Source: Roseovarius atlanticus (GTDB lineage: Bacteria; Pseudomonadota; Alphaproteobacteria; Rhodobacterales; Rhodobacteraceae). From it: a stretch of DNA of 64,000 nt. Of the stretch, positions 1-64,000 are shown in pieces. Location: contig NZ_LAXJ01000007.1 in assembly GCF_001441615.1 (NCBI RefSeq), forward strand, positions 62,001-126,000, read 5' to 3'. Numbering within the stretch: the first letter of the stretch is position 1; every line of letters starts with the position of its first letter. A program made the position numbers and the translations under genes. A model generated the notes under the pieces. The model searched no databases. It had not been told where the DNA came from and was given only the letters and a program-made list of their open reading frames with translations.

Positions 1-639
1 CTGCACGATCAGCACGCCCCCCTTCAGCACCACCGACAGCTTGCCGCCCATGTTCTCCCACATGCCCGCCGTCTTGCGCCAGAACTTGCGGTGCGACGGC
101 GGCTGGTAGAGTGCCGTCACATGCCGCTCGGGCAGGAAGTTCCGGGTCTTCAGCTGCGCCTCCAGCTGGCTCTGGCTATAGGGCCGACCGTACCCGAACG
201 GCGTCCGGTCGCTGCGCGACCACAAGCCCGCCCGGTTCGGCACCACGAACAGCGCCGATCCCCCCGGCCCCAGCACCCGCCAGCATTCCTCCAACAGCTC
301 GCCGGGCCGCTCGCAGGTCTCCAACCCATGCACCAGCATCAGCTTGTCGACCCGCCCCGTTTCCAGCGGCCACAGGGTTTCCTCGCACAGAACGCTGATA
401 TTGGGCTTGTCGGCGGGCCAGTGAATCACCCCCTGCGGCGCCGGCATCAGCGCGATCACCCGCCGGCTGTCCTTCAGGTAGGGCCGCAGGAACGGCACGG
501 CAAAGCCGTAACCGGCCACCGTCTGCCCCTTCGCCTCGGGCCACAGCGCCCGGATCTCGGCGCCCACGGCGTTCTGCACCGCACGCCCCAGCGGGTTGCG
601 GTAATAGAAATTCCTCAGGTCCTGCACATCCAGATGCAT
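1..639 (-). CDS. Class I SAM-dependent methyltransferase, 3' end outside window
   Basis: An open frame of 213 codons runs from an ATG at 639 on the minus strand off the left edge of the window, so the C-terminus is missing. The N-terminus begins [21 protein letters not shown] Rossmann-like order follows: a VAGYG-type glycine region near residue 45, an acidic/hydrophobic strand, then KLMLVHGLE and a [12 protein letters not shown] segment typical of class I methyltransferases (about residues 105-135). It is divergent from gloB, whose start is 64 bp away, so the two probably share the intergenic promoter region. The substrate cannot be told from the sequence. The fold is fairly sure, the function open. 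Confidence 0.8.
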
Positions 640-703
640 TGCAGCCCGCGCCCCGATCCGTCACTCTCGGGGCAAACATAACCACGAATTCAAGGATGGA
701 CCA

Positions 704-1471
704 ATGACATTGCAGATCGAAACCGTCCCGTGCCTTTCGGACAACTACGCCTTTCTCGCGCACGACTCTGAAACCGGCGACACCGCCGTGGTGGACGTCC
801 CCGAGGCCGCGCCGATCCTTGCCGCCCTCGCCGACAAGGGCTGGAAAGCCACGCATATCCTGATCACCCACCACCACGCCGACCATGTGCAGGGCCTCGA
901 CGAACTTCTGGCGCAGCACAAGGCACAGGTCGTCGGCCACGCCGCCGACGCCTCGCGCCTGCCAAAACTCGATATTGCACTGAATGACGGCGACACCGTC
1001 ACCATCGGCTCGGACACAGGCACCGTGATGGACGTCTCGGGCCACACCGTCGGCCATATCGCCTTTCACTTCCCGGGCAGCAAGGTCGCCTTCACCGCCG
1101 ACAGCCTGATGGCCCTGGGCTGTGGCCGTGTCTTCGAGGGCACCATGCCTCAGATGTGGGACAGCCTGTCGAAGCTGGCCGCCTTGCCGCCCGACACCAC
1201 CATCTGCTCGGGCCATGAATACACCGCCGCCAACGGGCGTTTCGCGGTCACTATTGATCCGGACAACCCGGCGCTTATATCAAGGGTCAAGGCGGTCGAA
1301 GCCGCCCGCGATCAAGGGAAACCGACCGTTCCCTCCACCCTGTCCGAAGAACTGGCCACCAACCCCTTCCTGCGTGCCACCGATCCCGCCGTACAGGCGC
1401 ATCTGGGCATGACGGGCGCAGACGCCGCCGACGTGTTCGCCGAGATCCGCACCCGAAAGGATAACTTTTAG
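704..1471 (+). CDS. gloB: Hydroxyacylglutathione hydrolase (glyoxalase II)
   Basis: A metallo-beta-lactamase-fold enzyme of 255 residues, the usual length for glyoxalase II, which hydrolyses S-D-lactoylglutathione to D-lactate and glutathione in methylglyoxal detoxification. The metal-binding signature THHHADH lies at residues 55-61. Further motifs are the GHTVGH histidine near 112-117, CGRVFEGT and the GHEYT histidine. The C-terminal region expected for glutathione binding is present and ends normally in RKDNF. It starts at ATG 704, divergent from the methyltransferase. The next gene, clpA, lies 187 bp downstream and probably has its own promoter. Confidence 0.94.
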   Translation: MTLQIETVPCLSDNYAFLAHDSETGDTAVVDVPEAAPILAALADKGWKATHILITHHHADHVQGLDELLAQHKAQVVGHAADASRLPKLDIALNDGDTVTIGSDTGTVMDVSGHTVGHIAFHFPGSKVAFTADSLMALGCGRVFEGTMPQMWDSLSKLAALPPDTTICSGHEYTAANGRFAVTIDPDNPALISRVKAVEAARDQGKPTVPSTLSEELATNPFLRATDPAVQAHLGMTGADAADVFAEIRTRKDNF

Positions 1472-1658
1472 GCACGCCCGCCGGGGCGGCCAAATTGTCA
1501 CGGGACGGCCTGCAAAAGCAGCTTTTGTAAGATCGGAAAGGGAAAAGTGAACGGGTTTGGAAAAAAAGTCCTTGAAGGCTGGCCTGTATCGACCAAACTT
1601 TAATCATATAAGGCGAAGGTCGCGGGACCGGCCCTAGCCCAAGCAGAGGGAGCACACC

Positions 1659-3992
<2,334 letters not shown>

Positions 3993-4021
3993 CGCGCGCG
4001 AAAGCTTTGCGATAAGAATTG

Positions 4022-4053
4022 AAACGGGCGGCACCCACCAGGCCGCCCGTTTT
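4022..4053 (+). terminator. Rho-independent terminator of clpA
   Basis: A perfect 11-bp inverted repeat, AAACGGGCGGC / GCCGCCCGTTT, with a 9-base loop, begins about 30 bases after the clpA stop and ends in a T-run. The hairpin covers the TTG at 4019 that would otherwise extend the next reading frame, which argues that the M23 peptidase starts further downstream at 4085. Confidence 0.9.
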
Positions 4054-4084
4054 CACGTCCACCCCCGTCTTCCGAGGTGCCCCG

Positions 4085-5068
4085 TTGCCGACCTTGCCCA
4101 GATCCGCCCTCGCCGCCGCCCTCTTCACGCTGGCCACCCCCGCGCTGGCCGAATCGCCGACCCTCGCGCTGCCCATCGACTGCGCCCTGGGTCAGACCTG
4201 CTATATTGAGGATTACGTCGATCTCGATCCCGGTCCCGGTCAGCACGATTACATGTGCAGTTTAAAAAGCCGCGACGACCACCGCGGCACCGACATTCAC
4301 CTCCTGTCGTTCGAGGCGATGGAGACAGGCGTCAACGTCCTTGCCGCCGCCCCGGGCCGCGTCGCCGCCCTGCGCGACGGGATGCCCGACACCCCCGTCA
4401 CCGAAGACACCCGCGACGCCATCGCGGGCCGCGAATGCGGCAACGCCGTGCGCATCGACCACGGCAGCGGCTGGCAAACGCTCTATTGCCACATGAAAAA
4501 CGGCTCCATCGCCGTCACCGAGGGACAGCAGGTCGACAGCGGCACGCCCCTGGGCCAGGTCGGCCTCAGCGGCCTGACCAACGCGCCCCATATCCACCTG
4601 TCGGTCCTCAAGGACGGCGACATTATCGACCCGTTCCTGCCCGACGCCGAACCGGGCGTCTGCGGCACCGCCACCGGTCCGGGCCTCTGGGCCACCGCCC
4701 TGCCCTATGACCGCGCGGGCCTCTTCACCGCCGGCTTCTCGACCGCCGTGCCCGATTTCGACGCGGTCAAATCCGGCGACGCCCGCGTCACCGAGACCAC
4801 GCCCGATACGCCGCTGGTGATCTACGGCCACGTCTTTTATGCCCAGCCCGGCGACACCATGCGCGTCACTGCCTCGGGTCCCGAAGGCGAGATCTTCTAT
4901 CATACCGAGACACTCGACGCCCCGCAGGCCCAGCTCTTCCGCGCCTATGGCCGCCGCGCCCCCGAGGGCGGCTGGCCCCCCGGTGCCTATCGCGGCTACG
5001 TGACCCTGGAACGCGCGGGCCAGGTGCTGGCCAACCGCCACGCCGACATCATCGTGCTGGCCGAGTAG
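4085..5068 (+). CDS. Secreted M23-family (LytM) metallopeptidase
   Basis: A 327-residue protein starting at TTG 4085, chosen because an upstream TTG lies inside the clpA terminator and because this start gives a clean signal peptide (MPTLPRSALAAALFTLATPALA). The LytM zinc site is complete: H66 and D70 in DHRGTD, H136 in LYCHM, and the HxH pair H169/H171 in APHIHLS. It should therefore be an active peptidoglycan endopeptidase or a murein hydrolase acting in the periplasm. A domain of unknown role follows (about 185-327). Its stop is only 20 bp from the stop of the convergent OmpA-domain gene, which is also likely to contact peptidoglycan. Confidence 0.88.
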   Translation: MPTLPRSALAAALFTLATPALAESPTLALPIDCALGQTCYIEDYVDLDPGPGQHDYMCSLKSRDDHRGTDIHLLSFEAMETGVNVLAAAPGRVAALRDGMPDTPVTEDTRDAIAGRECGNAVRIDHGSGWQTLYCHMKNGSIAVTEGQQVDSGTPLGQVGLSGLTNAPHIHLSVLKDGDIIDPFLPDAEPGVCGTATGPGLWATALPYDRAGLFTAGFSTAVPDFDAVKSGDARVTETTPDTPLVIYGHVFYAQPGDTMRVTASGPEGEIFYHTETLDAPQAQLFRAYGRRAPEGGWPPGAYRGYVTLERAGQVLANRHADIIVLAE

Positions 5069-5088
5069 CGCCGCTGGTATCGCCGCGC

Positions 5089-7203
5089 CTATTTCTCCGT
5101 CAGCTTCAGCTCGATCCGCCGGTTCTGCGCCCGCGCCTCGGGCGTGTCGGCGGGGTTGATCGGCTGGTACTGCCCGAACCCGTTGGCCGACAGCCGTTCG
5201 GGCGGCAGGCCCAGGAAATTCACCAGATACCGCACCACCGACAACGCCCGCGCCTGGCTGAGATCCCAGTTGTCCTCGAACTGCGCGCCGGGCCGCACCG
5301 GCACGTCGTCGGTATGCCCGTCCACCTGGATCACCCAGTCGATATCCTCGGGGATATTCTCGGCCACCGTGCGCAGGATGTCGGCCACCTTGGCCAATTC
5401 GCCCTCGCCCGCGTCCGACAGCTGCGCCTCGCCCTGCGCGAACAGCACCTCGGACGAAAACACGAACCGGTCGCCCACGATCCGCACGCCTTCCTGCTCT
5501 TCCAGCAACTGCCGCAACCGGCCAAAGAATTCCGACCGGAATTTCTCAAGGTCCGCGCGTTCCGCCTCCAGCCGCTTGCGCTCGGCTTCCTCCAGCTCGC
5601 GCCGCCGCCGCTCTTCGGCCGCCACCCGCGCCAGCGCGGTGTTCAACTCGTTGCCCAGCGATTGCAGCTGCACATCCGCCGCCGCCTCGCGCGCCTTGGC
5701 ATCGTCCAGCAGCGCCTGCAACTGCCCCAGCTGATCGCGCAGCGCCCGCACCTGCTGGTTCAACAGCGCCTCTTCCTCCTGCGCCTCATCGGCCAGCGAA
5801 CGCTGCCGGTCCAGCTCCGCCTGCACCTGCCCCAGCATCGCCGCCCGCTGCTCGGATTCCGTCAGCCGCGCCTCGGCCTCTTCCTCGGCAGCCAGCTTCG
5901 CCGCCAGCGCCGCGGCCAGCTGCGCGCGCACATCCTCGGCCGACAGCGCCTCGGCATTGGCCGCTTCGTTGGCCGCGATCAGCGATGCTATGCGTTTCTC
6001 CCGCGCCGCCACATCCGCCTCCAGCGCAGTCACCTGGCGCTGCAAATCCGCGATCAGGTCGGCATTCTCCACCGCCTCGTTCTCCGCAGCGGTCTTGGCC
6101 GCCAGTGCCTCGGCCAGCCGCTCTTCCAGGCTCGCCGCCGTCTGCGCCGCCTCGCCGCTGTCCTCGCGCAACGCGGCCAGTTCCGCCTCGGTCTCGCTCA
6201 GCCGAAGCTGCAACTCCTCTGCCCGCACCGTCTCGGAGTCCACGTCGGCCAACGCCTGCGCCAGCTCCGCCTCCAGTGCCGTCAACTCCGAGCGGCGCAA
6301 CTCGCGCCCGCTTTCGGCCTCCGCCAGCGCCGCCTCGGCCTCCTGCTGCGCCATCAGCGCCGCGGCCAGCCGCACGTCCAGATCCTCCTGCGCGTCCTCG
6401 GCCGCGGCCAGCATGGCCAGCGTTTCCTCCGCTTTGCGCCGTTGTTCCTCCAGCGCCAGCGTCATCGCCGTCAGCTCGGCATCGGCGTTCTCCAACCGGT
6501 CGCGCAAGGCCTCCGCCGCCGCCGCCTCGGCCAGCCGCGCCTTCTCCTCGTCGGACAATTGCGCCTGCAAATCCTCGACCTGCGCGGTCAGCTCCGCCTG
6601 CGCCGCGTCGTCCTCCTCGGCCGCGCTGCGCAATTCCGCGATCATCGCCTCCAGCGCATCGGCCTGCGCCGCGGCCAGCCGCGCGGCCTCTTCCTGCGCA
6701 TCGATCTCGTCGCGCAGCCCCGCCAGTGCCAGTTGCAACTGCTCCTGCTCACTCAGCAACTCCTCGCGCTGACCTTCCAGATCGGCAATCGTGCCAAGGT
6801 TCTCGTCGCGCTGCGCCAGCAGCCCCGCCACCTGTTCCTCGAAACTGGCGATCCGCGCCTCAGCCTCGGCAATCTGCGATTCCTGTGCCGCGATCAGCGC
6901 CGCCTGCTGCTCCTGCCGCTGGCGCGCGTCGCCCAGCGTCGCGGTCAGCGCACCCACCCGCTCGGTCAGCGTGGCGTTGCGGTCCTGTTCCAGCCCCAGC
7001 GCCCGGCTCAGCGCCGCGACCTCGTTCGACAGCTCGTCCAGCCGGCTTTCCTGTCCGCTGATCGTCTCGCGCAGCACGAATTGCACCACCATGAAGATGG
7101 TCAGCACGAACATCAGGACCAACAAAAGCCCCGTCATCGCATCCACGAATCCCGGCCAGATCGAGGCTTGGAACCGTGCGCCAGTGCGCCGTGACAGGGC
7201 CAT
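5089..7203 (-). CDS. Inner-membrane coiled-coil protein with C-terminal OmpA/MotB peptidoglycan-binding domain
   Basis: A 704-residue protein. One N-terminal transmembrane helix (about 20-45, preceded by a WPGFVDAMTGLLLVLMFVL MotB-like segment) is followed by some 480 residues of Ala/Glu/Leu-rich heptad sequence predicting a very long periplasmic coiled coil. It ends with an OmpA-like domain (about 560-704) containing VDGHTDDVPV and LSQARALSVVRYL. It starts 3 bp after the stop of the ExbB/MotA-like gene. This resembles a MotA/MotB or ExbB/ExbD ion-driven stator pair in which the B subunit reaches across the periplasm to peptidoglycan. The substrate or output is unknown. No flagellar genes are nearby. 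Confidence 0.82.
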   Translation of the reverse strand: MALSRRTGARFQASIWPGFVDAMTGLLLVLMFVLTIFMVVQFVLRETISGQESRLDELSNEVAALSRALGLEQDRNATLTERVGALTATLGDARQRQEQQAALIAAQESQIAEAEARIASFEEQVAGLLAQRDENLGTIADLEGQREELLSEQEQLQLALAGLRDEIDAQEEAARLAAAQADALEAMIAELRSAAEEDDAAQAELTAQVEDLQAQLSDEEKARLAEAAAAEALRDRLENADAELTAMTLALEEQRRKAEETLAMLAAAEDAQEDLDVRLAAALMAQQEAEAALAEAESGRELRRSELTALEAELAQALADVDSETVRAEELQLRLSETEAELAALREDSGEAAQTAASLEERLAEALAAKTAAENEAVENADLIADLQRQVTALEADVAAREKRIASLIAANEAANAEALSAEDVRAQLAAALAAKLAAEEEAEARLTESEQRAAMLGQVQAELDRQRSLADEAQEEEALLNQQVRALRDQLGQLQALLDDAKAREAAADVQLQSLGNELNTALARVAAEERRRRELEEAERKRLEAERADLEKFRSEFFGRLRQLLEEQEGVRIVGDRFVFSSEVLFAQGEAQLSDAGEGELAKVADILRTVAENIPEDIDWVIQVDGHTDDVPVRPGAQFEDNWDLSQARALSVVRYLVNFLGLPPERLSANGFGQYQPINPADTPEARAQNRRIELKLTEK

Positions 7204-7206
7204 GGC

Positions 7207-8430
7207 CTAGCCTCCCTGCTCCCGTTCGGTGCGCCGCAGCGCCCTTGGTGCCGCCTCGGGTCTGCCATGGCTCGACGCCAGCTGCCCGATGGCCCGCGAC
7301 AGCGCGTTCAGGTCCGTGCGCAGCTCGCTCATGCTTTCCTGCCGCCCGGCGCTGATTTCCTCAAGAATGCGCAGCATCTGCACGTCGATCGACCGCAGCC
7401 GCATCCGGCTTTCGGCGTCGATCCCGCCGCTTTCACCCTCGTGGCTGGCCATCTGCCGGATCAGCTCTTCCTGCCCGTCCGCCACCCGCGTCAGCGCATC
7501 GTGCAAAGGCGCCGTATCGGTCAGCCTTTCGGTCAGCTTTTCCATCGAGTCCGCCAGAAGGCCCAGCTTTTCGTCCACCATCGCGCGGCTGACATCGGAT
7601 TGCGTCAGCATCAGCTGCAGGCTCTCCATCTGCTCGCCCATGTGATCGACAACGCTCGCCATCACGCCCGCCTCGCCGCCACCCTCGCCATCGCCCGAGG
7701 CCAGACCGACGCGCGTGATCGTCGACATCCACTCTTCCAGCTCGCGGTAGAACCGGTTCTGCCCGTGCCCCGCGAACAGCTCCAGCAGCCCCACGACCAA
7801 CGACCCGGCCAGACCCAGCAGCGAACTGGCAAAGGCCACGCCCATGCCGCCCAACTGCGATTCCAGCCCGGTCATCAGCCGGTTGAACACGTCCACGCCT
7901 TCCTCGCCGTCCTGCGGTGCCAGGCTGCGGATCGTGTCCACCACCGCCGGCACCGTCGTGGCCAGGCCATAGAACGTCCCCAGAAGCCCGAGGAAAATCA
8001 ACATGCTGGTGATATAGCGCGTGATTTCCCGCGCCTCGTCGATCCGCTGCGCCACCGAGTCGAGGATCGACCGCGCCGAGCCCGACGCGATCTTCATCCG
8101 CTTGCCGCGCTGCTTCAGCAGGGTCGCCAGCGGGGCCAGCAGCAGCGGCGCCTTGATATCCTGCGGGGTTTCGCGCTCGTGGACAAACCCCTCGATCCAG
8201 CGCACCGAGCCGATCAGCTGGTACATCTGCCAGAAACAGGCCACCACGCCGATGACGAATACGAACAGGATGAACCCGTTCAGATACGGGTTGGCCTGGA
8301 ACACCGGCAACACCCGCGGCAATGCGAAGAACGCGCCAAGCCCCGTCAGGGCCAGGACGATCAGCATCAGCGTGATCTGCCTTACGGGGTGTGAAAAGTT
8401 GGGCTCGACCTCACGGTCCGGCTGGTCCAT
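7207..8430 (-). CDS. ExbB/TolQ/MotA-like proton channel family protein
   Basis: A 407-residue membrane protein with two N-terminal transmembrane helices (about 18-38 and 48-68), a cytoplasmic loop, and two more helices (about 138-158 and 195-218). The last pair carries the FLGLLGTFYGLATTV and GGMGVAFASSLLGLAGSLVVGL segments typical of the MotA/TolQ/ExbB fold. The C-terminal third is polar and helical, probably a cytoplasmic coiled coil. It is first in a two-gene operon with the OmpA-domain protein 3 bp downstream. I infer an ion-motive-force-driven envelope machine. The combination resembles Zorya ZorA/ZorB, but no other Zorya gene is present. Confidence 0.82.
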   Translation of the reverse strand: MDQPDREVEPNFSHPVRQITLMLIVLALTGLGAFFALPRVLPVFQANPYLNGFILFVFVIGVVACFWQMYQLIGSVRWIEGFVHERETPQDIKAPLLLAPLATLLKQRGKRMKIASGSARSILDSVAQRIDEAREITRYITSMLIFLGLLGTFYGLATTVPAVVDTIRSLAPQDGEEGVDVFNRLMTGLESQLGGMGVAFASSLLGLAGSLVVGLLELFAGHGQNRFYRELEEWMSTITRVGLASGDGEGGGEAGVMASVVDHMGEQMESLQLMLTQSDVSRAMVDEKLGLLADSMEKLTERLTDTAPLHDALTRVADGQEELIRQMASHEGESGGIDAESRMRLRSIDVQMLRILEEISAGRQESMSELRTDLNALSRAIGQLASSHGRPEAAPRALRRTEREQGG

Positions 8431-8534
8431 CTGGACGGCTCCCGGCGCGGTTATTGTTTGGCGACACCCTACGCGTTAACCACTGTGAAGCCAAGGTTTT
8501 AAAGCGTTTCCGGCACCTTCGCCCGCGGGTCAGC

Positions 8535-9065
8535 TCAAACCCCGATCCCCTTCACTCGCCGCACCAGCCAGTCAAGCTCGGGGTCGTGGATGCCCAGCTC
8601 TTCCAGGTGCGCGACGGTCTGGAAGAGATACTCGTGGTTCGGCCCCCGCCCGCCATGGGCGCGGGCGATGATCCGGGCCTGTTCCTCCAGGTCCAGTCCG
8701 CCGCAATACTGCACGTGATCGGCGTCGATCACATAGGTCAGCGCCCGCACCTGCCGCCCGTCGCGCAGCATGATGTCCAGCTCCTTTTCCAGGTACGCCG
8801 CCGACACCAATTCCCGCTCGCGCAGATAGGCCAGAACCTTGTCCTCTTCGTCCTCGTGCACCGCCAAGGCAACACCCCGGCACAGTGCATCCGGGCTTTC
8901 GTCCAGCGCCAGCACAAGGCCCGGGTTCTCCTCGGTCCCGCGATGGTGGATCGAGCGCATACAGAAACTGCGGTGATAGCCCGGCAAGGCCGCCAGCACC
9001 CGCTGCACCGGCGTGAACCCGGGGTTCCACACCAGCGACCCATAGCCGAAGACCCACATCGTCAT
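8535..9065 (-). CDS. chaC: Gamma-glutamylcyclotransferase, ChaC family
   Basis: A 176-residue protein with the ChaC signature YGSLVWNPGF near the N-terminus (residues 8-17) and the conserved glutamate region YLEKELD around residue 90. The family cleaves glutathione to 5-oxoproline and Cys-Gly in the cytoplasm. The start is ATG 9065; an ATG two codons later is also possible. It is divergent from the DUF2125 gene. It lies about 100 bp from the ExbB-like gene and reads the same way, so it could be the first gene of that transcription unit, although no coupling is visible. Confidence 0.9.
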   Translation of the reverse strand: MTMWVFGYGSLVWNPGFTPVQRVLAALPGYHRSFCMRSIHHRGTEENPGLVLALDESPDALCRGVALAVHEDEEDKVLAYLRERELVSAAYLEKELDIMLRDGRQVRALTYVIDADHVQYCGGLDLEEQARIIARAHGGRGPNHEYLFQTVAHLEELGIHDPELDWLVRRVKGIGV

Positions 9066-9148
9066 TTTTCCGCTCCTTGCGCTTTCCCCTGCCCCCTAAT
9101 CACTTTAGATACCTCACGGCAAGGGCTCGGAAGAAGGCTGATAGGCAG

Positions 9149-10153
9149 ATGCGCGGCATGTTGATCCTGATCGTGGTGGCGGCCCTGGCATGGTCCGTCT
9201 ACTGGGCCGTGGGCTCCACCGGTGCCACCAAGGCGTTCGAGGCCTGGTTCGAGGGCCGACGCGCCGATGGCTGGGTGGCCGAGTATTCCGATCTCACAAC
9301 CCGCGGCTTTCCCAACCGCTTCGACAGCACGTTCACCGATGTCACCCTCGCCGACCCCGACACCGGCCTGGCGTGGGAGGCCCCGTTCTTCCAGGTCTTC
9401 GCGCTCAGCTACAAGCCCAACCACATCATCGCCGTCTGGCCCGATCATCAGTTGATCGCGACGCCCCAGGCCAAGTACGACGTGACCAGCACCGACATGC
9501 GCGCCAGCCTCGTCACCCGCCCCGCGCCGGGCCTGCCGCTCGAACGGCTGACCCTGACGGCCGAGGACCTCGCGGTGCAGCCCGACACCACCGTCCAGCC
9601 GACCACCGCCGACAGCCTGACGCTTGCCGCCGAGCGCACGACCGCGTCCGACAGCAGCTACCGCTTCGGCCTCACCGCCGACGGCTTTTCCCCCGCGCTC
9701 GACTGGCGGGTCAAGGTCGATCCCGGCGACACCCTGCCCGACTCGCTCGAGGCGCTGTCGCTCGACATGACCGTGGACTTCGACAAACCCTGGGACCTTT
9801 CTGCGATCGAGGACGCCCGCCCCCAGCCCAACCGCATCGACCTCAAACTGGCCGAGGCCCGCTGGGGCCGGTTGGAACTGCAGGCGGCGGGCGAGGTGAC
9901 GGTCGACGCCGCCGGCATCCCCACCGGCGAGATCACCGTCAAGGCCCGCAACTGGCGCGACATCCTGCGCCTGGCCACCGACAGCGGCGCGCTGCCACAG
10001 GCCTTCGCCGGCACGCTCGAGGATGGCCTCGCGCTGGTGTCGCAGATGGCCGGCAACCCCAAGACTCTCGACGTTCCGCTGGGCCTGCGCGACGGCCGCG
10101 TGTTCCTGGGCCCGGTGCCTCTCGGCCCGGCCCCGGTGCTACGCCTCCGCTAG
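9149..10153 (+). CDS. DUF2125 family membrane-anchored protein
   Basis: A 334-residue protein beginning MRGMLILIVVAALAWSVYW, a single N-terminal transmembrane anchor followed by a beta-rich extracytoplasmic domain. The RADGWVAEYSDLTTRGFPNRFD segment is typical of DUF2125, found across alphaproteobacteria with no assigned function. The frame stays open to a TTG at 9077, but that lies close to the divergent chaC start. The ATG at 9149 places the membrane segment at the N-terminus as expected. The stop is followed by a pair of AT-rich palindromes shared with the convergent extensin-like gene. Confidence 0.82.
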   Translation: MRGMLILIVVAALAWSVYWAVGSTGATKAFEAWFEGRRADGWVAEYSDLTTRGFPNRFDSTFTDVTLADPDTGLAWEAPFFQVFALSYKPNHIIAVWPDHQLIATPQAKYDVTSTDMRASLVTRPAPGLPLERLTLTAEDLAVQPDTTVQPTTADSLTLAAERTTASDSSYRFGLTADGFSPALDWRVKVDPGDTLPDSLEALSLDMTVDFDKPWDLSAIEDARPQPNRIDLKLAEARWGRLELQAAGEVTVDAAGIPTGEITVKARNWRDILRLATDSGALPQAFAGTLEDGLALVSQMAGNPKTLDVPLGLRDGRVFLGPVPLGPAPVLRLR

Positions 10154-10178
10154 CGTTTCCGGGAAACACGCCGGAGGA

Positions 10179-10225
10179 AAAAGATTTCGAAATCTTTTGC
10201 CAAATCTTTTCCTCGAAAAGATTTG
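10179..10225. repeat. Double AT-rich palindrome between convergent genes
   Basis: A perfect 20-bp palindrome, AAAAGATTTCGAAATCTTTT, at 10179-10198 is followed two bases later by a 10-bp inverted repeat, CAAATCTTTT / AAAAGATTTG, with a 5-base spacer (10201-10225). It stands out from the GC-rich surroundings and lies 3' of both the DUF2125 gene and the extensin-like gene. The stem arms contain T-runs, so it could act as a bidirectional terminator. Similar paired palindromes lie at 45569, 48885, 59041 and 62934. Confidence 0.8.
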
Positions 10226-10232
10226 CCCCGCC

Positions 10233-10838
10233 CTACCGGCAGTACGACCCGTTGCGGTGCTCCGCCGTATCGAAATGGAAGTGATCGCGGTGGTACCCGT
10301 CCGATCCCGGCCCCAGAACCGTGCCGAACGGCCCGCAGGCCGACCCGTGCAACTGCCGCAGGATCTTGCCGCGCTTGCCCGTGCCCCAGTCGTTCAGCAC
10401 CGAGATATCCGTGCCGTCCCGCAACAGGAACGCCGAGATGTCGATCGCGTTGCCCTTGGAATGCTCCGACAGCCGCGCGCCGCGCTTGTGATTGCGCGTC
10501 CGGCACACGTAATGCGCGGCGACCTTCAGGCTTCTGACACCGCCGCCCGTGTCCCCGACGATGGGCTTCATGTCGTTCTGCACCCAGGCGTTCAGCGTCC
10601 GCGCCGTGCGGCAGTTCATCGTCGCGGGCTGGCTCAGCAGAACCCCGCCGACCGCATCCACCTCGACCGCGTCGGCGATCCCGCAGGCGCCGTTGCCCGG
10701 CACGTCTCCGACCACCACGCCCTGGATCGACGGATCGCCACAGACAGCCCCCCGCGTGACCAGTTCGGGGTCATCCCTGTCGCCACCGCCAAACGAACAA
10801 CTCGCCAGAAAGACTGGAAAAATCCACGCCAGACGCAT
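10233..10838 (-). CDS. Extensin-like family lipoprotein
   Basis: A 201-residue protein starting at ATG 10838, with an N-terminal lipobox (FLASC, Cys at about residue 14), so probably a lipoprotein. The body matches the extensin-like (D-Ala-D-Ala carboxypeptidase-fold) family. It has paired cysteines, LSEHSKGNAIDISAF around residues 120-135, and a C-terminal HRDHFHFDTAEHR segment whose histidines and aspartates look like a zinc site. A cell-wall role is likely. A longer reading frame exists upstream but overlaps tyrC in another phase; the gap to the tyrC stop is 5 bp, consistent with co-transcription from hisC. Confidence 0.85.
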   Translation of the reverse strand: MRLAWIFPVFLASCSFGGGDRDDPELVTRGAVCGDPSIQGVVVGDVPGNGACGIADAVEVDAVGGVLLSQPATMNCRTARTLNAWVQNDMKPIVGDTGGGVRSLKVAAHYVCRTRNHKRGARLSEHSKGNAIDISAFLLRDGTDISVLNDWGTGKRGKILRQLHGSACGPFGTVLGPGSDGYHRDHFHFDTAEHRNGSYCR

Positions 10839-10843
10839 CCTGC

Positions 10844-11761
10844 TCACCCTTTTTTCACGCGCCCGAAATCCGGCGCATCCGTATCTTGCCCGGCCTCGAT
10901 GATACCACGCCGAATGCTGCGCGTCCGCGTGAAATAATCGTGCAGCAGGTCGCCGTCCCCGGTGCGGATCGCGCGTTGCAACGCGAAAAGCTCCTCGGTG
11001 AAGCGCCCCAGCACTTCCAGCGTCGCGTCCTTGTTCGTCAGAAAAACGTCGCGCCACATCGTGGGGTCGCTGGCCGCGATCCGGGTAAAATCGCGGAACC
11101 CGGCGGCGGAATACTTGATGACCTCGCTGTCGGTCACCCGGCGCAGGTCGTCGGCCACGCCCACCATGGTGTAGGCAATCAGATGCGGCGTGTGGCTGGT
11201 CACGGCACAAACAAGGTCGTGGTGGTCTGCATCCATCTCGTCCGTCTTGGCGCCCATCGCCTGCCACAGCGCCTCCAGCCGGTCGACCGCCGCGCGGTCG
11301 CTGCCCTCCACCGGAACGATCAGGGTGTACTTGTTCTCGAAAAGCTCGGCAAAGCCCGAGCGCGGACCGGAATGCTCGGTCCCGGCCATCGGGTGGGCGG
11401 GTACGAAATGCACGCCTTGCGGCAAATGTGGGCCGACCGCCTCGATCACCGCTTTCTTGACCGAGCCGACATCGCTGACCGTGGCGCCCGGCTTCAAGGC
11501 CGGCGCGATCTCTTCGGCCACCGCACCCATCGCGCCCACCGGCACGCACAGCACCACCAGGTCCGCGCCCTCCACGGCCTCCGCCGCGCTGTCGCACACC
11601 CTGTCACACAGCCCGATCTCGCGCGCCACGTCGCGGGTCTCCTCGGACCGTGCAAACCCCGTGACCTCGCCCGCCAGCCCGGCGCGCTTCATCGCCCAGA
11701 ACATCGACGAGGCAATCAGCCCCAGCCCGATCAGCGCCACCCGGTCATAGATCACGCTCAT
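10844..11761 (-). CDS. tyrC: Prephenate/arogenate dehydrogenase
   Basis: A 305-residue NAD(P)-dependent dehydrogenase of tyrosine biosynthesis. The Rossmann motif is GLGLIASS (about residues 12-19). The VSDVGSVKK and [14 protein letters not shown] segments (about 95-130) are diagnostic of the prephenate dehydrogenase family, and [18 protein letters not shown] carries the catalytic-region histidines. Its start overlaps the hisC stop by 4 bp (ATGA), showing translational coupling. HisC-type aminotransferases can also act on aromatic keto acids, so the pair fits His/Tyr/Phe metabolism. Whether prephenate or arogenate is preferred cannot be read from the sequence. Confidence 0.9.
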
Positions 11762-12843
11762 TCCGCGTCTCCCATGAACTGGCCCACCGCGTGCGCCACC
11801 CGGCGGCAGCTGGATTCGTCCCCCACCGTGATCCGCAGGCAGTTGGGCAGGTTGTACCCCGCCACCCTGCGCACGATCAGCCCCTCGGATTTCAGGTATT
11901 CGTCACAGGCCTCGGCCTGGTCCTTGTCGGCGAACCGCGCCAGGATGAAATTGGCCAGCGACGTGTCCGACGGCACGCCATGCCCCGCCAGCGCCTCGGC
12001 CAGCCAGGCCCGCATCCGCGCATTGTCCGCCCGGCACTTGTCGACCCAGGCCTGGTCGCGCACGGCGGCCTCGGACGTGACCAGCGCCGCCTGGCTCAGG
12101 TTGAAGGGCCCGCGCACCCGGTTCAGCACATCCACCACATGCGCCGGACCGTACCCCCAGCCCACACGCAGCCCGCCCAGTCCGTAAATCTTGGAAAAGG
12201 TGCGCGTCATCACCACGTTCTCGCGCGCATCGACCAGCCCCGCACCGCCGTCAAACCCCTCGACATACTCGGCATAGGCCCCGTCCAGCACCAACAGCAC
12301 ATGATCGGGCAGGCGCTCGGCCAGCCGCGCGATCTCGCCGTCGCCCACCATGGTGCCGGTGGGGTTGTTGGGGTTGGCGATGAACACCAGCCGGGTGCGG
12401 TCGGTACAGGCGGCCAGAATGGCGTCCACGTCCGTCACCCGCTCACGCTCGGGCACCTCGACCGGGGTCGCCCCGTTGGCCAGCGCCGCGATCTTGTAGA
12501 TGGCGAACCCGTGCTCGGTGTGAATCACCTCGTCGCCCGGCCCGGCATAGCACTGGCACAGCAGCGACAGGATCTCGTCACTGCCCACACCACAGACGAT
12601 GCGGTCCGCGTCCAGCCCGTGCATCTCGGCAATGGCACCGCGCAGGCTGGCGTGGTCGGTGCTGGGATAGCGGTGCAGGTCGAACGCCGCCTTGCGAAAC
12701 GCGTCCTTCGCCGCCTCGCTCGGCCCGAACGGGTTCTCGTTCGAGCTCAGCTTTACCACGTTGCTTACCCCCTCCACATGGCTTGACCCGCCCACATAGG
12801 GGGCGATGTCCAGTATTCCGGGCTGGGGGGTGATCTTGGTCAT
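11758..12843 (-). CDS. hisC: Histidinol-phosphate / aromatic aminotransferase
   Basis: A 361-residue fold-type I PLP aminotransferase of usual HisC length. Visible features are [10 protein letters not shown] (about 33-42), NPNNPTGT (157-164), the LDGAYAEY region with the PLP-pyridine aspartate (187), and the Schiff-base lysine K218 in [10 protein letters not shown]. It transaminates imidazole-acetol phosphate and, in many bacteria, aromatic keto acids. It is first in the hisC-tyrC-extensin-like run. About 380 bp of apparently non-coding DNA separate it from the homospermidine synthase gene. Confidence 0.93.
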
Positions 12844-13222
12844 GTGATGTCATTCCTCACGGGGGCAGCGGCACACCGCCCGTGGCCGCAGCGGCCCCGA
12901 ACAGGTGGTCATGTTCCGCATTACCGAGACCCGCGCGCCCTGACCAGCCCCACCGAGGTCAAATCGCACAAGATGCGGCGCTTAGACCACGCCGTGTGCA
13001 GCGAAACACCAGCGTTCTTTTTACCAGCGCGGAATCAAGGCCGCAGGCCGCCGCGCCATCGCCGGGCCGCACCCACGGCACGTCGATACGTCAACGTCAG
13101 CGCACCGCGCCAAAGTCTTTCGGGAACCCAGAGATAAAACACACCCCCTCAAACCTCGGATCGACGCACCGCGGCCCGTCGATCGCGCGGCTCGACACCT
13201 GTCACGCCTCTCCGGCATCCCC
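12844..13222. other. Intergenic region with no recognised gene
   Basis: No reading frame here looks like a known protein on either strand; the open frames present are short, arginine/proline-rich and unconvincing. The region should hold the hisC promoter. One hairpin is visible at 13159-13184 (GATCGACG / CGTCGATC, 10-base loop), about 40 bases past the homospermidine synthase stop on the minus strand. It lacks a proper T-run, so termination there is only a possibility. Confidence 0.5.
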
Positions 13223-14644
13223 TCACGACGCCAGCACGTTCCGGAAAAGCCACGGATCGCTCTCGTCGATATCCTCGGGGAAATGCTCCCACCGGTCCTG
13301 CAGGGGCGTCCAGTCGGTGTAATGCGCCTCCACAGGGCCCAGATACGGCCGCTGCACCTCAAGGCACCGGGCGTGGTCCATCTCGTCGGTCTCCACGATG
13401 CCCGCCTCGGGGTTCTCCAGCGCCCAGACCATGCCCGCCAGAACCGCGCTCGTCACCTGAAGGCCAGTGGCGTTCTGGTACGGCGCCAGCGCCTTGGTTT
13501 CCTCGTTCGACAGGCGCGAGCCATACCACATCGCGTTCTTTTCATGCCCGTAAAGCAGCACGCCCAGCTCGTCGATGCCGGTCACGATCTCGTCCACGTC
13601 CAGAATTTCATGCGTGGTCTGCTGCCGGCCTGCCCCGAACATCTCGTGCAGGGACAGCACCGCGTCGTCGCAGGGGTGATAGGCATAATGGCAGGTGGGC
13701 CGGAACTCAGGGTCCTCCGGCGCGCCCACCGTGTAGAAATCGGAAATCGAGATCGCCTCGTTATGGGTCACCAGGAAGCCGAATTGCGGCCCCGGCGTCG
13801 GGCACCACGTATGCACGCGGGTGATCGCCCCCGGCCGTTCCAGCCAGATCCCCGCACGACAGCCCGTCTCATGGCTGTGCCCGTTCTCGGGGAACCACGT
13901 CTCATGCGTGCCCCAGCCCAGCTCGGCCGGCTGGAACCCTTCGGCGATGAACCCCTCGACCGACCAGGTGTTGACGAAATGCCCCCGTGGACGCGGCAAC
14001 GCCCGCGCCTGGGTGTCGCGCTCGGCGATATGCACGCCCTTCACGCCCAGCCCCTGCATCAGCCTGGCCCAGCCGTCCCGGTCCTTGGGCGCCTCCGCGT
14101 CCTTGCCGGTGTCGCGGGCCAGCGTCAGCAACGCTTCCTTGACGAACCAGCTGACCATCCCTGGGTTCGCCCCGCAACAGCTGACCGCCGTGGTCCCGCC
14201 CGGATTGGCCGCCTTCTCGTCCCGCACCGCCTGCCGCAGCGCATAGTTCGTCCGCGCCGCGTTGTCCTGAGTGTCGAAATAGTACCCCGCCCACGGCTCC
14301 ACCACCGTGTCGATATACAGCACGCCCTGCTCGCGGCAGAACTTCATCAGGTCGAGCGATGACGTATCGACGCTCAGGTTCACCACGAACCCCTTGCCCG
14401 GCTCGATCAGCCCGCCCAGCAGGTCGCGGTAATTCTCCGCCGTCACCGCCTCCGGCACGAACCGCAGCCCCAACTCGCGCAAGGCATCGTGATTGGCCGC
14501 GTTCGGCTCGATCACCACGAATTTGTCGGCGTCATAATCGAAATGCCGCTCGATCAGCGGCCAGGTCCCCTTGGCGATCGACCCGAAGCCGATCATCACG
14601 ATGGTCCCGTCGATGCGCCCGTATTTGGGATAATCCTGTGCCAT
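13223..14644 (-). CDS. Homospermidine synthase
   Basis: A 473-residue enzyme that makes sym-homospermidine from putrescine by NAD-dependent aminobutyl transfer. It starts at ATG 14644 because GGAGGAG lies eight bases upstream; an earlier in-frame GTG at 14662 overlaps that ribosome-binding site. An N-terminal Rossmann motif VMIGFGSIAKG (about 16-26) and SCCGANPGMVSWFVKEAL (about 156-173) are characteristic of the saccharopine-dehydrogenase-like homospermidine synthase family. It follows rpsD on the same strand, but an rpsD terminator lies between them, so it is probably transcribed separately. Confidence 0.92.
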   Translation of the reverse strand: MAQDYPKYGRIDGTIVMIGFGSIAKGTWPLIERHFDYDADKFVVIEPNAANHDALRELGLRFVPEAVTAENYRDLLGGLIEPGKGFVVNLSVDTSSLDLMKFCREQGVLYIDTVVEPWAGYYFDTQDNAARTNYALRQAVRDEKAANPGGTTAVSCCGANPGMVSWFVKEALLTLARDTGKDAEAPKDRDGWARLMQGLGVKGVHIAERDTQARALPRPRGHFVNTWSVEGFIAEGFQPAELGWGTHETWFPENGHSHETGCRAGIWLERPGAITRVHTWCPTPGPQFGFLVTHNEAISISDFYTVGAPEDPEFRPTCHYAYHPCDDAVLSLHEMFGAGRQQTTHEILDVDEIVTGIDELGVLLYGHEKNAMWYGSRLSNEETKALAPYQNATGLQVTSAVLAGMVWALENPEAGIVETDEMDHARCLEVQRPYLGPVEAHYTDWTPLQDRWEHFPEDIDESDPWLFRNVLAS

Positions 14645-14661
14645 GCCTTGCGTCTCCTCCA

Positions 14662-14681
14662 CTTACAAATGCTTACAAATG
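14662..14681. repeat. Tandem 10-bp direct repeat CTTACAAATG x2
   Basis: Two perfect copies of CTTACAAATG (14662-14671 and 14672-14681) lie between the rpsD terminator and the ribosome-binding site of the homospermidine synthase gene. On the minus strand they read CATTTGTAAG twice, just upstream of that gene. They could be tandem regulator sites or part of its promoter; nothing in the sequence decides this. Confidence 0.6.
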
Positions 14682-14682
14682 C

Positions 14683-14710
14683 AAAAGGCCGCGCCCAGCG
14701 GCGCGGCCTT
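14683..14710 (-). terminator. Rho-independent terminator of rpsD
   Basis: A perfect 11-bp stem, AAGGCCGCGCC / GGCGCGGCCTT, with a 4-base loop (CAGC) begins about 30 bases past the rpsD stop. On the minus strand it runs into TTTT (14683-14686). It separates rpsD from the homospermidine synthase gene. Confidence 0.88.
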
Positions 14711-14739
14711 CCGGATCAGGTGCTGCAGACCTAAGAGGC

Positions 14740-15360
14740 TTAGTTCTGCGCGTAGAATTCGATGACCAGGTTCGGTTCCATCATCACCGGGTACGGCACG
14801 TCACCCAAGGACGGCGTCCGCACGAAGGTCGCGGTCAGCTTGGAATTGTCCACGTCGATATAGTCCGGCACGTCGCGCTCGGGCAGTTGCGTGGCTTCCA
14901 GGATGGCGGCCATCTGCTTCGAGCGGTCACGAACCTCGATCACGTCGCCCTCTTTAACACGGTAGGAGGGGATGTTCACCAGCTTGCCGTTCACGCGCAC
15001 GTGACGGTGGTTCACGAACTGACGCGCGGCAAAGATGGTCGGCACGAACTTGGCACGGTAGACAACCGCGTCCAGACGGCGCTCCAGCAGGCCGATCAAC
15101 AGCTCGCCGGTGTCGCCTTTCAGACGCTCGGCCTCGCGGAAGATGCGGCGGAATTGCTTTTCGGTCAGGTCGCCGTAATAGCCCTTCAGCTTCTGCTTGG
15201 CGCGCAGCTGCAGGCCAAAGTCGGAAATCTTCGCCTTGCGGCGCTGGCCGTGCTGGCCGGGGCCGTATTCGCGGCGGTTGACCGGGGATTTCGGACGCCC
15301 CCAGATGTTTTCGCCCATCCGGCGGTCGATCTTGTATTTGGCAGCCGTTCTTTTCGTCAT
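14740..15360 (-). CDS. rpsD: 30S ribosomal protein S4 (uS4)
   Basis: A 206-residue primary 16S rRNA-binding protein of standard alphaproteobacterial length. The N-terminus [20 protein letters not shown] is typical, the S4 RNA-binding domain lies at about 96-155 ([28 protein letters not shown]), and the end is VIEFYAQN. It has its own good promoter about 110 bp upstream and its own terminator, so it appears monocistronic, unlike the alpha-operon arrangement in enterics. AAGGAG lies upstream of the ATG. Confidence 0.98.
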
Positions 15361-15468
15361 CGACTGATCTCCTTCGTTTCAGGTTTCGAAGGGCGTTGTC
15401 CTCTCCGTGGATTTTGCCACGGCGACAGGCATCCCCTTGCGAGGGCCACCAACACCAATGAAGCCGCG

Positions 15469-15496
15469 CTTATATAAGGGTGCGAGACAGAGTCAA
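15469..15496 (-). promoter_or_regulatory. Sigma-70-type promoter of rpsD and structured leader
   Basis: On the minus strand TTGACT (15491-15496) is followed after 16 bases by TATAAG (15469-15474), a near-consensus promoter. The transcript leader of roughly 100 bases contains a perfect 6-bp hairpin, CCGTGG / CCACGG, with a 6-base loop (15405-15422). Ribosomal protein leaders are often feedback-regulated, but nothing here proves S4 binding. Confidence 0.75.
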
Positions 15497-15539
15497 CACG
15501 TCGCTTCGCCCAATCTGCAAGTTTCGCCACTGCGCCATC

Positions 15540-15562
15540 GTAGGGTGGGTGAAAACCCACGC
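15540..15562 (+). repeat. GTAGGGTGGGTGAAAACCCACGC hairpin repeat, copy 1
   Basis: The first of four near-identical 23-bp copies in the window (others at 16455, 16710 and 54113). The sequence folds as GTGGGT-GAAA-ACCCAC, a 6-bp stem with a GNRA-type tetraloop. This copy lies 12 bp past the stop of the minus-strand SRPBCC gene. Confidence 0.85.
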
Positions 15563-15573
15563 GCCCTCGCCCC

Positions 15574-16041
15574 CTACTTCAGGCTCTGCGCATACTCTTC
15601 CAACTGCGTCGCCACCGTGCCCCAGCCATCGAAGAACCCCATATCCTCGTGGGTCTTCTTCGCCTCAGGCGACCGATGCCGCGCCGTCGCGGTATAGATC
15701 GTGCCCCCCGCCCCGTCATCCTCCAGGTCCAGGATCGCCGTCATGAACGGGTCCGGCACCGGCGCCCAGCCCTCGGTATAGGTGTCGGTAAAGACCAGGC
15801 GGCTCATCTCGACCACCTCAAGGTAGACGCCCTTGTTGTCCATCAGCTGGCCGTCCACGTTCATCACCGTGTTGAACCGCCCGCCGACCCGCAGGTCGAT
15901 CTCGCAGCTCTCGATGCTGTACGGCTTGGGCACGAAGAAATGCTTGATATGCTCCGGCGTGGTCCAGCACTCCCAGATCAGCGCACGCGGCGCGTTCAGG
16001 GTGCGGGTAAAGCTCAGGTCGGTCTCGGGATTCAGGTTCAT
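15574..16041 (-). CDS. SRPBCC-domain (AHSA1-like) protein
   Basis: A 155-residue START/Bet v1-like fold protein. The N-terminal FTRTLNAPRALIWECWTTPE and FVPKPYSIESCEIDLRVGGRF segments are typical of the AHSA1 branch found beside ArsR regulators. TARHRSPEAKKTHEDMGFFDGWG forms the C-terminal helix. Such proteins bind hydrophobic ligands or act as stress-related cofactors; the ligand is unknown. The start overlaps the ArsR-type gene stop by 4 bp, so the two are co-translated and the regulator probably controls this gene. Confidence 0.87.
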   Translation of the reverse strand: MNLNPETDLSFTRTLNAPRALIWECWTTPEHIKHFFVPKPYSIESCEIDLRVGGRFNTVMNVDGQLMDNKGVYLEVVEMSRLVFTDTYTEGWAPVPDPFMTAILDLEDDGAGGTIYTATARHRSPEAKKTHEDMGFFDGWGTVATQLEEYAQSLK

Positions 16042-16379
16042 GTCTTCCGGTCCTTCATCAGGGTTGCGACGTATTCGTCGAGTTGGTCCAGCCGGCCCTC
16101 CCAGATCCGCCGCTGTTCGCTCAGCCAGTCGTCGACCGGGGCGAACGCGTCCGGGGCAAGGGCAAACGTTCGTGTCCGGCCCTGCTTGTCCGAGGTGACC
16201 AGCCCGGCCTCCTCCAGCTTTTTCAGGTGGCTCATGAACGACGGCAGCGCCATGTCATGCGACGCGGCCAGTTCGCTGACACTCGCCGGGCCGCGGGCCA
16301 GCCGCTGCAGGATCACCCGCCGCGTCGGATCGCCCAGCGCGGAAAAGCAAAGATCCAGTTTCGACTCATACTTAGCCAT
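16038..16379 (-). CDS. ArsR-family winged-helix transcriptional regulator
   Basis: A 113-residue regulator starting at ATG 16379, with AGGAA a few bases upstream; an upstream in-frame start gives only eight further residues with no clear ribosome-binding site. The winged helix-turn-helix spans about 12-85 (LGDPTRRVILQRLARGPASVSELAA, then the recognition helix SFMSHLKKLEEAGLV). No ArsR-type metal-binding cysteine pair is present, so it belongs to the metal-independent group often paired with SRPBCC proteins. A perfect inverted repeat covers its own translation start, suggesting autoregulation. Confidence 0.9.
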   Translation of the reverse strand: MAKYESKLDLCFSALGDPTRRVILQRLARGPASVSELAASHDMALPSFMSHLKKLEEAGLVTSDKQGRTRTFALAPDAFAPVDDWLSEQRRIWEGRLDQLDEYVATLMKDRKT

Positions 16380-16390
16380 ATTCCTAAGTA
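16369..16390. promoter_or_regulatory. Candidate operator of the ArsR/SRPBCC operon
   Basis: A perfect 7-bp inverted repeat, TACTTAG - 8 bases - CTAAGTA, spans the ATG and ribosome-binding site of the ArsR-type gene. Its size and spacing fit a homodimeric winged-helix repressor. Function is inferred from position and symmetry only. Confidence 0.55.
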
Positions 16391-16454
16391 ATGCAGCCAC
16401 CAAGACCGCGTCAATAACACTAAGCCAAAAAGCTAACTTTCAGCCAAAATTCAC

Positions 16455-16477
16455 GTAGGGTGGGTGAAAACCCACGC
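16455..16477 (+). repeat. GTAGGGTGGGTGAAAACCCACGC hairpin repeat, copy 2
   Basis: Identical to copy 1 over the 23-bp core. It lies upstream of the ArsR gene start and 16 bp before the 135-bp structured element, in the roughly 380-bp gene-free stretch between the ArsR/SRPBCC operon and the antiporter operon. Confidence 0.85.
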
Positions 16478-16492
16478 GTCTGATTCAAAGAA

Positions 16493-16627
16493 GCGCGATC
16501 GCCAGACCGCGGGATGGCGACCCAACGGGACTTCGGAGTACTTTATGCCAACCAAATCCGCCAAACACTGCATCGAGGCACTAACCTCACCCAATCGCCA
16601 GCCCGGGGGGCGGTCTGGCGATCGCGC
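16493..16627. repeat. 135-bp structured repeat element, copy A
   Basis: An 18-bp perfect inverted repeat (16493-16510 with 16610-16627) encloses a second stem, GGGATGGCGA (16511-16520) with TCGCCAGCCC (16595-16604). A roughly 74-base interior includes TATGCCAACCAAAT. A second copy of exactly the same length lies at 25256-25390. The inner stem is identical in both, while the outer stems differ at several positions that keep base pairing. A GC-rich hairpin follows directly. There is no coding potential. It may be a structured RNA or a small non-autonomous element. Confidence 0.8.
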
Positions 16628-16674
16628 GGCGGCCTGCGGCCTCGGCTCCGCACGTGCGCGCTTGAAAACCCCCC

Positions 16675-16695
16675 GTCCCGGACCCGATCCGGGAC
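16675..16695. repeat. GTCCCGGA-CCCGA-TCCGGGAC hairpin
   Basis: A perfect 8-bp inverted repeat with a 5-base loop lies in the gene-free stretch, between the structured element and hairpin repeat copy 3. On the minus strand it is 3' of the antiporter operon. It has no T-run on either side, so a terminator role is only possible. Confidence 0.6.
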
Positions 16696-16709
16696 CTCCC
16701 GCCGCTTTC

Positions 16710-16732
16710 GTAGGGTGGGTGAAAACCCACGC
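16710..16732 (+). repeat. GTAGGGTGGGTGAAAACCCACGC hairpin repeat, copy 3
   Basis: The same 23-bp core as copies 1 and 2. It lies 24 bp past the stop of the last antiporter gene (minus strand), the same 3'-end position as copies 1 and 4. Confidence 0.85.
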
Positions 16733-16756
16733 GTCGCCCACCTCGCAGGCCGCGCC

Positions 16757-17155
16757 CTACTCCTGCGCCTTCGCCGCGTCTGCCTCGGCCTCTTTCTCCA
16801 GGTCCGGGTCCGTCAGCGTCGACCACGTGTCGTCGCGCGGCGGGCTGGGCGGGGTCTCGCAGGCCCGCTTGTGGATATTCACCTTGGCGATGAAATGCGC
16901 CGAGATGGGTGCGGTGACGAACAGAAACGCCATGATCAGCGGCTCGTGATAGGACGTGTCGCCAATCAGGAACGAATGGATCATCGACGCCAGCAGGAAC
17001 ATCCCGATCCCCAGCGTACCCACCTTGGTGGGCGCGTGCAGGCGCGTCATCGGGTCGTTGAACTTCAACAGGCCGAAGACACCGACCAGCACGAATCCCG
17101 ATCCCACCAGCAGGCAGAACGCGACGGCAAGATTTCCGATCTCCACCCAGCTCAT
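16757..17155 (-). CDS. mnhG: Mrp-type Na+/H+ antiporter subunit G
   Basis: A 132-residue protein, last gene of the antiporter operon. Three transmembrane helices (about 8-30, 40-60 and 68-88) and the segment GVFGLLKFNDPMTRLHAPTK are diagnostic of MnhG/PhaG. The charged tail beyond residue 105 is longer than in many homologues. It starts at ATG 17155, overlapping the mnhF stop by 4 bp. It is required, with the other subunits, for an assembled cation/proton antiporter in the inner membrane. Confidence 0.93.
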   Translation of the reverse strand: MSWVEIGNLAVAFCLLVGSGFVLVGVFGLLKFNDPMTRLHAPTKVGTLGIGMFLLASMIHSFLIGDTSYHEPLIMAFLFVTAPISAHFIAKVNIHKRACETPPSPPRDDTWSTLTDPDLEKEAEADAAKAQE

Positions 17156-17439
17156 TCGATGATGTCCCCCCTCAAGATGAACCGCGCCAGCGCCACGGTG
17201 GACACGAAGCCCAGCATCGCGATCAGCAGCGTGACCTCGAAATAGACCTGCACGCCCTGGTAGATGCCCACCATCACCACCAGCCCCAGCGCATTGATCA
17301 CCATCGTGTCCAGCGCCAGGATCCGGTCGCCCGGGGTCGGCCCCATCACCAGCCGCACCATCGACAGGATCTGCCCCAGCGCCAGCACGACAAAGGAAAT
17401 GACAATGGCCAGTTCCATGATCTCGGCAGGGTTGCTCAT
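17152..17439 (-). CDS. mnhF: Mrp-type Na+/H+ antiporter subunit F
   Basis: A 95-residue protein with three transmembrane helices. The central segment VMGPTPGDRILALDTMVINALG is the hallmark of MnhF/PhaF. The start ATG at 17439 overlaps the mnhE stop by 4 bp and its stop overlaps mnhG by 4 bp, so translation is coupled on both sides. A longer frame extends upstream within mnhE but is not needed. Confidence 0.93.
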   Translation of the reverse strand: MSNPAEIMELAIVISFVVLALGQILSMVRLVMGPTPGDRILALDTMVINALGLVVMVGIYQGVQVYFEVTLLIAMLGFVSTVALARFILRGDIIE

Positions 17440-17936
17440 GCGAAAATCTCCTCCAGCCGGGCCTCGTAGCGGGTCTTGATCTCGTCGCGCACCGCGTCCG
17501 GGTCGTCGGTGTGCAGTACATGAACCAACAGGCTGTGCCCCTCGTCCGACAAATCCGACGACACTGTGCCGGGCGTCAGCGTGATCGTCCCCGCCAGGAT
17601 GGTGATCGCCTCGGGCTTCACCAGGTCCAGCGGCACCACGATCCACGCCGGTTTCAGCTTGGAATTGGGCACGGTCAGCACGATCCACGCCACCTGGATA
17701 TTGGCGATGATGATGTCATAGATCACGATCAGGCCATAGGTGAACATCCGGAACAGGTTGAAGCCCTTGGGCGTGTCCGGCCACCACACCGAGGTCATCC
17801 ACGGGATGATGATCCCCAGGATCAGCCCGAACACCGCCATCCCCGCAGAAAACCCGTTCTGCAACAGCACCCAGACCAGCGTCAGCAGCAGGGTCAGGAA
17901 CGGATGCGGAAACAGCCAGTAGAACGCGCGTGTCAT
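17436..17936 (-). CDS. mnhE: Mrp-type Na+/H+ antiporter subunit E
   Basis: A 166-residue protein with N-terminal transmembrane helices (about 12-30 and 33-50) and the MnhE-type sequence ANIQVAWIVL..PAWIVVPLDL. It continues into the conserved GTITLTPGTVSSDLSDEGHSLLVHVLH region (about 113-140) of the cytoplasmic part. It starts at ATG 17936, one base after the mnhD stop. The order D-E-F-G matches Mrp operons of alphaproteobacteria. Confidence 0.93.
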   Translation of the reverse strand: MTRAFYWLFPHPFLTLLLTLVWVLLQNGFSAGMAVFGLILGIIIPWMTSVWWPDTPKGFNLFRMFTYGLIVIYDIIIANIQVAWIVLTVPNSKLKPAWIVVPLDLVKPEAITILAGTITLTPGTVSSDLSDEGHSLLVHVLHTDDPDAVRDEIKTRYEARLEEIFA

Positions 17937-17937
17937 G

Positions 17938-19557
17938 TCAGTGCTCCCCGCCGTCTTGCTCTTCGCCATAGCCATCGCCGCTCTCGCCCTCGGCCGTGTC
18001 ATCGCCATACCCGCCCTTGGCCTTGTCCTCGGGCCGGCCCAGCTTGCCCGGCGTCTCCAGCACCGTCGACATATAGGTCTCGGGCGCGAACAGCTGCGCC
18101 GAGATGGCCCGCGTGTACCCATGCACCTGCCCGGCGAACACCGTATGCGCGATCAACAGCGCGATCAGCCCGCCCACGGCGGTATAGCTCAGCGCCGACG
18201 GTGCCGCCACCACCGGCGCCCCGTCGGGCCGCGCGATGCTGCGCGCCTTCCAGAACACATTGCTGCCCGCCCGGGCAAAGCCCACGACGCTGATCAGGCT
18301 GGACACCAGCACCACCGCCCAGATCCACGGCATCTGCGCACTGTCATAGGCGGCATCCAGCACCAACAGCTTGCCCAGGAAGCCCGACAGCGGCGGCAGG
18401 CCCGCCATGGCAATCGCGCCGACGAAGAACATCCCCGCCGTCAGCGCAGCACCCGACACCGGCGGCTGCGCCGTCAGGCTCAGGTTCGCGCGCCCCGCCC
18501 GCGCCAGATCGGTGATCAGGAACAGGATGGCCCCCGCCAGCGTCGAATGCACGATGTAATAGAGCGCCGCCGCGATCCCGGCCTCGGTGAAAAGCGCAAT
18601 CGCCACCATCACCATGCCCATCGACCCGATGATCGAGAAGGCCACCAGCCGGTCCAGCTTCTTCGCCGCCAAGACCCCGATCATCCCGATGGCCAATGAC
18701 ACCAACGCCGCCGGCATCAGCCAAACCACATGCAGCCCCGCCGTCGCCTCCAGATCGGGCGGAAAGATCATCGTGTAGACCCGGATGATGGCATAGGCTC
18801 CCACCTTCGTCATGATCGCAAAGAGCGCCGCCACCGGCGCCGGCGCCTCGGCATAGCTTGACGGCAGCCAGAAATGCAGCGGCACCAGCGCCGCCTTGAT
18901 GGCAAATACCAGCAGCAGCAGCACCGCCGCCACCCGGATGCCCACCGTCTCCTCCGCGCCGATCTGCGTCACCCGCGCGGCCAGGTCCGCCATGTTCAGC
19001 GTCCCCGCCTCGGCATAGATCGAGCCCAGCGCGAACAGAAACAGCGTCGAGCCGATGAGGTTGTAGAGCACATACTGCACCCCTGCCCGCAGCCGCGCGT
19101 TGCCGCCCGCATGGATCATCAGGCCATAGGAGGCAATCAGCAGAACCTCGAAGAACACGAACAGGTTGAAAAGGTCGCCCGTCAGGAACGCGCCCATGAT
19201 CCCCATCAGCTGGAACTGGAACAGCGCGTGGAAATGCCACCCCCGCTCGTCCCATCTCGACCCGATGGCGTATAGCAGCACAAAGAGCGCCAGCACGGAT
19301 GTCAGCAGCACCATCAGCGTCGACAGCCTGTCACCCACCAGCACGATGCCAAAGGGCGCGGCCCAGTCGCTCAACTGGTAGAGGATCACGTCCCCGTCCG
19401 ACACGCTCCACGCCAGGCTCACTGAGATGGCGATCAGCGCCACGACACCGGCAACGGAAAATGCCCGCTGAATCCCGAAATGAAACCGCGCGGCCAGCAC
19501 GATGAACGGCGCCAGCAGCGCCGGCAGCACGACGGGCGCGATAATCCAATGGGTCAT
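17938..19557 (-). CDS. mnhD: Mrp-type Na+/H+ antiporter subunit D
   Basis: A 539-residue integral membrane protein related to complex I subunits NuoM/NuoN. Fourteen or so hydrophobic helices are visible. The IMTKVGAYAIIRVYTM and KAALVPLHFWLPSSYAEAPAP segments carry the conserved lysines and histidine of the proton-channel family. The C-terminal 30 residues are acidic and glycine-rich. Its start overlaps mnhC by 4 bp. It is one of the two large proton/cation-conducting subunits of the complex. Confidence 0.94.
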   Translation of the reverse strand: MTHWIIAPVVLPALLAPFIVLAARFHFGIQRAFSVAGVVALIAISVSLAWSVSDGDVILYQLSDWAAPFGIVLVGDRLSTLMVLLTSVLALFVLLYAIGSRWDERGWHFHALFQFQLMGIMGAFLTGDLFNLFVFFEVLLIASYGLMIHAGGNARLRAGVQYVLYNLIGSTLFLFALGSIYAEAGTLNMADLAARVTQIGAEETVGIRVAAVLLLLVFAIKAALVPLHFWLPSSYAEAPAPVAALFAIMTKVGAYAIIRVYTMIFPPDLEATAGLHVVWLMPAALVSLAIGMIGVLAAKKLDRLVAFSIIGSMGMVMVAIALFTEAGIAAALYYIVHSTLAGAILFLITDLARAGRANLSLTAQPPVSGAALTAGMFFVGAIAMAGLPPLSGFLGKLLVLDAAYDSAQMPWIWAVVLVSSLISVVGFARAGSNVFWKARSIARPDGAPVVAAPSALSYTAVGGLIALLIAHTVFAGQVHGYTRAISAQLFAPETYMSTVLETPGKLGRPEDKAKGGYGDDTAEGESGDGYGEEQDGGEH

Positions 19558-19916
19558 TGCTGGCCCTCCGCCTGCGCGTCGTCTTCGTCTTCTTCCGGCT
19601 GGTCGTCCACGTGGTCGTCATCCGCACCCAGGAACGACCCCAGCGCGATCATCACCACCACCGCCGTCATCCCGAACGAGATCACGATGGCCGTCAGCAC
19701 CAGCGCCTGCGGCAGCGGGTCGGTATACGTTTCCACCCCGTCGACCAGAACCGGCGGCGCCCCCACGGTCAGCCGCCCCGACGCGAACAGGAACACGTTC
19801 ACCGCATAGGTCAGCAACGAAATCCCCAGGATCACCGGGAAGGTCCGCAGCCGCAGGACGAGGTACAACCCGCCCGCCGTCATGACGCCGATGGCCGATG
19901 CAACAAGAAACTCCAT
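19554..19916 (-). CDS. mnhC: Mrp-type Na+/H+ antiporter subunit C
   Basis: A 120-residue protein related to complex I subunit NuoK, with three transmembrane helices. It contains LGISLLTYAVNVFLFASG (about 35-52) and LPQALVLTAIVISFGMTAVVVMIAL (about 75-99), the MnhC/PhaC signatures. The C-terminus is acidic (DDDHVDDQPEEDEDD). It starts at ATG 19916, one base overlapping the stop of the large mnhA gene (TGATG). Confidence 0.94.
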   Translation of the reverse strand: MEFLVASAIGVMTAGGLYLVLRLRTFPVILGISLLTYAVNVFLFASGRLTVGAPPVLVDGVETYTDPLPQALVLTAIVISFGMTAVVVMIALGSFLGADDDHVDDQPEEDEDDAQAEGQQ

Positions 19917-22792
19917 CAGACAGGCCCCCCGCTTGCGCCCACCGTTTTCGGCGGATCATCCCGTGACGGGTCGATATCCATCGGATGCTCGGTATCCGGC
20001 GTATGCGCCCGCCGCGCCAGCCGCGAGAAGCTCTCCAGCGACAGCATCACCGCGCCCACGACCGCCAGGAACACGCCCAGATCGAACAGCGCCGCCGTCG
20101 CCAGCTCGAACTTCTCGAACGGCGGAATGCGGACATAGGTGAAATCCGAGGTCAGGAACGGCTTGCCCACAAACCATGATCCGATGCCGGTCAGCCCGGC
20201 AATCAGGACGCCCGCGCCGATCACCCCGTGATAGGGGTAACGCAGTCGCTGCGAGGTCCAGGCGAAACCGCTGGCCATGTACTGCATCACCACGCCGATC
20301 GACACGACCAGACCGGCGATGAACCCGCCGCCCGGCTCGTTGTGGCCGCGCAGGAAGATGTAGAAGCCGACCATCAGAACCACCGGCATGATCACCCGCG
20401 TCAGCACCACCATCATCATCGGATGCATGTCGCCCGCGCGCGGCTGGTCCGGCGTGCGGTTCAGCAGCCGCGCCCGCACCTTGCTGTTCAGCAGCGTCTC
20501 GGTCAGCGCATAGATCAAGAGCGCCGCGATCCCCAGCACGATGATCTCACCATAGGTGTCAAAGCCCCGGAAATCCACAAGGATCACGTTCACCACGTTG
20601 GTGCCGCCGCCCCCTTTGTAGGAATTGGCCAGGTGATACTCGGAAATCGGCGTCGCCACCGCATCGCGCAGAAGATAGTGATAGGACAGCGCAAAGGTCG
20701 CCAGGCCGCCGACAACGCCCACGCCCGCATCGCGCACCCGGCGCAACAGGCTGCTTTCCACCGGCGTCGTCTTGGGCAGGAAATTCAGCGCCAGCAGCAG
20801 CAGGATGATCGTCACCACCTCGACGGTGAACTGCGTCATCGCCAGGTCCGGCGCGCTGAAGAAGATGAAGCCGACCGACACCATCAACCCCACGATCCCG
20901 ATCAGGATCAGCGAGAAGAAGCGGTTGCGATGCAACAGAACCAGCGCCCCCGTTGCCGCCACCAGCATCAGCCACCCGGCGATGGTCACGGCACTCGGCG
21001 CCTGCATCTCCCGCGTGGCCTCATCGACCGTGCCCGTCACCCAGGCATAGTACCCCGCCACGATGATCGCCGCCGACCCCACGGCGGCATAGCGCGTGAA
21101 CGATCCGTTGTGGATCGGATGGATCAGCGCCCGCGCCCCCGCCGCCGCCGTCTCGACGATCCACTCGAAAATCACCTTGGCCTCGGGGCGCGGCGCCGCA
21201 TCCCACAGTTTCAGCAGCGGCTTGAACAGCAACAACACGATCAGCCCGCCCACCACGGCGGCAATCGACATGTAAAGCGCCGGCACCAGCCCGTGCCAGA
21301 TCTTGATGTATTTCACCTCCAGCGGCTCGACCCCGCCGATCACCGCCTTGGCGACCAGGAACACGAAATCCTGCACCAGGAACGGCGCGCAGCCGATCAC
21401 CACCACCAGAACGACCAGGATCGCGGGCGGCAGCCACATGCCCGCCGGCGGATCATGCGGCTTGGCCGGATAGTCGTCGCGCACCGGCCCAAGGAAGGTG
21501 TGCGAGATGAAGCGAAAGCAGTAGGCCGCCGAGAAAAGCGAGCCGATCACCGCCAGCGCCGGCACGAACCACCACGTATCGAACAGCACCGTGTGGTTGG
21601 CCTCCTCCAGCATCATCTCCTTAGATAGGAACCCGTTCAGGAACGGAATCCCCGCCATCGACAATGCGGCGAGCGTGGCGATGACAAACGTCACCGGCAT
21701 CAGCTTGCGCAACCCGCCAAGGCGGCGAATGTCCCGCGTATGCGCCTCGTGGTCTATGATCCCTGCGGACATGAAGAGCGCCGCCTTGAACGTCGCGTGG
21801 TTCAGGATGTGAAACACCGCCGCCATCGCGCCAAACGCCGTCCCCGTCCCCAAGAGCATCGTGATCAGTCCCAGGTGGCTGACCGTCGAGAACGCCAATA
21901 GCGCCTTCAGGTCATGCTTGAAGAGCGCAATGACCGCGCCCAGAACCATCGTGATCAGACCCGCGGTCGTGACGATCACGAACCATTCCGGCGTGCCCGA
22001 CAACACCGGCCACATCCGCGCCATCAGGAAGATCCCCGCCTTCACCATCGTGGCCGAGTGCAGGTAGGCGCTGACCGGCGTGGGGGCCGCCATCGCGTGC
22101 GGCAACCAGAAATGGAACGGGAACTGCGCCGACTTCGTGAAACACCCCAGCAGGATCAGGATCAGCGCCGGCACATACATCGGATCGGCCTGGATCATCT
22201 CGCGGTTCTGCAGGATCACGCTCAGGTCGTAGCTGCCCACGATCTGCCCCAGGATCAGCATCCCCCCGATCATCGCAAGGCCACCCATGCCGGTCACCGC
22301 CAGCGCCATCCGCGCGCCCTGCCGGCCTTCGGGCAAATGCTTCCAATACCCGATCAGCAGGAAGGACGATAGCGAAGTCAGTTCCCAGAAGACCAGCAAA
22401 AGCAATATGTTATCGCTCAGAACGATCCCCACCATCGCGCCCTGGAACAGCAGCAGATAGGTGAAAAACTCGCCCATATGGTCTTCGCGGCTCAGGTATT
22501 GCCGCCCATAGGCGATGATCAGCATCCCGATGCCCAGGATCAGGAAGGCAAAGAAGAATCCCAGCCCGTCCAGCATCAGCGTGAAGTTCAGCCCCAGCGC
22601 CGGCATCCAGTCGATCTGCGCCATCACCGTGCCCCCGGCCAGAACCGTCGGAAGATTGGTCAAAAGCCCGATGAACGCCGCCAGCGACACCGTGAACGTG
22701 ACCCCGGCACAGGACGACCGCCCCGCCGAATTCATCAAGCCCGGCAGAAGGGCACCGAAAAACGGAAGTGCTACGATAAAGAAGAGGGACAC
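19916..22792 (-). CDS. mnhA: Mrp-type Na+/H+ antiporter subunit A fused to subunit B
   Basis: A 958-residue protein starting at GTG 22792, with AAGGAG six bases upstream; an ATG 48 bases earlier lacks a comparable site. The NuoL-like MnhA part (about 1-770) has SSFLLIGYWKHLPEGRQGARMAL, KSAQFPFHFWLPHAMAAPTPVSAYLHSATMVKAG and a DUF4040-like portion. The last 150 residues (RVIMPVVLMVGFYIFLRGHNEPGGGFIAGLV) are MnhB, fused as in PhaA of rhizobia. It heads the operon A/B-C-D-E-F-G, which contributes to pH and sodium homeostasis in the inner membrane. Confidence 0.94.
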   Translation of the reverse strand: MSLFFIVALPFFGALLPGLMNSAGRSSCAGVTFTVSLAAFIGLLTNLPTVLAGGTVMAQIDWMPALGLNFTLMLDGLGFFFAFLILGIGMLIIAYGRQYLSREDHMGEFFTYLLLFQGAMVGIVLSDNILLLLVFWELTSLSSFLLIGYWKHLPEGRQGARMALAVTGMGGLAMIGGMLILGQIVGSYDLSVILQNREMIQADPMYVPALILILLGCFTKSAQFPFHFWLPHAMAAPTPVSAYLHSATMVKAGIFLMARMWPVLSGTPEWFVIVTTAGLITMVLGAVIALFKHDLKALLAFSTVSHLGLITMLLGTGTAFGAMAAVFHILNHATFKAALFMSAGIIDHEAHTRDIRRLGGLRKLMPVTFVIATLAALSMAGIPFLNGFLSKEMMLEEANHTVLFDTWWFVPALAVIGSLFSAAYCFRFISHTFLGPVRDDYPAKPHDPPAGMWLPPAILVVLVVVIGCAPFLVQDFVFLVAKAVIGGVEPLEVKYIKIWHGLVPALYMSIAAVVGGLIVLLLFKPLLKLWDAAPRPEAKVIFEWIVETAAAGARALIHPIHNGSFTRYAAVGSAAIIVAGYYAWVTGTVDEATREMQAPSAVTIAGWLMLVAATGALVLLHRNRFFSLILIGIVGLMVSVGFIFFSAPDLAMTQFTVEVVTIILLLLALNFLPKTTPVESSLLRRVRDAGVGVVGGLATFALSYHYLLRDAVATPISEYHLANSYKGGGGTNVVNVILVDFRGFDTYGEIIVLGIAALLIYALTETLLNSKVRARLLNRTPDQPRAGDMHPMMMVVLTRVIMPVVLMVGFYIFLRGHNEPGGGFIAGLVVSIGVVMQYMASGFAWTSQRLRYPYHGVIGAGVLIAGLTGIGSWFVGKPFLTSDFTYVRIPPFEKFELATAALFDLGVFLAVVGAVMLSLESFSRLARRAHTPDTEHPMDIDPSRDDPPKTVGASGGPV

Positions 22793-22972
22793 GCGAACTC
22801 CTTGGCGTAACAGTTTCGTAAATTCCGACCTAAACTGCATTCCAGCGACGAAAGCGCAAGGGAAAACGACCGAAATTGTCGGTTATAATCCTGCGTTATC
22901 GCGCCATAAAATCAAATGCATGTGTCACGGCGCGGCCCTTTGGGCGGCACCGTGACAATCTGTCCGGGCGGC

Positions 22973-24037
22973 TCAGGCCGCCTCGTGCATCAGGATCGCC
23001 GCCTCCGACGCGCTCAGGTTGCGCCGCGCGAACCCGCCATAGGTCTGCGGCTCGAATTCCAACGTCGGATTGTACTCCAGCAACCGCTTGCGATCCTCCG
23101 CGTCCAGCGCCTGAAGCGACGCGGAGGCCGGATGAAAGCTCTCGGTCTCCACCCCGTTGGCCCACAACACCTGGTGGCGCGGCAACAGCAGGTGCACATA
23201 GGTCACCTCCCGCACGGCCAGGTCGATGGCGATGTTGCGCCCGTTCACAAGGTCCTTGGCCGACACCAGCACTTCGGGCGTGTTGTAAAGCGCCTGCGCG
23301 ATCTCGCCCTCCACCAGCATCCGGTGCTCGGGGCTGACCAGCAGCTCCTCGTCCGGACGCTCGACGCCCAGCGCGCCGGTGCGAATGCGGATCGGGCGCA
23401 GATGCGGCATCGCAAAGAGCCGCGCGCCCGTCATCCGCCGGCTGCCGATCCACTGGATCTCTTCCGCGCCGTTGTCCTTGGTCTGCACGTAATCGCCCTC
23501 GCGCAGCTCCTCGACCAGCCGCGGCCCGTCCGGCGTCTCGATCCGCGTGCCGGGGGTGAAACAGATCACCCCGCCGCTTTCCACGTCGGTCGTCTGGCTG
23601 CGATGCGCGCCCAACGACTGGTGCACGATCCACATCTCGGTGTTCCTGGGCGGGATCTCGTCAAGGAACATCAGCAGAGGCGGCGCCCCATGCCCCACCT
23701 CGATTACGGTGATGGTGTAACTCTTGACCCCGTTGGTGACCACGAAACCGCTGTCCATCAACGGCTCATGCACCTCCACCTCGTCCAGCTTCGTTGTCCC
23801 CGTGCGTGCCGCCGTCACCAGCCGCCGCACCAGTTTTGCCGCGCATTTGCGGCTCATGGCGTCCCGTTCGGTCCGCTCCAGGCGCAGTACTTCATTGGGC
23901 CCGTCCACCCGCACCAGATCCCCGCGCCAGGACCATGCGGCCCCCACGCTCAGAGACTGGACAGGAGCGGCCTCCAAACCGTCCACTTCCGTCTGCGACC
24001 AGGAGATGACGAACGCGCCCCGAAAGGTCGTTCCCAT
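22973..24037 (-). CDS. Hint (hedgehog/intein) domain protein
   Basis: A 354-residue protein with an N-terminal region (about 1-150) that resembles nothing I recognise. It is followed by a Hint_2 domain beginning GGVICFTPGTRIETPDGPRL, with the candidate nucleophile cysteine in CFTPGT near residue 159. LREGDYVQTKDNGAEEIQWIG and a LLVSPEHRMLV motif follow. The domain is widespread in roseobacters, often in large secreted proteins, and may catalyse self-cleavage or ester formation rather than splicing. No second extein-like domain follows; only about 90 residues remain. No signal peptide is visible. It stands alone between the antiporter and LpxR-like genes. Confidence 0.83.
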   Translation of the reverse strand: MGTTFRGAFVISWSQTEVDGLEAAPVQSLSVGAAWSWRGDLVRVDGPNEVLRLERTERDAMSRKCAAKLVRRLVTAARTGTTKLDEVEVHEPLMDSGFVVTNGVKSYTITVIEVGHGAPPLLMFLDEIPPRNTEMWIVHQSLGAHRSQTTDVESGGVICFTPGTRIETPDGPRLVEELREGDYVQTKDNGAEEIQWIGSRRMTGARLFAMPHLRPIRIRTGALGVERPDEELLVSPEHRMLVEGEIAQALYNTPEVLVSAKDLVNGRNIAIDLAVREVTYVHLLLPRHQVLWANGVETESFHPASASLQALDAEDRKRLLEYNPTLEFEPQTYGGFARRNLSASEAAILMHEAA

Positions 24038-24135
24038 TGCCTGTATGCCTGCCTTTTTTAGTCTTTTTTTAACTTTTTGTGGTGGCAGCCTAGCAGGCGC
24101 GAATCACTCTGGGAAGCGTTTTCAAGGGGTTACGA

Positions 24136-25062
24136 TCAGAAATTAAGGCGCAGTCGCACCGATCCCACAAGCTGACCTTCCTTTTGCGCCTCGAATTCCT
24201 TGTCCAGCCAGGTCAGCCCGTAAAAGATCGTGCCGCCCCGCTTGCCCTGCCAGTTCACGCCCGTGCGCACCCGTGTCCGCGCATCGGTCAGTTGGATACC
24301 CCGGTCCCGGTTCAACAACTCGCTGCTGTCCACATAGGCCACGTCGGCCCCGAAGACAAAGCTCGCCCCGGGCGCCTCATTGCCCTGCACGGCCACGTAT
24401 CGTTGCCCCGTCACCGGGTCGCGCACCAGCAGGCCGTCACGCCCGCGCTGGCCAATCGTCAGGTCAAAGCCCACCCGCGCCAGCGTCTCGAACCCCCAGC
24501 GCCCTTCGACAAAGGGCCGGATCGTCGCGTTGCCGCCCAGCGCGAAATCCCGCCCGGCCTCCATCACCAGTTCGGGGTTCACGTCGTTGCTCACCTGGTT
24601 GCGGCGCACCTGGCCAGAAATATCCCGTCCGCCCAGATAGTCGTGCAGGAACCTCTGGAAATCGTCCAGGCCGGTCTGCGGCCCGGTCACCACCACGTCC
24701 ACGCCCACTGCATAATCCATCGCCCCGCGCGCGAAATGCGTGTGCAGCCCAAGCGACAGCGCGCCGCCGAAGGGCCGGTCGCCCAGCGCGGGCCGGCTCA
24801 GGTTCTGCGGCGACACGATCCGCCCGTTAAAGCGCAGTTCCAGCACCTCGCCGAATCCTTGCGGCAAGCGTCCGGTCCAGCCCCGCCCCCAGATCCGGCT
24901 GGTCGAGACCGATCCGGTCTGCCAGCGATCATGCAGGTCGCCGAAAATGTCGTTGGTCGCCAGCCAGCCATAGCCGATGCGCTCGCGCCCCTGGGCGTCG
25001 GCGGCCTGGCCGGTCGCCAGCATCGTCAAAGCGGTGAAAAACGCTGCAAGGAGCCGCGTCAT
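24136..25062 (-). CDS. Lipid A deacylase LpxR-like outer-membrane protein (DUF2219)
   Basis: A 308-residue protein starting at ATG 25062, giving the signal peptide MTRLLAAFFTALTMLATGQAADA. A longer frame upstream adds a charged stretch that would bury the signal. The mature part has the LpxR/DUF2219 signature: ATNDIFGDLHDRWQTGS, with N37 and D38 in the position of the family's active-site Asn-Asp pair. It shows alternating beta strands and ends in a C-terminal phenylalanine (RLRLNF), as expected for a 12-strand barrel. LpxR removes the 3'-acyloxyacyl chain of lipid A; the activity here is inferred from family. Confidence 0.82.
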   Translation of the reverse strand: MTRLLAAFFTALTMLATGQAADAQGRERIGYGWLATNDIFGDLHDRWQTGSVSTSRIWGRGWTGRLPQGFGEVLELRFNGRIVSPQNLSRPALGDRPFGGALSLGLHTHFARGAMDYAVGVDVVVTGPQTGLDDFQRFLHDYLGGRDISGQVRRNQVSNDVNPELVMEAGRDFALGGNATIRPFVEGRWGFETLARVGFDLTIGQRGRDGLLVRDPVTGQRYVAVQGNEAPGASFVFGADVAYVDSSELLNRDRGIQLTDARTRVRTGVNWQGKRGGTIFYGLTWLDKEFEAQKEGQLVGSVRLRLNF

Positions 25063-25524
25063 GTCTATCGTCCCGTTCCCGTCGCCCCCCGGCCCTGAAG
25101 GGGTATACCGAAACCGGCGCGCGGGGCTATCGTTCATGTCCCGAATTTCCCCACCGTGGGCTTCGCGCAACATTGCGGCGGATAACACGCGCCTACCGTG
25201 AACGGCGACATGGCGAAAGACTGCAGAGCGGGACTTTTCTGCCATGCACGACAGAGGCTATCGTCAGCCCCTGGGATGGCGATCCGATGGCAGTTCTGAA
25301 GCACTTAATGCCTGCCAAATACATCCCCAGAATGATCGTTGTACCCAGCCTTGCCAAATCGCCAGCCCAAGGGAGGGGCTGACGATGGCCGGGCCGCTTC
25401 GCGGCTGTTAACCGGCTGAGGGCTCGACACCGATTTCTCAAAGGACTCGAAGCGGACAATTGCAAAGGTTTCGGCTACGCTATGAAGTCACACGACTTCC
25501 TTGCCTCCGCAAAGGGCCCCACGC
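25063..25524. other. Gene-free interval around structured element copy B
   Basis: About 460 bp between the LpxR-like gene (minus) and the racemase-like gene (plus). No frame resembles a protein. It holds the 135-bp structured element at 25256-25390, directly followed by a small GCCGC-TTCG-CGGC hairpin with a UUCG tetraloop. The flanks must contain the divergent promoters, but no near-consensus pair is obvious. Confidence 0.6.
25256..25390. repeat. 135-bp structured repeat element, copy B
   Basis: A 17-bp outer stem (25256-25272 with 25374-25390, one G-T pair) encloses GGGATGGCGA (25273-25282) paired with TCGCCAGCCC (25359-25368). The inner stem is the same ten bases on each side as in copy A. 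The interior shares ACTTxATGCCxxCCAAAT. Compared with copy A, at least four outer-stem base pairs are changed on both sides (for example C-G to T-A and A-T to C-G), which is covariation preserving the helix. Confidence 0.8.
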
Positions 25525-26307
25525 ATGACCCAAGCCGCCTCTCTCTCCGACGCCGCCCGCGGCGCGATCCTCTCCGCGCCGCGCTTCGACGCCGGCGTCC
25601 ATCACCGCGCCCGCATCGGCTTCGTCCTCATCCCCAACGAACAGACCATCGAGCACGAGATGCTCCGCCACCTGCCCGCGGGCGTCGGCGGCTTCTTCGC
25701 CCGCGCCTCGATGCCGCGCGAAATCTCCACCGACAGCCTTGCGCAGGTGCGCGACACGCTGGCCACCGCCGCCGCCCGCATCCTGCCCGATGACGGGCTC
25801 GACGTGATCTCGTTCGCCTGCACCTCCGGCACCGTGGCCGTGGGCGAGGCGGAAACCTGCGCCGAACTGGCCAAGGGCGCGCCCGGCGCAAAACCGACCT
25901 CCCTCGCCGGTGCCGTCCGCAAGGCGCTCGCGGTCATGGGGCTGAGTCGTATCGTGCTGGGCAGCCCCTACATCCCCGAACTCAACGACACCGTCGCCCG
26001 CTTCCTCGCCGGCACGGGCACCGAGGTGCTCGCCACCCACGGCATGAACCTCAATTACGACACCGAGATGATCCGCGTCGCGCCCGACTACATCTTCGAT
26101 TTCGCCTGTGCCATCGACCGCCCCGATGCCGACGCCGTCCTTCTCAGCTGCGGCGCGCTGCGCAGCATCGAGGTGGTCGACCGGCTGGAACGGCACCTGG
26201 GCAAGCCGGTGATCTGCTCGAACCAGGCGATGCTCTGGGACGTCCTGCGCCTTGCCGGCATCGACGACCGCCTGCCCGGCCTCGGGCGGCTTCTGCGGGA
26301 CCACTGA
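25525..26307 (+). CDS. Asp/Glu racemase superfamily protein, maleate isomerase/decarboxylase-like
   Basis: A 260-residue cytoplasmic protein starting at ATG 25525 (MTQAASLSDAARGAIL). It has the two-cysteine arrangement of the superfamily, C99 in FACTSGT and C209 in LLSCGALRSI, with the IGFVLIPNEQTIEHEMLRHLP N-terminal strand and GSPYIPELNDTVARFL. This pattern is closest to maleate cis-trans isomerase / arylmalonate decarboxylase-like members rather than true amino-acid racemases. The substrate is unknown. No partner gene is nearby: the next gene is convergent. It lies just after structured element B. Confidence 0.8.
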   Translation: MTQAASLSDAARGAILSAPRFDAGVHHRARIGFVLIPNEQTIEHEMLRHLPAGVGGFFARASMPREISTDSLAQVRDTLATAAARILPDDGLDVISFACTSGTVAVGEAETCAELAKGAPGAKPTSLAGAVRKALAVMGLSRIVLGSPYIPELNDTVARFLAGTGTEVLATHGMNLNYDTEMIRVAPDYIFDFACAIDRPDADAVLLSCGALRSIEVVDRLERHLGKPVICSNQAMLWDVLRLAGIDDRLPGLGRLLRDH

Positions 26308-26407
26308 GCGCACGGTGCATTCATTTCGGGGGCCGGGCGACGGCACCGACGCCTGACCACCCGAATACCGACGCAATACCGACGTGGTTTTCAGCCTCGG
26401 CCCGGTG

Positions 26408-26995
26408 TTAACCTTCGAGTCGCCGCATCCAGAATTGCAGCGGATGATCGGTCTCGTCCGCCTTGTCGATATCCTTCCAGCGAAACGTGGCGACAGCGCC
26501 CTCGACAGGGGTATATCCCCGCTTGCGCCAGAACCCGTCCAGGGGCCGGTAAGTCTCTGGTCTCAAAGGATGATCCTCGGGCCGCACCACACCGCAAAAC
26601 GCAACATACCGACGCCCCAGCGCCCGCGCGTGCGCCTCCCGCGCGTCAAAAAACGCGTGGCCCAGCCCGCGACCCCGGTACTCCGGCAGCAGCACGCTCT
26701 CGGCGCAATAAAAGATATCTTTCAAATCAATATGTTGCCCAGAAAATGCCGCCCCGAAATCCTCGGCATGATCCTCCATCGGCGCCCCCGTCGAGGCGCC
26801 CACTAGCCGGTCTCCATCAAAGGCCGCCACCAGGATCGCATCCTCACTCTGCCGATAGGGCTCTAGGTACTCCCGCTCATAGGCCACGTCGCCATCGTAA
26901 AGGTATGGAAAATCACGGAAAACCGTGATCCGCAACTGCGCGACATCCTCCAGCGCATCGACCAGTTCCCGGCCCGTCAGCCGCTCCACCCGCAT
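26408..26995 (-). CDS. GNAT-family N-acetyltransferase
   Basis: A 195-residue acetyltransferase. The acetyl-CoA loop appears as LLPEYRGRGLGHAFFDAREAHARALG (about 103-128), preceded by an ILVAAFDGDRLVGAS strand. The acceptor is unknown. The ATG at 26995 overlaps the stop of the NTF2-like gene by one base (TGATG), so it is the last gene of the murA-hisD-UPF0262-phosphatase group and is translationally coupled. The C-terminus carries a DETDHPLQFWMRRLE motif seen in a group of proteobacterial GNATs. Confidence 0.86.
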   Translation of the reverse strand: MRVERLTGRELVDALEDVAQLRITVFRDFPYLYDGDVAYEREYLEPYRQSEDAILVAAFDGDRLVGASTGAPMEDHAEDFGAAFSGQHIDLKDIFYCAESVLLPEYRGRGLGHAFFDAREAHARALGRRYVAFCGVVRPEDHPLRPETYRPLDGFWRKRGYTPVEGAVATFRWKDIDKADETDHPLQFWMRRLEG

Positions 26996-27396
26996 CAGGC
27001 GCTGACCTGCCTGACCCAGTCCGCAAGGTTGTAATAGGTCACGACCCGTGTGATCTTGTTGTTTTCCAAAGAGAAAAACGACCCGGCGGGTAACTTGTAG
27101 GTTTGCCCGTTGGCCTCCGGCAGCCCTTCGTCGGTCGCCAGATACGTGCCGTTCACCACGAACTCCGCCGCCCCCCGCGTGCCGCCTTCGGCCTCGAAAA
27201 TCACCATGTTATCAAGGTGTTCCTTGTAACATCTGTTCATATGCTCGCAGAACGCCGCAAAGGCCGCTTTGCCGGTCCGCACCTGCCCTTCGTTGACATG
27301 GTGCGCCACGTCCTCGGCCAGGCACTCCAGCATCCCGTCCACATCGCCGTCATTGAACGCCTTGAAATAAGCTTTGATCACATTTTTTGCAGTCAT
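26995..27396 (-). CDS. NTF2-like / SnoaL-like domain protein (ketosteroid-isomerase fold)
   Basis: A 133-residue single-domain protein starting at ATG 27396, which overlaps the phosphatase stop by 4 bp; the frame is open further upstream only because it runs inside the phosphatase gene. KNVIKAYFKAFNDGDVDGMLECLAEDVAHHVNEGQ is the standard start of this fold, and KITRVVTYYNLADWVRQV the end. Members bind small hydrophobic molecules or are catalytically silent. No assignment beyond the fold is possible; its position suggests constitutive co-expression with its neighbours. Confidence 0.85.
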   Translation of the reverse strand: MTAKNVIKAYFKAFNDGDVDGMLECLAEDVAHHVNEGQVRTGKAAFAAFCEHMNRCYKEHLDNMVIFEAEGGTRGAAEFVVNGTYLATDEGLPEANGQTYKLPAGSFFSLENNKITRVVTYYNLADWVRQVSA

Positions 27397-27854
27397 TTCA
27401 AATCCCTGGGGTTTCCCCACCGTGTCTTCAGATGTTCCACGATCTGATCGCGGGTCTGGCGATAGGCGTTCAGCTTCGCCTCCCGTGTCTCGCCCAGACC
27501 CGTTGGGTCCATGATCGGCCAATAGACGACGTCGAGATGAAAAACCCGTGTCAGATCAAGGGCTTTGCGCTGGCTCGCCGGGCTGAGCGCGACCACCAGG
27601 TCGAACGACGACAGGTCGTCCCCCCATTGCTCCATCTCGTCGAAACTGCGCGTGCGGTGTCGGGCCAGTTCCACGCCCATCTCGTCGCAGACGGCAATCG
27701 AAAATCCGTCGATGTCCATGTCCCCCTTTACACCCGCCGACTGGACGTAAGTGTCTGTGCCATAGAACTTTTTCATGATCCCTTCGGCCATCGGGGACCG
27801 GACGGCATTGTGGTCGCAGCAAAACAGAACGGACTGGGGAAGTTCCGCGACCAT
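27393..27854 (-). CDS. Low-molecular-weight phosphatase / arsenate-reductase-like protein
   Basis: A 153-residue protein of the LMW protein-tyrosine-phosphatase fold. The P-loop is C13-DHNAV-R19-S20, the CX5RS signature, and a general-acid aspartate is available in IMDPTG near residue 122. The start at ATG 27854 is preceded by GGGAG lying in the end of the UPF0262 gene; an upstream in-frame ATG would overlap that gene. Whether it dephosphorylates protein tyrosine or reduces arsenate cannot be decided. The UPF0262-phosphatase pairing is a conserved alphaproteobacterial arrangement. Confidence 0.87.
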   Translation of the reverse strand: MVAELPQSVLFCCDHNAVRSPMAEGIMKKFYGTDTYVQSAGVKGDMDIDGFSIAVCDEMGVELARHRTRSFDEMEQWGDDLSSFDLVVALSPASQRKALDLTRVFHLDVVYWPIMDPTGLGETREAKLNAYRQTRDQIVEHLKTRWGNPRDLK

Positions 27855-27859
27855 CCGCG

Positions 27860-28339
27860 TCAGCTCCCGAAATGCAGCACGCAAATCAGCGTGAACAGGC
27901 GCCGCGCGGTATCGTTGTCGATCTTCGCCTTGCCTTCCAGCCGCTCTTCCAGCACCCGGGCACCCTCGTTGTGGATGCCCCGGCGGGCCATGTCGATCGT
28001 CTCTATCTGGCTGGGCGGCATGTTCTTGACCGCGTCGAAATAGCTCTCGCAGATTGCCCAGTAATCCTTGACCACTTGTCTAAACGGCGACAACGAAAGG
28101 TGAAATTCCGCCGCCGGCGCGTCATCCTCGGTGCGGATGTCGAACACCAGGCGCTTTTCGCGGATCGACAGCCCGACGCGGTACGGCCCGTCCGGCGCGA
28201 CCCGGTCGTCGCGAATGGGCAGGCTGAACGAGTTCTCCTCGATCAGGTCGAACATCGCCACTTTCCGCTCCTGCTCGATTTCCGGCGTGGGCGGGGGCAA
28301 GTTGGCATCATCCAACTCGATATGACAGATACGGCTCAT
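27860..28339 (-). CDS. UPF0262 family protein
   Basis: A 159-residue protein whose FDLIEENSFSLPI, YRVGLSIREKRLVFDI and KDYWAICESYFDAVKNMPPSQIETIDMARRGIHNEG segments identify UPF0262, an alphaproteobacterial family of unknown function. It is acidic and cytoplasmic, with no signal or membrane segment. It lies between hisD (137 bp upstream) and the phosphatase (5 bp downstream), as commonly seen in the order. No biochemical role is known to me. Confidence 0.9.
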   Translation of the reverse strand: MSRICHIELDDANLPPPTPEIEQERKVAMFDLIEENSFSLPIRDDRVAPDGPYRVGLSIREKRLVFDIRTEDDAPAAEFHLSLSPFRQVVKDYWAICESYFDAVKNMPPSQIETIDMARRGIHNEGARVLEERLEGKAKIDNDTARRLFTLICVLHFGS

Positions 28340-28476
28340 GGGTCTTCTCTTCGGCAGTCTCGAACCTGCCTACCCCACCAAGCATGAACGGGCAATGCAG
28401 CCGAACGTCCTGTCATGGCGATTTTGCGACGCTGTGACCCGCGCGGCGGCCTGCAAGGCGCGCAGACCACGTCTGC

Positions 28477-29781
28477 CTAGGCGTCGTTCAACTTGTCCAA
28501 TCGCGCCCGCACGCTCAGCCCATGCGCCTCGAGGCTTTCGGACTGCGCCAGCGTTTCCGCCGCCGATCCGATCGCCTTCAACGCTCCGGGCGTCATCCGC
28601 GCCATCGTGGTTTTCTTCATGAAATCCAAAACGTTAAGGCCGCTGGAAAACCGCGCCGACCGCGCCGTGGGCAGCACGTGATTGGGCCCGCCCACATAGT
28701 CGCCTATGGCCTCGGGCGTCCACGCGCCAAGAAATATCGCCCCCGCATGGGTGATCTTTTCTGCCAGACTTTCCGCGTCGGCCACGCACAGTTCAAGGTG
28801 CTCGGGCGCGATCCGGTCCGCCAGACTGGCGGCCTCGTCCATATCCTCGACCACGATCACCGCGCCAAAGTCGCGCCAGCTTGCCCCGGCGATGGCCCGC
28901 CGTTCCAGCGTTTCAAGCCGCGCCTCTATCGCCGCCTCGACCGCGTCGGCGAACGCCGGATCGTCGGTGATCAGCAAAGCTTGCGCGCTTTCGTCGTGTT
29001 CCGCCTGGCTCAGCATGTCCAACGCGATCCAGTCCGGCTCGTTGTCGCGATCCGCGATCACCAGGATCTCCGACGGCCCTGCGATCATGTCGATGCCGAC
29101 CCGGCCGAACACCCGCCGCTTGGCCGCCGCAACATAGGCGTTGCCCGGCCCGGTGATCTTGTCGACCGACGCGATGGTTTCGGTACCATAGGCCAGCGCC
29201 GCAATCGCCTGCGCCCCGCCGACGCGATAGATCTCGTCCACCCCGGCGATCTGTGCCGCGGCCAGAACCGCAGGATTGGCCACACCGTCCGGCGTCGGCA
29301 CCACGATGGCCAGCCGCGCCACGCCCGCCACCTTGGCGGGGATCGCGTTCATCAGAACCGAAGACGGGTAAGAGGCCAGCCCGCCCGGCACGTAAAGCCC
29401 CGCCGCGCTGACCGCCGACCAGCGCCAGCCCAGAGTCGCGCCGCACTCATCCTGCCACGACGCATCCTCGGGCAGCTGACGTTCGTGATATGCCCGGATG
29501 CGCGCGGCGGCCAGTTCCAGCGCCGCCATCTCATCGCGCGGCACGTCTGCGACGAGCGCGGCCACCTCTTTGGCCGTGAACCGCAGCCTGTCCGGCGTCA
29601 GCTCCATCCTGTCGAACTTCGCCGTCAGCTCGATCAACGCAGCATCGCCCCGCGCGCGCACATCGGCGATGATGCCGGCGACCGTTTCGTCCACGTCGGG
29701 GCTGTCTTCGCGCTTAGCACTCAAGAGCGCGGTGAACCGCGCCTCGAAATCGTCGTCCTTGGTGGTCAGTCGCACCGGCAT
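28477..29781 (-). CDS. hisD: Histidinol dehydrogenase
   Basis: A 434-residue zinc enzyme oxidising L-histidinol to L-histidine in two NAD-dependent steps. The start is ATG 29781, the second of two close ATGs, eight bases after AGGAG. Conserved segments are [24 protein letters not shown] (about 235), IAGPSEILVIAD, the zinc-ligand region LDMLSQAEHDESAQ, the catalytic APEHLEL and GPNHVLPT. It is the biosynthetic enzyme of this window; a second HisD-family gene at 59223 is divergent. It sits downstream of murA and DUF2948 in a conserved block. Confidence 0.95.
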   Translation of the reverse strand: MPVRLTTKDDDFEARFTALLSAKREDSPDVDETVAGIIADVRARGDAALIELTAKFDRMELTPDRLRFTAKEVAALVADVPRDEMAALELAAARIRAYHERQLPEDASWQDECGATLGWRWSAVSAAGLYVPGGLASYPSSVLMNAIPAKVAGVARLAIVVPTPDGVANPAVLAAAQIAGVDEIYRVGGAQAIAALAYGTETIASVDKITGPGNAYVAAAKRRVFGRVGIDMIAGPSEILVIADRDNEPDWIALDMLSQAEHDESAQALLITDDPAFADAVEAAIEARLETLERRAIAGASWRDFGAVIVVEDMDEAASLADRIAPEHLELCVADAESLAEKITHAGAIFLGAWTPEAIGDYVGGPNHVLPTARSARFSSGLNVLDFMKKTTMARMTPGALKAIGSAAETLAQSESLEAHGLSVRARLDKLNDA

Positions 29782-29853
29782 GGGCATTCTCCTGTTGCCG
29801 GGCTGACTTAGACCGGCACCGGCCACGCCTCAACCCCCTTCGCCACCAAGGCC

Positions 29854-30621
29854 CTACCGCGCAAGGCTCGCCGTGTAATCGGCCAGGATGCGCAGGCCCG
29901 ACGGCGTGGTATCCGCGATCAGGCGCCGGGCGAACCCGATCGCACCCTCGCAATAAAGGCCGGGGTCCTCTTCATTCGACCACAGATAGGCTTCCATCGC
30001 CGGGGTCATCTCACCCTCCGCTTCGCGCCAGCCTTGCAGGAAAATCCGCCAATCGTTTTCCGAGGGTTTCTCGAACGTTTCGGGCGCATCCCGTCCCACC
30101 GCCATTGCCTTGAACTGCGCGGTCAGCCAGCGGCCATGCACATCTGGCTCGATCTGGCTCAGCTCGACACGGCTCAGCCCGCTCAGACCGCCCTTGGCCA
30201 CGTGTAGGCACAGCGCCGGCGCGTCGGACAAACCCTTGAGAAGCACAAGCTGCGCGCGTTGAATTTCAAGCAGGGGATCCCGACCCGCGTTGCGCACATG
30301 CTCGGCGTTTTCAGCCCGCAGCGCGGCGACGAAGGAATCGCTTTCTGCCATCAGTTCCGGGCCAAGATCGTGCCGTGCCACGTCGGTGTCCAGCGCGATC
30401 TCCTCGATCTCGTCGACATGCTCGGCATACTCGTCCGGAAAGCCGGTCTCGATCACGTCGTAGAGACCGGGCAACTGCCGCTTGCGGATATCCTCCATTA
30501 GCTTGCCGTCTTCCACCAGATCGCGGTGTGCGGCCACTCCGACGGTCAGCGACTGCATGACGAAGTAGATGAGTACGATGCCAAGCGGAACGGCGATCAT
30601 GACGACGCGGGCAACATTCAT
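29854..30621 (-). CDS. Hypothetical protein with N-terminal membrane anchor
   Basis: A 255-residue protein with one N-terminal hydrophobic helix (VVMIAVPLGIVLIYFVMQSL, residues 6-25). A polar domain of about 225 residues follows, mainly helical, with two cysteines (LCLHVAKGG and GLYCEGA). I recognise no family. The anchor followed by SLTVGVAAHRDL suggests that the body faces the periplasm. It sits between DUF2948 and hisD, about 30 bp and 72 bp from them, so it is probably in the same transcript. It is an insertion relative to the usual murA-DUF2948-hisD order. Confidence 0.72.
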   Translation of the reverse strand: MNVARVVMIAVPLGIVLIYFVMQSLTVGVAAHRDLVEDGKLMEDIRKRQLPGLYDVIETGFPDEYAEHVDEIEEIALDTDVARHDLGPELMAESDSFVAALRAENAEHVRNAGRDPLLEIQRAQLVLLKGLSDAPALCLHVAKGGLSGLSRVELSQIEPDVHGRWLTAQFKAMAVGRDAPETFEKPSENDWRIFLQGWREAEGEMTPAMEAYLWSNEEDPGLYCEGAIGFARRLIADTTPSGLRILADYTASLAR

Positions 30622-30652
30622 GCCAGTCGGTCCCGTTTTCGTTTTCGCCGGG

Positions 30653-31129
30653 TCATGTGTCGTGGTCCGGCGCCTTGCCCGACGGTGCGCGATAGGGGCG
30701 CGTGACGTCGCGCAGCGTGACTTCCAGCGCCTCGATCCGTGCCCGCAAGGCCCCGTCTCCGGCCAGCGTCAGCGTCACATAGCCCGATACATCCTCGGAG
30801 GTGTCGGGCTCGAACCCGACCGAAAGCACCGACAGGATCACATCGCGGTCGTCGCGGTCCAGCCCCTGGCTGGACACGCCCTCGACGTTGTCGATCACCA
30901 GAAGCGACCGTACCCGCTCGGCCCCGTGCCGCGCCCGCGCGCCGTCTTCCCAGCGAAACCGGTTGATCAACAGCGCCAGCCGACGCTCGGCCGGGCGCCA
31001 GGCCATGTCCTGCAAGGTAAAGACCGCGTCCTGCACCAGGCTCGACACCACGTCGAGATCCTCGGCATCGAAGGCCCCCAGGTTCAGCGGCGCCTCGCGC
31101 CCGTCCTCGAAACGCGCGTCTTCGGTCAT
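30653..31129 (-). CDS. DUF2948 family protein
   Basis: A 158-residue protein with the DUF2948 pattern: [23 protein letters not shown] (about 15-37), [15 protein letters not shown], and LGFEP-like SVGFEPD, ending in [24 protein letters not shown]. The family is confined mostly to alphaproteobacteria and lies next to murA, as here, where its start overlaps the murA stop by 4 bp. Its function is unknown. It is cytoplasmic by lack of signals. Confidence 0.88.
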
Positions 31130-32394
31130 TCGCCCTGCACCCGCTCTATCCGTGCGCCGACATTGCCCAGCTTTTCCTCGACCCGTTCATAGCCGCGGTC
31201 CAAGTGATAAACACGGTTGACCAGGGTCTCGCCCTCGGCGGCCAGCCCCGCGAGGATCAGCGAGACGCTGGCCCGCAGATCGGTGGCCATGACCGGCGCG
31301 CCTTTCAGTCGCTCGACGCCGGTGACGGTGGCTGTGCCGCCATGAACGTCGATCTTCGCGCCCATCCGCATCAGTTCGGGCGCGTGCATGAACCTGTTCT
31401 CGAAAATCTTTTCTTCCAGAACACTGGTGCCCTCGGCGGTGCACATCAGCGCCATCATCTGCGCCTGCAAGTCGGTTGGAAAGCCCGGAAACGGCTCGGT
31501 CACCACGTCGACGGCGCGAACACGGCCATTCTTGCGCGCGACCTTCAGACCCGCCTCTGTCTCTTCGACGGACACGCCGGCGGCGTCCAGCCTTTCGCAG
31601 AATGCCTCGACCAGGTCGATCCGACCGCCAAGGCATTCCACCTCGCCGCCGCAGATCGCCGGGGCCAGCATGAACGTGCCCAACTCGATCCGGTCAGTCA
31701 CCACCGGATGGGTCGCGCCGTGCAGGCGATCAACCCCCTGGATGGTGATCTCGCTCGTTCCTTCGCCTTCGATCTGAGCGCCCATCTTGCGCAGGCATTG
31801 CGCCAGGTCGACGATCTCGGGCTCGCGCGCGGCATTCTTCAGAACCGTGGTACCCTTGGCCAGCGTGGCGGCCATAAGCGCATTCTCGGTGGCGCCGACC
31901 GACACGAGAGGAAACTCCACCACACCGCCTTTCAGGCCACCGGGGGCCTTTGCGTGCACATACCCTTCCTTCAGTTCCAGCTCTGCGCCCATCGCCTCAA
32001 GCGCCTTGAGGTGCAGGTCAACCGGCCGCGCCCCGATGGCACACCCGCCGGGCAGCGACACCACCGCGTGGCCGTCCCGCGCGAGCATCGGCCCCAGCAC
32101 AAGGATCGAGGCCCGCATCTTGCGCACGATGTCGTAGTCGGCCACGTGGCTGTCGAGGTCATGGCTCGACATCGCCAGAACCTGTCCGTCCTGAAGCGTC
32201 GTCACCTCCGCGCCCAATGATTGCAGCAGTGCGGTCATCGTCTTGATATCCGACAGGCGCGGCGCGTTGGTCAGAGTCAGGGGCTCCTCGCTCAGAAGCG
32301 TGGCCGGCATCAGCGTCAGGCACGCGTTCTTGGCCCCGGCAATCGGGATTTGTCCGTCAAGCGGGCCGTTGCCCGTCACGAGTATCGAGTCCAT
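31126..32394 (-). CDS. murA: UDP-N-acetylglucosamine 1-carboxyvinyltransferase
   Basis: A 422-residue enzyme for the first committed step of peptidoglycan synthesis, adding enolpyruvate from PEP to UDP-GlcNAc. The fosfomycin-target cysteine is present: C118 in [16 protein letters not shown]. Other conserved parts are [15 protein letters not shown] (20-34), [12 protein letters not shown] and [15 protein letters not shown]. The start is ATG 32394; an in-frame extension upstream overlaps a small gene in another frame that ends at 32400. The stop overlaps DUF2948 by 4 bp. Confidence 0.96.
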
Positions 32395-32399
32395 GCGCC

Positions 32400-32570
32400 T
32401 TATCCGCCCTTGTTCTTGTCCTGGCCTGCCTCTTGCCCCTCCTGTCCCGATGCCTTGCCGCGTGCCTGGGCCTTGCGGCGGGCCAGGTTCGCCTTCAACG
32501 CCGCTTTCAGCCGATCCTCGCGGCTTTGCTGGGGTTTGGCGCCTGATTTGGGCGGGGGGTTCGTGCTCAT
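32400..32570 (-). CDS. Small basic protein upstream of murA
   Basis: A 56-residue frame from ATG 32570 to TAA, 5 bp before the murA start. It begins [20 protein letters not shown], then [20 protein letters not shown] and a polar tail; it is rich in Lys, Arg and Ala. A purine-rich AGGCGG lies just upstream. The central helix of the form RLxAALxxNLxRRKxQAR recurs, as I remember it, before murA in other Rhodobacteraceae, which supports a real gene. Function unknown; the basic helix could bind RNA or anionic lipid. Confidence 0.7.
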
Positions 32571-32659
32571 GCCGCCTGTCTACAGCAGTCGCCAAAAAGC
32601 GTCCAGATTACGCTTGCACGAATGCACGGAACGGTCTAATCACCCCGCCACGAACCGGC

Positions 32660-32734
32660 GCTGCTGTAGCTCAGTGGTAGAGCGCACCCTTGGTAAGGGT
32701 GAGGTCGGGAGTTCAATCCTCCCCAGCAGCACCA
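32660..32734 (+). tRNA. tRNA-Thr (anticodon GGT)
   Basis: A complete 75-base cloverleaf including an encoded CCA end. The acceptor stem is GCTGCTG / CAGCAGC, the D-stem GCTC / GAGC, the anticodon arm CACCC-TTGGTAA-GGGTG with anticodon GGT, and the T-arm GGGAG-TTCAATC-CTCCC. It reads the threonine codons ACC and ACT. It is immediately followed by a small hairpin, ATCACC-GAAA-GGTGAT (32736-32751). Confidence 0.97.
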
Positions 32735-34050
<1,316 letters not shown>

Positions 34051-34135
34051 CGCGCCCGCCCTTTGAGGTTGCGGCGCGCGGTGGTATCTGTGGTGGTAGG
34101 ACACCGTCAAGGCCATTTGCAATCCGGGGACGCCA

Positions 34136-35077
34136 TTGGCCCGAGAAAGAGGACAAAGCAGCGACTACACCGCCCCCCTGAAGCGTCTGCTTCTGGGGCT
34201 CTTGGTGCTGTGCCTTGTTGGCCTTTTTCTTCTGTGGCGCATTGACAGCCCCCGTGTGGAACGCTTTCGCGCGCAGGTAATCGACCGTGTCGTCCCCAGC
34301 TTCGACTGGGCGATGGCGCCGGTGACCGGTACGGTCAACATCCTGCGTGATTTCCAAAGCTACCAGCGGATTTACCAGCAAAATCAGGAATTGCGCCGCG
34401 AATTGCAGCAGATGAAGGCCTGGAAAGAGGCCGCCCTTCAGCTGGAACAGGAAAACGCGCGCCTGCTCGACCTCAATAACGTACAGCTCGACCCCCGCCT
34501 GACCTTCGTCACCGGCGTGGTTCTGGCCGACAGCGGCTCGCCCTTCCGTCAATCGGTACTGATCAACGTGGGCGCCCGCGACGGCATCGTGGATGGCTGG
34601 GCGGCGATGGACGGGCTGGGGCTGGTGGGCCGCATTTCGGGCGTGGGCGACAACACCGCGCGGGTGATCCTGCTGACCGACACCTCCAGCCGCATCCCCG
34701 TCACGATCCAGCCGTCGGGCCAGCAGGCCCTGCTGATCGGCGACAATACCGCCGCACCGCCCATCGACTTTATCGAAGACGCCGACAAGGTACGCCCGGG
34801 CGACCGCGTCCTGACCTCGGGCGATGGCGAGGTCTTTCCGGCGGGGCTGCTTGTCGGGCAGATGGCCGAGGATCCGGGCGGGCGGATGCGTGTCCGGCTG
34901 GCCGCCGATTACGAGCGGCTGGAATTCCTGCGCGTGCTGCGCAACTACGGGCACGAGCGCGTGCTGGATCCCGGCAGCCTGATCCAGCCCTCCGTCCCGG
35001 TCGTGCAGGGAGCCGACCCCGACCCCGAGCCGCAACTGCCCGCCGAAGCGCAGACCAGCGAGGCCACCGATGGGTGA
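34136..35077 (+). CDS. mreC: Rod shape-determining protein MreC
   Basis: A 313-residue bitopic protein starting at TTG 34136, with GGGGA about six bases upstream. It has a transmembrane helix at about 18-36, a periplasmic coiled coil (about 65-105, QQNQELRRELQQMKAWKEAALQLEQENARLLDL) and the two beta-barrel subdomains. GSPFRQSVLINVGARDGIVDGWAAMDGLGLVGRIS is the diagnostic segment. A Pro/Glu-rich tail follows residue 285. Its end overlaps mreD by 8 bp. It links MreB to the PBP2/RodA synthase. Confidence 0.96.
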   Translation: MARERGQSSDYTAPLKRLLLGLLVLCLVGLFLLWRIDSPRVERFRAQVIDRVVPSFDWAMAPVTGTVNILRDFQSYQRIYQQNQELRRELQQMKAWKEAALQLEQENARLLDLNNVQLDPRLTFVTGVVLADSGSPFRQSVLINVGARDGIVDGWAAMDGLGLVGRISGVGDNTARVILLTDTSSRIPVTIQPSGQQALLIGDNTAAPPIDFIEDADKVRPGDRVLTSGDGEVFPAGLLVGQMAEDPGGRMRVRLAADYERLEFLRVLRNYGHERVLDPGSLIQPSVPVVQGADPDPEPQLPAEAQTSEATDG

Positions 35078-35609
35078 CAATGCCGCCTTGCAGATGTGGA
35101 CGATGCGCGTGCTCTATCTCGGGCTCGCGCTGTTCGTGATGTTCTTCAGCCTGCTGCCGCTGCAAACCCTGCCCCAAGGCTGGGCCGGGCCGGACCTGAT
35201 CGTCGCGCTGACCTTTGCGTGGATCCTGCGCCGCCCGGAATACGTGCCGCCCCTTCTGGTGGCGGGCGTGATGCTGTTGGGCGACCTGATGTTCCATCGT
35301 CCGCCCGGCCTCTGGGCGGCACTGGTGCTTGTTGCGGCGGAGGCTCTGCGCGCGCGCCACATCGGCCTGCGCGACCTGACCTTTGCCGTGGAATGGGTCT
35401 CTGTCGCCACGACGCTGGTGGTCATAACCCTGGCGTACCGTACCATCCTTGCCGTTTTGATTGTCGATCAAGCACCACTTGGCCTCAGTTTCATCCAGCT
35501 TTTGATGACGATGATGTGTTATCCTCTGGTCGTGCTGGTCTCGCAATCTGTGTTGGGGGTGCGTAAACTGGCCCCTGGTGACATCGACGCACTCGGAGGC
35601 CGTACATGA
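35070..35609 (+). CDS. mreD: Rod shape-determining protein MreD
   Basis: A 179-residue integral membrane protein of the elongasome with five or six hydrophobic segments. Typical features are the PDLIVALTFAWILRRPEYVPPLLVAGVMLLGDLMFHRPPGLWAAL region and a hydrophobic C-terminal half. It starts inside the end of mreC and its stop overlaps mrdA by 4 bp (ATGA), so the proteins are made in a coupled way. Sequence conservation in MreD is low, but the position makes the identity secure. Confidence 0.93.
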   Translation: MGDNAALQMWTMRVLYLGLALFVMFFSLLPLQTLPQGWAGPDLIVALTFAWILRRPEYVPPLLVAGVMLLGDLMFHRPPGLWAALVLVAAEALRARHIGLRDLTFAVEWVSVATTLVVITLAYRTILAVLIVDQAPLGLSFIQLLMTMMCYPLVVLVSQSVLGVRKLAPGDIDALGGRT

Positions 35610-37549
35610 AGCGCCCCACCCGCGACAATACCGAAAGCCAGCGCCGGATCACCCGGCGCGGTCTGGTGCTGGGCGGTGGCATGGCGGGGTTCGTCGGCCT
35701 GTTGGGTCTGCGGATGCGCTACCTTCAGGTCGATCAAGCCGACCAGTTCCGCCTGCTTGCGGACGAGAACCGCATCAACATTCACCTGATCCCGCCGGCC
35801 CGGGGCCGCATCTTCGACCGCGAAGGGCGCGTGATCGCCGAGAACATCCCGTCCTACCGGATCAACATCATCCGCGAACAGGCCGGCGACCTTGAAGACC
35901 TGATCGCGCGCCTGTCCAAGCTCGTGCGGCTGAACCCCGAGGAACTGGAAAAGGCCCGCGAGGATCTGGCCAAGCTGCGCGGTGATACGCCGGTGACGGT
36001 GGCCGACCGCGTCAGCTGGGAGGATATCAGCCGGGTCGCCGTCAACGCCCCCGCCCTGCCCGGCGTCACGCCAGAGGTGGGCCTGTCGCGGCACTATCCC
36101 ATGGGCGCGGATTATTCGCACGTTGTGGGCTATGTCGGCCCCGTCAGCGACCGCGACCTGGAACGTATCGACGCGCCCGACGCGCTGCTTCTGATCCCGC
36201 GTTTCCAGATCGGCAAGATCGGGCTGGAACGCCGGCGCGAAGACACGCTGCGCGGCAAGGCCGGCACCAAGCGGGTCGAGGTCAACGCCGCGGGCCGCGT
36301 CATGCGCGAACTGGACCGGGTCGAGGGCGAGGCTGGCGCGGACATCCAGCTGACGCTGGACAACGCGCTGCAATCCTATGTGACCGCCCGGCTGGACGGT
36401 GAAAGCGCGGCGGCGGTGGTGATGGATTGCGAAACCGGCGACCTTCTGGCCTGCGCTTCGACACCGGGCTACGATCCCAACCTTTTCGTGCGCGGCATTT
36501 CCCAGGCGGATTACTCCGCGCTTCTGGACAACAAGTATCGCCCGCTTCCGAACAAGACAGTACAGGGTGTCTATCCTCCCGGCTCGACCTTCAAGATGGT
36601 CACGGCGCTTGCGGCACTCGAGGACGGACAGGTCGATCCCAACGAAACCGTCTATTGCCCCGGCTTCCTGAAGGTCTCGAACCGCCGCTTCCACTGCTGG
36701 AAACGCGCCGGTCACGGCAATGTCGACCTGCACCGCTCGCTGCGCGAAAGCTGCGACGTCTACTACTACGACCTCGCCCTGCGCGTGGGCATCGACAAGA
36801 TGGCCGAAATGGCGCGCAAACTCGGGTTGGGCGTGGAACACGATCTGCCGATGACCTCCGTGGCCGAAGGCCTGATCCCGAACAAGCTGTGGAAGGCGAC
36901 GTCGCGCGGCGAGGATTGGCGCATCGGCGACACCGCGAACGCCGCCATCGGCCAAGGCTACGTGCTCAGCTCGCCCTTGCAACTTGCGGTCATGACGGCG
37001 CGGCTGGCCACCGGCCGCTCGGTGTCGCCGCGTCTGGTGCGCTCGGTCGACGGGGTCGAGGAGCCGCCCAAGCCCACTGAGTCCCTCGGTCTGAACGAGA
37101 ATATCCTGCGCGAGATCCGCAGCGCGATGTATGCCGTGTCCAACAACCGGCGCGGCACAGCCTATGGCAGCCGCATCATCGAAGACGCGTTCCGCATGGC
37201 CGGCAAGACCGGCACCAGCCAAGTGCGCAACATCACCGCCGCCGAACGCGCCCGCGGCGTTTTCCGTAACGAGGATCTGCCCTGGGAACGCCGCGACCAC
37301 GCGCTCTATGTCAACTTCGCGCCGTTTGAGGCGCCCAAGGTCGCCGTCGCGGTGATTGTCGAACATGGCGGCGGCGGTTCCACCGCGGCGGCACCCATTG
37401 CCCGCGACATCACGCTGCAAGCGCTCTATGGCGAGGACCCCCCGCTAGACGCATATCCATCCAAGGACCGCGACCGCATCAAGACGCAGCAGGAACAGCT
37501 GCGCTCGCGCCTCGACCGCCGCGACAATGATAACAGCGACCGGGCATAA
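35606..37549 (+). CDS. mrdA: Penicillin-binding protein 2 (elongation transpeptidase)
   Basis: A 647-residue class B PBP with one N-terminal membrane helix (about 20-38), a dimerisation/pedestal domain from LIPPARGRIFDREGRVIAEN, and a transpeptidase domain. The active-site serine is S327 in the SxxK motif STFK, SCD (about 375-377) takes the SxN position, and the KTG motif is in GKTGTSQ near 534. It cross-links peptidoglycan during side-wall growth with RodA, whose gene is next. Its C-terminus overlaps a possible earlier rodA start. Confidence 0.97.
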   Translation: MKRPTRDNTESQRRITRRGLVLGGGMAGFVGLLGLRMRYLQVDQADQFRLLADENRINIHLIPPARGRIFDREGRVIAENIPSYRINIIREQAGDLEDLIARLSKLVRLNPEELEKAREDLAKLRGDTPVTVADRVSWEDISRVAVNAPALPGVTPEVGLSRHYPMGADYSHVVGYVGPVSDRDLERIDAPDALLLIPRFQIGKIGLERRREDTLRGKAGTKRVEVNAAGRVMRELDRVEGEAGADIQLTLDNALQSYVTARLDGESAAAVVMDCETGDLLACASTPGYDPNLFVRGISQADYSALLDNKYRPLPNKTVQGVYPPGSTFKMVTALAALEDGQVDPNETVYCPGFLKVSNRRFHCWKRAGHGNVDLHRSLRESCDVYYYDLALRVGIDKMAEMARKLGLGVEHDLPMTSVAEGLIPNKLWKATSRGEDWRIGDTANAAIGQGYVLSSPLQLAVMTARLATGRSVSPRLVRSVDGVEEPPKPTESLGLNENILREIRSAMYAVSNNRRGTAYGSRIIEDAFRMAGKTGTSQVRNITAAERARGVFRNEDLPWERRDHALYVNFAPFEAPKVAVAVIVEHGGGGSTAAAPIARDITLQALYGEDPPLDAYPSKDRDRIKTQQEQLRSRLDRRDNDNSDRA

Positions 37550-37559
37550 GGCGCGCGGC

Positions 37560-38699
37560 ATGAGTTATCTTGAATATACCGTCAAGCACACGCCTTCGGG
37601 CCTGCGCAAGGTGCTCTATCTCAACTGGCCACTGGCCCTCTTGCTGACGGCCGTCGCGGCCATCGGAATCCTGATGCTCTATTCGGTGGCCGGCGGCACG
37701 TTCGACCCATGGGCCGAACCGCAGGCGAAACGGTACGCGCTGGGGTTCGCCGTGATGTTCTTCGTGGCGATGGTGCCGATCTGGTTCTGGCGCAACATGT
37801 CGGTGCTGGCCTACACGGTGTCCGTCCTTTTGCTGGTCGCGGTCGAACTGGTCGGCGTCGAGGGCAAGGGCGCGCAGCGCTGGATCGATCTTGGCTTCAT
37901 GCGCCTTCAACCCTCCGAGCTGATGAAGGTCACACTGGTCATGTTCCTGGCGGCCTATTACGACTGGCTTCCGATGAAAAAGACATCGCGGCCGCTTTGG
38001 GTTCTGCTGCCCGTGGTCTTGATCCTCATTCCCGTGGCGCTGGTCCTGCGACAGCCCGACCTTGGCACCTCGATCCTGCTGATCACCGGTGGCGGGCTGA
38101 TCATGTTCCTTGCAGGCGTGCACTGGGCCTATTTCGCGGTGGTCATCGCCGCCATCGGCGGGCTGATCACGGCCGTCTTCGAAAGCCGTGGCACCGATTG
38201 GCAATTGCTGGCCGACTACCAGTACCGCCGCATCGACACGTTTCTGGACCCGGCCTCCGATCCCTTGGGCGCGGGCTATCACATCACCCAGTCCAAAATC
38301 GCGCTGGGTTCCGGCGGTTGGACAGGGCGCGGCTTCATGCAGGGCACGCAATCGCGGCTGAACTTTCTGCCCGAGAAACACACCGACTTCATCTTCACCA
38401 CCCTGGCCGAGGAGTTCGGCTTTGTCGGGGCCGTCTCGCTGCTGGTGCTTTACGCGCTCATCGTTGTTTTCTGCGTCAGCTCGGCGCTGGCGAACCGCGA
38501 CCGCTTCTCGTCGCTCCTGACGCTTGGCGTCGCGGTCACGTTCTTCCTGTTCTTCGCGGTGAACATGTCGATGGTCATGGGCCTTGCGCCCGTCGTCGGC
38601 GTACCGTTGCCGCTGGTCAGCTACGGCGGCTCGGCCATGCTCATCCTGATGCTGGGCTTCGGCCTGGTGCAAAGCGCCCACATCCACAGACCCAGGTAG
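37560..38699 (+). CDS. rodA: Peptidoglycan glycosyltransferase RodA
   Basis: A 379-residue SEDS-family membrane enzyme with about ten helices. It polymerises lipid II together with PBP2. Signature regions are GAQRWIDLGFMRLQPSELMK (about 110-129), LRQPDLGTS, and the C-terminal LPEKHTDFIFTTLAEEFGFVG. ATG 37560 (MSYLEYTVKHTPSG) is preferred, with AAGGCG upstream; an ATG at 37527 inside mrdA would add eleven residues. It is the last gene of mreBCD-mrdA-rodA. The hydroxyacid reductase gene begins 5 bp later and may be read through. Confidence 0.96.
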   Translation: MSYLEYTVKHTPSGLRKVLYLNWPLALLLTAVAAIGILMLYSVAGGTFDPWAEPQAKRYALGFAVMFFVAMVPIWFWRNMSVLAYTVSVLLLVAVELVGVEGKGAQRWIDLGFMRLQPSELMKVTLVMFLAAYYDWLPMKKTSRPLWVLLPVVLILIPVALVLRQPDLGTSILLITGGGLIMFLAGVHWAYFAVVIAAIGGLITAVFESRGTDWQLLADYQYRRIDTFLDPASDPLGAGYHITQSKIALGSGGWTGRGFMQGTQSRLNFLPEKHTDFIFTTLAEEFGFVGAVSLLVLYALIVVFCVSSALANRDRFSSLLTLGVAVTFFLFFAVNMSMVMGLAPVVGVPLPLVSYGGSAMLILMLGFGLVQSAHIHRPR

Positions 38700-38704
38700 G
38701 TTCC

Positions 38705-39640
38705 ATGCCGCTCAATATCCTCTTCGCCGCCCGCCCGGAACGCTGGGCGGAATACGAAACGCCGCTGCGCGCCGCTTTCGACAAGGCGGGCCTGGGCGAC
38801 TACACCCTCTCGATGGACATCCCGCCCGAGGATGTCGACTATATCGTCTACGCGCCCAACTCGCCCGTGCAGGATTTCACACCCTACACCCGCACCAAGG
38901 GTGTGTTGAACCTCTGGGCCGGGGTCGAGCAGATCACCGGCAACGAAACCCTGACCCAGCCGCTGGCCCGCATGGTCGATGACGGGCTGGAACGCGGCAT
39001 GGTGGAATGGGTCACGGGTCACACCCTGCGGTATCATCTTGGCATGGACGCGCATCTTTTCGGACAGGACGGCGTCTGGCGCAAAGGCGCGCCGCCTCTG
39101 GCCAAGGACCGGCCAGTCACGATCCTCGGCCTCGGCGCGCTGGGCCGCGCCTGTGCCGAGACGCTGGCGCATCTGGGCTTTCCGGTCACCGGCTGGTCAC
39201 GCAGTCAAAAGGACGTGCCCGGCGTCACCTGCCTGTCAGGCGACGACGGCCTGAGGCGCGCACTTGCATCCGCACAAATCCTTGTGCTGCTGGTCCCCTA
39301 CACGCCGCAGACCGAAAACCTCATCGACGCGGACGCGCTGGACACGATGCCCGCCGGCGCCTTTATCATCAATCCCGGCCGTGGCCCGCTCATCGACGAC
39401 GACGCGCTTCTGGCGCGGCTGGACGACGGGCACATCGCCCATGCCACGCTCGACGTTTTCCGCACCGAGCCGCTGCCTGCGGATCACCCCTACTGGGCAC
39501 ACCCAAAGGTCACGGTCACGCCCCATATCGCCTCGGACACCCGCGCCGATACGGCGGCGGAAGTGATCGCCGAAAACATCCGTCGCGGCGAGGCCGGCGA
39601 GCCGCTCCTTCACCTCGTCGATCGCGACCTGGGCTACTGA
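38705..39640 (+). CDS. D-2-hydroxyacid dehydrogenase, glyoxylate/hydroxypyruvate reductase type
   Basis: A 311-residue NAD(P)-dependent reductase of the GhrA-like branch. The Rossmann motif ILGLGALGRACAETL lies at about 138-152. The catalytic residues of the family are present as the arginine in INPGRGPLIDDDAL (about 228), the glutamate in FRTEPLP, and the histidine in VTPHIAS (about 280). It follows rodA by only 5 bp, so it probably shares that transcript although unrelated to shape. Its stop region overlaps the stop of the convergent Rieske oxygenase gene by 7 bp. Likely substrates are glyoxylate and hydroxypyruvate. Confidence 0.9.
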   Translation: MPLNILFAARPERWAEYETPLRAAFDKAGLGDYTLSMDIPPEDVDYIVYAPNSPVQDFTPYTRTKGVLNLWAGVEQITGNETLTQPLARMVDDGLERGMVEWVTGHTLRYHLGMDAHLFGQDGVWRKGAPPLAKDRPVTILGLGALGRACAETLAHLGFPVTGWSRSQKDVPGVTCLSGDDGLRRALASAQILVLLVPYTPQTENLIDADALDTMPAGAFIINPGRGPLIDDDALLARLDDGHIAHATLDVFRTEPLPADHPYWAHPKVTVTPHIASDTRADTAAEVIAENIRRGEAGEPLLHLVDRDLGY

Positions 39641-40863
39641 GCCGCGTCGGGCCGCGCCTGCCTGCGGCTGGCCCGGCTCGCGCCGTTGCCTTCGGACAAC
39701 GGCGGTTCTCCCAACTGCCGGCGGATCCATTCCTGGAACAGAAAGACCTCGTATTCCTCCTGCATCAGAACGCCCCGCTCGAAGCCCTGCGCGCGCAGCC
39801 CTGCCTGGTTCAAGGCACAGGCGGCTCCGTCCTGCTCCATCACCAGCGTTCCGAAATCCGTGATCCGTGCCATGTCGAACCCCGGCTGCTCCAGCGTGTC
39901 TGGATGAAACAGCCATTCGGCCTCTATCGCCATCCTCTCGGCGGCCAGCGGGCGGATGCGCACCGTGCGCACGTAATCCGCGTGGTGCGCAATGAAGACC
40001 GATGGCATCACCGTGACATACCTTTGTCCTGCGTCGACATCGTCGTCGGTCAGCCCCGGCAGACGTCCCTGCGCCACCCCGTCCATCGACCACGTATCGG
40101 CGCCGCTTTTCAGGCTCCCCGACCGGTGCGGGGCCATATCATCGGCATGGGCTTCCCAGTCAGGGTCGTCCCGCCGCGCCATAATCGCCCGGCCATAGAT
40201 CGGCACCAGATCACACAGTTCGGGGTGGATGTTGGGGCAGTGCAGGCACTCGTTGTAATTCTCCCAGAAGATCTTCCAGTTGCAGTCAAGCACCTTGGTA
40301 AACCGGTGCCCCACGCGCATCTCGGCCAGCGGCCAGTTCGCGACAAAGGCCGTCTCGTCCCCGTGCAACCGCTCGAACGGCTCGGCCTGGGCGTCGAGAT
40401 TGGCAAAGACGAAGCCGCCCCATTCCGACACGGCGATTGGCAGCAGCGGAAAGTCGTCCCGGTCGAACCCATCAACCGGGCGCATGGCCCCCGTGGCCCG
40501 CAACCGGCCCGACAGGTCATAGGCCCACTGGTGATAGGGGCAGGTGATCAGGTTCTTTTTGAGCACGCCTTCAGGCTCTTGGCACAAAACAGAGCCACGG
40601 TGCCGACAGGTATTGAAGAAGCCGCGCAAAGCGCCGTCTCCGTCGCGCAACAGCAGGATCGGCTGTCCCGCCACGTCGAAGCGGCGAAAGCTGCGCGGCC
40701 CGTCCAGTTCTTCGGCCCGGCACAGGTACACCCAGGTCTTTCCCCAGATTTCGCGCATCTCGCGCGCGAAATGCTCTGCGTCCAGGTACCATGAAGCGGG
40801 CAATGACGGCATCGCGCGCGTCAGCCCGTTGAACCGCGTCTCAAGTACCGGATGATCGTCCAT
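39634..40863 (-). CDS. Rieske [2Fe-2S] oxygenase alpha subunit, ring-hydroxylating / betaine-monooxygenase-like
   Basis: A 409-residue terminal oxygenase starting at ATG 40863, eight bases after GGGAG; a GTG three codons earlier is less well placed. The Rieske ligands are C86 and H88 (CRHRG) and C108 and H111 (CPYHQW). The mononuclear iron site has H208 and H213, with the bridging acid as E205 in NYNECLHCPNIH. Glu in place of the Asp of aromatic dioxygenases, together with overall layout, points to the group of quaternary-amine monooxygenases (choline, carnitine, glycine betaine or stachydrine). The reductase partner is not in this window, and the substrate is unproven. Confidence 0.85.
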   Translation of the reverse strand: MDDHPVLETRFNGLTRAMPSLPASWYLDAEHFAREMREIWGKTWVYLCRAEELDGPRSFRRFDVAGQPILLLRDGDGALRGFFNTCRHRGSVLCQEPEGVLKKNLITCPYHQWAYDLSGRLRATGAMRPVDGFDRDDFPLLPIAVSEWGGFVFANLDAQAEPFERLHGDETAFVANWPLAEMRVGHRFTKVLDCNWKIFWENYNECLHCPNIHPELCDLVPIYGRAIMARRDDPDWEAHADDMAPHRSGSLKSGADTWSMDGVAQGRLPGLTDDDVDAGQRYVTVMPSVFIAHHADYVRTVRIRPLAAERMAIEAEWLFHPDTLEQPGFDMARITDFGTLVMEQDGAACALNQAGLRAQGFERGVLMQEEYEVFLFQEWIRRQLGEPPLSEGNGASRASRRQARPDAAQ

Positions 40864-40931
40864 CAGCGCCACTCCCGAGCCATCGCGCAGGCCGAGCGTA
40901 GCACAGGAGTTTTATCCGGGCGAGTGCCGCG

Positions 40932-41708
40932 CTACCGCAGCTTGGGCGGCTTCGCCGGATCCAGTCCGGGCGCGGACGGGCCGGTTTCTTCCGGCTTGGG
41001 CAGATCGAACCGCAGGCCCACCAGTGCCATCCGGGCCGCCGCCGGGTCGGATCCGCGGAAGAACCCGACATCCAGCAACCCGGCCTCCAGCCCCGACAGC
41101 GCCAGCACCTCGGCCACGGCCCGCGCGATGGCCGGCTCGGCACCCGGCACAGCATCCACGACGCCCAGCAGGTGCCCCTTGGCGCCGCTGTCATAGGTCA
41201 CACCCACCAGATAGGCCAGCTCCGCCATTCCGCCCGCCGCCGCCAGCCGCGCGTCCAGCGACGTCACCAGATCTTCGGGCAGGCCCTTGGGCGGATGAAA
41301 GGACTCGGGCTGCGCCTCCACCTCCTGCGGTCCCTCGGCCAGCGTCTCGGTCAGCCAGACCATCGCCGCGTTCGGTAACAGCGCCGCCTGCGGCCCGGCC
41401 TCCAGGTTGAGCCCCAGCCCCAACCCGGCCTCTGCCAGCATCTCGGCCACCGCGCGGCCCGACAGCGCCACGTAATGCGCCTCCGCTCCGGCAAAGCCCG
41501 CCAGCCGCTCTTCGGTGTCGAAGGCCAGCACAAAGGTCTGACCCTCAACCTCGAAGGCCTGCGGGACCACATCGTCGTCTTCGGCCTCCGCCTCCAGCAA
41601 CAGGAACAGTTCCGCCGCCGCCAGCGTCTGGTAATAGCGCAGGCGCTCGGCCTCGCCGCCCGCCTCCATCGCCGCATGGGCCCGGTCAAGATGTGTCGTC
41701 TCAGTCAT
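40932..41708 (-). CDS. SseB-family protein
   Basis: A 258-residue cytoplasmic protein with an N-terminal SseB domain (LFLLLEAEAEDDDVVPQAFEVEGQTFVLAFDTEERLAGF, about 34-72) and a C-terminal SseB_C-like part (SLDARLAAAGGMAELAYLVGV onward). SseB was first noted near serine-sensitivity and rhodanese genes in enterics; its molecular role is unclear. It overlaps the UDG-like gene end by 8 bp and so is co-expressed in the pncA-UDG-SseB run on this strand. Confidence 0.82.
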   Translation of the reverse strand: MTETTHLDRAHAAMEAGGEAERLRYYQTLAAAELFLLLEAEAEDDDVVPQAFEVEGQTFVLAFDTEERLAGFAGAEAHYVALSGRAVAEMLAEAGLGLGLNLEAGPQAALLPNAAMVWLTETLAEGPQEVEAQPESFHPPKGLPEDLVTSLDARLAAAGGMAELAYLVGVTYDSGAKGHLLGVVDAVPGAEPAIARAVAEVLALSGLEAGLLDVGFFRGSDPAAARMALVGLRFDLPKPEETGPSAPGLDPAKPPKLR

Positions 41709-42300
41709 CCAATGCGCGTCTCACCTCGTGCCGCAGCGCGGGCAGCACCTCTGCCTCGAACCACGGGTGTTTCTTCAGCCACCCGGTATTGCGCCACGAC
41801 GGGTGCGGCAAGGGAAAAACCCCCGGCGCATGGTCGCGCCAGTTGCGCACGGTTTCGGTCACCGGCCCCTTCGCGCCCAAGTGGTAGCGATGCGAATAGC
41901 CGCCCACGATCACCCGCAGCCGCACTTCGCCCAGCGCGGCCATCACCCTGTCATGCCATGTCTGCCCGCAGATTTTCGGCGGCGGCAGATCGGCCCCCTT
42001 GGCGTCGTATCCCGGAAAACAGAACGCCATCGGGATCACCGCCACCCGGCGCATGTCATAGAATTCCTCCGCCGTCATTCCCAGCCAGTCGCGCAGCCGG
42101 TCACCCGACGGGTCGTCGAACGGCTTGCCCGACTGGTGTACCCGCATCCCCGGCGCTTGACCTGCGATCAGGATGCGCGCCCCGGGCCGGAACCACACCA
42201 CCGGGCGCGGGGCGTGGGCCGTCTCGGTCGCGGCAAACCGCTCGGCGCAGATGCGGCAGGCCTCGATCTCGCGGACAAGCCTGTCAGGCAAGCGCCACAC
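41701..42300 (-). CDS. Uracil-DNA glycosylase family protein with possible Fe-S cluster
   Basis: A 199-residue UDG-fold protein starting at GTG 42300, inside the end of pncA. It has the GQAPGMRVHQSGKPFDDPSGDRLRDWLGM motif region and a PLPHPSWRNT histidine motif near the C-terminus. Four cysteines are spaced C-x2-C (CRIC, residues 15 and 18) and C-x16-C (CFPG...KIC), as in the iron-sulfur UDG families. It may act in uracil excision or as a non-classical family member. It is linked by overlap to both neighbours. Confidence 0.8.
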   Translation of the reverse strand: MWRLPDRLVREIEACRICAERFAATETAHAPRPVVWFRPGARILIAGQAPGMRVHQSGKPFDDPSGDRLRDWLGMTAEEFYDMRRVAVIPMAFCFPGYDAKGADLPPPKICGQTWHDRVMAALGEVRLRVIVGGYSHRYHLGAKGPVTETVRNWRDHAPGVFPLPHPSWRNTGWLKKHPWFEAEVLPALRHEVRRALDD

Positions 42301-42880
42301 CCGCCGCGGACATGTCCTTCAGCGCGATCTCAAGGGATCCGTCCAGATCGATCCCGCGACACAGGTCGCGCAGCACCGTCACCGGATAGCCCAGTCGCGC
42401 CGCATCCACCGCCGAGTAACTCACGCAGAAATCCGTGGCCAACCCGACCATCACCAACTCGGTCATGCCACGCGACCGCAGATATCCGTGCAGACCGGTG
42501 GGCGTTTCGTGGTCGTTCTCGTAGAAGGCGGAGTAACTGTCGATCGCCGGATTGTACCCCTTGCGCACTATCATGTCGGCCCGATCGGTTTCCAGGTCGG
42601 GATGAAAATCGGCACCTTGTGTCCCCTGAACGCAATGGTCCGGCCACAGGACCTGCGAGCCATAGGGCATGTCGATCACCTCGAACGGCGCCTTTCCTTC
42701 GTGGCTGGAGGCGAATGAGGAATGCCCCGCCGGATGCCAGTCCTGCGTCAGGATCACGGCACCCGCATCTCGCATCATCGTGTTGATCCCTGCCACGACC
42801 CTGTCACCGCCTTCAACGGCCAGCGCCCCCCCGGGGCAGAAATCGTTCTGCACATCAATGACGATCAGCGCCTTGGGCAT
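42284..42880 (-). CDS. pncA: Nicotinamidase
   Basis: A 198-residue isochorismatase-fold amidohydrolase that converts nicotinamide to nicotinate in NAD salvage. The catalytic triad is visible as D9 (IDVQNDF), K107 (VRKGYNP) and C152 (ATDFCV). The metal site is D47-H49-H53 (DWHPAGH). The ATG at 42880 is preceded by CAGGAGA at good spacing; an upstream frame extension is not needed. It is first in a three-gene overlapping run with the UDG-like and SseB genes and divergent from the FMN reductase. Confidence 0.95.
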   Translation of the reverse strand: MPKALIVIDVQNDFCPGGALAVEGGDRVVAGINTMMRDAGAVILTQDWHPAGHSSFASSHEGKAPFEVIDMPYGSQVLWPDHCVQGTQGADFHPDLETDRADMIVRKGYNPAIDSYSAFYENDHETPTGLHGYLRSRGMTELVMVGLATDFCVSYSAVDAARLGYPVTVLRDLCRGIDLDGSLEIALKDMSAAGVALA

Positions 42881-43040
42881 GAGTCTCTCCTGTTGCGAAT
42901 ACGGGCCGGACCCTGAAGCAGCGATGCGCAATGGTCAACGCCAGCCTGATTTCTGTGCGATATTGCAGAGAATGCCTGCAAACCTTTCTGTTTCCTTCAT
43001 CCACAAACCGATTATGTCTGACGTCAAAGGAGACATGACC

Positions 43041-43589
43041 ATGACCAAGACATTGAATTTCGCCGCCATCAGCGGCTCGCTGCGCAAGGGCAGCCACAGC
43101 ACCTCCGTCGCCGACACTTTGCAAGAGCTTGTGCCCGAGGGCGTGACCGTCACCCGGCACGACATCGACGACATTCCGCTGTACAACGAGGACATCAAGG
43201 ACGGCGACACGTCCCCCCAAGCTGTGCGCGACCTGGCCGGGAAACTGGCCGCGGCAGATGCCATCATCGTGGTGTCGCCTGAATACAACCGTGGCACTTC
43301 GGGCGTTCTGAAAAACACCATCGACTGGATGTCCAAAGAGCCGAACGCGCCCTTCTCGGGCAAGCCCACGCTGATCATCACCCAGTCGCCGGGGGCCACG
43401 GCGGGCCTGACCGCGCATTACGACCTGCGTCAGGTTCTGTCGGTCATCAATGCCAGCGTGCAGCCCGGGTTCGAGATCGCCATCGGCGGGTCGGCCGGCA
43501 AGATCGAGGACGGCAAGCTGACCGACAGCGACACGCGGGACTTCATCACCAAGCAGCTGAAGCGCCTGACCGAGACCGCCAAGGGCTGA
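43041..43589 (+). CDS. NADPH-dependent FMN reductase
   Basis: A 182-residue flavodoxin-fold reductase. Its FMN loop is SGSLRKGSHS (about 9-18), and the conserved SPEYNRGTSGVLKNTIDWMS lies at about 79-98. Two ATGs, at 43035 and 43041, follow AAAGGAG; the second has the better spacing. Members reduce FMN, quinones or azo dyes with NAD(P)H. The reading frame continues far upstream, but that part overlaps pncA and its promoter and is not credible. Confidence 0.9.
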   Translation: MTKTLNFAAISGSLRKGSHSTSVADTLQELVPEGVTVTRHDIDDIPLYNEDIKDGDTSPQAVRDLAGKLAAADAIIVVSPEYNRGTSGVLKNTIDWMSKEPNAPFSGKPTLIITQSPGATAGLTAHYDLRQVLSVINASVQPGFEIAIGGSAGKIEDGKLTDSDTRDFITKQLKRLTETAKG

Positions 43590-43636
43590 CCCCGCGGGCC
43601 TTGCCGAACTCCACCGAAGCGCGTAGATCGCGGCGC

Positions 43637-44557
43637 ATGTACACCATCGCCGCGCTCTATCACTTCACCCGGTTCGAAGACCCTGCTGCCATACAGGGTC
43701 CTCTCTTGGCATTGTGCGAGGCGCATAAGATATCGGGCTCGCTGTTGCTGGCGCACGAGGGCATAAATGGCACCATCGCCGGACCCCGCGACGGGATTGA
43801 CGCGGTGATTGTCCATATCCGCGCCTTGTCGGGCTGTGACGACTTGGAATGGAAGCAAAGCACCGCCGCGTCGCAACCCTTCCGTCGCCTGAAGGTGCGC
43901 CTGAAGCAAGAGATCGTCGCGATGGGCCAGCCCGACGTCGATCCGGTGGCGCGGGTGGGGCACTATGTCGATCCCGCCGACTGGAACGACCTGATCCAAT
44001 CGCCGGACGTAGCCGTGATCGACACCCGCAATGACTACGAGGTCGCCATCGGCACGTTCGAGGGAGCCATCGACCCCAAGACCGACAGCTTTCGCGATTT
44101 CCCCGCATGGTGGGAACAGAACAAGCACCGGTTCCACAACAAGCGCATCGCGATGTTCTGCACCGGTGGCATCCGCTGCGAGAAATCCACCAACTACCTC
44201 TTGGGCCAGGGCGTCCAGGACGTCTACCACCTCAAGGGCGGCATATTGAAATATCTCGAAGAGGTCGCAACGGAAGACAGCATATGGCGTGGCGAATGCT
44301 TTGTCTTCGACGGCCGCGTCTCGGTCGGCCACGGGCTCAAGGAAGGACCGCACCTGCTCTGCCACGCCTGCCGCCGTCCGATCCTGCCCAAAGACACCGA
44401 ACGGCCGGAATACGAACAGGGCGTTGCGTGCCACCTTTGCGCGCATGAGACCACCGAGGCGGACAAGACCCGTTTTCGCGAACGCCAGAAACAGATGGCC
44501 CTGGCCGAGGCCCGCGGCACGCGCCACATCAAGATCGTCCACGAGGACGAGGCTTGA
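43637..44557 (+). CDS. trhO: tRNA uridine(34) hydroxylase TrhO, rhodanese-like
   Basis: A 306-residue protein of the UPF0176/TrhO family, which hydroxylates U34 of certain tRNAs in an oxygen-dependent way. It has an N-terminal ferredoxin-like part (SGSLLLAHEGINGTIAGP, about 34-50), a central rhodanese domain (about 105-210) with catalytic-loop cysteine C175 in MFCTGGIRC, and a C-terminal cysteine-rich segment CHACRRPI...CHLC resembling a zinc knuckle. The ATG at 43637 gives the usual length; the GTG/TTG-open frame before it is short. Confidence 0.93.
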   Translation: MYTIAALYHFTRFEDPAAIQGPLLALCEAHKISGSLLLAHEGINGTIAGPRDGIDAVIVHIRALSGCDDLEWKQSTAASQPFRRLKVRLKQEIVAMGQPDVDPVARVGHYVDPADWNDLIQSPDVAVIDTRNDYEVAIGTFEGAIDPKTDSFRDFPAWWEQNKHRFHNKRIAMFCTGGIRCEKSTNYLLGQGVQDVYHLKGGILKYLEEVATEDSIWRGECFVFDGRVSVGHGLKEGPHLLCHACRRPILPKDTERPEYEQGVACHLCAHETTEADKTRFRERQKQMALAEARGTRHIKIVHEDEA

Positions 44558-44608
44558 CCGGCCCGCCACCCTCGGACAGGCTCACCGCAACTTAGTAAAG
44601 CGATCCCC

Positions 44609-45568
44609 ATGACGGACACTCCGACCCCCACCGACATCGCGCGTGACGTGCTGACCATCGAACGCGATGCGCTCGACCTGATGCGCGACACGTTGCCCGA
44701 GGCGTTCAATGCGGTGGTCGAACGCCTGCTTAAGGTGCCGGGCCGGGTCATCGTCTCGGGCATGGGCAAATCCGGCCACGTGGCCGCCAAGATCGCCGCC
44801 ACTTTCGCCTCCACCGGCACGCCCGCGCAATACGTCCATCCGGGCGAGGCCAGCCACGGCGATCTGGGCATGATCACGCGGCAGGACGCGGTGATCCTGA
44901 TCTCGAATTCAGGCGAGACCCGCGAACTGGCCGATATCATCGCCCATTGCGCGCGCTTCTCGATCCCGCTGGTGGCGCTGACCAAGAAACCCGACAGCGC
45001 GCTGGCACGTCAGGCCGATCACGTTCTCACGCTGCCCGACGCGCCCGAGGCCTGCGGCATCGGCATGGCCCCCACGACCTCGACCACCTGCACCATGGCG
45101 ATGGGTGACGCGTTGGCCGTCGCGATGATGAAACTGCGCGGGTTCGAGCGCGAGAATTTCCTCGCCTTCCATCCCGGCGGCACGCTGGGCGCGCAGCTGT
45201 TGAAAGTCTCGGCGGTGATGCACACCGGCGAGGCGCTGCCCACGGTCGCGCCGGACACGCCGATGTCCGAAACCCTGATCGAGATGACCGCCAAGGGCTT
45301 CGGCGTCGCCGCCCTGATCGAGGCTGGCCGGCTGACCGGCGTGATCACGGATGGCGACCTGCGCCGCAACCTCGACAGCCTGATGTCGCGCAAGGCCGGT
45401 GAAGTCGCCACCCGCAATCCACGCACCATCGCGCCCGACGCCCTTTTGACCGAGGCCTTGGGCGTGATGAACGACAACAAGATCAGCGCCCTCTTCGCGG
45501 TGGATGACACCGGCGCCCTGCGCGGGCTTGTCCACATCCACGATGCCCTGCGCGCCGGCGTCGCCTGA
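44609..45568 (+). CDS. kdsD: D-arabinose-5-phosphate isomerase, KpsF/GutQ family
   Basis: A 319-residue enzyme interconverting D-ribulose-5-phosphate and D-arabinose-5-phosphate, the first step toward Kdo of LPS or capsule. The SIS domain occupies about 30-175 (SGMGKSGHVAAKIAATFASTGTPAQYVHPGEASHGDLGM, then ISNSGETRE). Two CBS repeats follow from about 200 to the end (MHTGEALP..., VATRNPRTI...). It is preceded by trhO, 51 bp away, and is convergent with the colD/gmd operon, placing it beside deoxysugar genes. An AT-rich palindrome begins at the base after its stop codon. Confidence 0.93.
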   Translation: MTDTPTPTDIARDVLTIERDALDLMRDTLPEAFNAVVERLLKVPGRVIVSGMGKSGHVAAKIAATFASTGTPAQYVHPGEASHGDLGMITRQDAVILISNSGETRELADIIAHCARFSIPLVALTKKPDSALARQADHVLTLPDAPEACGIGMAPTTSTTCTMAMGDALAVAMMKLRGFERENFLAFHPGGTLGAQLLKVSAVMHTGEALPTVAPDTPMSETLIEMTAKGFGVAALIEAGRLTGVITDGDLRRNLDSLMSRKAGEVATRNPRTIAPDALLTEALGVMNDNKISALFAVDDTGALRGLVHIHDALRAGVA

Positions 45569-45617
45569 GAAAATTCGTACGAATTTTCTTAGCCCAGATT
45601 ATTCGCTGAATAATCTG
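45569..45617. repeat. Paired AT-rich palindromes after kdsD
   Basis: Palindrome A, GAAAATTCGTACGAATTTTC (45569-45588), begins at the base following the kdsD TGA. Palindrome B, CAGATTATTC / GAATAATCTG with a 3-base spacer (45595-45617), ends nine bases before the colD stop. Both lie between convergent genes. Nearly the same pair occurs at 59041-59090 and in reverse order at 62934-62986. The likely role is a bidirectional terminator, or a dispersed repeat. Confidence 0.85.
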
Positions 45618-45625
45618 GCACGCCC

Positions 45626-46816
45626 TCAGGACCGCGTCACGGCGTCAAGCGCCGCGCGCAGAAGATCCCATTGATCGGACAGCGGATAATGGTGATTGCC
45701 GATGAAAAGCCCATTGGTGTCTATCTCGTCGGCATTGCGCAAGGATCCGTGGATCACGTGATCCATATGGCGGGTCACGACCTCGTTCTTGGCAAAATTC
45801 CCCGCCACGATGGGCCGGCATTCGACACCCTGCCGGCCCAGCGACGCGATCAGATCGGCGCGTGAAAACCCGGCATCGGGTTTCACCACCATCGAGAACC
45901 CGAACCAGCTCGATTGGCCGATTTCCCGCTGAATGCGGATCTGCGGATAGCCCTGCATCAGGCCACGGAAGGCCTCGGCATTCTTGCGCCGTTCTTCCAC
46001 GATCATCGGCAGCTTCGCGATCTGCTCCTGCCCGATCGCCCCGCTCATCTCCAGCGGGCGCAGGTTATAGCCCGGCAGCACGAACTTGAAACTTTCCTCG
46101 AACGGATCGTCGCTCTTCTCGCCGGTCACATGGTTGAATTTCGGCAAATGCCGGGTCCAGCCGTGGCTGCGCACCGACAACATGATGTGGTACAACTCCT
46201 CATCATCCGTCACCACAAGCCCGCCTTCCATCGTGGCGATGTGATGCGAAAAGAAGGACGAATAGCTTCCCGCGATGCCGAAGGTGCCCGCCTGACGCCC
46301 CCGGAACGTGGCGCCCAGGCTTTCGCAATTGTCCTCTATCACCACGATGTCGCGCCCGCCCACGATGGCCTCGATCCGGTCGAAATCGTTAGGGTTGCCC
46401 AGCAGGTTCACCACCATGATCGCCTTGGTTTCGGGCCCGATGGCATCCTCAAGTGCCTCAAGGTCGTAATTCAGCGTGTCGGCGTCGATATCCACGAACT
46501 TGAGCCGCAGACCGTACTGGTGCAGCGGATAGTACGTGGTTGACCAACTCACCGCCGGCACGATCACCTCCGCCCCCGCGGGCAGGTCGATCTTCGAGTG
46601 ATACCGCAGCGCCGCCACCATCAAGAGGTTCGCCGACGAGCCCGAGTTCACCATCACCGCATGGGCCGATCCCATCGCCGCCGCGAACTGGTCCTCGAAA
46701 GCCTTTACCTCTGGCCCCATCGAGAACATACCGGATTTCACCACCCGGTCGATGGCCGCGTATTCTTTTTTGTCCCAGCTGGTCGTCGCCAGCGGAAAGC
46801 CCTTGGCCTCGCTCAT
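45626..46816 (-). CDS. colD: GDP-4-keto-6-deoxy-D-mannose 3-dehydratase (ColD-like)
   Basis: A 396-residue DegT/DnrJ/EryC1-fold PLP/PMP enzyme. Where aminotransferases have the Schiff-base lysine, this protein has S-H191-H192-I in SSFFSHHIATMEGG, the hallmark of ColD, which uses histidine and removes the C3 hydroxyl group. The following VTDDEELYHIMLSVRSHGWTR and the FVLPGYNLRPLEMSGAIG region also agree closely with ColD as I remember it. It is the last gene of gmd-fcl/colC-colD, overlapping its neighbour by 4 bp. Together they would convert GDP-mannose to a GDP-3,6-dideoxyhexose for surface polysaccharide. Confidence 0.85.
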   Translation of the reverse strand: MSEAKGFPLATTSWDKKEYAAIDRVVKSGMFSMGPEVKAFEDQFAAAMGSAHAVMVNSGSSANLLMVAALRYHSKIDLPAGAEVIVPAVSWSTTYYPLHQYGLRLKFVDIDADTLNYDLEALEDAIGPETKAIMVVNLLGNPNDFDRIEAIVGGRDIVVIEDNCESLGATFRGRQAGTFGIAGSYSSFFSHHIATMEGGLVVTDDEELYHIMLSVRSHGWTRHLPKFNHVTGEKSDDPFEESFKFVLPGYNLRPLEMSGAIGQEQIAKLPMIVEERRKNAEAFRGLMQGYPQIRIQREIGQSSWFGFSMVVKPDAGFSRADLIASLGRQGVECRPIVAGNFAKNEVVTRHMDHVIHGSLRNADEIDTNGLFIGNHHYPLSDQWDLLRAALDAVTRS

Positions 46817-47745
46817 GCCGCCCCCCGTTTCAACAGGTCCTGAAAATGCGCGTAGGTCTGCGCGATCCCGTCGGCTAACGAGGTCTTGGCCTCCCAGCCG
46901 AATTCTTTCTGCGTGCTGACGTCCAGCAGCTTCTGCTTCATGCCGGTGGGGCGCGACAGGTCATGCACGAACGCACCCTCCCATCCGATCACGCGCGCGG
47001 CCCCGGCGTAATACTCGTTGATCGAATAGTCATAGCCCAACCCGATATTCATGTCGTCTGGCAGCGCATCGAACCGCTCGACGGCGGCCCAGACCCCATC
47101 GGCCAGGTCCCCGGAAAACATGAACTCCCGCCGCGCGGTTCCGTCGCCCCAGATTTCCACCGTCTCGGCATTGCTTTCCTTCGCCTCGTGCACCTTGCGG
47201 ATGATCGCCGGTACCAAGTGAGAAACCTGAGGGTCGAACTTGTCGTGCAGCCCGTACAAGTTGCACGGAATCAAGGTCTTGTACGCCAGATCCTCGCGTT
47301 CCCGGCTGACAAATGCACAGAGCCTCGCCACCGCCACCTTGGCCAGCCCGTAGCCTTCGTTGGTCGGCTCCAGCTCGCCTTTGCCAAGGCTGTCCTCGTG
47401 CAGCGGGTTGGGCGCGTCATGCGGGTACATGCAGCTCGACCCGAGGTTCAGCAGACGCGGCACGCCGGCATCGCGGGCGGCCATGACGATGTTGAAGCCC
47501 ATGTCCATGTTCTCGGTCAGGAACGCCGCCGGTTTGGCTATGTTGGCTTGAATTCCACCAACGCGGCCCGCCGCATGGATGATGATGTCGGGCGCCGTTT
47601 CGGCCACGAACGCCATCACCGCTGCCCGGTCCGTCAGGTCCAGCTCGGCACTGGTCGGCGCGACAATTCGGTGCAACGCCGCGCCCGGATGGTCCTGGAT
47701 GGCGCGGCCCACCATGCCGCGCCCGCCGGTCAGCAGTACCTTCAT
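46813..47745 (-). CDS. GDP-L-fucose synthase family / GDP-L-colitose synthase (Fcl/ColC)
   Basis: A 310-residue extended SDR enzyme with NADP-binding GGRGMVG (7-13). The catalytic set is the serine-cysteine pair in GSSC105MYP, Y132 in NEGYGLAK and K136; the [16 protein letters not shown] region supplies a histidine. The family epimerises and reduces 4-keto-6-deoxyhexoses. Fcl and ColC are homologous and cannot be separated by motif, but the neighbouring ColD-type dehydratase favours the ColC role (C5 epimerisation and C4 reduction to GDP-L-colitose). It overlaps gmd and colD by 4 bp each. Confidence 0.85.
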
Positions 47746-48800
47746 CCCTGCTCCTGCGCCCGCTTTTGTGCCGCCGCTTCCTCGAAGTCCGAAAGCGCCA
47801 TCTCCTCGACCAGCGTCTCGAACGGCGTCTCGGGCGTCCAGCCCAGCTGTTGGCGGGCCTTGCTGGCGTCGCCCAGAAGGGTCTCCACCTCGGCCGGCCG
47901 GAAATACATCGGATCGACCCGCACGATCACGCGGCCGGTCTCGTCACGGCCCACCTCGTCGACGCCCTCGCCCTCGAAGGTCACGCTCATGCCCAGCACG
48001 TCGGCTGCACGCTTCACGAACTCACGCACCGAATATTGCTGGCCGGTGGCGATGACGTAATCCTCGGGTTTGTCCTGCTGCAACATCAGGTGCATCATCT
48101 TGACGTAATCGCGCGCATGGCCCCAGTCGCGCAGCGCATCCATGTTGCCCAGCCGCAGCTCGTCCTGCGTGCCCAGCTTGATCCGCGCCAGCGCCCGGGT
48201 GATCTTGCGCGTCACGAAGGTCTCGCCGCGAATGGGGCTCTCGTGATTGAAGAGAATTCCGTTGCAGGCATAGATGTCATAGGCCTCGCGGTAATTCACT
48301 GTGATCCAGTAGGCATAGAGCTTCGCCACCGCGTAGGGGCTGCGCGGGTAGAACGGCGTCGTCTCGCGCTGCGGGGTCTCCTGCACCAGACCGTAAAGCT
48401 CGGAGGTTGACGCCTGGTAGAACCGCGTCTTGTCGCCCAGGCCCAGGAACCGGATCGCCTCCAGCAGGCGCAGCGCGCCCATCGCGTCCGAATTGGCGGT
48501 GTATTCGGGCTCTTCAAAACTCACCGCCACGTGGCTTTGCGCGGCAAGGTTGTAAACCTCGTCCGGGCGTACGGCCTGAAGGATACGCGTCAGCGAGGAA
48601 CTGTCGGTCATGTCGCCGTGATGCAGCTGGAACTGGCCTGATTTGCCCGGCTCGCCCTCGAACAAATGGTCGATGCGCGCCGTGTTGAACAGCGACGTGC
48701 GACGCTTGATGCCGTGCACCTCGTAACCTTCGGCCAAAAGATGCTCCGACAGGTACGCTCCGTCCTGCCCCGTCACGCCGGTAATCAGTGCTGTTTTCAT
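47742..48800 (-). CDS. gmd: GDP-mannose 4,6-dehydratase
   Basis: A 352-residue extended SDR enzyme producing GDP-4-keto-6-deoxy-D-mannose, first gene of the three-gene deoxysugar operon. The nucleotide-binding motif is [10 protein letters not shown] (8-17). The conserved QASTSELYG and [23 protein letters not shown] segments (about 130-170) hold the catalytic Thr, Glu, Tyr and Lys. [16 protein letters not shown] is specific to GMD. It starts at ATG 48800, and a triple palindrome lies 85-150 bp upstream. Confidence 0.95.
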
Positions 48801-48884
48801 GGGCTGTGCCCCCGCAATCCTGTCTTTGCCACGTCCGTAATGCCTCGCGCTTGAAATGAACAGGCCCTATGCCGTCGGGCGCGC

Positions 48885-48950
48885 CCGGAATTTGCGCAAA
48901 TTCCGGAATAGAAAATACGCATTTTCTATTCCATTTTCCGCCCGGAAAAT
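48885..48950. repeat. Three adjacent palindromes between the SDR gene and gmd
   Basis: Three inverted repeats follow one another. A perfect 22-bp palindrome runs over 48885-48906, centred on TTTGCGCAAA. A 28-bp near-perfect one lies at 48905-48932 (GGAATAGAAAAT / ATTTTCTATTCC). An 18-bp one lies at 48933-48950 (ATTTTCCG / CGGAAAAT). On the minus strand they start eight bases past the SDR stop and precede gmd. The A/T-rich stems suggest termination of the SDR transcript; their number is unusual. Confidence 0.85.
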
Positions 48951-48958
48951 GCCCCCGC

Positions 48959-49699
48959 TCAGATGCAGCGCCCGCCATCCACCTCCATACAGACGCCGGT
49001 GATCATGCTCGCCTCGTCACTGCACAGGAACGCCGCGGCATTGCCCATGTCCTCGGGCGTCGAAAACCGCCCCAGCGGGATCGTGCTCAGGAACTTGGCG
49101 CGCATCTCGGGCGTGTCCTCGCCCATGAAGGACTTCAAAAGCGGCGTCTCACCCGCCACAGGGTTCAGCGCGTTCACCCTTATGCCTTCGGGCGCCAGTT
49201 CCACCGCCAGTGCCCTGGTCGCAGTGATCATCCAGCCTTTCGAGGCGTTGTACCAGTTAAGCCTGGGCCTTGGGCTGACCCCGGCAGTGGAGGCGACGTT
49301 CAGGAACACGCCCGAGCCCCGCGCTTTCATCCCCGGCACGAAATTCTGCGCCGCAAGGTAGACCGACTTGCAATTGACCGCGAAGACCCGGTCGAAATCC
49401 TCTTCGGTGACCTCCTCCGCCGGTGCCGGCAGATGGGTGACCCCGGCATTGTTCACCACTATGTCGGGCAGGCCGAAGGTCATTTCCGTGGCCAGCGTCA
49501 GCGCCTTCATGCTGGCCGGGTCCGCCACGTCCACCGGACAGGCCGCAGCACCCAGTTCCTCTGCCAGGGCCATCGCGCCGGGACCGTTCAGGTCGGCGAT
49601 CATCACCTGCGCGCCCTCGGTGATGAACTTGCGCACGATCCCCGCCCCAAAGCCGCTGGCCCCGCCGGTCACCAACGCCGTTTTTCCATGCAATCGCAT
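48959..49699 (-). CDS. Short-chain dehydrogenase/reductase, 3-oxoacyl reductase-like
   Basis: A 246-residue classical SDR. It has cofactor motif TGGASGFGAGI (about 11-21), NNAG (about 86-89), a catalytic serine in NVASTAG (about 137) and the YNASK tyrosine and lysine (about 151-155). It starts at ATG 49699 with AGGGAGG upstream. An aspartate after the second strand (IADLNG) suggests NAD preference. It resembles glucose dehydrogenase/FabG-like enzymes of broad annotation; the substrate is unknown. It stands alone between the palindrome cluster and a YcaQ-like gene. Confidence 0.88.
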   Translation of the reverse strand: MRLHGKTALVTGGASGFGAGIVRKFITEGAQVMIADLNGPGAMALAEELGAAACPVDVADPASMKALTLATEMTFGLPDIVVNNAGVTHLPAPAEEVTEEDFDRVFAVNCKSVYLAAQNFVPGMKARGSGVFLNVASTAGVSPRPRLNWYNASKGWMITATRALAVELAPEGIRVNALNPVAGETPLLKSFMGEDTPEMRAKFLSTIPLGRFSTPEDMGNAAAFLCSDEASMITGVCMEVDGGRCI

Positions 49700-49772
49700 C
49701 CGAAACCTCCCTTGCCTACTTGGGGCGCATGGCACCCTGCCTTCGCCAGCGGCGCAACCCCTATCTGCCGGC

Positions 49773-50939
49773 TCAAACAGGGCGCGGCACGCTCCATCCC
49801 ACGTCCTGGATCCCGGCCAGCCGGGCAAAGCGGTCCAATTCGCGCTCCAGCTTGGCCAGCCGCCCAGCTGTCCACTTGACCCGCGGCTCGGGCCAGAAGC
49901 CGGTCACCTGCATCCAACCCGCCGCCCGGTCGGCCTTCAGCTCCAACCGCCCGACGAACCGGTCGCCCTCCAGCAGGGGGTAGACGTAGTATCCCCAGAT
50001 CCTCTGGTCCTTCGGCACGAACATCTCGTTGCGATACGCAAACCCGAACAACCGTTCCATCCGCACCCGGTCGCGGATCGCAGGGTCGAACGGGTTGAGC
50101 AACCGCAGATGAGACGACACGGCCTCCGCCGCCGCCAGCCGCGCCTCGATATCCGCCACACCCCACGCCTGGCGCCACGTGCCGTCCACACCTTCGACTT
50201 CAAGCGGCACCAACCGGCGACGCTCGGACCAGGCCTTTGCCTCGGGCGCGGTCATCGCGTCCCAGAACCGCTGCACCTCGCCCACGGTCGCCATGCCCAG
50301 CCGGTCGAGCGCCGCGTCGCACAACCAGTCGGCCGCAATCTCCTCGCCCGGGCACTGGCGCAGGTCTTCGGGGAACACCCGCTCGCCCAGATCGTAGAAC
50401 TTTATGAAGTTCTCGCGGTGACAGGTCGCCAGTTCACCGGCGTACCACATCTGGTCCAGCGCCTTCTTGTGCGGCGGGCGCGCCCACATCTCGCGGCTTT
50501 CCGCCTTGGTGTCGAACGCGTGGGTCGAAAGTGGACCCTCCTGCGCGATCCGCGCGCGGATACGGCGGATCTCATCCTGCCCCAGCCCCGACCGGTACCA
50601 GTCGGCCCGGGACACCTTTTCGCCCAGCCGCCGGAACTGCCGCTGCCAGTACGGCAGCACCTCCATCGGTATCAGTGACGCGTCATGCGTGAAATGCTCG
50701 AACAGCTGCCGGTTCTTCAGTAGCGGCCATAACTGCCGCTCGCGATAGTTCCGGTTGCGGCTCCACAGGATGTGGTGATGGGCGCGGGTGACGTTGCGGA
50801 TCGTGTCGATCTGCACGAACCCCAGACGTCCGATCATGTCCATCACGTCCACCGGCCCGCCCGGCGCATCGGCCAGCCCGTTGCCATGCAGCCAAAGCCG
50901 CCTTGCCGCCCGGTTGCCGATCCTGAGCGCCTCGGTCAC
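49773..50939 (-). CDS. YcaQ/AlkX-like winged-helix DNA glycosylase (HTH_42)
   Basis: A 388-residue protein of the HTH_42 family, typified by YcaQ, which unhooks interstrand crosslinks. Conserved parts include FVQIDTIRNVTRAHHHILWSRNRNY (about 35-59), FEHFTHDASLIPMEVLPYW (about 78-96) and VPKDQRIWGYYVYPLLEGDRFVGRLELKADR near the C-terminus. It starts at GTG 50939, overlapping by 4 bp the stop of the upstream gene encoding a secreted protein of unknown function. The repair role is inferred from the family. Confidence 0.86.
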   Translation of the reverse strand: MTEALRIGNRAARRLWLHGNGLADAPGGPVDVMDMIGRLGFVQIDTIRNVTRAHHHILWSRNRNYRERQLWPLLKNRQLFEHFTHDASLIPMEVLPYWQRQFRRLGEKVSRADWYRSGLGQDEIRRIRARIAQEGPLSTHAFDTKAESREMWARPPHKKALDQMWYAGELATCHRENFIKFYDLGERVFPEDLRQCPGEEIAADWLCDAALDRLGMATVGEVQRFWDAMTAPEAKAWSERRRLVPLEVEGVDGTWRQAWGVADIEARLAAAEAVSSHLRLLNPFDPAIRDRVRMERLFGFAYRNEMFVPKDQRIWGYYVYPLLEGDRFVGRLELKADRAAGWMQVTGFWPEPRVKWTAGRLAKLERELDRFARLAGIQDVGWSVPRPV

Positions 50940-51715
50940 GACCGGCTCATATACACCAGCGTGTCACGCAGGGCACGGCCCTCGAATTGCAGAACGGTGT
51001 TCATGAACAGCCGCCCGATGGCGCAGGCCTCGGTGTTGCTGGCCTGGTCAAGGTTCATCATCGCCACCATCAGGTCCCCGGCCCGGTCGGTGGCCTGAAT
51101 GCTGCGGGTCATGCTGGCCTGGATGCGCTCCTCGACCCGTTGCGTGGCCGTATCGCCCAACCTGACCGGCGCACGCCGCGCTCCGATCCGGGCGGCCTTG
51201 GCCTGGATGCGGTAATACTTTTGCAACGCCTCGGTGTTCAGCCGCGCCGCCACGCGAGAGGTCAGTTCGGCAAACCGTGCGGGGCGCATCCGGTTGCTCA
51301 CCGCCATGCCGCATTGCCGAATCGTCAGCGTTTCCATGATCTTGCGCTCGACGGTGTAATAGAATTTCAGATCCCGCGTCGGCAGATGACCCAGCCCGCG
51401 TTCGATCAACGGCCACATCAGCCCGTCCGACACCCGAACGGCGGTCGGATCCTCGAAGGCCGCGATAATCTGGTCCGCGACATAGCCGGCGATCACCGGA
51501 TCACGATAGAAGAGTTCCGCCTGCGACACCGCCAGCTCCAGGTTCTCGCCACTGAACCCCAGCAGACGCAAATCCTCGCGGATGGGCGCGATATCGGGCA
51601 GCTGTCCCAACAGCCGGATGACCTCTTGCCGCTCGGAACCCGTGTTCTTTTCCTGGGCTGCGGCAAGTCCGGTGCAAGCCAGGATCAGCCATGCGAGAAC
51701 GGCAAGAAAGCGCAA
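50936..51715 (-). CDS. Hypothetical secreted protein
   Basis: A 259-residue protein. TTG 51715 is chosen because AGGAG lies eight bases upstream and because it gives a proper signal peptide, MRFLAVLAWLILACTGLAAA. Upstream in-frame ATGs would put an arginine-rich stretch before it. The mature part is mostly helical: LLGFSGENLELAVSQAELFYRDPVIAGYVADQIIAAFED, later YYTVERKIMETL and several Ala-rich helices, with two cysteines. I recognise no family. It overlaps the ycaQ-like gene by 4 bp, though no functional link is apparent. Confidence 0.72.
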   Translation of the reverse strand: MRFLAVLAWLILACTGLAAAQEKNTGSERQEVIRLLGQLPDIAPIREDLRLLGFSGENLELAVSQAELFYRDPVIAGYVADQIIAAFEDPTAVRVSDGLMWPLIERGLGHLPTRDLKFYYTVERKIMETLTIRQCGMAVSNRMRPARFAELTSRVAARLNTEALQKYYRIQAKAARIGARRAPVRLGDTATQRVEERIQASMTRSIQATDRAGDLMVAMMNLDQASNTEACAIGRLFMNTVLQFEGRALRDTLVYMSRS

Positions 51716-51975
51716 GAGATGTCTCCTATCCGGGGCGGCAAGGCGTGATCGGGGCATGGCACCGTCACCTGCGGCCAACCTAAGGATTCTCCGGCGGTTT
51801 GAAAGCCCCTTCCGGACCCAATGCCCCGAATTGCCGCGGCAGTGCCGCCCGTTGGCCGGCACCTATCGCGCAATTCGCGGGGATATCAAGGCCTTGCTCC
51901 CTTGTGCTTCGATGCTGGATTCGCTGTCACTTAACTGTTAGGTCATTTCGCACAAAGCCAATGCCGGAGCGTCCC

Positions 51976-52803
51976 ATGAGCGCAACAGCCCGCAAGTCAG
52001 CCCCGCTGCCCGACGACATCCGCGCCATGAAAGGCGGCACGCCGATCGTGTCGCTGACAGCCTACACAACGCCGATGGCCCAGCTGATGGATACCCATTG
52101 CGATTTCGTGCTGGTGGGCGACAGCGTCGGCATGGTCCTGCACGGCATGAACAACACTCTGGGCGTGACCATGGAGATGATGATCATGCACAGTCGGGCA
52201 GTGGCTCGCGGCCTCACCTCCGCGATGCTGGTCGTCGACATGCCCTTCGGCTCTTACGAGGAAAGCCCGGCACAGGCCTTTCGCAACGCCTCGCGCATGA
52301 TGGCTGAAACAGGCTGCGCCGCGGTCAAGCTCGAGGGCGGCGTGCACATGGCCGAGACCATCGCCTTTCTCGTGGCGCGCGGCGTGCCGGTCATGGCGCA
52401 TATCGGACTGACGCCGCAATCGGTCAACACGCTGGGCGGCTACAAGGTTCAGGGCCGTGACGCCAGCGCGGGCCAGGTCCTACGCGACGCCCGCGCAGTG
52501 GCGGATGCCGGCGCTTTCTCGGTGGTTCTTGAAAAGCTTCCCGCGACCCTTTCGGACGAGATCACCGAGGAAATACCGATCCCGACCATCGGCATCGGCG
52601 CCTCGGCAGGCTGCGACGGCCAGATCCTGGTGCATTACGACATGCTGGGCCTTTTCACCGCCTTCAAACCGAAATTCGTCAAGCGCTACGCCCATCTGGG
52701 CGAAGACGCGGAAAAGGCCATCGCCACCTATGCCGAAGAGGTCCGCGCCCGCGCCTTTCCGGCCGAAGAGCATGTCTTCGCCGACAAGGCGCCGGCAAAA
52801 TGA
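51976..52803 (+). CDS. panB: 3-methyl-2-oxobutanoate hydroxymethyltransferase
   Basis: A 275-residue (beta/alpha)8 enzyme making ketopantoate from alpha-ketoisovalerate and methylene-THF in pantothenate synthesis. Start ATG 51976 is six bases after GGAG; an ATG five codons earlier is possible. Diagnostic segments are [13 protein letters not shown] (about 43-55), [13 protein letters not shown] (about 82-94), [12 protein letters not shown] and [20 protein letters not shown]. Its stop overlaps panC by 4 bp, giving a panBC operon. Confidence 0.97.
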
Positions 52804-53642
52804 CCGCGCCGATCCTGCGGCATCTGGACGAGCTTCGCGCCATGACCGCGCCATGGCTGCGGGCCGGGGCGCGTATCGGCGTGGTGCCCACCATGGGTGC
52901 GCTGCATGACGGTCACCTGTCGCTGGTGGCCGCCGCGAAAAAGACCTGCGATCACGTTATCCTGACGATCTTCGTGAACCCCAAGCAGTTCAACAACCCC
53001 GAGGATCTGGCCAACTACCCCCGCACCGAAACGGACGACGCAAGAAAGGTTGCCCGCTTCGATATCGACGCGCTCTGGGTGCCGGACGGCGATCAGGTCT
53101 ATCCGGACGGTTTCGCCACCACCGTGTCGGTCTCGGGCCTGACCGACGTGATGGACGGTGCCCACCGTCCGGGCCATTTCGACGGGGTCGCCACCGTGGT
53201 GACCAAGCTTTTCACCCAGACCTCTGCCACCGACGCATTCTTCGGCGAAAAAGACTTTCAGCAGCTTCTCGTGGTGCGTCGCCTCGCCGCCGACCTGGAT
53301 CTTGGCGTCACCGTGCATGGCTGCCCCACGATCCGCGACATCGACGGGCTGGCGCTCAGCTCGCGCAACCTGCTGCTGTCCGACAGGGCCCGCACCACGG
53401 CGCCCCGCCTGCACGAGGAAATGGAAGAAATCGCCGCCGGCCTCTCCCGCGGCGAGGCGTTCGCCCCGCTGCGCGAGGCCGCAACAACCCGCCTGCTCAA
53501 GGCCGGCTTCACCAAGGTGGATTATCTCGACTTGCGCGCCCAGTCCGACCTGCGCAGCGTCTCGGACACCGCCCAGCCCGCGCGGCTGTTCGCGGCGGCG
53601 CATCTGGCGGGCGTCCGGCTGATCGACAATATCGCGGTCTGA
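52800..53642 (+). CDS. panC: Pantothenate synthetase
   Basis: A 280-residue adenylate-forming enzyme that condenses pantoate with beta-alanine. The HIGH-like motif is [11 protein letters not shown] (about 30-40), followed by [38 protein letters not shown] and [15 protein letters not shown] are in their usual place, and the KMSKS-equivalent is in LALSSRN (about 183-189). It overlaps panB by 4 bp. A GC-rich hairpin follows nine bases past the stop. Confidence 0.97.
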
Positions 53643-53650
53643 AGTCCCGC

Positions 53651-53673
53651 GCCGCCTTTACGCGGCAGGCGGC
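53651..53673. terminator. Possible bidirectional terminator after panC
   Basis: A perfect 7-bp stem, GCCGCCT / AGGCGGC, with a 9-base loop sits between the stops of panC and the convergent small secreted protein gene. No T-run follows on either strand, so the terminator call rests on stem and position. Confidence 0.4.
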
Positions 53674-53681
53674 AACCCTTG

Positions 53682-54029
53682 TCAGTACTCGTTGGGATTG
53701 CCTTCCAGAATCGTGCCCGTACCGTCCGCCGTGTCACCGTTCATCCAGCTGACATTCTCTCCGTCCAGCGCCACGCCCCAGCAATTCTCGCCTTCGCCGT
53801 AGTCAAAGCACATCTGGTCGTCCGACACGTTCCATTTCCCGGTGTAATCGGCCCCGCGGATCGTGCCGTCGGTGTCATAGAACTCGGTATAAGCCGTCCC
53901 GTCTGACATGTCACCCTGAACGGTGTTGCCGGAAATCGCCGCCGTGATCTCGTCATCCGTTGCAAGCTCGCCTGCCGCCAGCGGCCCGGCTGCAAGTGCC
54001 GCCACCGCGGCCAATACGAAATGTCTCAT
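53682..54029 (-). CDS. Small secreted protein of unknown function
   Basis: A 115-residue protein with a signal peptide (MRHFVLAAVAALAAGPLAAG). The mature part is acidic, about 95 residues. It has ISGNTVQGDMSDGTAYTEFYDTDGTIRG, KWNVSDDQMCFDYGEGENCWGV and a single pair of cysteines that could form a disulfide. This pattern resembles small beta-barrel lipocalin-like periplasmic proteins, but I cannot name a family. It is convergent with panC and alone on its strand. Confidence 0.75.
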   Translation of the reverse strand: MRHFVLAAVAALAAGPLAAGELATDDEITAAISGNTVQGDMSDGTAYTEFYDTDGTIRGADYTGKWNVSDDQMCFDYGEGENCWGVALDGENVSWMNGDTADGTGTILEGNPNEY

Positions 54030-54112
54030 GAGTGTCCTCCTGTTGGATCATCTCCTCGAACTGCGTCGAACCGGCGGGAAATCAAGTGACCTCTATTGGC
54101 AATGCTCGCGCG

Positions 54113-54135
54113 GCGTGGGTTTTCACCCACCCTAC
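54113..54135 (-). repeat. GTAGGGTGGGTGAAAACCCACGC hairpin repeat, copy 4
   Basis: The reverse complement of the repeat at 15540, 16455 and 16710, identical over 23 bp. The TAG inside it forms the stop codon of the minus-strand ArgE/DapE gene (54132-54134), so the hairpin begins at the very end of that coding sequence. Confidence 0.87.
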
Positions 54136-55418
54136 GCTTTCAACAACCCATGCAGCGCCAGCGCCATCACCTGCGCGCTTTCCACCATGTCGCCGATGCC
54201 GACATATTCATCCGGCTTGTGCGCCAGGTCCAGGATCCCCGGCCCATAGGCGATGCAGTTCTTCAGCCGCCCGATCCGGTCGATATGCTTCTGGTCATAG
54301 GTGCCGGGGCTGACCACGTACTCTGCCGCGCGTCCGAACACCGTTTCGACCGCGCCCGCCACAGCGCCCACCACCGGCGCGTCGCGCTCTGTCATCGTGG
54401 GCTCGACGCTATGGATCCCCTTGATCGTATAGTCGAACCCGGCCCGGCCCGCGCGCACCCGCTCCAGCACGTCGCGCACCTCCTGCTCGACCTCGCCGAT
54501 ATCCTCTTCGATCAGGAACCGCCGGTCGATCACCATCCGGCACCGGTCGGGCACGCAGGGGCTGGGCAGGCCGGTATACTCCATGTCCTGCTCTGGCTCG
54601 CCGCCATGAATCGAATTGATGTTCAGCGTCGACTGCTTGGCCCCGTCCGGCACCACCGGCATGTCCGTGCGCTTTTGCGCCAGCGCCGGGAACAGGCTTT
54701 TTTCCATCTCGGCCACGACCGCCCCCATGTGCCGCACCGCGCAATCGCCAAGAAACGGCATCGAGCCATGGGCGATCTCGCCCAGCGTCTCGATCTCGGC
54801 CCACCACACGCCGCGATGCCCCAGGCAAATGCGATCCTTGTTCAGCGGCTCGGGGATGATCACGTGCTGCACCCGGTCGGGGCTGAAATATCCCTTCTCG
54901 GCCAGATAGGCGACACCGCCGAACCCGCCCGATTCCTCGTCCGCCGTGCCGCTGATCTCGATGGCACCGGCATAGTCGGGACAGACCGCGATAAAGGCCT
55001 CGGCGGCCACGATACTGGCCGCCAACCCGCCTTTCATGTCGCAGGCGCCCCGGCCATAGACGCGGCCGTCCTTCACCTCTCCACCGAACGGATCGACCGT
55101 CCAGCCGTGGCCCACCTCGACCACGTCGATATGGCTGTTAAAGTGCACGCATTGCCCCGGGCCGCTGCCCTCGCGCCGCGCCACGATGTTCCAGCGCGGG
55201 TGCCGATCACTGTCACCCACCGCGCCCTCGGCTCTGATCAGTTCGGTGTGAAAGCCGGATTTCAGCAACCGCCGGTCCAGCAGGTCGCAGATCTCGCGAT
55301 ACAGCTTACCGGGCGGGTTCAGCGTCGGGATGCGGATCAACGCCTGCGTCAGCGCCACCAGGTCCTCGCGCCGCGCCGTCACCTCGGCCAGCAATCGTGC
55401 CGTCAGGTCCGCGCTCAT
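54132..55418 (-). CDS. M20-family deacylase, ArgE/DapE-like
   Basis: A 428-residue zinc-dependent amidohydrolase starting at ATG 55418. The M20 signature is complete: HFNSHIDVVEVG (metal histidine and catalytic Asp, about 90-101), GRGACDMKGGLAA (about 120-132, bridging aspartate), SGTADEESGGFGG (about 157-169, catalytic glutamate), and a C-terminal histidine in LAHKPDEYV. ArgE, DapE and succinyl-deacylases cannot be separated by these motifs. The length and the long N-terminal region are typical of the ArgE/DapE-unclassified group. Its stop lies inside a dispersed hairpin repeat. Confidence 0.9.
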   Translation of the reverse strand: MSADLTARLLAEVTARREDLVALTQALIRIPTLNPPGKLYREICDLLDRRLLKSGFHTELIRAEGAVGDSDRHPRWNIVARREGSGPGQCVHFNSHIDVVEVGHGWTVDPFGGEVKDGRVYGRGACDMKGGLAASIVAAEAFIAVCPDYAGAIEISGTADEESGGFGGVAYLAEKGYFSPDRVQHVIIPEPLNKDRICLGHRGVWWAEIETLGEIAHGSMPFLGDCAVRHMGAVVAEMEKSLFPALAQKRTDMPVVPDGAKQSTLNINSIHGGEPEQDMEYTGLPSPCVPDRCRMVIDRRFLIEEDIGEVEQEVRDVLERVRAGRAGFDYTIKGIHSVEPTMTERDAPVVGAVAGAVETVFGRAAEYVVSPGTYDQKHIDRIGRLKNCIAYGPGILDLAHKPDEYVGIGDMVESAQVMALALHGLLKA

Positions 55419-55531
55419 GCCCCGCCCCCGCGGCGCCGGGTCTCGGCGTCGATCCTGCACGCGTCAAGACTCAGCCGGCGCGAACAGCGGCGCAGGCCTC
55501 TGACACGCAATGCCATCGATTGTTCTCGCAT
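55415..55531 (-). CDS. Possible small ORF coupled to the ArgE/DapE gene
   Basis: A 38-codon frame (MREQSMALRVRGLRRCSRRL...) ends in a TGA that overlaps the ATG of the deacylase gene (ATGA). It is strongly arginine-rich. The stop-start overlap is what a translationally coupled leader would show, but there is no good ribosome-binding site and the composition could arise by chance in GC-rich DNA. It is listed as a candidate only. Confidence 0.25.
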   Translation of the reverse strand: MREQSMALRVRGLRRCSRRLSLDACRIDAETRRRGGGA

Positions 55532-55604
55532 CTTCTTCGCTTGCTCTCTCAAAACGCGTCCCGCGTCACCACAGCCTAGCAGCGCCGACACGAATTGAAA
55601 GCGC

Positions 55605-56267
55605 TCAGCCAGCAGCAAGCAACCGCCGCACGATTGCGGGCAGATCGTCGAAGGCCTCGAACCGCGCGTCATGGGGCAACTCTTCCACAGGCGTCTGGCG
55701 ATACCCTTCGGTGTAAAGCGCAAAGGGCACCTCGGCCCGCGCGGCGGTTTCAGCGTCGACTTCGCTGTCGCCTACATATGCAGCTCCAACCGCCCCGAGG
55801 CACGCGATGATCTCGCGCAGCGGCGCAGGATCGGGTTTGCGTACCGCAAAGGTATCGCCCCCGACCACGACGTCAAAATACCGGTCCAGCCCCAGATGCG
55901 CCAGAACCGCAGCGGTCGCCCCTTCCGGCTTGTTGGTGCAAACGGCCAGGTCCAGCCCCTCGGCAACCAGCGCATCAAGGCACGCCGCGACGCCCGGGTA
56001 CGGCCGTGTCTGGTGAACCGCGCCTTCGTAAAGCTCCAGGAACTCCTCCAGAACCTGCGCCTGCAATGCCGCATCCTCGGACAACCCGCGCGCCGACAGG
56101 CATCGCTCCACGAAAACCGCCGCGCCGTGACCCACGAAACCGCGCGCCTCGGCCAGCGTGAAGGGCGCGATATCGCGACGCTCCAGCACCGTGTTGGCGG
56201 CAGCATGAATGTCCGGCGCGCTGTCGATCAGCGTCCCGTCCAGATCGAAGACAACCGCGCGCCTCAT
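55605..56267 (-). CDS. gph: Phosphoglycolate phosphatase, HAD family
   Basis: A 220-residue HAD hydrolase with the nucleophile motif VVFDLDGTLIDS (D8 and D10), a cap domain (about 17-85), motif II in LAVCTNKPEG (about 108-117), the lysine in VRKPDPAPL and motif IV in YVGDSEVDAETA (about 165-176). It dephosphorylates 2-phosphoglycolate from DNA repair or photorespiration-like metabolism; related HAD phosphatases share the motifs. It is 22 bp before the DUF1330 gene's end and 186 bp from the ArgE/DapE start. Confidence 0.92.
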   Translation of the reverse strand: MRRAVVFDLDGTLIDSAPDIHAAANTVLERRDIAPFTLAEARGFVGHGAAVFVERCLSARGLSEDAALQAQVLEEFLELYEGAVHQTRPYPGVAACLDALVAEGLDLAVCTNKPEGATAAVLAHLGLDRYFDVVVGGDTFAVRKPDPAPLREIIACLGAVGAAYVGDSEVDAETAARAEVPFALYTEGYRQTPVEELPHDARFEAFDDLPAIVRRLLAAG

Positions 56268-56289
56268 GCCCGTTCACCTTGCAACATCC

Positions 56290-56727
56290 TCAGCCCTCCA
56301 CCAGCGTCATGTCCCCAAACCCGACACCGGGAACCCCCGGCCGCATCCGGATCAGGCGCGAGTCCGCGACCGCCGCCTGCCGATGCCGCACGGCCTTGCG
56401 GTATTCGGGATCGCGCAACATCCCCACAAACGCCGCAACGCTGGGATACTCGGCGATGAACGCGATGTCCCAGGCCTCGTCCGCCGGGCCGATCAGCATC
56501 AGTTCAGGCTGACCTGCCCAGACTATGCGCCCGCCCAGGTCGCGCAGCACCGGCGTACTGTCCCGCCCATAGGCCGCATAGGCCTCGGCCCCAGTCGCCT
56601 GCGTGCCGTCCTCATAGGCAGCGACTGGCCGCAACCGTATCAGGTTCAGCATGTGCACCGGTCCCGGCCGGTCCATCTCGCGAAACAGGGCGAACCGCTC
56701 TTTCGTCGGGTCGATATGTCCTGGCAT
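56290..56727 (-). CDS. DUF1330 domain protein
   Basis: A 145-residue protein starting at ATG 56727, with AGGAGGG upstream. PVHMLNLIRLRPVAAYEDG (about 23-41), GAEAYAAYGRDSTPVLRDLGGRIVWAG and DIAFIAEYPSVAAFVGMLRDPEYRKAVRHRQAAVADSRLIRM fit the DUF1330/dimeric alpha-beta-barrel fold. Such proteins are small cytoplasmic dimers of unknown activity. It lies 22 bp upstream of gph on the same strand and is probably co-transcribed. Confidence 0.85.
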   Translation of the reverse strand: MPGHIDPTKERFALFREMDRPGPVHMLNLIRLRPVAAYEDGTQATGAEAYAAYGRDSTPVLRDLGGRIVWAGQPELMLIGPADEAWDIAFIAEYPSVAAFVGMLRDPEYRKAVRHRQAAVADSRLIRMRPGVPGVGFGDMTLVEG

Positions 56728-56845
56728 GACTACCCTCCTGTGCTGCCGCCACCCTGCCCGGCGTCAGCGGGAAAGGAAAGCACGGTTGAACCCCTGCGCC
56801 GTTTGAACCGACGCATATCCATCAACCTTCACAGGAGCCATTCCC

Positions 56846-57445
56846 ATGAAACGCCTTTTCGCCCTGACATTCCTTGCGATCTCCACCGCCATCCCCGCCG
56901 CTTTCGCCGAAGAGGGCACCATCGTTCTGCGCGACCTGACCGCTGACATCGTACCCACTGTCGCCCGTTCCGGCGCCGACCGAGACTTCGACGGCAACGG
57001 CCCAATCATGACCCTGGGCACAGAACTGACCATTGGCCGGAACGGACGCGCCGTCTTCGCATCGGTTATCTTCTCGGCCCGCGAGGACGGGGGCGACGGC
57101 ACCGCCACCTCGATCCGCACCGCGCCAACCGAGGTCTGGCGGTGGCAACCATCTGACGGGGCTCGTTTCGTCAGCCGCATCATCACCGACCCCGTGGTCA
57201 CCACGCGCCTGCGGTCCGTACCCGGCTGTGCGCCCATCGGCTGTGCCACCATCGGCCCGGCCGAGGATGGCGGCCTGATCCTGACCCAGCGCGACCTGCC
57301 GGGGTATCTGAATGCCGTCACCTATCTCAGCGACACCACGGGCGACGACATCTCGACCGACCAGAACCCCCATGGCGACACGTCGATCCGCAACATCAGC
57401 TTCGACCCGATCGTGGTGGAATTTTCCAGCCAGCTCGGCGGCTGA
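56846..57445 (+). CDS. Hypothetical secreted protein
   Basis: A 199-residue protein with a clear signal peptide (MKRLFALTFLAISTAIPAAFA). The mature part is beta-rich: EGTIVLRDLTADIVPTVARSGADRDFDGNGP, then repeated threonine-rich strands, with two cysteines in VPGCAPIGCATIG. No family is recognised. CCTTCACAGGAG provides a ribosome-binding site. It is divergent from the DUF1330 gene and convergent with the sirtuin gene, so it is transcribed alone. Confidence 0.72.
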   Translation: MKRLFALTFLAISTAIPAAFAEEGTIVLRDLTADIVPTVARSGADRDFDGNGPIMTLGTELTIGRNGRAVFASVIFSAREDGGDGTATSIRTAPTEVWRWQPSDGARFVSRIITDPVVTTRLRSVPGCAPIGCATIGPAEDGGLILTQRDLPGYLNAVTYLSDTTGDDISTDQNPHGDTSIRNISFDPIVVEFSSQLGG

Positions 57446-57510
57446 GCAAAGCGCCCGGCCAACGCTCGCCCGCCTCCCATTCCACAGAGGGCCGGGCGGG
57501 CGCAGCCGAT

Positions 57511-58203
57511 TCATCCCTTCAGAATCTCTTCGACCCAAAGCGGCACCACCTCGCTGGCCGGTCCACGGCGATGCTCTGCAAAGTCGCGCGACGCGGTGGA
57601 CACCTCCAGGTTCAGTTCCACCGTATGCGCGCCCATCCGCCGTGCGTGCTGACCATAGGCCGCCGCCGGATAGACGTTCCCCGAAGTGCCGATCGCGGCA
57701 AAGATATCCGCCTCAACCAAAGCCGGGTCGATCCGGTCCATGCCATAGGGGATCTCGCCGAACCATACGACATCGGGCCGTGTCTGGCATCGCCCGCAGT
57801 CGGGGCAGGCATCCTCGATCCGCATCTCGTCCGGCGCGGGCCAGCGGTGGCCACAGGCGTGGCAAAGTGCGCGATCCAATTGGCCGTGCATGTGCAGCAC
57901 GTTGCGGCTTCCGGCGGCTTCGTGCAGGCCATCAACGTTCTGCGTGATCACCAGCACCTCGCCCTCGTGTTCGGCCTCCAGCCGCGCCAGCGCCACATGC
58001 GCGGGGTTGGGGCGCGCCTCTGCCGCCTGCGCCCGGCGCGCATTGTAGAACGCCTGAACCAGAGCGGGGTTGCGGGCAAACCCTTCTGGCGTCGCCACGT
58101 CCTCGATCCGGTGCTGCGCCCACAGGCCGTCCTCGTCGCGGAACGTTCCCAGGCCGCTTTCAGCGGATATCCCGGCCCCGGTCAGGATCACGATCTTCGT
58201 CAT
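57511..58203 (-). CDS. cobB: NAD-dependent protein deacylase (sirtuin)
   Basis: A 230-residue sirtuin. It has TGAGISAESGLGTFRD (about 8-23), ITQNVDGLHEAAG (about 85-97), a catalytic histidine in LHMHGQLD, and four cysteines (CHAC, CPDC...C) for a structural zinc. The FYNARRAQ segment contains the Tyr-x-x-Arg pair of class III sirtuins, indicating desuccinylase as well as deacetylase activity, as in E. coli CobB. AIGTSGNVYPAA and the C-terminal segment are in place. It is alone on its strand. Confidence 0.93.
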   Translation of the reverse strand: MTKIVILTGAGISAESGLGTFRDEDGLWAQHRIEDVATPEGFARNPALVQAFYNARRAQAAEARPNPAHVALARLEAEHEGEVLVITQNVDGLHEAAGSRNVLHMHGQLDRALCHACGHRWPAPDEMRIEDACPDCGRCQTRPDVVWFGEIPYGMDRIDPALVEADIFAAIGTSGNVYPAAAYGQHARRMGAHTVELNLEVSTASRDFAEHRRGPASEVVPLWVEEILKG

Positions 58204-58324
58204 GGCCTTTCTGTCACCTCCGCGCCGGATGCCTTAGTTCTGCTCATATTAGCCCTTACCAACTTCATTGAAACCGTTCAGCCCCCGACGACGACTGCCA
58301 GATAGCGGCACAAGGAAAAAGACT

Positions 58325-59038
58325 GTGTTCCAGGATACCAACCCCGTTTTCGAATTCCGCGGACCCTTCGGCATTCCGGTACAGATCGGCGGCTCGATTT
58401 TCCTGCTGTTGGCCTTCTTCGCCTATACGGGCAGCGGTGACATCGCATGGACAGCTGCCTTCGTCGTCATGCTGATGGCCTCGATCATTTTGCACGAGAT
58501 GGGCCACGCCTGGGCCTGCCTGGTTCAAGGCGTGCCGGTCCGCCGGGTCATGCTCTATGGCGGCGGCGGGTTCTGCGAACGCGCCCGCTCGGCGACTGCG
58601 CCTCAGCAGGAAGTGATCGTGGCGATGGGACCGATCGTGAACCTGGTGCTCTGGGCGTTGGCGTCGCTGGCGTCGGACGCACTGTGGACCAATGTCTTTG
58701 CGAATGCATCCGCCTACACCGACCCGACGCTCATACTGTCCTCGCCGCAGGCCCGGCTTGCCGAATATCTCGGTCTTTTCGCCAGTATCAACGGCTTTCT
58801 GGCCATTTTCAATCTTTTGCCGGTGCAGCCCCTGGACGGCGGCAAGCTCTTGCACCTCTTGATGCTGCGGCTGGCCCCGCAACATCTGGCGATGACAATC
58901 ACGGGCGGCATCGGCCTGGTGCTGTCGATCCTGTGGATTCCCGGAATGCTGATCGCGTTCGGCATGGGATGGTGGCTGTTGTTCTTCATCCCCTCGATCC
59001 CCCTGCATTACGCCATGCTGCGCGGCCGCTTGGCCTGA
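58325..59038 (+). CDS. Site-2 protease (M50) family protein
   Basis: A 237-residue integral membrane metalloprotease starting at GTG 58325, eight bases after AAGGAAA. The zinc motif is HEMGH (H57, E58, H61), in the second membrane helix. The third ligand is the aspartate of NLLPVQPLDGGK (about residue 168). Five or six hydrophobic segments are visible. It lacks PDZ or CBS domains, so it is a minimal S2P-type protease. The substrate is unknown; no anti-sigma factor gene is adjacent. An AT-rich palindrome pair begins two bases after its stop. Confidence 0.87.
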   Translation: MFQDTNPVFEFRGPFGIPVQIGGSIFLLLAFFAYTGSGDIAWTAAFVVMLMASIILHEMGHAWACLVQGVPVRRVMLYGGGGFCERARSATAPQQEVIVAMGPIVNLVLWALASLASDALWTNVFANASAYTDPTLILSSPQARLAEYLGLFASINGFLAIFNLLPVQPLDGGKLLHLLMLRLAPQHLAMTITGGIGLVLSILWIPGMLIAFGMGWWLLFFIPSIPLHYAMLRGRLA

Positions 59039-59040
59039 TC

Positions 59041-59090
59041 CGAAAATTCATACGAATTTTCGCGCCCAAGATTATTCGTACGAATAATCT
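59041..59090. repeat. Paired AT-rich palindromes after the site-2 protease gene
   Basis: Palindrome A (59041-59062, one mismatched pair, centre TTCATACGAA) is followed six bases later by palindrome B (59069-59090), a perfect 22-bp palindrome centred on TTCGTACGAA. The order and spacing match the pair at 45569-45617. They follow the protease stop directly and precede the HpsN-like gene by about 130 bp, which suggests that the two genes are not one transcript. Confidence 0.87.
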
Positions 59091-59222
59091 CTGACCCCGG
59101 TCGCAGTTTCGCCTTTCCCGAAAACGCCCTTCCGGCCTTGGAAAAACAGGGGCCTGCAACGGTCGCGCCCCTTGCCTGATCGCCACAATCGGCGCAATCG
59201 GGATAGGGACAGGAGACGTGCC

Positions 59223-60530
59223 ATGACCTTCACCCATCTCAAGACCGCCCCCGGCCAGCCCCCCCAGACCGCCGCAGATATCGCCGACACCGTTCAGGTC
59301 ATGCTCGGCCGGCTTCGGACCGGCGGCGCCCAGACCGCCCTGGAATATGCCCGCCAGCTTGACGGCTGGACCGGCGAGATCGCCGTGCCCGGCGCCACCA
59401 TCGAGGCCGCCATCGCCCGCGTCCCGCAAGACCTGCGTGATCATATCCGCTGGGCGCATGACAACATCTCGCGCTTTGCCGCCGCACAGCGCGCCACCGC
59501 GCAGGACATGCAGATCGAGCTGCGCCCCGGCCTGATCGCCGGCCAGCGCCAGATCCCCGTGCAGGCCGCCGGCTGCTATGTCCCCGGCGGGCGTTACACC
59601 CATATCGCCTCGGCGCTGATGTCCATATCCACCGCGCGCGAGGCCGGCGTGCCCGACATCACCGCCTGCTCGCCGCCGAATGGCGCCGCCGGCATTCCCG
59701 ATGCGATGCTCTATGCCATGCACCTCGCCGGCGCCACGCGCATCCTGTGCATCGGCGGGGTACAGGGCATCGCCGCCATGGCCTTTGGCATGTTCGGGGC
59801 GCCCGCCGCGGACATCCTCGTCGGCCCCGGCAACGCCTATGTGGCCGAGGCCAAGCGCCAGTTGTTCGGCCCCATCGGCATCGACATGTTCGCCGGTCCG
59901 ACCGACAGCCTTATCCTAGCCGACCACACCGCCGATGCGGAGGTCGTCGCCGTCGATCTGGTCAGCCAGGCCGAGCATGGCGCGAACAGCCCCGTCTGGC
60001 TGGCCACCACCGACCGCACGCTGGCGGATACGGTCATGTCCCGCGTGCCGGAACTGATCGAGACGCTTCCAGGACCGAACCGCGCCGCCGCCACCCGCGC
60101 CTGGGCCGACCTCGCCGAAATCGTGCTGTGCGACACGCCCGAGGACATGGCGCACTATGCCGATGCCAAGGCGCCCGAACACCTCCAGGTCATGGCCCAA
60201 AACCTCGACTGGTGGCGCGAGCGGCTCACCGCCTACGGCTCGCTTTTCCTGGGCGAGAACACCACCGTCAGCTTCGGCGACAAGGCATCGGGCCCCAATC
60301 ACGTGCTGCCCACGTCCGGTGCGGCCCGCTATACCGGCGGTCTCAGCGTGCACAAGTTCCTCAAGACCGTGACCTGGCAGACCGTGTCGGACGACGCGGT
60401 CGCCGATCTCGCCCGCGCCACCGCCGCCATCAGCCGCGCCGAACGGATGGAAGGCCACGCGCTGGCCGCCGACATCCGGCTGGACAAACTGGCGCGACCT
60501 GCCAAACTCACCGCAAATTCCAAAGGATAA
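59223..60530 (+). CDS. hpsN: HisD-family dehydrogenase, probable sulfopropanediol 3-dehydrogenase (HpsN)
   Basis: A 435-residue protein starting at ATG 59223, with CAGGAGA upstream. HisD-fold hallmarks are kept: [29 protein letters not shown] (about 205), [23 protein letters not shown], the catalytic APEHLQV, and GPNHVLPT. Against the biosynthetic hisD at 28477 it differs through the N-terminal third and at many otherwise conserved positions. It is followed by a CuyA-like gene. HpsN oxidises (R)-2,3-dihydroxypropane-1-sulfonate to (R)-sulfolactate in roseobacters; the context makes this the best call, though unproven. Confidence 0.78.
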
Positions 60531-60537
60531 GACCCAG

Positions 60538-61542
60538 ATGAACCTCGCCAAGTTTCCCCGCGTGCGCCTTGCGCATCTCGCCACTCCGCTCGAACCCATG
60601 CCGCGCCTTTCCGAGGCGCTCGGCGGGCCCGAGATCTGGATCAAGCGGGACGACTGCACCGGGCTCTCGACGGGGGGGAACAAGACGCGCAAGCTGGAAT
60701 TCCTGATGGCCGAGGCGCAGGAGCAGGGCGCCGAGATGGTCATGACGCAAGGTGCCACGCAGTCGAACCACGCCCGCCAGACCGCGGCCGCGGCGGCCAA
60801 GCTGGGCCTTGCCTGTCACATCCTGCTCGAGGACCGGACCGGCTACAATTACGACAACTACAAATATAACGGCAACGTTCTCCTGGATCACCTGCACGGT
60901 GCAACGATGGAACATCGCGGCCCCGACCTCGACATGAACGCCGAGATGGAAGCGGTGGCCGATAAATTTCGCGAAGAGGGCAAGAAGGTCTACACCATCC
61001 CCGGCGGCGGCTCCAATGCCACCGGCGCGCTTGGATACGTCAACTGCGCCTTCGAAATGCTGCACCAGTTCGTAACGATGGGTCTCAACGTCGATCATAT
61101 CGTCCACGCCACCGGCTCGGCCGGCACACAGGCGGGCCTGATTACGGGCCTCAAGGCGATGAACGCTCAGATCCCGCTTCTGGGCATCGGCGTCCGCGCG
61201 CCTAAACCCAAGCAAGAGGAAAACGTCTACAACCTCGCCGTCAAGACCGCCGAAAAGCTGGGCTGCCCCGGCGTGGTCGCGCGCGAGGACGTGGTCGCCA
61301 ACACCGATTACGTCGGTCCCGGCTACGGCATCCCCGCCGAGGACACGCTGGAAGCTATCGACCTCTTCGCGAAAACCGAGGCGATCCTGCTCGACCCTGT
61401 CTATTCGGCCAAGGGCGCCGCCGGCCTCATCGACCTCTGCCGCAAGGGCCACTTCAAGAAAGGCGAGCGCATCGTCTTCCTGCATACCGGCGGAGCCATC
61501 GGCTTGACCGGCTACAGCCATTGCTTCGACGTGCCGAAGTAA
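60538..61542 (+). CDS. cuyA: L-cysteate sulfo-lyase / D-cysteine desulfhydrase family
   Basis: A 334-residue fold-type II PLP enzyme of the ACC-deaminase/D-cysteine desulfhydrase group. The Schiff-base lysine is K49 in [33 protein letters not shown] (about 76-96), [21 protein letters not shown] (about 155-175) and [11 protein letters not shown] near the end are typical. CuyA releases sulfite, ammonia and pyruvate from L-cysteate; homologues act on D-cysteine. Position 7 bp after the HpsN-like gene favours CuyA. It is probably one operon with hpsN and the racemase-like gene. Confidence 0.82.
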
Positions 61543-61549
61543 GGCCGCG

Positions 61550-62230
61550 ATGAAACCGGTCGGAATCCTGGGCGGGATGGGGCCAGAGGCCACCATCCTG
61601 CTCATGCAAAAGGTGCTTGCCGCCGTCCCGGCGCAGGACGATGCCGACCATATCCCCCTGATCGTGCACCAGAACTCGCAGGTGCCGTCTCGGATCAAGG
61701 CATTGATCGAGGGCGGCGGCGCCGATCCCATGCCGGTTCTGATCTCCATGGCGCAGGATCTTGAACGCGCCGGCGCTCAGGCGCTCGCGATGCCCTGCAA
61801 CACCGCGCATCACTACGCCGTCGCGGTGACCCACGCCACCAGCCTGCCGTTTCTGAACATGATCGACTTGACCGCCGGGCATCTCTCCACCGAGGGGGCG
61901 CGCACGGTCGGAATGCTCGCCTCCCCGGCCACGCGCAAGGCCGGCGTGTTCGAGGCTGCATTCGCGGCGCGGGATCTCACCCCTTTGTGGGCCGAAGACG
62001 AGGATGCGCTCTTGTCCATCATCCGAGCGGTCAAGGCAGGCGAGGCGCTCGACACCCTGTCGCCGCGTCTGGGGCATATCGCGGCCGAGATGACTGCGGG
62101 CGGCGCAGATCACCTGCTGATCGCCTGCACCGAGCTTTCGCTGATGGCCCACGCGCTGCCCCCCGGCACACCGCAAACCGACAGCCTCGACTGCCTCGTT
62201 CAGGCGATCGTAGGTTTTTCGAAGGCCTGA
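61550..62230 (+). CDS. Aspartate/glutamate racemase family protein
   Basis: A 226-residue amino-acid racemase-like protein. The two catalytic cysteines are present: C83 in ALAMPCNTAHHYA and C193 in LLIACTELSLM. The start VGILGGMGPEATILLMQKVL is typical of the aspartate racemase branch. It begins 7 bp after cuyA, so it belongs to that operon. Cysteate is the sulfonate analogue of aspartate, so this enzyme may racemise cysteate and supply the isomer its neighbour uses; that is inference. Confidence 0.85.
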   Translation: MKPVGILGGMGPEATILLMQKVLAAVPAQDDADHIPLIVHQNSQVPSRIKALIEGGGADPMPVLISMAQDLERAGAQALAMPCNTAHHYAVAVTHATSLPFLNMIDLTAGHLSTEGARTVGMLASPATRKAGVFEAAFAARDLTPLWAEDEDALLSIIRAVKAGEALDTLSPRLGHIAAEMTAGGADHLLIACTELSLMAHALPPGTPQTDSLDCLVQAIVGFSKA

Positions 62231-62286
62231 CGACCTCACGCGCGCGCCGCCCGACGCGATGGTTACTATCAGATCCCTTGCGAAAT

Positions 62287-62303
62287 TTGTATATACAATG
62301 TAT
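62287..62303. promoter_or_regulatory. Candidate operator TTGTATATACAA upstream of the HhH/histone-like gene
   Basis: A perfect 12-bp palindrome (62287-62298) overlaps a second one, ATACA-A-TGTAT (62293-62303). It lies about 50 bp before the start codon of the next gene in an AT-rich pocket that also resembles a -10 box. GntR-type regulators favour such TTGTATA-centred sites, but no regulator gene is near. Confidence 0.4.
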
Positions 62304-62348
62304 CCCTCCGCTCGACACATGTTCGTCTAACACTCACGGAGCATCAAA

Positions 62349-62921
62349 ATGACCGACCTCACCCGCGTCACCGGCATCGGACCCGGCCTGGCCGCACAGC
62401 TTACCGCCGCCGGTATTTCCGACGCCGAGGCACTGGCACAGGCAAAACCGGACGACATCCTGTCCGTTCGCGGCATCGGCGCAGGTACCGCGCCCGTCCT
62501 GATCGCACGCGCCAAACATCTCACATCGCCCACGCCTGCGCCGACCTCTCCGGCCGCGCCTGCCAGCGCGGAAAAACCCTCCAAAGGTACGAAACGATCG
62601 AAGACATCCACGACGGAAATAACCGGCAAGAAAGACGCACGGAAGAAAGACAAAAAGCCAAAGGCCGCGCCGTCCAAGGCGGACATGAAAAAGGCGGAGA
62701 AGGCCGCCGAAGAGATCGAGGCGAAAGCAAAGAAAAAGGCCAAGAAGGCCGAAAAGAAAGCGGCCAAGGCCGAAGAAAAAGCCAAGAAGAAATCCGGCAA
62801 GACCAAGGCCAAGGCAAAAAAGCGCGCCAGCAAGCTGAAAGCCAAGGCTAAGTCGATCAAGACCAAGGCCGTCAAGAAGGCCGAGAAGATCAAGAAAAAA
62901 GCTTTGAAAGCCACCAATTGA
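62349..62921 (+). CDS. Helix-hairpin-helix protein with Lys/Ala-rich histone-H1-like tail
   Basis: A 190-residue protein, start ATG 62349 with GGAG seven bases upstream. The N-terminus (1-60) holds two helix-hairpin-helix motifs, VTGIGPGLAAQLTAAGI and VRGIGAGTAPVLIARAK, a non-specific DNA-binding fold. A Pro/Ser/Thr linker (about 60-85) leads into about 100 residues made almost wholly of Lys, Ala and Glu in histone-H1-like repeats (KKAEKAAEEIEAKAKKKAKKAE). It is likely nucleoid-associated or a DNA-compacting protein. It is followed by an AT-rich palindrome pair and is transcribed alone. Confidence 0.83.
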   Translation: MTDLTRVTGIGPGLAAQLTAAGISDAEALAQAKPDDILSVRGIGAGTAPVLIARAKHLTSPTPAPTSPAAPASAEKPSKGTKRSKTSTTEITGKKDARKKDKKPKAAPSKADMKKAEKAAEEIEAKAKKKAKKAEKKAAKAEEKAKKKSGKTKAKAKKRASKLKAKAKSIKTKAVKKAEKIKKKALKATN

Positions 62922-62933
62922 CCCGGCGCCGCG

Positions 62934-62986
62934 CCTCAGATTATTCGTACGAATAATCCGAGGCTGAAAATTCGTACGAATTTTCA
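62934..62986. repeat. Paired AT-rich palindromes between the HhH gene and tonB
   Basis: Palindrome B comes first: GATTATTCGTACGAATAATC (62939-62958) lies within a longer CCTC / GAGG stem over 62934-62963 with one mismatch. Palindrome A (62965-62986, a perfect 22 bp) follows. The order is the reverse of the pairs at 45569 and 59041, as if the element were inserted in the other orientation. It separates two convergent genes. Confidence 0.87.
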
Positions 62987-63046
62987 TGCCCGGTCTTCTA
63001 TGCTGGACGCCTTGAGCGAGCAGCAGGCGGCGAAAGGTCCGGCCCC

Positions 63047-64000
63047 TCAGCGGTTGCGATAGACGAACACCAGCGTCTCGGGCTGTCCGCTCGGGGGGCG
63101 GGGGAAAGGGGCGGCGCTGCGCACCTGCGCCTGGGCGGCGTCGCGGATCCCCGACGCGCCGGAACTGTCCAGAATGCGTATCCAGCCCAGCGATCCATCC
63201 GTGTTGATCTGGAAATAGACCCGCGCCATCCCCTTTGCCTGGTTGTCGACCCGAGGGCCGCGGTTCAGTTGCATCAGAACCCGCCCGGCATAGTTCGTCG
63301 TGCCCGCGTTGCCCTGCCCGCCCGAGCCGCCGAAATCGCCCGGATTGGCGTTGCCGATGCGCCCCAGCGCGGTCAAATCGGTGCCGTCGCGCTTATAGGC
63401 GGTCAGCGGCGACTCGTAGGTCGGTGCGCGGCTGGCCTGTGCCGGCGGCTGATCCGGCACGCCAAGCTCTTCGGCGGTGGGCCGGGTCGCCGGCGGGCGC
63501 AGCGACCGGGTGACAGCCGAGGCCGCCAGGTCCGGTTCCTCCGCCGCAATCACGTTGTCGGGTGCCTCTGGCGTGGGAGCCAGTGCCGCCTCGTCGGTCT
63601 CTGGCGTGACCGTCTCGGGGTCTTGCGGCGTCTCGGTCTCGGCAGTCTCTGTCGCAGGCTCGGGCGCGGCATCCGGGGCACCGTCCGGCGGCTGCGGCGT
63701 AGCCTCGGGCGCGTCGGGCGCGATCATGGCGATATCCGACGTGCTGCTGTCCTCGCCGCGTTCCTCTGCCGCGTCCTCGGCCGCAGGGCCCGCGCCTTCG
63801 TCGGGACTTGACGTGTCGGCCGCGGGGCCGTCGGGGGCGGTCACGTTCTCGGGGGTGTCCGACGCCACCAGCGCCTCGGAGGTCGGCATGTCATCGGCCT
63901 GGATCGTGTCCGGCGGCTCGGGCGCCTGGGCCGGCTCCGGCGCGGGCGGCTCGGGCAGCGTTTCGGCCAGATCCTCGAAACTCGGCCCTGTCTCGGGCAG
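63047..64000 (-). CDS. TonB-family C-terminal domain protein, 5' end outside window
   Basis: The frame is open from the right edge of the window to a TGA at 63047, 317 codons, so the N-terminus and membrane anchor are missing. The visible part is a long Pro/Ala/Glu/Asp-rich region (about 200 residues) of the kind that spans the periplasm. The TonB C-terminal domain follows: MQLNRGPRVDNQAKGMARVYFQINTDGS, then RDAAQAQVRSAAPFPRPPSGQPETLVFVYRNR. It would energise outer-membrane transporters with ExbB/ExbD, whose genes may lie just outside. No start codon should be assigned within this window. Confidence 0.85.
   Translation of the reverse strand: MPETGPSFEDLAETLPEPPAPEPAQAPEPPDTIQADDMPTSEALVASDTPENVTAPDGPAADTSSPDEGAGPAAEDAAEERGEDSSTSDIAMIAPDAPEATPQPPDGAPDAAPEPATETAETETPQDPETVTPETDEAALAPTPEAPDNVIAAEEPDLAASAVTRSLRPPATRPTAEELGVPDQPPAQASRAPTYESPLTAYKRDGTDLTALGRIGNANPGDFGGSGGQGNAGTTNYAGRVLMQLNRGPRVDNQAKGMARVYFQINTDGSLGWIRILDSSGASGIRDAAQAQVRSAAPFPRPPSGQPETLVFVYRNR

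What the first reader, a model, noticed from the sequence alone, without database searches (positions are those of the whole stretch)
16493..25390. Two 135-bp elements with an identical inner stem and a covarying outer stem
Copies at 16493-16627 and 25256-25390 are the same length, 135 bp. Both have GGGATGGCGA paired with TCGCCAGCCC and share the interior ACTTxATGCCxxCCAAAT. The outer stems are perfectly or nearly perfectly paired in each copy yet differ in sequence: at least four base pairs have changed on both arms. Two-sided compensatory change is the mark of selection on a helix (RNA, or single-stranded DNA), not of a shared sequence alone. Each is followed directly by a small GC hairpin (a UUCG loop at 25390). 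They are in gene-free DNA and encode nothing. They could be a non-coding RNA family or a small non-autonomous mobile element. I do not match them to any named RNA motif I know.
Basis: partly seen in the sequence, partly recalled or inferred. Interest (0 to 1): 0.78.

Follow-up and report, generated by a model that had tools for sequence, protein, structure and literature searches.

The report
Family of mobile hairpin repeats
The two hairpins belong to a large family of short non-coding DNA repeats, about 50 in this genome and present in many genera of one bacterial family, that appear to have copied themselves between genes while keeping an elaborate folded shape; the enzyme that moves them is unknown.

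Summary
Copies A (16493-16627) and B (25256-25390) share an inner stem and have different but paired outer stems. A third copy, C (13027-13192, minus), was missed; its inner stem differs too, yet pairs. A covariance model finds 50 full-length and 5 short copies in the genome, and matches in 29 of 30 genomes of the genus and 86 of 198 of the family (one per genus; own genome included in both). In a 240-genome class sample only 3 match, all in this family. No Rfam family matches. In 40 copies, 28 from other genera, the long hairpin is 93% paired with changes on both sides at 21 of 31 pairs; all controls are far lower. The end sequence X stands at both ends and pairs with one internal X'; all three covary. 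Near-identical copies lie at unrelated sites in one genome, and occupancy differs between relatives, so the family spreads. Copies avoid genes and divergent promoters and show no orientation bias. Best reading: a non-autonomous, fold-dependent mobile repeat, REPIN- or CIR-like in plan. No Y1/RAYT transposase was found in the genome and no parent element in the stretches read. A host RNA function is not excluded but is less likely to explain the family.

The parts
16489..16654 (+). copy A, whole element (type 1), from the 5' end to the 3' repeat CCGCACG
   Evidence: 153.7 bits; 5' boundary by comparison
16493..16510 (+). A: left arm of outer helix P1, pairs with 16610-16627
16511..16520 (+). 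A: left arm of inner helix P2 (GGGATGGCGA), pairs with 16595-16604, one A.G mismatch
16521..16594 (+). A: interior with the conserved ACTTTATG and CCAAATC; no covarying helix found in it
16605..16609 (+). A: 5-nt bulge on the right arm
16624..16654 (+). A: 3' hairpin P3 (GCGCGG, GGCC-TGC-GGCC, linker, CCGCAC, one mismatch); its 5' strand is also the end of the right arm of P1
25256..25416 (+). copy B, whole element (type 2), P1 to 3' strand CCGGC
   Evidence: 135.7 bits
25256..25272 (+). B: left arm of P1, pairs with 25374-25390
25273..25282 (+). B: left arm of P2, pairs with 25359-25368
25388..25416 (+). B: 3' hairpin P3 (GCCGG, GCCGC-TTC-GCGGC, TGTTAA, CCGGC)
13027..13192 (-). copy C, third member of the family in the window; outer stem (GGGCCGC/GCGGCCC) and inner stem (CGTCGA/TCGACG) differ from A and B
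   Evidence: (79.9 bits); orthologues in G052 and G034

Best explanation
A, B and C are copies of one old family of non-coding, non-autonomous mobile repeats of the bacterial family Rhodobacteraceae. The unit is about 160-165 nt. It has two inverted imperfect palindromes (left about 24 nt, right about 30 nt) around a 75-nt interior. They pair either with each other (one long hairpin, P1+P2) or each with itself (two local hairpins). A third hairpin follows, whose strand X' can pair with the 3' end X or with the 5' end X. Most likely mechanism: the unit is moved in trans by an enzyme that recognises the folded single strand (single-stranded DNA at replication or, less likely, RNA), as proposed for REPINs and known for IS200/IS605. 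X' would align the two ends or the target X. Shown: the fold is maintained by compensatory change; copies spread to unrelated sites; sites are gained or lost; X, X' and X covary. Inferred: movement in trans, single-strand recognition, the guide role of X'. Not known: the enzyme.
For: Fold: 40 copies, 31 pairs, 93.4% of 1223 cells paired (shuffled 79.6, sd 0.6), changes on both sides at 21 pairs, covariation 0.340 against 0.094; sliding the register by one column drops pairing to 33-36%. P3: 91.9% paired, covariation 0.296 against 0.076. Local hairpins: 89.0% paired, 0.230 against 0.101. Three-way X: among 91 of 143 copies in which P3 was located, 42 have a non-consensus X'; the 5' end fits its own X' better in 28, the consensus better in 7, equal in 7; 0 of 2000 shuffles reach the summed fit. 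Mutual information links columns 8-140-164 and 11-137-167. Spread: in G000, pairs at sites without a flank match over 250 nt share 93% (L350, L354) and 92% (L052, L056) of the interior; 11 of 19 orthologous pairs listed share 77-91%, the other 8 no more than 74%. Site A: G034 has the element between two CCGCGCG, G052 has one CCGCACG and no element. One extra copy in G052 beside a shared one. Deletion derivatives and a left-only fragment. No orientation bias: of 60 copies placed (61 submitted), 14 '++' and 15 '--', 25 convergent, 6 divergent, none in a predicted gene. 0-97 model matches per genome of the genus.
Against: PF01797 (Y1/RAYT) is absent from G000 and found in only 7 of 30 genomes of the genus. 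No longer version with a gene between the ends was seen, but only 14 stretches from three of the five genomes were read. The empty site in G052 may be a deletion between the 7-nt repeats: its A variant is shared with copy A's 3' end, and G011 keeps what looks like a remnant. One orthologous pair is 97% identical in the interior, more than any paralogous pair (L352 and L359). Arms diverge less than interiors at orthologous sites (left arms 27 of 464, interiors 207 of 1106 positions, 15 pairs), as a host function or homogenisation between copies would also give. In type 2 copies such as B the 5' end does not match X' at its outermost bases. No transcript or transposition data exist here.
Confidence: 0.62

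Rival explanations
1. A host structured RNA or 3'-UTR element: the hairpin is transcribed with the upstream gene and acts in termination, mRNA stability or as a small RNA; copies are kept because they help the host.
For: Arms conserved at orthologous sites. 25 of 60 copies lie between convergent genes against 20 of 138 background gaps, and 4 of 4 annotated plasmid copies do (all four are full-length matches to R1). Of the 39 copies whose upstream gene reads in the element's direction, 21 start within 30 nt of its predicted stop (counted). A mismatch or wobble step is kept in P2 (26 of 40 copies without a standard pair there). G.T cells outnumber A.C cells on the sense strand, 60 to 31 in A3 and 28 to 7 in the first 60 rows of A4.
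Against: Orientation to codirectional neighbours is even (14 against 15). 0 to 97 matches in genomes of the genus. Near-identical copies sit beside unrelated genes. Of the 88 G.T cells 39 come from two columns of the alignment, and the search model itself favours G.T.
Confidence: 0.2
2. A retro-element: the RNA folds, is reverse transcribed by a host or intron-borne enzyme in trans, and its cDNA is inserted, like a bacterial SINE.
For: Fold-level covariation across genera and the sense-strand G.T excess fit an RNA intermediate.
Against: No reverse transcriptase search was run. No A-rich tail or variable target duplication was noticed in the copies read; the end repeat X belongs to the element and covaries with X'.
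Confidence: 0.08
3. A folded recombination site like an integron attC, cut by a tyrosine recombinase: outer and inner stems are inverted copies of one box (ATCGCCA/TGGCGAT), with bulge, mismatch and variable terminal part.
For: Linked columns 18-29-114-130; outer and inner helices carry the same box in opposite orientation in most rows (local pairing); 135 nt lies inside the 57-142 nt of attC (PMC2727003, passages).
Against: No attC R-box triplet at the ends (consensus recalled); single dispersed copies, not cassette arrays; part of the four-way signal may be subfamily signature. No recombinase search was run.
Confidence: 0.06
4. No selection on the fold: arms are corrected to perfect palindromes by template switching or gene conversion between copies.
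For: Orthologous sites have swapped modules, interiors and in one case type, so exchange between copies, or replacement, does happen.
Against: Correction would remove the P2 mismatch and the bulge, yet both recur; stems differ between 28 other genera while pairing stays at 93%.
Confidence: 0.04

Closest known systems
REPIN / RAYT system (PMC3116915, passages read)
   Same: Two inverted palindromes around a spacer, extragenic, non-autonomous, two possible folds (long hairpin or 'clover'), compensatory changes on both sides of the hairpin, 5' tail complementary to the 3' end.
   Different: No RAYT or other Y1 transposase found in the genome; different ends; a 75-nt interior with conserved letters; an extra 3' hairpin with the shared strand X'.
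CIR, Caulobacter CcrM-associated intergenic repeats (PMC2229807, passages read; primary paper not held)
   Same: Alphaproteobacteria, intergenic, two arms joined by a linker, a GANTC site in one hairpin (75 of 131 copies here).
   Different: CIR are described as having two arms and no 5'-3' stem; here 5'-3' pairing is the best supported helix. GANTC is not specially conserved. No significant match of R1 in two Caulobacter genomes.
ERIC, NEMIS/Correia, RUP and other bacterial MITEs (PMC10969869 and PMC2229807, passages read)
   Same: 100-200 bp, non-coding here, dispersed between genes, long stem-loops, copy number varying between relatives.
   Different: No parental insertion sequence found; three-way covarying ends; covariation across the whole bacterial family.
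IS200/IS605 ends (recalled)
   Same: Terminal hairpins, and an internal guide that pairs with the cleavage site next to a hairpin.
   Different: Here one guide can serve both ends, the ends also pair with each other, and no Y1 transposase was found in the genome.
Integron attC sites (PMC2727003, passages read)
   Same: Folded single strand with two inverted boxes, bulge and variable terminal part.
   Different: No R-box triplets at the ends, no cassettes, dispersed singly.

Membership tests
REPIN | two inverted palindromes that form hairpins | tested here: met
   local hairpins 89.0% of 480 cells paired, covariation 0.230 against 0.101
REPIN | RAYT (Y1 transposase) in the genome | tested here: not met
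   PF01797 none in G000; 7 of 30 genomes of the genus
REPIN | short conserved tetranucleotide (GTAG-like, recalled) at the foot of the palindrome | tested here: not met
   5' end is RAGCCGCGC in the profile of 143 copies
CIR | two arms and a linker, intergenic | tested here: met
CIR | GANTC conserved in a terminal loop | tested here: inconclusive
   75 of 131 copies (linkers located with a score that favours TTGATT and GTTAA); among single-base variants of TTGATT my count is 10 that lose and 9 that keep the site
CIR | sequence homology to CIR1-CIR4 | not testable with these tools
   primary paper not held; R1 gave best E 0.489 in one Caulobacter genome and nothing in the other
MITE | terminal inverted repeats, small, non-coding | tested here: met
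MITE | target-site duplication | tested here: inconclusive
   CCGCGCG at both ends in G034 and one CCGCACG at the empty site in G052, but X is an element-specific sequence
MITE | derived from a known insertion sequence | tested here: inconclusive
   no longer version in the 14 stretches read; insertion-sequence libraries not searched
IS200/IS605-derived element | Y1 transposase available in trans | tested here: not met
   none in G000
integron attC | R-box AAC/GTT at the ends (recalled consensus) | tested here: not met
integron attC | integron integrase nearby | not tested
any Rfam family | match at gathering score or near it | tested here: not met
   window, gathering: only a tRNA; six loci at E up to 5: no match overlaps an element

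The most novel reading that the evidence does not exclude
A self-guided miniature element: the internal strand X' base-pairs in turn with its own 3' end X and with a target X, so the element aims its own insertion by nucleic-acid pairing, and changes of X' and both X together create new specificities. The four-box hairpin would switch between a long 'stored' fold and a two-hairpin 'active' fold. This would be a guided mobile element with no gene of its own and a non-Y1 enzyme.
Probability: 0.15. Interest if true: 0.85.

Novelty: new variant of a known kind. Interest (0 to 1): 0.55.

Why it matters
It is a structured repeat family spread through one large bacterial family that Rfam did not match and that my literature searches did not find named. 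The fold is backed by strong covariation, of the sort usually taken as the mark of a structured RNA, yet the copies behave like a mobile element. It offers a natural series of co-changed end-guide-end sequences (42 departing from the commonest), so base-pair-guided targeting of small mobile DNA can be tested directly. It also raises the question of what moves REPIN-like repeats where no RAYT is found, and it is a caution for RNA-motif discovery, since covariation alone does not prove a host RNA.

Tried and rejected
IS200/IS605 or RAYT mobilisation in the present genome: rejected for lack of PF01797. An autonomous parent with a gene between the ends: the left-end pattern was run in five genomes; 14 stretches from three of them (G000, G026, G052) were fetched and read and gave full copies, short copies, a left-only fragment and a partial copy in tandem with a full one, but no parent; the remaining left ends of G026, G015 and G033 were not checked one by one. 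Additional helix in the interior: none by mutual information on 133 of 143 copies (10 outside 154-166 nt dropped). Strand test by G.T against A.C: inconclusive. GANTC/CcrM role: site present in 75 of 131 copies but not preferentially conserved. sRNA papers on Ruegeria pomeroyi (PMC4809877, passages) and Paracoccus denitrificans (PMC5107571, passages): the passages seen mention no such repeat family; of Weinberg 2010 (PMC2864571, passages) the passages seen name only the SAM/SAH riboswitch for Rhodobacterales. That the family is not named in print rests (open-licence library only; Chen and Shapiro 2003 on CIR not held).

Limits of counts: the inner-stem patterns select copies with that inner stem, so A2 and R1 are biased to them. 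Searches used stricter filters and lose weak matches. Samples include the own genome. Per-genome match numbers include opposite-strand shadows. One search uses a home-made gene predictor and includes orthologous copies; 60 of 61 submitted copies could be placed. A5 holds 40 copies: 28 of the 29 other-genus loci L234-L262 (L251 dropped, too near a contig end), 3 from the window, 9 from the genus; it leaves out most of the copies in hand. In one search, 52 of 143 copies were left out because P3 was not located, and two of the 42 deviating copies (L075, L079) had the guide placed in an inserted module. In one search duplicates were removed from A3 (91 of 98 rows) and only the first 60 of 69 rows of A4 were used.
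Full report
CHECK OF THE OBSERVATION. Copies A (16493-16627) and B (25256-25390) are present as described. Folded alone, both strands of both copies beat their shuffles (z -4.1 to -4.8). A third copy, C, lies at 13027-13192 on the minus strand. Its outer and inner stems both differ in sequence from A and B but pair.

HOW MANY AND WHERE. A loose pattern of the shared inner stem finds 26 copies in the 4.58-Mb genome; the strict one occurs in 24 of 100 genomes, the own genome included, all 24 with the same genus label, which 60 of the 100 bear. A covariance model (R1, 54 copies) finds 50 distinct full-length copies in the genome with E of 1.5e-11 or better and 5 short ones of 58-64 nt (my count, opposite-strand shadows removed). 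R1 matches 29 of 30 genomes of the genus, own included, with 0 to 97 matches each, shadows included, and 86 of 198 genomes drawn one per genus from the family, own included. In a class-wide sample of 240 genomes 3 match: the own genome and two others, all with the same family label. Named carriers: Lutimaribacter pacificus (81 matches at E up to 1), Marinovum algicola (7), Pararhodobacter aggregans (4), a Roseovarius (3, one of them significant); none in one Pseudooceanicola, nothing significant in two Caulobacter genomes. Among plasmids, 51 records of Salipiger, Sulfitobacter and Pseudosulfitobacter match, 50 of them over the right arm only; the four examined hold full-length elements by R1. 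No phage record matched. That the family is Rhodobacteraceae is inferred from these names.

ANATOMY. Alignment A5 of 40 copies (28 from other genera, 3 from the window, 9 from the genus) was made from sequence alone. P1+P2, 31 pairs: 93.4% of cells paired, 21 pairs with changes on both sides, covariation 0.340 (shuffled 0.094); one-column slides fall to 33-36% paired. P3, the 3' hairpin: 91.9% paired, covariation 0.296 against 0.076. P2 keeps a non-standard step (26 of 40 copies unpaired at columns 30/121) and the right arm a bulge of about five bases. The left palindrome and the right palindrome can also fold on their own: 89.0% paired, 0.230 against 0.101, because outer and inner stems carry much the same box in opposite orientation. 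Mutual information over 133 copies puts P1 and P2 pairs in register at the top of the list and shows the links 18-29-114-130, 8-140-164 and 11-137-167. So the end sequence X (CCGCGCG in most type 1 copies here) stands at both ends and pairs with one internal strand X'. In 42 copies where X' departs from consensus the 5' end follows it (28 better with its own X', 7 better with the consensus, 7 equal; 0 of 2000 shuffles). In that script the 3' match is circular because X' was located by it; one search is free of that. Type 2 copies such as B lack the match at the outermost 5' bases. The interior has conserved letters (ACTTTAT, CCAAATC) but no covarying helix.

MODULES AND DERIVATIVES. Some copies carry extra hairpins at fixed places in the right arm, and orthologous copies may differ by them (L069 and L064, L078 and L062, L081 and L075). 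Short copies can be explained by deletion between the TGGCGA boxes.

CONTEXT. Of 60 copies placed among predicted genes (of 61 submitted; orthologues included) 25 lie between convergent genes, 29 between codirectional ones (14 in one orientation, 15 in the other) and 6 between divergent ones; none lies inside a predicted gene. Background gaps of at least 100 nt: 71 codirectional, 47 divergent, 20 convergent. The four annotated plasmid copies all lie between convergent genes. Of the two given copies, B is divergent and A codirectional.

MOBILITY. Within G000, copies at sites without a flank match share up to 93% of the interior (L350 and L354) and 92% (L052 and L056). Of 19 orthologous pairs, 11 are listed at 77-91% and the rest fell below the listing limit of 74%; one further orthologous pair is 97% identical (L352 and L359). 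At site A, G034 carries the element between two CCGCGCG and G052 has one CCGCACG and no element. Against this as proof of insertion: the A in CCGCACG is shared with copy A's 3' end, so G052 may have lost the element between the short repeats, and G011 keeps what looks like a remnant. Site B holds type 2 in G000 and G052, type 1 in G034, none in G011; site C is occupied in three of four. In a second stretch one copy of G000 is a short form in G052, one lies in replaced DNA, and G052 has one additional copy. Arms diverge less than interiors at orthologous sites (left arms 27 of 464, interiors 207 of 1106 positions, 15 pairs); right arms could not be compared cleanly where modules differ (53 of 545 with modules included).

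MECHANISM. Shown: maintained fold, spread to unrelated sites, gain or loss of sites, covarying ends. Inferred: non-autonomous movement in trans by recognition of the folded single strand, with X' aligning X. The nearest plan is the REPIN, for which two folds, compensatory changes and a 5' tail complementary to the 3' end are described (PMC3116915, passages). But no Y1 transposase was found in G000 and only 7 of 30 genomes of the genus have one, so it is not filed as a REPIN. CIR elements of Caulobacter share arms, linker and a GANTC hairpin (PMC2229807, passages), but homology could not be tested. RNA or DNA action is undecided: G.T exceeds A.C on the sense strand (60 to 31 in A3, 28 to 7 in A4), with 39 of the 88 G.T cells in two columns.

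VERDICT. A real, structurally constrained, family-wide mobile repeat with an unusual end-guide-end covariation; new as a family to my searches, known in general kind.

Noticed in passing
window 15540-15560, 16455-16475, 16710-16730: A second dispersed repeat, GTAGGGTGGGTGAAAACCCAC, palindromic, three times around copy A; also beside copies elsewhere in the genome.
   Followed up: no
window 16677-16695: Hairpin CCCGGACCCGATCCGGGAC, resembling hairpins seen next to several other copies.
   Followed up: no
window 25227-25238 and 25441-25460: Type 2 copies, B included, are often flanked by pieces of a further repeat (AGCGGGACTTT upstream, GGCTC.AAGCGGACA downstream), as if type 2 preferred to sit in it.
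   Followed up: partly
L056, L062, L387, L392 right arms: Module Y (TCGCACC...GGCGTGACG) in the bulge and module X (CCTTTCGG-hairpin-CCTTTCGGTCAGCGG) in the right arm, present or absent at orthologous sites; possibly further nested palindromes.
   Followed up: partly
5' junctions of 143 copies: Stop trinucleotides are frequent at the 5' junction (52 of 143 copies in an 8-nt window, 18-23 in five control windows), partly because the element begins RAG.
   Followed up: partly
upstream positions -19 to -17 of 143 copies: T is rare about 20 nt before the 5' end (6-13%, neighbouring positions mostly 15-30%); unexplained.
   Followed up: no
window 15500-16478: The DNA left of copy A (ArsR-like and SRPBCC-like genes by my reading) is shared with G011 but replaced by other DNA in G034 and G052, so the breakpoint lies at the element.
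   Followed up: no
G000:C67:214844-215002 and 215107-215269: A type 1 and a type 2 copy about 105 nt apart in the same orientation.
   Followed up: no
L018 1840-1906 and L061 3768-3868: Two copies from different species lie near an L2-Alphaproteobacteria ribosomal protein leader.
   Followed up: no
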